From a virus, in the IMG/VR virus record IMGVR_UViG_3300002242_000766, positions 5,129-26,355 of that record: 21,227 nucleotides of DNA; one strand, given 5' to 3'. The notes below the pieces were generated by a model. It saw nothing but the letters and a program-made list of their open reading frames with translations. It had not been told where the DNA came from and did no database searches. Shown here in pieces: positions 1 to 21,227 of the stretch. The position numbers and the translations under genes are program-made. How positions within the stretch are numbered: the stretch's first letter is position 1; each line of letters starts with the position of its first letter.

Positions 1-323
1 AAATATATGTTGAGAAGAACGTTGACCAGCAAGTCAACGGAAGTGTAAACCAACAGGTTGGTGGAAGTGTAAATCAACAGGTTGGCGGAAGCGTGACTGG
101 AAACGTGGCAGGCAACGTTGACCAGCAAGTCAACGGAAGTGTAAACCAACAGGTTGGTGGAAGCGTGACTGGAAACGTGGCAGGCAATGTTGATCTCACA
201 GCATCTGCCACCACATTACACTCAGCAGCAGAAGTTCTAGGAACATTGAAGGTTAATGGAAAATTGGTTGTCCTAGACGGCAATCAAACGACAGATGGTT
301 CAGCATGTACTGCATCTCAATGA
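1..323 (+). CDS. Tail spike protein, gp5-like, C-terminal beta-helix (5' partial)
   Basis: The reading frame is open from the left edge (first full codon at base 3) to TGA at 321-323, so this is the C-terminal ~106 residues of a larger protein. It contains seven consecutive octapeptides of the form VxGxVxxx (units such as VNGSVNQQ, VGGSVTGN, VAGNVDQQ). This is the VXGXXXXX pattern of the trimeric beta-helical needle of T4 gp5, the cell-puncturing spike at the centre of the baseplate. A non-repetitive tail of about 50 residues follows, ending GSACTASQ; it may cap the needle or bind a tip protein. The upstream enzymatic and OB-fold parts are outside the window. The downstream order gp25-gp6-gp8 fits a spike gene. 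A GTG at 93 could be mistaken for a start but lies inside the repeat. Spike identity is well supported by repeat and context; whether it carries lysozyme cannot be seen. Confidence 0.82.
   Translation, partial: IYVEKNVDQQVNGSVNQQVGGSVNQQVGGSVTGNVAGNVDQQVNGSVNQQVGGSVTGNVAGNVDLTASATTLHSAAEVLGTLKVNGKLVVLDGNQTTDGSACTASQ
21..188 (+). repeat. Seven 24-bp tandem repeats encoding octapeptides
   Basis: Seven in-frame 24-bp units lie at 21-44, 45-68, 69-92, 93-116, 117-140, 141-164 and 165-188. Unit 5 is identical to unit 1. Unit 6 differs from unit 2 by one base, and unit 7 from unit 4 by one base. Unit 3 is a near copy of units 2 and 6. The array therefore looks like a 72-bp block (spike turns A-B-C) present twice, with an extra B unit in the first copy. 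It encodes the beta-helix of the tail spike. Confidence 0.93.
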
Positions 324-340
324 TCCACCATAAATAAAGT

Positions 341-724
341 ATGGTGAAACTTTATTCAGACTTTAACATAAACTTTTTTGCACATCCTGCATCTGGTGAT
401 CTTGCTAGGGTATATGACGGAAACTCTATTGCTCAATCAATCAAGAACCTCATCATGACAAACTACAGCCAAGTTCCATTTTCTCCGTGGATTGGTGCAA
501 ATTTGACAGCACTTCTTTTTGAGCCTGTTTCTCCTATGATCGAAGACGCAATTGAAAACAATATCCGTGACACAATTACAAAACACGAACCGCGAGCCGC
601 TGTATCTGGCTTAAAAGTCACATACAATGAAGGTCATAATTCCTATGATGTGTGGATGTCTTTTACTGCAATAGGATTAGACAAGCCAATCACGGTAAAC
701 TTTGTTTTGAAGAGAGTTAGATAA
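341..724 (+). CDS. 25: Baseplate wedge protein gp25-like
   Basis: A 127-residue protein close in length to T4 gp25 (132). The N-terminus has the usual family layout of a short beta start, then VYDGNSIAQSIKNLI at residues 24-38 (T4: KYDEQAVKQSIKNLL). E61-P62 follows, then the EPR motif at 83-85, the family core that holds gp6 and the gp7/gp53 arm together. gp25 is the small lysozyme-like-fold subunit of the inner wedge and helps nucleate the sheath. The start at 341 is preceded only by a weak AAAG; GTG at 344 is an alternative. The stop at 722-724 is one base from the next ATG, so gp25 and gp6 are probably translated together. Confidence 0.9.
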   Translation: MVKLYSDFNINFFAHPASGDLARVYDGNSIAQSIKNLIMTNYSQVPFSPWIGANLTALLFEPVSPMIEDAIENNIRDTITKHEPRAAVSGLKVTYNEGHNSYDVWMSFTAIGLDKPITVNFVLKRVR

Positions 725-725
725 T

Positions 726-2435
726 ATGCCAACAAACACAAACCTCGCACAGCTAGACTTTGCTACAATAAAACAAAACATCAAAACACATCTAAAGGCT
801 CAGGCAGAATTTGCAGACTTTGACTTTGATGGTTCCGCAATCACTGTACTGATAGACGCACTTGCATATTCTACTCACTACATGGGCGCTTATGCCAACA
901 TGTCTTTGTCGGAAGTATTTTTAGAAAGCGCGCAGTTAAGGTCATCTGCCATTTCCCGCGCAAAGGAATTAGGATATGTTCCTCGTCAAAGCACAGCAGG
1001 CATAGGAAATGTTACATTGACAGTTGCCTCGGCTAATCCGTTGGTCATGTCAAAGGGCACATTATTTAGGGGCGCGTCGGAAAACGGAAATCATGACTTT
1101 GTGGTTCCTGCTCCTTTATCCTTTGTTGATAATGGGAACGGCACTTATTCGTTGACCTTTGATATTGTGCAAGGCACTTTCGGAACACAGACATACACTC
1201 ACCAAGCAAACTTACAAAGTGAGGTAGTGATCAATCAAAAGAATCTTGACACAAATTATCTTTCAGTAACAGTCAATGGCGTAGTTTTCCTGCCAGCGGG
1301 AAACGTCACTAATATTCTAGGCACATCCAACGTGTTTTTTGTTGAGGAAACAACTCAAGGCAAAGTACGTGTATTTTTTGGTGATGGTGTAATAGGATCA
1401 GCTATCAACGTAGGTGACGTGGTATCAGTTGAATATTTGACAACAGATGGGGTTTTGGCGAACTTTGCCAGTGGCTTTGAATTGTTGAGTTCTATCGGAG
1501 GAATTGCACCTACATCATTCACCATCGTTGAAAACAGCAAGTCTTTGGGTGGTGCAGATATAGAAACTATTGCCAGTATCAAACATATTGCGCCTAGAAA
1601 TTGGCAGGCACAGAATCGTTGTGTCACAGTTGAAGATTACAAAGCACGCCTACTATCACATTATGGTTGGATTGAGGCAATTAATGTTTGGGGTGGTGAG
1701 GATAATGTGCCAGCCAAGTTTGGCTCTGTTCTCATATCAATTAAACCTAATTATGGTTTGACACTTAACGCCAACACAAAAACATCAATCTTGGCTTATT
1801 TGAAGAAATTTCGTATTGCAGGAACAGTCAACGAAATAATTGACCCCACCTATTTGTTTGTTGATGTGAACACACATGTCGTATATGCACAGCACCAAAC
1901 TACATTGTCTCAGCAAGGGATTGAGGCGGCAGTTTTGGCATCAATTAATAATCATTTCTCAAAGACAGTGACTTCACAATTTAACTCAGCAATTACCTAC
2001 TCGAAATTTGTGGGTGCCGTGGATGCATCAGATGTGTCAATTGTGAACAATGATACCTCATTCACATTGAAGAAAACATTTACACCACTGGCATTGTCGG
2101 CATTGAACTATACGATAGGTTTTGACAACACATTAAACGCAGGATCGGTTACATCAAATACATTCTCAGATGCCGCAGCGAACAGTTACGTTTTTGTTGA
2201 TGATGGTGCAGGCAACTTGAATTTGTATAGCAATGGGGTTCAGGTCATATCGGAAACAGGAAAACACACAGTTGATTATACCACAGGTAGGATAGATGTC
2301 AAGGCTTGGGCTTTAAACACTACCGCAGCCATAACATTTTCAGCAACTCCTACAAATAACAATATTCAACCAGCATCAAACACAATCATATCGGAGGGAA
2401 ATGTGACAATAACCTCAACGGCATTGAGCAATTAA
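726..2435 (+). CDS. 6: Baseplate wedge protein gp6-like (Baseplate_J family)
   Basis: A 569-residue protein following gp25 directly, where T4-like and other contractile systems place gp6/gpJ. The first ~100 residues (LDFATIKQNIKTHLKAQ, then alternating helical segments ending SAISRAKELGYVPRQS) are typical of the family: a helical N-terminus leading to the SR(A)KxLGYxPR signature. A beta-rich middle contains VRVFFGDGVIGSAINVGD (about residues 214-231), the usual F-GDG-x-G-x2-p/n-GD turn of Baseplate_J proteins. The part up to ~360 (NRCVTVEDYKARLLSHYGWIEAI) matches the gp6 'A(V)T-x-eDY' segment. gp6 dimers form the ring that joins wedges around the hub. T4 gp6 is longer (660). The C-terminal ~130 residues are beta-rich and less recognisable. 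A GAAGAGAG-type ribosome site lies at about 710-717. Confidence 0.88.
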   Translation: MPTNTNLAQLDFATIKQNIKTHLKAQAEFADFDFDGSAITVLIDALAYSTHYMGAYANMSLSEVFLESAQLRSSAISRAKELGYVPRQSTAGIGNVTLTVASANPLVMSKGTLFRGASENGNHDFVVPAPLSFVDNGNGTYSLTFDIVQGTFGTQTYTHQANLQSEVVINQKNLDTNYLSVTVNGVVFLPAGNVTNILGTSNVFFVEETTQGKVRVFFGDGVIGSAINVGDVVSVEYLTTDGVLANFASGFELLSSIGGIAPTSFTIVENSKSLGGADIETIASIKHIAPRNWQAQNRCVTVEDYKARLLSHYGWIEAINVWGGEDNVPAKFGSVLISIKPNYGLTLNANTKTSILAYLKKFRIAGTVNEIIDPTYLFVDVNTHVVYAQHQTTLSQQGIEAAVLASINNHFSKTVTSQFNSAITYSKFVGAVDASDVSIVNNDTSFTLKKTFTPLALSALNYTIGFDNTLNAGSVTSNTFSDAAANSYVFVDDGAGNLNLYSNGVQVISETGKHTVDYTTGRIDVKAWALNTTAAITFSATPTNNNIQPASNTIISEGNVTITSTALSN

Positions 2436-2436
2436 A

Positions 2437-3597
2437 ATGATTGCAAATAACAAGAAATTATCAATATTTATTGATAGGTTTATTCCTTCACACATTACAG
2501 AGTCTAGCCCTCAGTTTGCACTGTTCATTCAGAAGTATCTGGTATATTTGGAAAGCACGGATAAACCTCATGATATTATTCGAAGGATCATTGAGTATGT
2601 AGATATAGATACGTCAGTAGATCGATTCTTTGACTTGTATCATAGTCAGTATATACCAGATTTACCTAGGTCATACAAAACAGACATAAAATTGTTCATG
2701 CGAAATGTGCATGATTATGTTCTAACCAAAGGTGCTGAAGATTCGTTCAAGTATTTGTTTCGAGCAATCTTTGGTGAGGAAATCAGTTTCTATTATCCTA
2801 GGGTAGATATATTACGCTGCTCTGATGGTAAGTGGTATGAACCAGAATATATTCTTGTTACTGGTCACGGAACTTCACAGTTTGCCACACAAAACGAATT
2901 AGTAAACTGGACAAACAAGGATATTGTAGGGCAAACTTCAGGCAGTCAAGGATATGTTGACGGAATTGTAAAATTAGTCAATCCACTAGACGTGAACCAA
3001 AACATCTGGGCAATCAGCATTATCAACCCTACTGGTTCGTTTGTTTTTGGTGAGGTATTGCAAGATTCTGGCAATTTGCTTCCTACTATCAATGTAGGTG
3101 ATGGTGTAGGATATACTGCCATCCAAAAACAGCCAGGCACATGGAAAAATACCGACGGATTCTTGAACTCCAACAAGTATATTCAAGATAACAATTTCTA
3201 TCAAGACCATTCCTATCAAATCAAAGCACCCAGAGGAACGGCTGACTATTGGCACATGATGAAGAAAAACGTGCATCCTGCTGGCAAGAAATTCTTTGGT
3301 GCGGTGCAGGCGGTATCAGCAATGGCTCTGGCTGGAGGGTCTCCGTCCGTAGTTGATTTGGCTAACATACAATGGTTTCCTCTTTCAACAAGTAAATTGA
3401 CAGCTTTGCCTGTCATCAGCAAACTTGAGATGAACAGCCATACAGTAGGTTTGGGGTATTCTTATGCCAGCTTTGCAGCAAATCGTGAAACTATACCGAA
3501 TTCCACCATATATCCGGTGGGGGTTCTCGACAATATTCCAATTTCAGATTTCACCACAAAAGCACAGCAGGCGTTTCCGTATGTCACAAACTCTTGA
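2437..3597 (+). CDS. Baseplate wedge protein in gp7 position
   Basis: A 386-residue protein between gp6 and gp8, the place of gp7 in T4. It does not resemble T4 gp7 (1032 residues). Residues 1-133 fit a pattern I recall from large marine and T4-like myoviruses: RFIPSHITESSPQFALFIQKY (14-34), DIDTSVDRFFDLYHSQYIP (56-74), TKGAEDSFKYLFRAIFGEEI (97-116) and YYPRVDILRCSDGKW (119-133). These match the consensus 'DID-T-d-F...YlP-iP...SKGTe-S-k-LFRilF-ee...YPk-diLr-SDGkW'. The remainder is beta-rich without a recognised domain, ending at TAG/TGATAG after VTNS. By position it should bridge gp6/gp25/gp8 in the wedge arm. Homologues I recall in other phages carry much longer C-terminal parts, so this is a short form. 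The start is two bases after the gp6 stop, with no clear ribosome site, suggesting coupling to gp6. Confidence 0.7.
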   Translation: MIANNKKLSIFIDRFIPSHITESSPQFALFIQKYLVYLESTDKPHDIIRRIIEYVDIDTSVDRFFDLYHSQYIPDLPRSYKTDIKLFMRNVHDYVLTKGAEDSFKYLFRAIFGEEISFYYPRVDILRCSDGKWYEPEYILVTGHGTSQFATQNELVNWTNKDIVGQTSGSQGYVDGIVKLVNPLDVNQNIWAISIINPTGSFVFGEVLQDSGNLLPTINVGDGVGYTAIQKQPGTWKNTDGFLNSNKYIQDNNFYQDHSYQIKAPRGTADYWHMMKKNVHPAGKKFFGAVQAVSAMALAGGSPSVVDLANIQWFPLSTSKLTALPVISKLEMNSHTVGLGYSYASFAANRETIPNSTIYPVGVLDNIPISDFTTKAQQAFPYVTNS

Positions 3598-3603
3598 TAG
3601 ACG

Positions 3604-3611
3604 TATAAATA
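3604..3611 (+). promoter_or_regulatory. T4-type late promoter core TATAAATA
   Basis: A perfect TATAAATA octamer lies in the 42-nt gap between the gp7-position gene and gp8, 28 nt before the gp8 ATG. T4 late promoters consist of just this -10 element, read by the gp55 sigma factor with the gp45 clamp. Transcription would start about 3618-3620, giving a short leader with AGGA at about 3627-3630. The gap is one of the two widest in the window, which supports a regulatory role. No -35 element is visible, as expected for this class. Confidence 0.6.
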
Positions 3612-3639
3612 ACTATAACGAACACATAGGATTTTAATT

Positions 3640-4482
3640 ATGACCGCAATAGTAAAAGACCAATTTAGAGTAAACAACGCAGCAGGATTTGTTGATCAGT
3701 TTGACACTATCCCAACAGTAACCGATCATCTGTATGCCACTATAGGAAAAAGCACAGCGTGGGCAGATGATCTGAACCCACCAGTTCCTACAAATTCTGC
3801 AAGTGAAGCAACTCAGGCGTGGGCAGATATGATTGGCGCGCACAAAGTTCTTCCTAGTGATGTTTGCTTGGTCATTCCTAGAATTGATTGGGCAGCATCA
3901 ACAGAATACTTTGTAGATGATGCTACATTGCTGACACCGTGGGAAAAGGAAACCTATGCGTTGACATCTTCATTCCGTGTGTATAAAGTGGCAACGAAGG
4001 ATTTATCTGGCACAACGTATGCTAATCCACCACTTTCTGTCAATGAACCAACAGGCACCGGAACAGGAATTACTACTTCTGACGGCTATACTTGGGATTT
4101 CTTGTATGATTTGGCAGCATACGATTATACAGCACTATTAAACAACCTTTGGCTTCCTGTGAATTATGGTGATAAAATTTCATCCTTACAGACCTCAAGT
4201 GGTGATGTAAATGCGCATCAGACATTAGATGCAAAATATTCAATGATTCGTGCTGAACTACTAAGCACAGATTTTCCTACTGGTATTGAGTATAGGCAGA
4301 TTGCCATTGTAGCAAATCCGTTGCTTGCAGACGGAACTACACCAGCAACAGGCACAAACTACACCAGCCCAGCAACAGAACTCACCACTGAATCAGGACT
4401 AACGTATTATATTGAAAATCGTTCTCCTATTGTGCGTACCATTGGACAAAATGAAGAACTGAACATGATTATCGAATTTTAA
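3640..4482 (+). CDS. 8: Baseplate wedge protein gp8
   Basis: A 280-residue protein with clear similarity to T4 gp8 (334 residues) along its length. Residues 6-21 (KDQFRVNNAAGFVDQF) match T4 'SKFRTEKMLNFYNSI'. Residues 31-51 match 'IFITFGRSEPWSS...PYPTDS'. WADMIGAHKVLPSDVCLVIP-RIDW (61-84) matches 'WTHMMGTVKVLPSMLDAVIPRRDW'. DGYTWDFLYDL (148-158) matches 'DGYVWEYLFEI'. The C-terminus YYIENRSPIVRTIGQNEELN matches 'IYMENRPPIIMAMDQTEEIN'. gp8 dimers connect gp7 to the gp10/gp6 arm of each wedge. The shorter length comes mainly from the stretch between residues 84 and 150. This is the strongest assignment in the window and fixes the phage as having a T4-type baseplate. Confidence 0.95.
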   Translation: MTAIVKDQFRVNNAAGFVDQFDTIPTVTDHLYATIGKSTAWADDLNPPVPTNSASEATQAWADMIGAHKVLPSDVCLVIPRIDWAASTEYFVDDATLLTPWEKETYALTSSFRVYKVATKDLSGTTYANPPLSVNEPTGTGTGITTSDGYTWDFLYDLAAYDYTALLNNLWLPVNYGDKISSLQTSSGDVNAHQTLDAKYSMIRAELLSTDFPTGIEYRQIAIVANPLLADGTTPATGTNYTSPATELTTESGLTYYIENRSPIVRTIGQNEELNMIIEF

Positions 4483-4494
4483 GGACATTATCAC

Positions 4495-7400
4495 ATGGCA
4501 TTAAATCATAATATAGATCCATATTACGACGATTTCAACAAGAATAAAAACTTCTTGAGGATTATGTTCAACCCATCAAGGGCAGTTCAAGCGCGAGAAT
4601 TGACGCAGGCTCAAACTATCCTCCAGAATCAGATTCAAAATTTTGGCGATTCTGTATTTCGGGAAAACAGCCGCGTCATAGGTGGTGAGATTGCAGCACA
4701 CTTTGACAAAGTCACCCTCGTTGTTTCGGGTGGCGCAATATCTGATTTGTTTGTGGGTGCAGTCCTCACAAAAGTAGGTGATGCTGGCACGTTTGCTACA
4801 GTGACACACGTAGATATTCCCAACAATGCTTTGTTGGTTGATCAAAATGGTGGTTTGTTCTCACCAGCAGACACGTTTACCACAAGTATAGACGGAATCA
4901 CCTACGCAATTAATTCTAAACATAAAAGTTTGGTAGCTTCAATAAATGATGGAATCATCTATAATGGTGGCATGTTTGTAAATGTGTTTGCCCATGATTT
5001 AGTTGTGGATACCACTAGCACAATGGCAACAAAGGAATTCAAAGTAGGGTTTGTTTCCACTGACACCTTTGTTACATCAGAAATGGATCCTACCTTAGCT
5101 GATGGCGCAGCAGGATCGTACAACTTTGGTGCTATTGGTGCAGATCGTTTCCGTAGGACATTGACGCTTAGTTCGTATGAAGTAACACGGGACGCCACAG
5201 GTGCAGAAACAACAGTCACACCCAGCAACTTTACTAACATTCTGAAAATTGTCAATGGTGTAGTTCAAAGTGATATTCTTCAACTCATTAAGTATTCTGA
5301 AATCCTAGATACGCTGGCACGCAGAACGAAAGACGAATCTGGTGATTATATTGTTTCTCCTTTTGATATTTCCACAGAAAATACCACAACAGGCAACGTA
5401 GACACTCAGTTTGATGTAGTTTTCGGACAGGGTAAAGCCTATGTAAATGGTTATGAAGCAATCAACCAATTTACCACAAGATTGACCCTTGACAAAGCGC
5501 GAGGATTTGATAGAGTAAACAACCAAAGCACTTATGTAAACCTGGGTGTATCGTTTGACGCAGGCACAATCACCGGCAGCTTTGATATTGGCGCAAATGA
5601 AACGCTGAATTTTTATTCTGCAACCGGTGGTCTGGGGTCGTTGCTTGGTACTGCTCGTTTAGAATCCGTGGTTCGAGATTCCACTGGTGATTTGGTACTC
5701 AATATCACAAATTATGCAAATGTTCAGAGTTTGTTTTCATCTGTGCGCTCTATCAAGGGTGTCACCTCAGGCGCGATTTCTAATGTATTGATGCGTAACG
5801 GTGCCCCTGTATATAGGACAGCAAGTAAAAATGATGGAATTTATAACATCTTACCAGCATCGGAAGGTGATAATGTAAAATCTGTCATCCCTAACAGTAT
5901 CAACTATAACGTTGTCAAAAATTATAGTGGCGTGGTGGGTACAGGTGGTGTCACATATACTCTCAACGCGCCAGATGTAACAACCGATTTTGCTTCTGGT
6001 GGTATTGTTTATCATGTAGCAGATGACACTGGTGCAGAATTATTAAATCCTGCTGATTATAGTTTTTCAATCAATAATCAACCTGGCGTCATTTCCACTA
6101 TGACAATCACCACAACGGCTTCTCATGTAAATATTTCAGCGACAGTCCTACTTTATAAATCACAGGGAAACGCCAAGACCAAAAATCTGGTGAAGAACTT
6201 CCAAGAAACACAGACTTCAGATGTCAATGGTTTGTTGACGCTAACCAAAGCAGACTTGTTATCAGTAGCAACCGTTGAAGATATGACGGTTCCAGCATCA
6301 CCTGTCATTGTGACTACAGGAATTGTTGATGATGGTCAGCGAGACTTTGCGTATGACGTAGCAACAATTTCAGGCTTGACTGCAAGCACAGATTATCGAG
6401 TGACCTATGACTATTTTGACCATGTAGGATCTGGTGATTTCTTCACGGTTGATTCTTATATGGGAACGGCTAACATAGACCCAGTCACTGGTTATGTAGA
6501 TTTATATTCCAGAATCAAAACATATACAGCAACAGATGGAACAAAATATAAACTCATAAACTGCATTGACACAAGACAACTACCTAGCAATCTAGCTACG
6601 TCAGACACCTTTGCCAATGGTTCTAGTATTGGTTTTGATTATGACTATTATCTTGCCCGATATGACAAAGTGTTCATAGACCAAAAAGGAAACTTTGGCT
6701 CAATTGCTGGTATTTCTGCACCATTCCCGAAATATCCTGCAGATGTTTCTGGTGTTCTTGTGCTCGCCACAATTCTCACGCCACCATATACACACAACCC
6801 AGCAAACATAAAAGTAGAAATGTATGACTCCAGACGTTACACCATGAAGGATATTGGTGGTTTGGCGGGGAGAATTTCAAACCTTGAAACTTATGTGTCA
6901 CTGAACCTTTTGGAACAGCAAGTGGCAAACATGCACATTCTAGACGCTAATGGTTTAAACCGGTATAAGAATGGTATTTTTGTTGATCCTTTGAACAATC
7001 ATGATAATGGGAATACCACCAGTCCGGAATACAATTGCACGCTTGACTTTGACAAAGGCGAGATGGTTCCTAATCAAACAATTGATATTATTGATCTGAA
7101 TGGCAGCAGTCTAAACCCAAGCCCTATTTCAAGTGCAAATGTTAGGGTACATCAGAATCTTGTTGACGTTGCTTTATCCGCAGACATTTTGACGCTTGAT
7201 TATACAGAAAAAGTATTTATTGAACAAAACCTAAATTCTAACGTGATTGGCGTCAACCCATATGCGGCACAAAAATGGCACGGTAAAGCAAATATCAACC
7301 CTTCATCGGATATTTGGTTTGATACTAATTACCTACCAACAGTAAATCAATCCTTTGGAACAATCGTTGCACCATCATCATCCTCAAAAACTTCAAATAG

Positions 7401-9564
7401 ACGGAAATGGTGGCTACTACGAAAAGTTGGTTCTAAAGAAGATCTTGCGGTGTTGTCAGCACGACGCGCAGCAGGCATTCCACACAGAGATGCTGGCATG
7501 ACTGATTTCACAGTAAACGCAGGGTGGCGCGAATCTGTTCTGCAAACTACATCGACGACAATCACACACACAACGGTTCCTACATCATCGTCTAGCACAT
7601 CAGATCGGCTGGTTTCAAGTAGGTTGATTGAATGGATGCGCCCTAGAGCAGTACAATATACACTCCAAGCAATGCGCCCCAACGTTTCATTGACTGCGAC
7701 TTTTGATAATGTTAATGTAGATGCACACTGCACCAATTTGACAGTTGATCAAAACGGAAATTGTTCTGGCGTATTTAATATCCCGGCAGGCACATTCAAG
7801 GTTGGAACTAAAGATTTGTTCTTTGAAGACGCAGAACAAGCAACAGATGCGGAAGCCTCTTATTTTGCCAAAGGAACATTGAACACGCGCCAACAGACGA
7901 TCACTACAATTCGGTCGTCAGTTTCCACAACGTCTACTTCAACAAAAGTGAAACGACGTAGACTCTGGGTCGACCCTATTGCAGAGAGTATTTTGGTTGA
8001 CACTAAAACAGAAGGCGTATTCTTGAGTTCTATTGATGCTTTCTTTTCACAAAAAGATGCCAATTTGCCTGTCACACTTGAAATTGTAACAATGGACAAC
8101 GGGTCACCTACTCAGGAAATAATTCCTTTATCCTCAGTTACACTGAATCCTGTTGATGTGTCAATATCAGATAATGGTTTCACGCCTACTACATTCACAT
8201 TTTCCGCACCAGTATTCTTGCAAGATGGTCAGGAATATGCGGTTGTGCTCACTTCAAACAGTGACAAATATTTGGCTTGGTATGCAAAACAAGGTGAGGC
8301 TTCACTATTAAATGCAGCAGGTCAATCACTAACAAATCGTGGTGGCGCAGGTATTTCTAAGCAGCCATATTTAGGCGTTATGTTCAAATCACAAAACTCC
8401 TCAACATGGTCGGAAGATCAATCATCTGATTTGAAGCTGGTGATTCGCCGTTGTGACTTTAGTTTAGCACAGGGCGAATATTTTTTCGACGTAGCAACAG
8501 TCACAAATAAAGACATAACTTCTTTCATGGCTAATATTCATAACGTGACAGTTCCCGGAACAAGTATTGAGATTGCATACTCAACAGACGGAACAAACTG
8601 GACAGTCCTTGAAAACGCAACCCAAGTAGATTTGACTTCGGTTTTAAACTTGGATTCAACTGGTGGTGTCCCAATGCAATTTAGGTTGCGTATGAACACA
8701 ACAAACGGATTTCTGAGTCCTGTAGTAGACTTGAACCGCGCAGCAGTGAATACTACCATGAACCTAGTTGATGCAAATAATAGGACAGGTGTGTATGTGT
8801 CAAAACAGGTTAAACTGGTAAATCCTGCAAAGGACTTGCGCTTACTAATAGATGAACAAATTGCACCATCCGCAGGGGTAAATGTGTACTTTTCCACCCA
8901 AAGCGCGCAAATTCCATTAAGTTTGACCAATGAAGTAGGATATTATGACTTGGCAATCAGCAACACACTGAAAGGAAAGACTGTGTTTGTGTATCATCGG
9001 GCGGCAGTTACAGGCAACGTAACTAAAGTGGGTTCTGCTATACCTACCAAACTGGACACAACAAACACATTCTTGTCAAATATCAGCAACATTGATATTT
9101 TCGATGCTCCTGCAAATATTACAACGTATGCAACCACAGATAAGGTGTTTTTCAGTACGACAGACGGAATCACTTTGGCACCAGACTGGGTTGCAGGAAC
9201 TCATAATGCAGGAGAATACGTTTTTCATGCCATAGGCACACAGAACAAGTTGTGGGTTTGCACAGCACCAGCCTCAACCACAGCAACACCTGCTGCGAAT
9301 ATTACAGACTGGACTGAGGTAGCAGCAATGACTACCACAGACGCAGTGACCGCACAAACAGCAGTGACTTGGAGACCAATGGTGGTAGAAAACACTTTGC
9401 AGCAAGGATTTGATGCAAACGCAAATTTCTATGAGTACACTTATGTCCCAGATTCAATAATTGATGAACCGTTCTCAGCCTTTACTATCAAAATTGAGTT
9501 GACGGCAACCAATGCAGCACAGATATCAAAAGTATCTAAATTGCGTGCAATCGCGGCTACATGA
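4495..9564 (+). CDS. Large baseplate/virion structural protein, DUF4815-type
   Basis: A 1689-residue protein, the largest here, preceded by AAGGA at 4481-4485. Residues 1-70 (DPYYDDFNKNKNFLRIMFNP, then SRAVQARELTQAQTILQNQI) are the start of the DUF4815 family found in large myoviruses with T4-type baseplates. Several segments fit what I recall of this family: RLIEWMRPRAVQYTLQAMRP (about 1044-1063), a WVDPIAESILVD...DAFFSQKD region (about 1158-1185), PVFLQDGQEYAVVL near 1240, and a C-terminus with FYEYTYVPDSIIDEPFSAF. Three Ser/Thr-rich stretches with adjacent basic clusters occur at about 961-980, 1022-1040 and 1142-1160. A probable carbohydrate-binding-like insert lies at about 1563-1607 (separate finding). 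Position after gp8 suggests it does the work of T4 gp10/gp11, at the wedge periphery where fibres attach; that role is inferred. Confidence 0.8.
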   Translation: MALNHNIDPYYDDFNKNKNFLRIMFNPSRAVQARELTQAQTILQNQIQNFGDSVFRENSRVIGGEIAAHFDKVTLVVSGGAISDLFVGAVLTKVGDAGTFATVTHVDIPNNALLVDQNGGLFSPADTFTTSIDGITYAINSKHKSLVASINDGIIYNGGMFVNVFAHDLVVDTTSTMATKEFKVGFVSTDTFVTSEMDPTLADGAAGSYNFGAIGADRFRRTLTLSSYEVTRDATGAETTVTPSNFTNILKIVNGVVQSDILQLIKYSEILDTLARRTKDESGDYIVSPFDISTENTTTGNVDTQFDVVFGQGKAYVNGYEAINQFTTRLTLDKARGFDRVNNQSTYVNLGVSFDAGTITGSFDIGANETLNFYSATGGLGSLLGTARLESVVRDSTGDLVLNITNYANVQSLFSSVRSIKGVTSGAISNVLMRNGAPVYRTASKNDGIYNILPASEGDNVKSVIPNSINYNVVKNYSGVVGTGGVTYTLNAPDVTTDFASGGIVYHVADDTGAELLNPADYSFSINNQPGVISTMTITTTASHVNISATVLLYKSQGNAKTKNLVKNFQETQTSDVNGLLTLTKADLLSVATVEDMTVPASPVIVTTGIVDDGQRDFAYDVATISGLTASTDYRVTYDYFDHVGSGDFFTVDSYMGTANIDPVTGYVDLYSRIKTYTATDGTKYKLINCIDTRQLPSNLATSDTFANGSSIGFDYDYYLARYDKVFIDQKGNFGSIAGISAPFPKYPADVSGVLVLATILTPPYTHNPANIKVEMYDSRRYTMKDIGGLAGRISNLETYVSLNLLEQQVANMHILDANGLNRYKNGIFVDPLNNHDNGNTTSPEYNCTLDFDKGEMVPNQTIDIIDLNGSSLNPSPISSANVRVHQNLVDVALSADILTLDYTEKVFIEQNLNSNVIGVNPYAAQKWHGKANINPSSDIWFDTNYLPTVNQSFGTIVAPSSSSKTSNRRKWWLLRKVGSKEDLAVLSARRAAGIPHRDAGMTDFTVNAGWRESVLQTTSTTITHTTVPTSSSSTSDRLVSSRLIEWMRPRAVQYTLQAMRPNVSLTATFDNVNVDAHCTNLTVDQNGNCSGVFNIPAGTFKVGTKDLFFEDAEQATDAEASYFAKGTLNTRQQTITTIRSSVSTTSTSTKVKRRRLWVDPIAESILVDTKTEGVFLSSIDAFFSQKDANLPVTLEIVTMDNGSPTQEIIPLSSVTLNPVDVSISDNGFTPTTFTFSAPVFLQDGQEYAVVLTSNSDKYLAWYAKQGEASLLNAAGQSLTNRGGAGISKQPYLGVMFKSQNSSTWSEDQSSDLKLVIRRCDFSLAQGEYFFDVATVTNKDITSFMANIHNVTVPGTSIEIAYSTDGTNWTVLENATQVDLTSVLNLDSTGGVPMQFRLRMNTTNGFLSPVVDLNRAAVNTTMNLVDANNRTGVYVSKQVKLVNPAKDLRLLIDEQIAPSAGVNVYFSTQSAQIPLSLTNEVGYYDLAISNTLKGKTVFVYHRAAVTGNVTKVGSAIPTKLDTTNTFLSNISNIDIFDAPANITTYATTDKVFFSTTDGITLAPDWVAGTHNAGEYVFHAIGTQNKLWVCTAPASTTATPAANITDWTEVAAMTTTDAVTAQTAVTWRPMVVENTLQQGFDANANFYEYTYVPDSIIDEPFSAFTIKIELTATNAAQISKVSKLRAIAAT

Positions 9565-9565
9565 T

Positions 9566-9757
9566 ATGACAGACAAAATGGTCAGACTCAATGATTCAGT
9601 GGGCGCGGCAGCAGCAGACAGTTCCGCGTACCAGCAAAGAATCAAAGCGATTGCAAACATAAATAAACAAAAGCAGTCACAAAGTCAACTAGAATATCTG
9701 ATGATAAAAGTCAGAGGTCTAGAAGAAAGGATTGCAAAACTGGAAGGTTCTAAATAA
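9566..9757 (+). CDS. Small coiled-coil protein between baseplate and fibre genes
   Basis: A 63-residue protein (MTDKMVRLND...ERIAKLEGSK) starting one base after the TGA of the large baseplate gene and ending in TAATG shared with the fibre gene at 9757. The C-terminal half (QSQLEYLMIKVRGLEERIAK) has heptad-spaced hydrophobic residues and should form a coiled coil; the N-terminal half is Ala/Gln-rich and probably helical. An upstream in-frame ATG at 9512 is rejected because it would lie 53 bases inside the preceding gene and add a residue run unlike the rest. Tight coupling on both sides suggests a fibre-attachment or trimer-forming adaptor, but no family was recognised. Confidence 0.6.
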   Translation: MTDKMVRLNDSVGAAAADSSAYQQRIKAIANINKQKQSQSQLEYLMIKVRGLEERIAKLEGSK

Positions 9758-11331
9758 TGGCAACGATTTCACATGTAGTATCATCAGACACATTTTTGGC
9801 TTGGAGAACACGAACAAATGACCTGATTGATATTCTCAACATGCCTACTGTAGGTGTAGTGAATCAGTTGTCCACACGGGTTGACACATTCAACATTACC
9901 GATTCTGCTGGTGTTCATATAGGCTGTACAATTTCTGATAATGCGGACGGTACCGTGGCAGTGGCAGCAGGAGAGGCAATTTTACGCACAGCAAATAGCC
10001 CCACAGCAAGTATGGTTTCTGTTGAGGTATCGGCTATTGCTTCTGTTGCCTTGACAGACTTGACAACAAATTTCATTTATGTAGACTATAATGCAGGAAC
10101 ACCTACTATTTCAGTGACTACGCTAGACACAAACGTGAATGGTCGTAATATGGCAATGGTTGGCTATGTTCAGCGAGATGGTCTGAACCTGACTATATTG
10201 CAACTGGCAGGCAACGTAGGTGATTTTGAGAACACACTAACAAAACGCCTTCAGTTAGCGGATGGATTCAAAAAATCCGCTGGAGCAATATTATCTGAAC
10301 CTACTCCGTTACACTTGGCATTGACCGCAGGTGAATTTTATTATGGTGTAACAAAACTTCCCACACCAGCGTTTGACACATCGGGGGCATCAACCTTTGA
10401 ATATTACAGCAATTCAGGAACGTGGAACAAGAGTGTAGTTTCGGCGTTAAGCAACACTCAATATAACAACTCTAGTGTAGGTTTGGTAGCATTGACAGCA
10501 GGTTATTATAGGGTTGACTGGATTTATTTGAAAATTGGCACCAATGGCGTTATACCTTACGTTGTCATGGGTACTCAGGAACATTCCTCGCAAGTGGCGG
10601 CACAAAGTGAAACTCCACCGCAAAACATCCCTCCTCAACTCAAATATTTAGGTGTGCTGGTAGGACGTGCTATTATCATGCAAGGCAACCCTAACATTGT
10701 CGTTTTAGATAACGCACTCAATTCTCAGAACTTTGCTGCGTCTGTAGGTGTCACGTCATTTTCTGATGATACTTTTTCAGTTGTGGATAACATTGATGCA
10801 ACCAAGAAAGCAAACTTTCAAGCTGGCAATATTACACCAGCAACCACCAGAACCCTGACTATTCCCGATAAAAACGGGACCTTGCTGGTAGACTCAGAGT
10901 TTGCTGGTGTATATGCTGGTAGATTGACAAGGACTGCGGCAGGTTATGCGGCTATTAAGGATGTATTAAATGCAACAGTCAAACCTTCAGCAACAGACGA
11001 TTCTACCGCTGGTTTTGAAGTAGGATCTTTATGGGTGGACGTTATAGCAAACGCATTCTATATTTGTGTTGACGCCACAGCCACAGCAGCGGTATGGAAA
11101 TCATCAGGCATCGCGGCAGCACTAAATACATCTGGTTCATATACATACACTGCAGGAAAAGCTACAGCATCCAATATTGTTGATGTTAACGGAAACAATA
11201 TAGCCTACGCATACACCTACGATGCAGCAGGTAACATAAATACAGTAGCACAAACAATTGCAGGCGTAACCAGAACAACAACTTATACATACAATGCCGA
11301 CGGAACCGTGGCATCGTTTGTCACAGTATAA
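9757..11331 (+). CDS. Tail fibre protein with C-terminal YD-type repeats
   Basis: A 524-residue modular protein. Residues 5-30 (HVVSSDTFLAWRTRTNDLID) resemble the baseplate-attachment start seen in many myovirus fibres. A beta-rich stretch follows, with a domain at about 165-310 (LADGFKKSAGAILSEPTPLHL...EYYSNSGTWNKS) that accepts beads of aromatic and Gly residues. Residues 335-376 (DDTFSVVDNIDATKKANFQ, TRTLTIPDKNGTLL) are a common phage tail-fibre shaft module. SLWVDVIANAFYICVDATAT near 426-445 resembles small fibre domains with a Trp-Tyr-Cys pattern. The C-terminus holds two YD-type repeats (YTYDAAGNINT from 486, YTYNADGTVAS from 510), 24 residues apart. It is probably a long or short fibre that binds the host surface. 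TAATG overlap with the upstream coiled-coil gene. Confidence 0.75.
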   Translation: MATISHVVSSDTFLAWRTRTNDLIDILNMPTVGVVNQLSTRVDTFNITDSAGVHIGCTISDNADGTVAVAAGEAILRTANSPTASMVSVEVSAIASVALTDLTTNFIYVDYNAGTPTISVTTLDTNVNGRNMAMVGYVQRDGLNLTILQLAGNVGDFENTLTKRLQLADGFKKSAGAILSEPTPLHLALTAGEFYYGVTKLPTPAFDTSGASTFEYYSNSGTWNKSVVSALSNTQYNNSSVGLVALTAGYYRVDWIYLKIGTNGVIPYVVMGTQEHSSQVAAQSETPPQNIPPQLKYLGVLVGRAIIMQGNPNIVVLDNALNSQNFAASVGVTSFSDDTFSVVDNIDATKKANFQAGNITPATTRTLTIPDKNGTLLVDSEFAGVYAGRLTRTAAGYAAIKDVLNATVKPSATDDSTAGFEVGSLWVDVIANAFYICVDATATAAVWKSSGIAAALNTSGSYTYTAGKATASNIVDVNGNNIAYAYTYDAAGNINTVAQTIAGVTRTTTYTYNADGTVASFVTV

Positions 11332-11341
11332 AGGATAAATA

Positions 11342-13204
11342 ATGTCATTAGAACCAGTAATTCTTGCTGAAATTAAAGCACAAGGAAAAAATGAAACAAC
11401 GCGTTCTTTCGTAACAAAAGACGACTTGATTGCTGGTGATACCGTCAGCTTACTTCAAGACGGCGAAGTAGAGTTGATGGCACCAAAAACGTCATACACC
11501 AACAGTCAAATGACATCTCTCGTATTTTCTTATGGTATGGCGGAAAATACCTGTGAAGAATTCTATATTGTTTGTAGGGCAGATGAAGCACTAAACACTG
11601 CCCGTATATCCCATTATACTAGGTGTTCAATTCTAAACACAAATACTGATAAGATACAAAACGACTTATATGTAGAATTTTCACATTATTCTATTAATTA
11701 TCGCAATGACCATGCCAACATTTTGATGACAGAGATGAAGGATAAAGCCAACGCCACAACCAGAGAGTTCATGGTTTTTTTCACAAAAACGTATTCGAAC
11801 AGCACATTGGAAGTTCAGTGGCGGCATTTGGTATATACTATCGCGACCGATAGCTGGACAGTGTCAAATTATAACAGCGCGACAACATTAGTGACTGGTC
11901 TTACTTCTGTGAATATAAATTATATATTGCAACAAAATGTTAGGTATGTTGGAAATGATTTGTTTTTGTGGGTGAACGCATCAAGCACAATGTCAATGAA
12001 CCTTTTAGAATATAATTCTGCTACAGGAACCTCATTATCACAAATAGGAACATTATCAGTTGCTTCCGCGCTAGACTACAGCAAACCGTTTTGGAATAAT
12101 TTTTCTATTCAAAATTATGAATTAGACGCCAGCGGGAACATGAGATATTTTGTTCCAGCGCCACCGTTTAACAACGGATCCACCTTATTTATTGGTAACA
12201 TAATCAGCATTGATCCTGTTGCAAAAACAATCACTAACAATCAAATTTCTCATGCTTCCGCCGCAACCACTGCAGGAGGCTATCGCTCGTATAAAGTTTA
12301 TTTAGGAAATAACGAATTTTCTCAATTTGTGTGGGAAAATTCCGCAGCAGGATTAATTAAATATACAGTAGATCCGGTAACCTTTGCTGTTTCTAATCTT
12401 GTTTCATTCACCACAACTGGATTGAATATAGGCACATACGCACAGCAATATGGAAATTTCTATTATGACAGTGTAAACAAGACGTGCAGGTTGAGTGGAT
12501 CATATAGTGGCGCAGGCGCCACTTATGATGCAGCCTTTAATCAGGAAGCAGTTTTTGACTTGATCAACAATTCTGTTGTTTTTCAACCAACGGGTAATAA
12601 ACCATTCATATATACGTCTGGTGGTACATTATCCCACACCATTTTGAACACAAATAGAAAGATGATTGTTGGAGATTTAACTTCGTCATATAATTTGTCA
12701 CAATCTTTTTCAAGAAGTCTAGTCACAAAATATTCTATTGCAGAAATCCAAAATACAGCCTTAAATTTTGGCGTTGTTTTGTCGGACACAGCAACAGGAG
12801 CCAGCGCAAAAGTTAGACTCCTAAAACAGCCTAGTAGTGGATTTGCTGGCTTGATAGTAGGCAAGAAGTTAGGTCATGGAAATTATATTGCAGTTTCTGC
12901 CACAGAAGCAATTCCAACAGACAACTCATCAACATCTGCCGTTGTTTCACCAATAAAATCAATTCAACGCGGGAGATATTCGGACAACACAGCAGGAACA
13001 TACACACCCAACGATCCAGATGGAATGACCTATCCAGTGACAATTCCTATTAATGTTGTCAATCCAGAAAAATGTTCTTTGTGGACGAGTGCCAAACTAG
13101 GCAACCAAGCAGCAACCACAATTATCAAAGAGACAGGAATTAAATTTTCCTCGAGTTCAGCAACAAACGTATATTTTGATTGGGAGATAATCGAATATGT
13201 ATAA
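11342..13204 (+). CDS. Fibre-like beta-rich virion protein, unknown family
   Basis: A 620-residue protein with AAAGGA at 11330-11335 and a six-base spacer before the ATG. The first 70 residues (MSLEPVILAEIKAQGKNETT...DGEVELMAPKTSY) look like a small attachment domain. The centre is a run of beta-strand-like segments with alternating Tyr/Phe/Ser/Asn and repeated 'aromatic-x-gly' turns, as in beta-propeller or fibre-tip proteins. The last ~100 residues (GFAGLIVGKKLGHGNYIAVS) end in a Gly-rich adhesin-like segment. No specific family was recognised. It lies between the fibre gene and the fibre-assembly-like gene, so it is probably a fibre or receptor-binding protein. The gene stop overlaps the next ATG by eight bases. 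Confidence 0.6.
   Translation: MSLEPVILAEIKAQGKNETTRSFVTKDDLIAGDTVSLLQDGEVELMAPKTSYTNSQMTSLVFSYGMAENTCEEFYIVCRADEALNTARISHYTRCSILNTNTDKIQNDLYVEFSHYSINYRNDHANILMTEMKDKANATTREFMVFFTKTYSNSTLEVQWRHLVYTIATDSWTVSNYNSATTLVTGLTSVNINYILQQNVRYVGNDLFLWVNASSTMSMNLLEYNSATGTSLSQIGTLSVASALDYSKPFWNNFSIQNYELDASGNMRYFVPAPPFNNGSTLFIGNIISIDPVAKTITNNQISHASAATTAGGYRSYKVYLGNNEFSQFVWENSAAGLIKYTVDPVTFAVSNLVSFTTTGLNIGTYAQQYGNFYYDSVNKTCRLSGSYSGAGATYDAAFNQEAVFDLINNSVVFQPTGNKPFIYTSGGTLSHTILNTNRKMIVGDLTSSYNLSQSFSRSLVTKYSIAEIQNTALNFGVVLSDTATGASAKVRLLKQPSSGFAGLIVGKKLGHGNYIAVSATEAIPTDNSSTSAVVSPIKSIQRGRYSDNTAGTYTPNDPDGMTYPVTIPINVVNPEKCSLWTSAKLGNQAATTIIKETGIKFSSSSATNVYFDWEIIEYV
12506..12523 (+). other. GC-rich perfect hairpin inside the fibre-like gene
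   Basis: AGTGGCG-CAGG-CGCCACT forms a seven-base-pair stem with a four-base loop, unusually GC-rich for this AT-leaning gene. It encodes SGAGAT. There is no T-run after it, so it is not an intrinsic terminator. It could be an mRNA structure or simply a codon coincidence. Confidence 0.5.
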
Positions 13205-13745
13205 GTATTTTACAATAGATAGCAACAATATTGTTGTGGGTATCACTAATATCAATGTGCCAGCAACTAACCCAGCTTTTATAAGTGTAGATGAGGCAAC
13301 CAACTTCAAATCGTTCGACAATCCTATCGGGAAGAAGTATGACTCAGCCAAAAAGACATTATCGGTTGTCCCTTCAACGGAAAGAATCAAAACCGAAAAT
13401 GAAGTAAACACTTTGGCAGAACAAGCCAGACAGAAGCTGGTAACGCCTGGTGCTGGCATGATGGAAGTGTATAAACTGAAATATGATGAAAGCGCAGCAT
13501 ATATTGCCGCGGGCTATCCTGTTGATGACACAGCGTATCCTATGATTGCAACAGAAGCATCGGCTGCAGGAACCACCACAAAAGCAATCGCAGACCTTGT
13601 ATTGGCAACCAGAAATGCATGGTTTGCTGCATTAGGAACTATTGAGGCGGAAAGATCAAAAGCAAAAGTCAAAATTTCCTCAGAAACCACAAACGCAGGA
13701 TTTAAAAAAATAGTAGATGTCTTCAAGCTGGCGGTAGGGCTGTAA
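13197..13745 (+). CDS. Tail fibre assembly/DUF4376-like protein
   Basis: A 182-residue protein whose ATG lies inside the end of the preceding fibre-like gene (eight-base overlap), with GGGAGA at about 13182-13187. The N-terminal part (MYKYFTIDSNNIVVGITNIN, then DEATNFKSFDNPIGKKYD) is the small beta domain of tail-fibre accessory proteins that follow fibre genes in many phages. The C-terminal part (ARQKLVTPGAGMMEVYKLKY, DDTAYPMIATEASAAG, then IEAERSKAKVKISS) matches the widespread phage pattern 'R-y-TpGagm-y--K--EA...YPll-aEa...G...aW...I-a-R--ak'. It probably acts as a fibre chaperone or a small structural protein, not an enzyme. The gene-order and C-terminal pattern are good evidence, but the precise role is inferred. 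Confidence 0.65.
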   Translation: MYKYFTIDSNNIVVGITNINVPATNPAFISVDEATNFKSFDNPIGKKYDSAKKTLSVVPSTERIKTENEVNTLAEQARQKLVTPGAGMMEVYKLKYDESAAYIAAGYPVDDTAYPMIATEASAAGTTTKAIADLVLATRNAWFAALGTIEAERSKAKVKISSETTNAGFKKIVDVFKLAVGL

Positions 13746-13751
13746 TAAATA
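13744..13751 (+). promoter_or_regulatory. Late-promoter-like AATAAATA upstream of accessory block
   Basis: AATAAATA overlaps the stop codon of the fibre-assembly-like gene in the second widest gap of the window. It stands 31 bases before the next ATG, and AAGGAG (13771-13776) sits six bases before that ATG. It differs from the T4 late core TATAAATA by the first base. The spacing is similar to that of the perfect site at 3604 relative to gp8, supporting a late promoter, but the mismatch leaves it uncertain. Confidence 0.35.
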
Positions 13752-13782
13752 TACTTGTGTTTGAAATTTTAAGGAGCAACAA

Positions 13783-13965
13783 ATGACGGACAGAACAATA
13801 GATGGGTACGCAGAACAGTCGGATTTTCCTGCAGATGATGCAGAAGTAGTTACTCTATGTTCCGTAATCTACCAATGGTTTACAACACGACATTCACTAA
13901 TGCTGATCTGGAGGCTAAGTTTATATGAATATAAACCTATTAGTTACTACGCCGCTATCGTTTAG
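13783..13965 (+). CDS. Small ORF with strong ribosome site, possibly frame-broken
   Basis: A 60-codon ORF with the clearest ribosome site in this part (AAGGAG, 13771-13776). Residues 1-22 (MTDRTIDGYAEQSDFPADDA) are acidic and read like a normal soluble protein. After about base 13850 the product turns into a hydrophobic, Leu/Ile/Tyr-rich run and overlaps the next gene by 41 bases. In the -1 frame, a reading open from 13839 contains MFRNLPMVYNTTFTNADLE and ends at TGA 13926-13928, forming an ATGA junction with the gene at 13925. The second reading looks more natural, so the true gene may run 13783 to 13928 across a -1 shift. No canonical slippery heptamer is visible. Function unknown. Confidence 0.4.
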   Translation: MTDRTIDGYAEQSDFPADDAEVVTLCSVIYQWFTTRHSLMLIWRLSLYEYKPISYYAAIV

Positions 13966-14395
13966 CGTAGCACTACCCACCAACCCTACTGCAACAGAGC
14001 AGGCAGTACATGATGCTCTTGATTCGCTTGGGGCTGAATGGGTAGCGGCAGGAGAATCTGCTACACGTCGGCTATGGTGTGTTATAACGCAATCTAACGA
14101 CCTTCCTGCCATGCGTGCTGCTATTGCTAATTTTGGCTTACCTATGACTGTCATAGCAGCGCAGAACGCGCACAAGACGCCTGTATTGGATGCTAATGGT
14201 GCGCCAGTATTAGACGTTGATAATAATCCTATGATGGAATTAGTAGTGCATGATACTACCACTAAAGCCACGCTCTTAAATTACATGCCCGACGTTGTTA
14301 CGTTTGACCCTATTACGATGAAAGAGACTGGCAGAACGCCAGCAACAGCCGTTAGCTTACCTGTTTGGGGTGGGCATGAGGCTTGGGTGGTGTAA
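13925..14395 (+). CDS. Hypothetical protein in accessory block
   Basis: A 156-residue protein preceded by GGAGG at 13910-13914 with a ten-base spacer. The start reads MNINLLVTTPLSFSVALPTN, then a helical Ala-rich section (ATEQAVHDALDSLGAEWVAAG). A middle DANGAPVLDVDNNPMMEL segment reads like a short Asp/Asn-rich repeat (VLDANGAP, VLDVDNNP). The C-terminus has PVWGGHEAWVV. It has no membrane segment, Cys pair or recognisable catalytic motif. Codons favour CTA/CTT for Leu and CGT for Arg, unlike the GCA/TTG-rich structural genes before it. It sits between fibre and lysis genes, where small accessory or host-takeover genes are common. Function unknown. Confidence 0.55.
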   Translation: MNINLLVTTPLSFSVALPTNPTATEQAVHDALDSLGAEWVAAGESATRRLWCVITQSNDLPAMRAAIANFGLPMTVIAAQNAHKTPVLDANGAPVLDVDNNPMMELVVHDTTTKATLLNYMPDVVTFDPITMKETGRTPATAVSLPVWGGHEAWVV

Positions 14396-14398
14396 GAT

Positions 14399-14737
14399 AT
14401 GCTGTATAAGATAATCAGGGTTAACCGCTTATATATCCTTCCTGAAAAATGCAAAGGCGTGGCTATTGGGTGCTTTGTATTTATAAAGAAAGACTCAGAC
14501 AATGCTTTGCTACAGCACGAACTGGTACACGTTAGGCAGTTTTGGCGCAACCCATTGATGCCGCTACTGTATCTATTAAGCAAGCGTAAGCGGTACCAAT
14601 ACGAGATTGAAGCCTATCGTGAGAGTATAAGATGTGGCAGAAAGCCTATCGAGTGCGCCTATTCTATCGTTAATAATTACAGGCTTAACGTGTTGGCAGG
14701 CGATACTCTGGCAGACCTAATCAAAAAGGATGAGTAA
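14399..14737 (+). CDS. Small HELVH zinc-metallopeptidase-like protein
   Basis: A 112-residue protein with HELVH at residues 40-44, the zinc-binding HExxH motif: H40 and H44 as ligands and E41 as general base. A possible third ligand is E71 (or E69/E75) in the YEIEAYRES segment, about 27 residues downstream. This spacing and the 'HELVHVRQFWRNP' setting recall small phage proteins annotated as putative metallopeptidases. The 59-residue segment before HELVH is beta-strand-like; a Leu-rich stretch at 53-60 (LMPLLYLL) suggests membrane association or a buried helix. The gene ends in TAATG shared with the next gene. A peptidase or metal-binding role is likely; the substrate is unknown. Position next to lysis genes makes a wall or membrane target possible. 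Confidence 0.6.
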   Translation: MLYKIIRVNRLYILPEKCKGVAIGCFVFIKKDSDNALLQHELVHVRQFWRNPLMPLLYLLSKRKRYQYEIEAYRESIRCGRKPIECAYSIVNNYRLNVLAGDTLADLIKKDE

Positions 14738-15054
14738 TGGAAGACGTGACAGAAGTGGAAATCAGGCAGCTTACTAGCATGGTGCAAAGTCACCACGGAA
14801 AAATACACGAGATAGAGAAAACACTAGGTCAGACCCCAGACCCTAAAACACTACGCCATATTGAACATGTAGTTGATGAACTACCAAGCACAGACGACCT
14901 TAAAGATTGTGTGAAAGACAGAAGCGAGCGTTCTATGATGTTCAAAAAGATTTCATGGGGAGTTATTGGGTTGGTTCTTGGAACAATTGCGCTGGCAACC
15001 ATGTCCCTCGTATGGCAAGGCATTGCGCTTGCCTTGCAAGGAGGAACAAAATGA
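14737..15054 (+). CDS. XhlA-like coiled-coil plus transmembrane protein, possible holin partner
   Basis: A 105-residue protein with a soluble, heptad-patterned N-terminus and a short linker. A helical pair follows (LRHIEHVVDELPSTDD), then a basic patch (KDRSERSMMFKK) and one long membrane segment (about 73-99: WGVIGLVLGTIALATMSLVW and on). Cytoplasmic coiled coil followed by a C-terminal TM is the layout of hemolysin XhlA-type and related phage lysis proteins. It starts with TAATG and AAGGA (14726-14730), and ends in ATGA shared with the next membrane protein, so the two are likely made together. A role in lysis control is inferred from the topology and neighbours; no sequence family was firmly recognised. 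Confidence 0.55.
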   Translation: MEDVTEVEIRQLTSMVQSHHGKIHEIEKTLGQTPDPKTLRHIEHVVDELPSTDDLKDCVKDRSERSMMFKKISWGVIGLVLGTIALATMSLVWQGIALALQGGTK

Positions 15055-15461
15055 TGCATTTAATGGATGCTGGGCGAGTGGTTATATTCATGGCGTTCCT
15101 CGCAGCAACAGTAAAGTTTTTTATCTTAGCATGGAACACACGGAAACGCCACCCTGATGATGAAGTTGTGCAACAACATTTCATGGAGCATGCGATTGCG
15201 GCATTGCTCGGGTTTATTGGTTCGCTGGTTGGATTCATATATTCATTGGCTCATTTATTTTCAATTGAGCAAGAGGGTCTATCTGAGTTTCCTTTTACCG
15301 TAGCCATGTTCTTTATGCTCTGTAGTGGAATTGCTTTTATGTCGCACATGATCAAGGAACAAACACCTGGTCATCCGTTTTATGTGCGTGAAAATTGCAG
15401 GAAAGCAAAACACACTATATATAGCATGAATTGCAGGAGAAGGAAAGGAGATTTGGCATGA
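15051..15461 (+). CDS. Three-TM phage membrane protein (holin-like candidate)
   Basis: A 136-residue protein. The start is placed at ATG 15051 (or 15054) since AAGGAGG at 15038-15044 precedes it, and the upstream frame extension to 14907 would lie within the previous gene. Membrane segments are at about 9-28 (RVVIFMAFLAATVKFFILAW), 48-70 (AIAALLGFIGSLVGFIYSLA) and 82-100. The first loop is charged (NTRKRHPDDE) and the C-terminus basic and Cys-containing (MNCRRRKGDLA). Length and three-helix layout are compatible with a class I holin, but the spacing and charged loop are not diagnostic. It ends in an ATGA overlap with the next gene. Part of the lysis/membrane block. Confidence 0.55.
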   Translation: MMHLMDAGRVVIFMAFLAATVKFFILAWNTRKRHPDDEVVQQHFMEHAIAALLGFIGSLVGFIYSLAHLFSIEQEGLSEFPFTVAMFFMLCSGIAFMSHMIKEQTPGHPFYVRENCRKAKHTIYSMNCRRRKGDLA

Positions 15462-15952
15462 AAGGTTTGATAGCTTTATTTTGGTATGCAGCAGGGTTTG
15501 TGATTGTTCCTATTTTATGTCTGACCACACACAAAAATGTTCACCATTGGCAGTATTTAGACAACATTTATGGCAACCCTTATGCTCCTATTGGTGGTGG
15601 TGTGACATATAAAGCCAAGGTTTTCAGACGGTTTCGATGGTCACAGCTACGCAACCCTATCAACCAGCTATTAAGGAATCTCGGTCCGTGCGGTGAAGTG
15701 GAAAAGGTTTGGAAAACGAAATATACCGATCACGCTATCATCGGCGGAAAACACTATTATTCATTTCAGTTTCCTTTGGTATTTGGTCTTTATTTTTGGT
15801 GGGGTTACAATCTATTAGACGATTGGAGACCAAGAAAACGTCCACACGGTAGTCCAGTAAGCAGACTGATAGTAGGACACAAATTTGACAATCAGATGAT
15901 GTTTTGTTTTATTAAAAACAAAAATAAGAGGGTTGTTATCGACCAAGAATAG
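15458..15952 (+). CDS. Phage membrane-associated protein, possibly DUF7338-like
   Basis: A 164-residue protein. AAAGGAG at 15444-15450 sits seven bases before ATG 15458, so this start is chosen over the upstream TTG at 15431. One clear N-terminal hydrophobic segment (about 4-22, LIALFWYAAGFVIVPILCL) and a second aromatic-rich one near 102-120 (SFQFPLVFGLYFWWGYNLL) are present. Between them is a basic aromatic region with FRWSQLRNP (59-67). The pattern N-terminal TM, then 'W-R-x-L-RNP', then an aromatic glycine hairpin and 'VGxKF' recalls the DUF7338 phage proteins found near lysis genes; that link is from memory. Its function is unknown. It ends 15 bases before the endolysin gene. Confidence 0.5.
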   Translation: MKGLIALFWYAAGFVIVPILCLTTHKNVHHWQYLDNIYGNPYAPIGGGVTYKAKVFRRFRWSQLRNPINQLLRNLGPCGEVEKVWKTKYTDHAIIGGKHYYSFQFPLVFGLYFWWGYNLLDDWRPRKRPHGSPVSRLIVGHKFDNQMMFCFIKNKNKRVVIDQE

Positions 15953-15955
15953 TTT

Positions 15956-15962
15956 AAGGGAG
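15956..15962 (+). promoter_or_regulatory. Ribosome site AAGGGAG for the endolysin gene
   Basis: AAGGGAG with a five-base spacer (TTATC) to ATG 15968. It sets the endolysin start and is among the better ribosome sites in the lysis block. Confidence 0.6.
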
Positions 15963-15967
15963 TTATC

Positions 15968-16540
15968 ATGAATATTGCAATTTGTCCGGGGCACCACACA
16001 AACGCTCAAGGTGCTACTAATACTAAACATTCGTTGACAGAAAACCAAGTGGCAAAACCTATTGTCGATACAGTCGCAAACATTCTAAAAGCGAAAGGTC
16101 ACAGCGTTTCAATTTTTGAGGGAAAACTTGGTCACAAAGTCCGGGAAATCAACAAAGGAGATTTTGATCTCGCTCTAGACATTCACTTCAATGCAGATGC
16201 AGAAACATCAGATACAAACAATAATAAAGGATATGGCTGTATGGTGATGCACTACCCTACATCACCTTTGAGAAAAAGTCAAGCAGATAAAATGAGTGCA
16301 GCAATTGCTAGTGGATTGAATGAAAAGGATCGAGGTGCAAGGAAAGCGTGGTATTGGGGTGGGTCAAATCCTGGAACCAAGCCTGACTACTTCACCAACA
16401 AGACGCACTGTCCTGCTTTCATTCCTGAACCTGGATATATTGACAATAATGGTTTCTGTGAGAAATTCCTAGTATCAAGTGAGGGACGGCTGGCGGTGGC
16501 GCAGGCACTGGTGCGTGGTATAGAGGCATATTTTGAATAA
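15968..16540 (+). CDS. N-acetylmuramoyl-L-alanine amidase endolysin (Amidase_3)
   Basis: A 190-residue single-domain amidase that cleaves the bond between N-acetylmuramic acid and L-alanine in peptidoglycan. The four Amidase_3 metal/catalytic positions are visible: H9 in ICPGHH, E25 in LTENQVAK, H73 in LDIHFNA, and E154 in IPEPGYIDN (general base), followed by a typical EKFL segment. The length is the usual one for a bare catalytic domain. There is no signal peptide or wall-binding domain, as is common for endolysins acting from inside on Gram-negative cells; it therefore needs a holin. A Cys pair (C91, C148) is unlikely to matter in the cytoplasm. The last eight bases overlap the next membrane protein. 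Recognition is firm. Confidence 0.92.
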   Translation: MNIAICPGHHTNAQGATNTKHSLTENQVAKPIVDTVANILKAKGHSVSIFEGKLGHKVREINKGDFDLALDIHFNADAETSDTNNNKGYGCMVMHYPTSPLRKSQADKMSAAIASGLNEKDRGARKAWYWGGSNPGTKPDYFTNKTHCPAFIPEPGYIDNNGFCEKFLVSSEGRLAVAQALVRGIEAYFE

Positions 16541-16754
16541 TATACTAAAATTTGTGAGGGAGTGGCGCATTGTTACCATCGCCTTTCTCGTATTTTCCTG
16601 CTCACTGGCATATAACATTACGCAATGGTTTATGAATGTGAAAGATCCTAACAATAGCCAAGGCGCGTTTGCATCTGCAGTTGTGTTGGCACTGGTTGGT
16701 GTTGGCAAATATTGGATGGAAACGAAAGCAAACAAACAAGATGAAGATATTTGA
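16533..16754 (+). CDS. Two-TM holin candidate
   Basis: A 73-residue protein with two hydrophobic segments (13-30: IVTIAFLVFSCSLAYNIT; 44-61: GAFASAVVLALVGVGKYW), a hydrophilic loop and a short charged tail (KANKQDEDI): class II holin topology. Placement right after the endolysin strengthens this. The start is a TTG at 16533, supported by GAGG (16523-16526) with a six-base spacer and an eight-base overlap with the amidase gene; the next in-frame ATG would remove the first TM. An alternative GTG gives residue 8. 'FLVFSC' could be misread as a lipobox, but F at the -2 position and the second TM argue against a lipoprotein. It overlaps the next gene by 14 bases. Confidence 0.65.
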   Translation: MNNILKFVREWRIVTIAFLVFSCSLAYNITQWFMNVKDPNNSQGAFASAVVLALVGVGKYWMETKANKQDEDI

Positions 16755-17637
16755 AAAAATAAACTTCAAAGATGTACTACTAATTGCTCTCATAGGATGG
16801 TTCGCGTGGACTACATATTTTAATGTTGCTACTCCTACCATAAAACATGGCACAGGAGCGCACAGAATCGTTTCTGGCGCGTCCCAGGGAGAAACGAATG
16901 TTGTAAGTGCGGTAGACAACAAAACGCTGCCTATGGCGATTGCAGCCGATGTCAAATCAGAGACAGTGAAAGCACACGCAAACATTGTATCTGATGTAAA
17001 TGGTAATTGGTCTTCACGAAAAAATGAAGCAGGGATAAACGTCAAGAAATATGGCGTGAAGAAAAAACAGCTTAAATGGGTTGATAAAGCCACTGGCAAG
17101 GAAATGCCTATTGGCGTGACGTTGTATTCTCCTAAAAAGGATGCAGCAGGAAAAGATCCGTGGGTGTCTAAAGCGTATGACATGGAATTTAAGACAGAAG
17201 TGGTGCGCAGTATTGACAGGACAGGTGGTATCCACAATCGTGTTGCAGTATCAGCACATCCTAAAAACTTGAAAGGGTATAGCGATAAAGATTTTCCTAT
17301 CAATATAGATTTGAAAAATACAAAATTCATTGAAGTTCAAAACAAAAAGTATGCTTGGTCATGGTGGAACCCTACACTTTCTATGGGATTGGCTGCGTCA
17401 ACAAATTATTCTTATATGTTGAAATATAACTTTTTAAACTATGGCTATTCGGATCAGCTTCCAGTATGGCAATTCCTTTCACCCACAGCTTTTCTCAACA
17501 GCAACCATTTCAGCTATGGGTTAGAAATCGCCAGTTATAATGTAGGCGAAATAGTGCCCGTGATAGAGGACCTTCATGTTGGTGTAGGTGTTACCAAAGA
17601 CAAAGAAGCATTTATGAGCATCACCTCAGTATTCTGA
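16741..17637 (+). CDS. N-terminally anchored phage protein, unknown family
   Basis: A 298-residue protein with one membrane segment at about 11-27 (DVLLIALIGWFAWTTYF), with positive residues before it, suggesting a cytoplasmic N-terminus and a long periplasmic part. The periplasmic region has a charged, beta-rich middle (KKYGVKKKQLKWVDKATGKE) and an end rich in alternating beta/Tyr-Gly (NPTLSMGLAASTNYSYMLKY, SYGLEIASYNVGEIVPV) that resembles short outer-membrane-barrel-like strands. The start is ATG 16741 because an upstream ATG in frame would lie within the holin gene. There is no clear ribosome site, so coupling to the holin is likely. It is not a recognisable spanin: no coiled coil and no lipobox. 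A role in envelope disruption or lysis is only suggested by position. Confidence 0.5.
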   Translation: MKIFEKINFKDVLLIALIGWFAWTTYFNVATPTIKHGTGAHRIVSGASQGETNVVSAVDNKTLPMAIAADVKSETVKAHANIVSDVNGNWSSRKNEAGINVKKYGVKKKQLKWVDKATGKEMPIGVTLYSPKKDAAGKDPWVSKAYDMEFKTEVVRSIDRTGGIHNRVAVSAHPKNLKGYSDKDFPINIDLKNTKFIEVQNKKYAWSWWNPTLSMGLAASTNYSYMLKYNFLNYGYSDQLPVWQFLSPTAFLNSNHFSYGLEIASYNVGEIVPVIEDLHVGVGVTKDKEAFMSITSVF

Positions 17638-17643
17638 TAAATA
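17636..17643 (+). promoter_or_regulatory. GATAAATA, weak late-promoter-like site
   Basis: GATAAATA overlaps the stop of the anchored protein gene and precedes the 31-residue ORF by five bases. It differs from TATAAATA by one base. If used, transcription would start at or inside the small ORF and mainly serve the 847-residue adhesin gene. Not diagnostic. Confidence 0.25.
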
Positions 17644-17648
17644 ATAGC

Positions 17649-17744
17649 ATGACTACTAAAATAAGAAATGTCACAACACCCAATGATGACGTTAGCTTCA
17701 TAATGGGCAGTTATACAGTATCAACGAGTGGTAAAATAGTGTAA
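17649..17744 (+). CDS. 31-residue ORF coupled to the adhesin gene
   Basis: A 31-residue ORF (MTTKIRNVTTPNDDVSFIMG, ending TSGKIV) that ends in TAATG, sharing one base with the start of the 847-residue gene. It fills the only gap between the anchored protein and the adhesin gene. It has normal codon use and no ribosome site beyond AT-rich sequence. It might be a small structural protein or a leader whose translation controls the large gene. No family was recognised. Confidence 0.4.
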   Translation: MTTKIRNVTTPNDDVSFIMGSYTVSTSGKIV

Positions 17745-20287
17745 TGGCTTTAATAACATCTAATGGTATTGGTGGTGGACTTTCTTCAGCAACAACTAGT
17801 TGGGCTGGTGGTGTTGTGCCTGTGCTTGGCGATAAAGTAACTATTGCGGCTGGTGATATTATAGAGCTAAACGCTAGCCACGCTTGGGGAGATGACACTT
17901 CAACAGCAATAACAGTCAACGGAACGCTTAAAGCTTCACGATTAGTTTCTCAAACTCTTACTTGCAGAGGACAGTTAATTACAAATGGTGTTCTTGACTA
18001 TGGTCAAGTCGGTAATGTTATACCACTAGGCGTAGTTGCTACAATACTACTTAATGATTCGGCTGTACCGTGGGATGCTAAATGGGGTCACACAGTAAAC
18101 GGTGGAGCAAGTTTTTATTTTAATGGATACGAAAAAACAACCAATACAGTTTTAACCTCAGATGCTATTGGTTTAACTTCATTTAATGTTGCTAATGCTA
18201 CAAACTGGCAAGTTGGGGATGAGATTTGTTTTATCTCGACATCAGGTTCAGGCAATACAGGCAATAGAGAAAAAAGAATAATCAGTTCTATTGTTGGTAA
18301 CACAATAACATTAACTCTTGCTTTGACATTTACTCACTTAACCGGTGGAGGAGTAGGTAATCTAACTAAAAACGTTAGGATTCAAACAGCAACAACATTC
18401 AAATCTTATCAGGATATTCAAAATACTACTGCTACTCCTATTGGTCAACGCCAGATCAGGCAAATAAGTACTTTAAATTTAGGCGCTAATTCAGGCAACG
18501 GTAAATATGGTGGCATTTGGTTAAGAAAGATAAATGGCAGTGTTCAAGGTACATATCTTTCCCTTAGTGATATTGTTTGTGAAAACCCTGGGTTTTATGC
18601 CCTAGACTTATATGCTATGCCTGACCGTATAACCATAAATAACTTGCTTATTTACTCAGAAGTTTGGCAGAATGGAATTTGGATAAGACAAGGTCAAATT
18701 TTAACTCTTAATAATCCATTATTTATTGGGTCTGGTACGGGTATTAACTCCTCGTGGTCTCATGGTGGAGTTGGTTGTATTATCAATGGTGGTCAGTTCT
18801 CATCATCAACTGTATTCCTTCATTCTTCTGCTCAGGGGTTTATATTTAATAATACTAAATTTTTAAGCACTTATCAAGCGATTAATTTCTCGTGGGGTTC
18901 GCAGGCTGTATTTAACAATGTAGATTTTGGCGATCTTACCACAAGCATTTTTAGGTGTTTTAATACAGGCGTTAATGCTTTAACTAACCCAATAATGAAC
19001 AACTGTAATTTCAATTACGTATCTGAGTTATTTGTTCAGACAAGTTTAATTAATGCTAATGACGGTTTTATTGCTACAATAGTCAACATGAATGGCGATT
19101 TAACTAAACAAATGTTAGCTACAAACGCAGGCTATATTGAAAGAGACAACGTCCTTTTTAATAAGAGCACTAGTTCAATTAAATTTAGACCTATTGTTGC
19201 TAACAAACCACTTCAGCATAATTATGAAATATCAGCTACAGGCGGCAAACAAACAACCGTAATTGGTTATTTAAGATTTGATGCTGTATACGGAACAGCA
19301 ACTCCACCCACAATAACATTGTCAGGGCTTGGCGGCGTATCTAGTACGTTTACTGCTCCTGCTACAGCAAATGTTTGGCATAAATTTGTATTATCCACAA
19401 CGCCAACTAGATCAGGAGCTTTGACTCTTAATGTTAGCGGTTCGTCAACAGCAACTACAGGGGCATTTTATCTTGATGGTGTTGCGTTTGCTCCGTTTGT
19501 TACAAACGCAAGACATTATGGATACGTATTTGATGAAGCTAATCCTTCTCGAACAGTTAATCAAAACATTACAAAAACAGAAGCTAATGCTGGACTTATA
19601 ACAGGTATTGCTGTAGATAATATAGCTAAAACTATAACAATAAGCGCACCAGTAACTAAAGAAGATCTATATGACTACACACAATATAACGCGCAATTAT
19701 CATCTAATTTAGCTAGTGAAGTACCCATAACCACTGGAGATGGAAATAACTTTACACTCACAACAGGTTGGAAGATCATAACCAACTCAGCAATCATAGG
19801 AGGAATAAATCTAACAGGTAATGTAGATTTATCCGCTGTCGTAAATCTTAGTAATCACAATATCACTGGTTCTGTTACATTCACAACAGCTGGTACATAT
19901 AATTTAACAGATTCATCAATAAGCACAGTTATAAATACAAGTGTTGGTAATGTAATTATCAACGTTATAGGTACAACGGTTATAACTACTAATAGCGGAC
20001 CTAGTATAACTATTCAGTCTTCAGCAATTCTCACACTAACAGGTTTGAACGCTGGCTCAATAGTAGATATATATGACAATGAGATTGTGGATATAGGTAA
20101 TAACAATACTTTACTGGCAAGCACAAATAATTCAACTACTACATTCACCTATACTCATAATGGAACTGCTAATGCTGTTAGAATACAAGTTATACATCCA
20201 CTTTATAAGGAAATCATTCAAGATTTTACATTAGGTAATACAAATCAATCACTTCCAATAACACAGGTACTAGAAACTAATGACTAA
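17744..20287 (+). CDS. Large beta-helix adhesin/tail protein with G8-like start
   Basis: An 847-residue protein. Residues 19-70 (WAGGVVPVLGDKVTIAAG, then IELNASHAWGDD...LKASRL) match the G8-domain layout 'W--G-vP--gd-V-I--G--v-l-' of CEMIP-type and bacterial adhesin proteins. Residues about 145-215 (NATNWQVGDEICFIST, GNLTKNVRIQT) extend it with the 'W-vGDeI...H...g-vgNLt-Nv' continuation. Residues 215-490 are short-turn strands with Asn/Ser repeats, as in right-handed parallel beta-helices. Residues about 490-610 (LRFDAVYGTATPPTITLSG, then a Gly-rich sandwich) look like a jelly-roll domain. The C-terminal ~220 residues are another beta-rich region ending SLPITQVLETND. It probably binds or processes surface glycans. 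Ala and Leu codons favour GCT and CTT/TTA/CTA (8 of 11 Ala in the first 100 codons are GCT). Overlaps the next gene by eight bases. Confidence 0.7.
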   Translation: MALITSNGIGGGLSSATTSWAGGVVPVLGDKVTIAAGDIIELNASHAWGDDTSTAITVNGTLKASRLVSQTLTCRGQLITNGVLDYGQVGNVIPLGVVATILLNDSAVPWDAKWGHTVNGGASFYFNGYEKTTNTVLTSDAIGLTSFNVANATNWQVGDEICFISTSGSGNTGNREKRIISSIVGNTITLTLALTFTHLTGGGVGNLTKNVRIQTATTFKSYQDIQNTTATPIGQRQIRQISTLNLGANSGNGKYGGIWLRKINGSVQGTYLSLSDIVCENPGFYALDLYAMPDRITINNLLIYSEVWQNGIWIRQGQILTLNNPLFIGSGTGINSSWSHGGVGCIINGGQFSSSTVFLHSSAQGFIFNNTKFLSTYQAINFSWGSQAVFNNVDFGDLTTSIFRCFNTGVNALTNPIMNNCNFNYVSELFVQTSLINANDGFIATIVNMNGDLTKQMLATNAGYIERDNVLFNKSTSSIKFRPIVANKPLQHNYEISATGGKQTTVIGYLRFDAVYGTATPPTITLSGLGGVSSTFTAPATANVWHKFVLSTTPTRSGALTLNVSGSSTATTGAFYLDGVAFAPFVTNARHYGYVFDEANPSRTVNQNITKTEANAGLITGIAVDNIAKTITISAPVTKEDLYDYTQYNAQLSSNLASEVPITTGDGNNFTLTTGWKIITNSAIIGGINLTGNVDLSAVVNLSNHNITGSVTFTTAGTYNLTDSSISTVINTSVGNVIINVIGTTVITTNSGPSITIQSSAILTLTGLNAGSIVDIYDNEIVDIGNNNTLLASTNNSTTTFTYTHNGTANAVRIQVIHPLYKEIIQDFTLGNTNQSLPITQVLETND

Positions 20288-20621
20288 AGAACTAATAAAA
20301 TTACAAAATGCGCATGTAACACAACACACAAATGGTCACATTAAAAGCGAGTGGTCAGTTGAGGAAAATGAGTCCAATGACGTTTTAGGACTATTTCCTT
20401 CTAACATTAACGAAGAAACAATGTTCAAGATACTAGATTTCTCTAAGAAATTTGAACTTGAAGCCTTTAATGTTGGTATTTCTCATGGTAAAAAAATCAC
20501 AGTAAAGGTTTATGATGAAAAGATTAAACAATTCAATTCAGTAGTGGAAGAGTTGCGAAACGAAAATGAAAGACTAGCAAGTGCTCTTGATAATGAGCAA
20601 AACAGAGGAGAAGAGATTTAA
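20280..20621 (+). CDS. Hypothetical protein with C-terminal coiled coil
   Basis: A 113-residue protein that starts inside the adhesin gene (eight-base overlap) and ends in TAATG shared with the next gene. The first 60 residues are mixed (GHIKSEWSVEENESNDVLGL), with a short FKILDFSKKFELEAFN segment. Residues about 80-108 (KIKQFNSVVEELRNENERLA) form an acidic coiled coil. A role as a chaperone, adaptor or connector for the adhesin is plausible from coupling; no family was recognised. Confidence 0.55.
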   Translation: MTKELIKLQNAHVTQHTNGHIKSEWSVEENESNDVLGLFPSNINEETMFKILDFSKKFELEAFNVGISHGKKITVKVYDEKIKQFNSVVEELRNENERLASALDNEQNRGEEI

Positions 20622-20797
20622 TGGAAGTAAAAGTAGATAAAAGCAATAAAGTAATAACAGTTGATAAAGATTATTCACTCAATTTGTTAAACAGAGAGTT
20701 AAAAATCCAAGGAGTGGAAGCTATTAAACTTCCTACGTCCGATACAGGTTTTGAACTAAAGCCCGAATGGAAAATTAAAATAAAAGGAGTTAAATAG
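20621..20797 (+). CDS. 58-residue hypothetical protein
   Basis: A 58-residue ORF (MEVKVDKSNKVITVDKDYSL, ending KIKIKGVK), missed by simple length filters. Its ATG overlaps the stop of the preceding gene (TAATG), with GAGGAG at 20605-20610 as ribosome site. It is Lys/Val-rich with alternating beta-strand pattern and no membrane segment. It lies between two probable virion genes and is likely co-translated. Function unknown. Confidence 0.55.
   Translation: MEVKVDKSNKVITVDKDYSLNLLNRELKIQGVEAIKLPTSDTGFELKPEWKIKIKGVK
20783..20789 (+). promoter_or_regulatory. Ribosome site AAAGGAG for the last gene
   Basis: AAAGGAG with a ten-base spacer to the ATG at 20800. Supports the chosen start of the partial gene that follows. 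Confidence 0.5.
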
Positions 20798-20799
20798 TA

Positions 20800-21227
20800 A
20801 TGGCACTAATTGACTTATCCAATTATTCAACATCATTATATCAAGCATCTTCTAGCGCAGGCTTAGATGGTAATGTATATTTTGACCGGGTAGCAGGGAC
20901 TGTGCAGTTCTTTACGGCTACAACTAATCCGACCCTTAACCTAACAACACATGGTGGAGCAGCTGGCGCTCCAAACCCACTAATTGAAGTAGATGGGTTG
21001 AAATTTGAAGCATTGTATGCTTTTGAAAACCAAGAAAGACGACTTGATAGTACACTTCGTCAATATGATAGAAGGACTTCTGGTACATTTAAGTTTGGTG
21101 GTGCGTACAACTTCATCAACGGCAGAACCCCACTCGCTAACACAGACCGTGCGTTGATTCGTGGCTCTGGTTGGAATGAGTATGATGCTGCTGGTGTATC
21201 TCAGCGAATCTGGTTTGGTGTTAAGGG
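20800..21227 (+). CDS. Probable virion structural protein (3' partial)
   Basis: Open from ATG 20800 to the window end: 142 codons of a longer protein. It begins MALIDLSNYSTSLYQASSSA, followed by VYFDRVAGTVQFFTATTN. Further on come LKFEALYAFENQERRLDSTL and a segment GTFKFGGAYNFINGR, then RALIRGSGWNEYDAAGVSQR. This layout resembles proteins I recall from large marine myovirus tail regions, where they are called virion structural proteins; I cannot name the family. It is not an enzyme by any visible motif. The 3' end is outside the window, so length and C-terminal domains are unknown. Confidence 0.55.
   Translation, partial: MALIDLSNYSTSLYQASSSAGLDGNVYFDRVAGTVQFFTATTNPTLNLTTHGGAAGAPNPLIEVDGLKFEALYAFENQERRLDSTLRQYDRRTSGTFKFGGAYNFINGRTPLANTDRALIRGSGWNEYDAAGVSQRIWFGVK

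Follow-up and report, generated by a model that had tools for sequence, protein, structure and literature searches.

A TMEM2-like G8/beta-helix spike gene with foreign codon usage in a probably acquired virion cassette of a VrlC/DUF4815-type phage

Our analysis showed that the 847-aa open reading frame (ORF) beginning at position 17744 of the window, i.e. of the whole 21,227-nucleotide stretch of DNA analysed here (bases 5129-26355 of a 26,355-base IMG/VR virus record), has a codon usage foreign to the rest of the record, that the corresponding site of a sister phage is free of the cassette to which this ORF belongs, and that the same gene order occurs in unrelated phages. The origin we consider probable is that a phage of the VrlC/DUF4815 type acquired a virion-adhesin cassette from another phage type by recombination, the cassette comprising a TMEM2-like spike, small proteins and a protein that we call D (Table 1).

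The window carries baseplate-type genes, together with a gene for a 1689-aa VrlC/DUF4815 protein, fibre genes and an endolysin gene, followed by the 847-aa ORF. Among 50,697 annotated phage records, 1516 had a VrlC match, the one of widest coverage being that in Desulfovibrio phage 7757/SRB7757. The phage is of the VrlC/DUF4815 type and, judging by its relatives, contractile-tailed. A promoter and terminator scan gave no excess over shuffles. The 31-aa ORF in front of the G8 gene is possibly a leader or a coupled small gene.

Table 1. Coordinates of the features discussed (positions in the window; residues are those of the 847-aa protein)
Feature	Position	Strand	Description
Fibre genes	starts 9757 and 11342		
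Amidase_3 endolysin	start 15968		Pfam match
Backbone/cassette breakpoint (putative)	17637..17649	.	placed by the end of the L063 alignment and the codon change
31-aa ORF	17649..17744	+	TAA overlaps the G8 start codon (TAATG); direct reading
847-aa ORF	17744..20287	+	putative G8/beta-helix virion adhesin; foreign codon usage
Residues 1-220	17744..18403	+	divergent G8 start, by profiles, with small beta-sandwich insert (~130-210); block conserved in phage relatives
Residues 17-450	17792..19093	+	predicted right-handed beta-helix; middle divergent among relatives
Residues 460-585	19121..19498	+	predicted beta-sandwich, jelly-roll-like by eye; pLDDT ~72-87 at 480-580; conserved in L016, L019 and L017
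Residues 583-847	19490..20284	+	C-terminal part; last ~100 residues (from 19979) form the module common to genes beside D
113-aa cassette gene	20280..20621	+	overlaps the G8 stop; codon score between core and G8 models
58-aa ORF	20621..20797	+	overlaps the preceding stop
D, N-terminal 142 aa	20800..21225	+	putative virion protein related to Syn5 gp53; truncated by the contig end

A different codon preference of the 847-aa ORF had been proposed in a sequence-only reading of this DNA, on the basis of alanine codons in the first ~100 codons (8 GCT, 2 GCA and 1 GCG, against 7 GCA, 4 GCT, 1 GCC and 1 GCG at the start of the fibre gene at 9757). The fibre counts were exact; those of the ORF require 110 codons, exactly 100 codons holding 7 GCT, 2 GCA and 1 GCG, and the 100-codon contrast is not significant as stand-alone evidence (Fisher p=0.10). 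The preference itself held over the whole gene and proved larger than had been stated: alanine is encoded by 40 GCT, 14 GCA, 4 GCG and 1 GCC, compared with 91, 250, 67 and 60, respectively, in 13 other genes (p=1e-13), and none of 257 overlapping core blocks of 100 codons (blocks with at least 8 Ala) reaches 70% GCT. Leucine codons are shifted as well, TTG accounting for 5 of 66 in the ORF and 130 of 381 in the 13 genes. When all synonymous families are taken together, codon choice in the ORF differs from that in the remainder of the record (chi2 197.5, 41 df, p=2e-22); the 22 other upstream genes or segments of at least 100 codons stay at or below 1.79 per df. In cross-validation a separate codon model was favoured in all eight blocks (~106 codons each) of the ORF and was negative for all 24 upstream genes or segments, the gene at 13925 lying nearly at zero. 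The shift is visible only in such distribution tests, the log-likelihood of the ORF under the core codon table being ordinary and uninformative. Uniform codon usage, the refuting outcome named beforehand, was looked for and did not occur.

The change in composition extends beyond the G8 gene. The 4-mer distance is 0.34-0.41 in the last four segments of the window versus at most 0.274 in the listed segments ending by 18872. Taken singly, the ORFs at 20280 and 20800 show no departure from core codons (chi2 of 0.83 and 0.95 per df). Pooled with the 58-aa ORF between them, they score +1.8 bits, against -88 to -32 for 34 core blocks of equal size and expectations of -50 +/- 12 bits for core and +47 +/- 11 bits for G8-like sequence; the pooled ORFs are therefore not core-like and not clearly G8-like, and fit neither codon model. 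A hint at the donor comes from the codon tables of 60 loci, among which those of L018, holding the closest G8 relative, and L020, holding the closest D, fit the 847-aa ORF best, a ranking in which each table includes the locus's own genes and which is explained in part by GC content.

The edge of this foreign unit was located with the help of the sole sister found, the 142,377-bp VrlC-type contig L063; a scan of viral contigs with the single 16738 sequence gave no relative, and a search with an alignment returned only this sister, which was already known. L063 has a sheath and shows the same order as the window (VrlC, N-terminus of the 9757-type fibre, endolysin and 16738 homologue), with 65% for the endolysin, 46% for the 16738 homologue and 39% for VrlC. 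The two 16738 homologues align to their last residue (..SVF) and for ~10 bp past the stop, then differ, and it is between 16738 and the G8 ORF that codon usage shifts. Directly after the homologue, L063 carries genes matching phrog_1645 and phrog_1084, then head-tail connector genes and terminase, and the whole contig gave no match to D or G8. The foreign unit of the window starts at most ~12 bp past the preceding stop and reaches the contig end; because this 26-kb metagenomic fragment stops within the cassette, the far edge is unseen. The swapped cassette that had been suggested is well supported by codons and 4-mers, by the sister locus without the cassette and by the recurrence of this gene neighbourhood in other phages, but the unit is larger than the gene alone.

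The G8 domain has eight conserved glycines in paired strands. A G8-like start had been noted for the 847-aa protein, and G8 is indeed the only Pfam family that it matches, although at 16.4 bits, below the gathering cut-off of 22.9. Its phage relatives likewise score below threshold (L018, 18.6; L016, 20.3; L008, 16.6; L019, 19.0 bits) or, for L017, give no Pfam G8 match, and in five of the six proteins (window plus five phage relatives) the match begins at profile position 1. Homology was established by profiles: that of the five phage N-termini aligned with that of three cellular G8 proteins (from Leptolyngbyaceae, Planctomycetaceae and a Pirellulales MAG) at 99.6% probability (E=2.9e-24, 201 columns), and one of the cellular proteins, L012, passes Pfam G8 (PF10162) at 57.9 bits. 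Plasmid-borne proteins annotated as G8 domain-containing were also among the tblastn matches. Judged by these profiles, the N-terminus of the 847-aa protein is a divergent G8. Alignments were needed at this point; the single G8 protein sequence found no relative in the viral contig scan and no match among sequences of solved structures, and profiles gave chance-level matches only in the latter.

The beta-helix that had been proposed to follow the G8 start is supported by an AlphaFold monomer model of modest confidence (mean pLDDT 63.5, pTM 0.48, 8 sequences; locally low at residues 215-269 and 425-456) and by its structural matches. The best solved-structure match is the ectodomain of the human cell-surface protein TMEM2 (8C6I; Z 17.4, rmsd 3.8 A over 394 residues, model residues 17-450), followed by phage tailspikes at Z 14.6 and below. 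In TMEM2 (PMC10206443) a single uninterrupted beta-helix begins with the G8 region, which is no separate module, and a small beta-sandwich is inserted. The insert near residues 130-210 of the modelled phage protein, which resembles a domain of 9n71 (27% over 77 residues), may be comparable to that of TMEM2, and G8 in the phage protein is best regarded as forming the helix cap together with the first rungs. TMEM2/CEMIP-type proteins (8C6I and the bacterial G8 proteins in L011, L012 and L014) likewise have a G8 start that passes into one right-handed beta-helix. Unlike these, the phage protein has a G8 score below the cut-off, no match to the CEMIP beta-helix family (PF24606) up to E 1 (L012 scores 53 bits), no lectin-like domain by family search, and a phage C-terminal module instead. 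The same N-terminal G8-like block stands at residue 1 in Curvibacter phage PCA1 (UZZ64504.1; L008) and in the IMG/VR contigs L016, L017, L018 and L019. Residues 1-214 are 48% identical to L018, and the best segments of the five give 29-48% identity; where long enough, these proteins also have a divergent middle, the beta-sandwich and an RHYG-type C-terminal part. They differ from the window protein in their phage backbones and divergent middles, and D was seen only in L016 of the five.

Next after the G8 gene of L016 comes a relative of the ORF at 20800 of the window (34% over 135 aa), and an alignment of these two served as the query for D. Relatives were found on 41 viral contigs, near-identical contigs (L021-L023; L033/L034; L035-L037) being counted separately and L058 being the same contig as L016; the D of L020 is 71% identical to that of the window over 140 aa. 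The gene directly upstream of D ends in the ~100-residue C-terminal module of the G8 protein in 36 of these 41 loci, 6 of which supplied seeds for the module profile. Of the others, L030 and L048 have too little upstream sequence, the ORF of L056 by eye breaks off inside the module, L060 has a weak match further downstream, and L059 has no upstream match. The module mostly sits on bodies other than the G8 one: when 27 module-bearing proteins, among them those of three reference phages and of the window, were clustered by BLAST, their bodies formed 8 groups. Relatives of the 113-aa gene were detected by tblastn upstream of D in 10 of the 41 loci, and the 58-aa ORF gave no Pfam match. Searches of PHROGs, Pfam and NCBIfam gave nothing useful for D, whose model (pLDDT 89) best matches in the PDB at Z 8.3 over 88 residues of a C-terminal Ig/CnaB-like part. 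The phages concerned are of other types. VrlC was absent from all 34 records that carry D or G8, and 11 of them have a phrog_1216 portal. A sheath search, positive in SRB7757 and L063, was negative in 25 of 25 D- or G8-type records and in L002; most records being fragments, this absence carries little weight. The annotated relatives of D are gp53 of Syn5, a structural protein of S-TIP28 and one protein in a record titled Siphoviridae.

Two arrangements near D go further than that of the window. In L020 (4075-7565) and L033 (3746-7716), D is directly preceded by a tandem pair of spike genes that both end in the C-terminal module but differ in their bodies; the two products might be adhesins sharing one base. 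Downstream of D lies a gene of ~200 aa (L020 9775-10407 and relatives), with matches in 32 loci of the analysis set, that looks like a further cassette member; in the window's phage it would lie beyond the contig end.

Both partners of the cassette were compared with proteins of Syn5 and S-TIP28. The D proteins of L022 (22.8% over 90%, E 2e-14) and L039 (E 4e-23) match Syn5 gp53, as does the window D directly (26% over 84 aa, E 1e-5), and a fold search of BFVD with D placed second (E 8e-7) a structural protein of Syn5 that, at 622 aa, is as long as gp54. The C-terminal part of the G8 protein matches S-TIP28_57, which occupies the gp54 position, at 32% over 299 columns (E 4e-21). As in the cassette, the paired genes are adjacent in Syn5 (gp53/gp54) and S-TIP28 (S-TIP28_56/57), S-TIP28_57 and Syn5 gp53/54 being structural proteins by annotation only; unlike in these phages, the gene order is reversed in the window cassette, and the gp54 body is unrelated in BLAST clustering. 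Raytcheva et al. are said to have found in 2014 that gp53 and gp54 build the horn of Syn5, and to our knowledge the purpose of this horn is unexplained.

Other explanations bear on the origin of the cassette as well as on its role. The contig could be an assembly chimera of a VrlC-type phage and a co-occurring cassette-bearing phage, with no transfer involved, as might be suspected from a composition that shifts at one point and stays shifted to near the contig end, and from the finding of D in none of 7 other VrlC-type records and not in L063 either. It is the main technical doubt about the transfer, though we regard it as improbable. The change falls within ~12 bp after a stop and right before an intact series of overlapping genes, whereas most random joins would interrupt a gene. 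Nor did we see a repeat that might have led to a mis-join, since the junction shares no exact word of 18 bases or more with the compared loci or the rest of the window (three matches at 15). In addition, the D genes of L059 and L060 adjoin phrog_1084/phrog_1645-type genes, the very types present at the sister's site. Less probable still is that the gene is native and its codons differ through selection on expression or through its repetitive beta-helix. A codon shift is by itself no proof of transfer, but the tests were run within amino acids, other virion genes, the fibre genes at 9757 and 11342 (0.86 and 1.58 per df) among them, are near core codon usage, L063 is without the gene, and the neighbouring ORFs, pooled, are shifted too.

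As to its role, the spike might be a head appendage similar to the Syn5 horn rather than a tail fibre, in which case the cassette would be a mobile horn cassette with an exchangeable tip. In favour of this are the matches of D relatives to gp53 and of the G8 C-terminus to S-TIP28_57, together with the role ascribed to gp53 and gp54 in horn building. It is also favoured by the phrog_1645 match of the L063 gene at the cassette site, a family classed under head and packaging, and by the position of the Syn5 horn at the vertex opposite the tail (PMC10575957). Against it, D in L060 has a central tail fibre J gene close by, the window's virion genes ahead of its lysis genes are those of baseplate and fibres, and an unseeded C-terminal profile of non-cyanophage proteins matched Syn5 gp54 itself weakly (E 0.0084). 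We think a head location, the main alternative to the tail or baseplate, possible but doubtful. The beta-helix could also be an active capsule or exopolysaccharide depolymerase, i.e. a tailspike enzyme, a proposal to which we would give about the same limited credence. Below TMEM2, the list of structural matches consists largely of phage tailspikes, of which many are depolymerases, and of GH110 enzymes (Z 10.5-14.6). The tailspikes (CBA120 TSP1/2/4, HK620 and Klebsiella depolymerases; Z 11-14.6) share the fold and the proximity of virion genes. A common fold does not demonstrate activity, however, and no enzyme family was matched in Pfam, PHROGs or NCBIfam, nor was PF24606, which the cellular relative does match. 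Unlike those tailspikes, the phage protein has no sequence family match, and the G8 start and D partner were not seen in the tailspikes compared here. The hyaluronidase activity of TMEM2 itself is disputed in the literature (PMC10206443).

We thus favour acquisition of an adhesin cassette by the VrlC/DUF4815-type phage. Recombination at the gene boundary just after the lysis genes would have brought in the cassette, which would encode a long spike, composed of a G8-type cap, a TMEM2-like beta-helix, a beta-sandwich and the common C-terminal module, along with small proteins and the gp53 relative D. D and the common module may form a base docking on the virion, from which the variable N-terminal body would project and bind surface polysaccharide, and a swap of the body would then change what the virion sticks to. 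The spike, a putative glycan adhesin as had been suggested, would be mainly a binder and might conceivably sit on the tail or baseplate. It is possible, though we propose this only tentatively, that the Syn5 horn exemplifies a widespread type of exchangeable appendage of virions, with a gp53-like base and a gp54-like protein that has a constant C-terminal module and a swapped body, that moves among short-, long- and contractile-tailed phages and is tipped in the window version with a TMEM2-like G8 beta-helix. If so, the horn would be an adhesin platform.

Exchange of adhesion modules between morphologically distinct phages has been described for Alteromonas phages A5 and V22, in which host-recognition modules are common to a schitovirus and a myovirus, as the abstract has it (PMC10579305). 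Those modules consist of different fibre and chaperone genes, and the abstract mentions no G8 and no D. Module sharing between phage types is thus already published; literature searches at the level of titles gave no phage protein for the G8 domain and no account of such a cassette for Syn5 gp53/gp54 or the horn. The cassette links the G8/TMEM2-type beta-helix in phages, a constant partner with interchangeable bodies, and the Syn5 horn, and its constant-partner design is named by none of the family libraries scanned. For TMEM2, a human protein with debated enzyme activity, it provides a simple homologue from a phage, and it allows one to test directly whether horn-type proteins are adhesins and how frequently adhesins pass from one phage morphotype to another. 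If the transfer is real, surface attachments are traded between unrelated phage types.

Several further genes of the window deserve mention. The gene at 13925-14395, without a match in Pfam and PHROG searches, is the second most deviant by codons (1.79 per df, GC 0.476) and is possibly another import. The 299-aa product of 16738-17637, conserved in L063, adjoins the endolysin and looks membrane-anchored; it had no Pfam, PHROG or useful NCBIfam match and may be a new protein of lysis or of the envelope. Tandem-like repeats (VNQQVGGSV/VTGNVAGNV) of the kind present in a gp5-type baseplate spike occur in the open ORF with which the window begins (positions 3-323). Finally, the N-terminal 378 residues of the fibre encoded at 9757-11331 match the 1425-aa fibre of L063 (57% and 50%), and in place of the L063-type end its C-terminus carries YD-like repeats (..YTYDAAGNINT..YTYNADGTVAS..) with a visual resemblance to those of Syn5 gp52, encoded by the gene directly before gp53.
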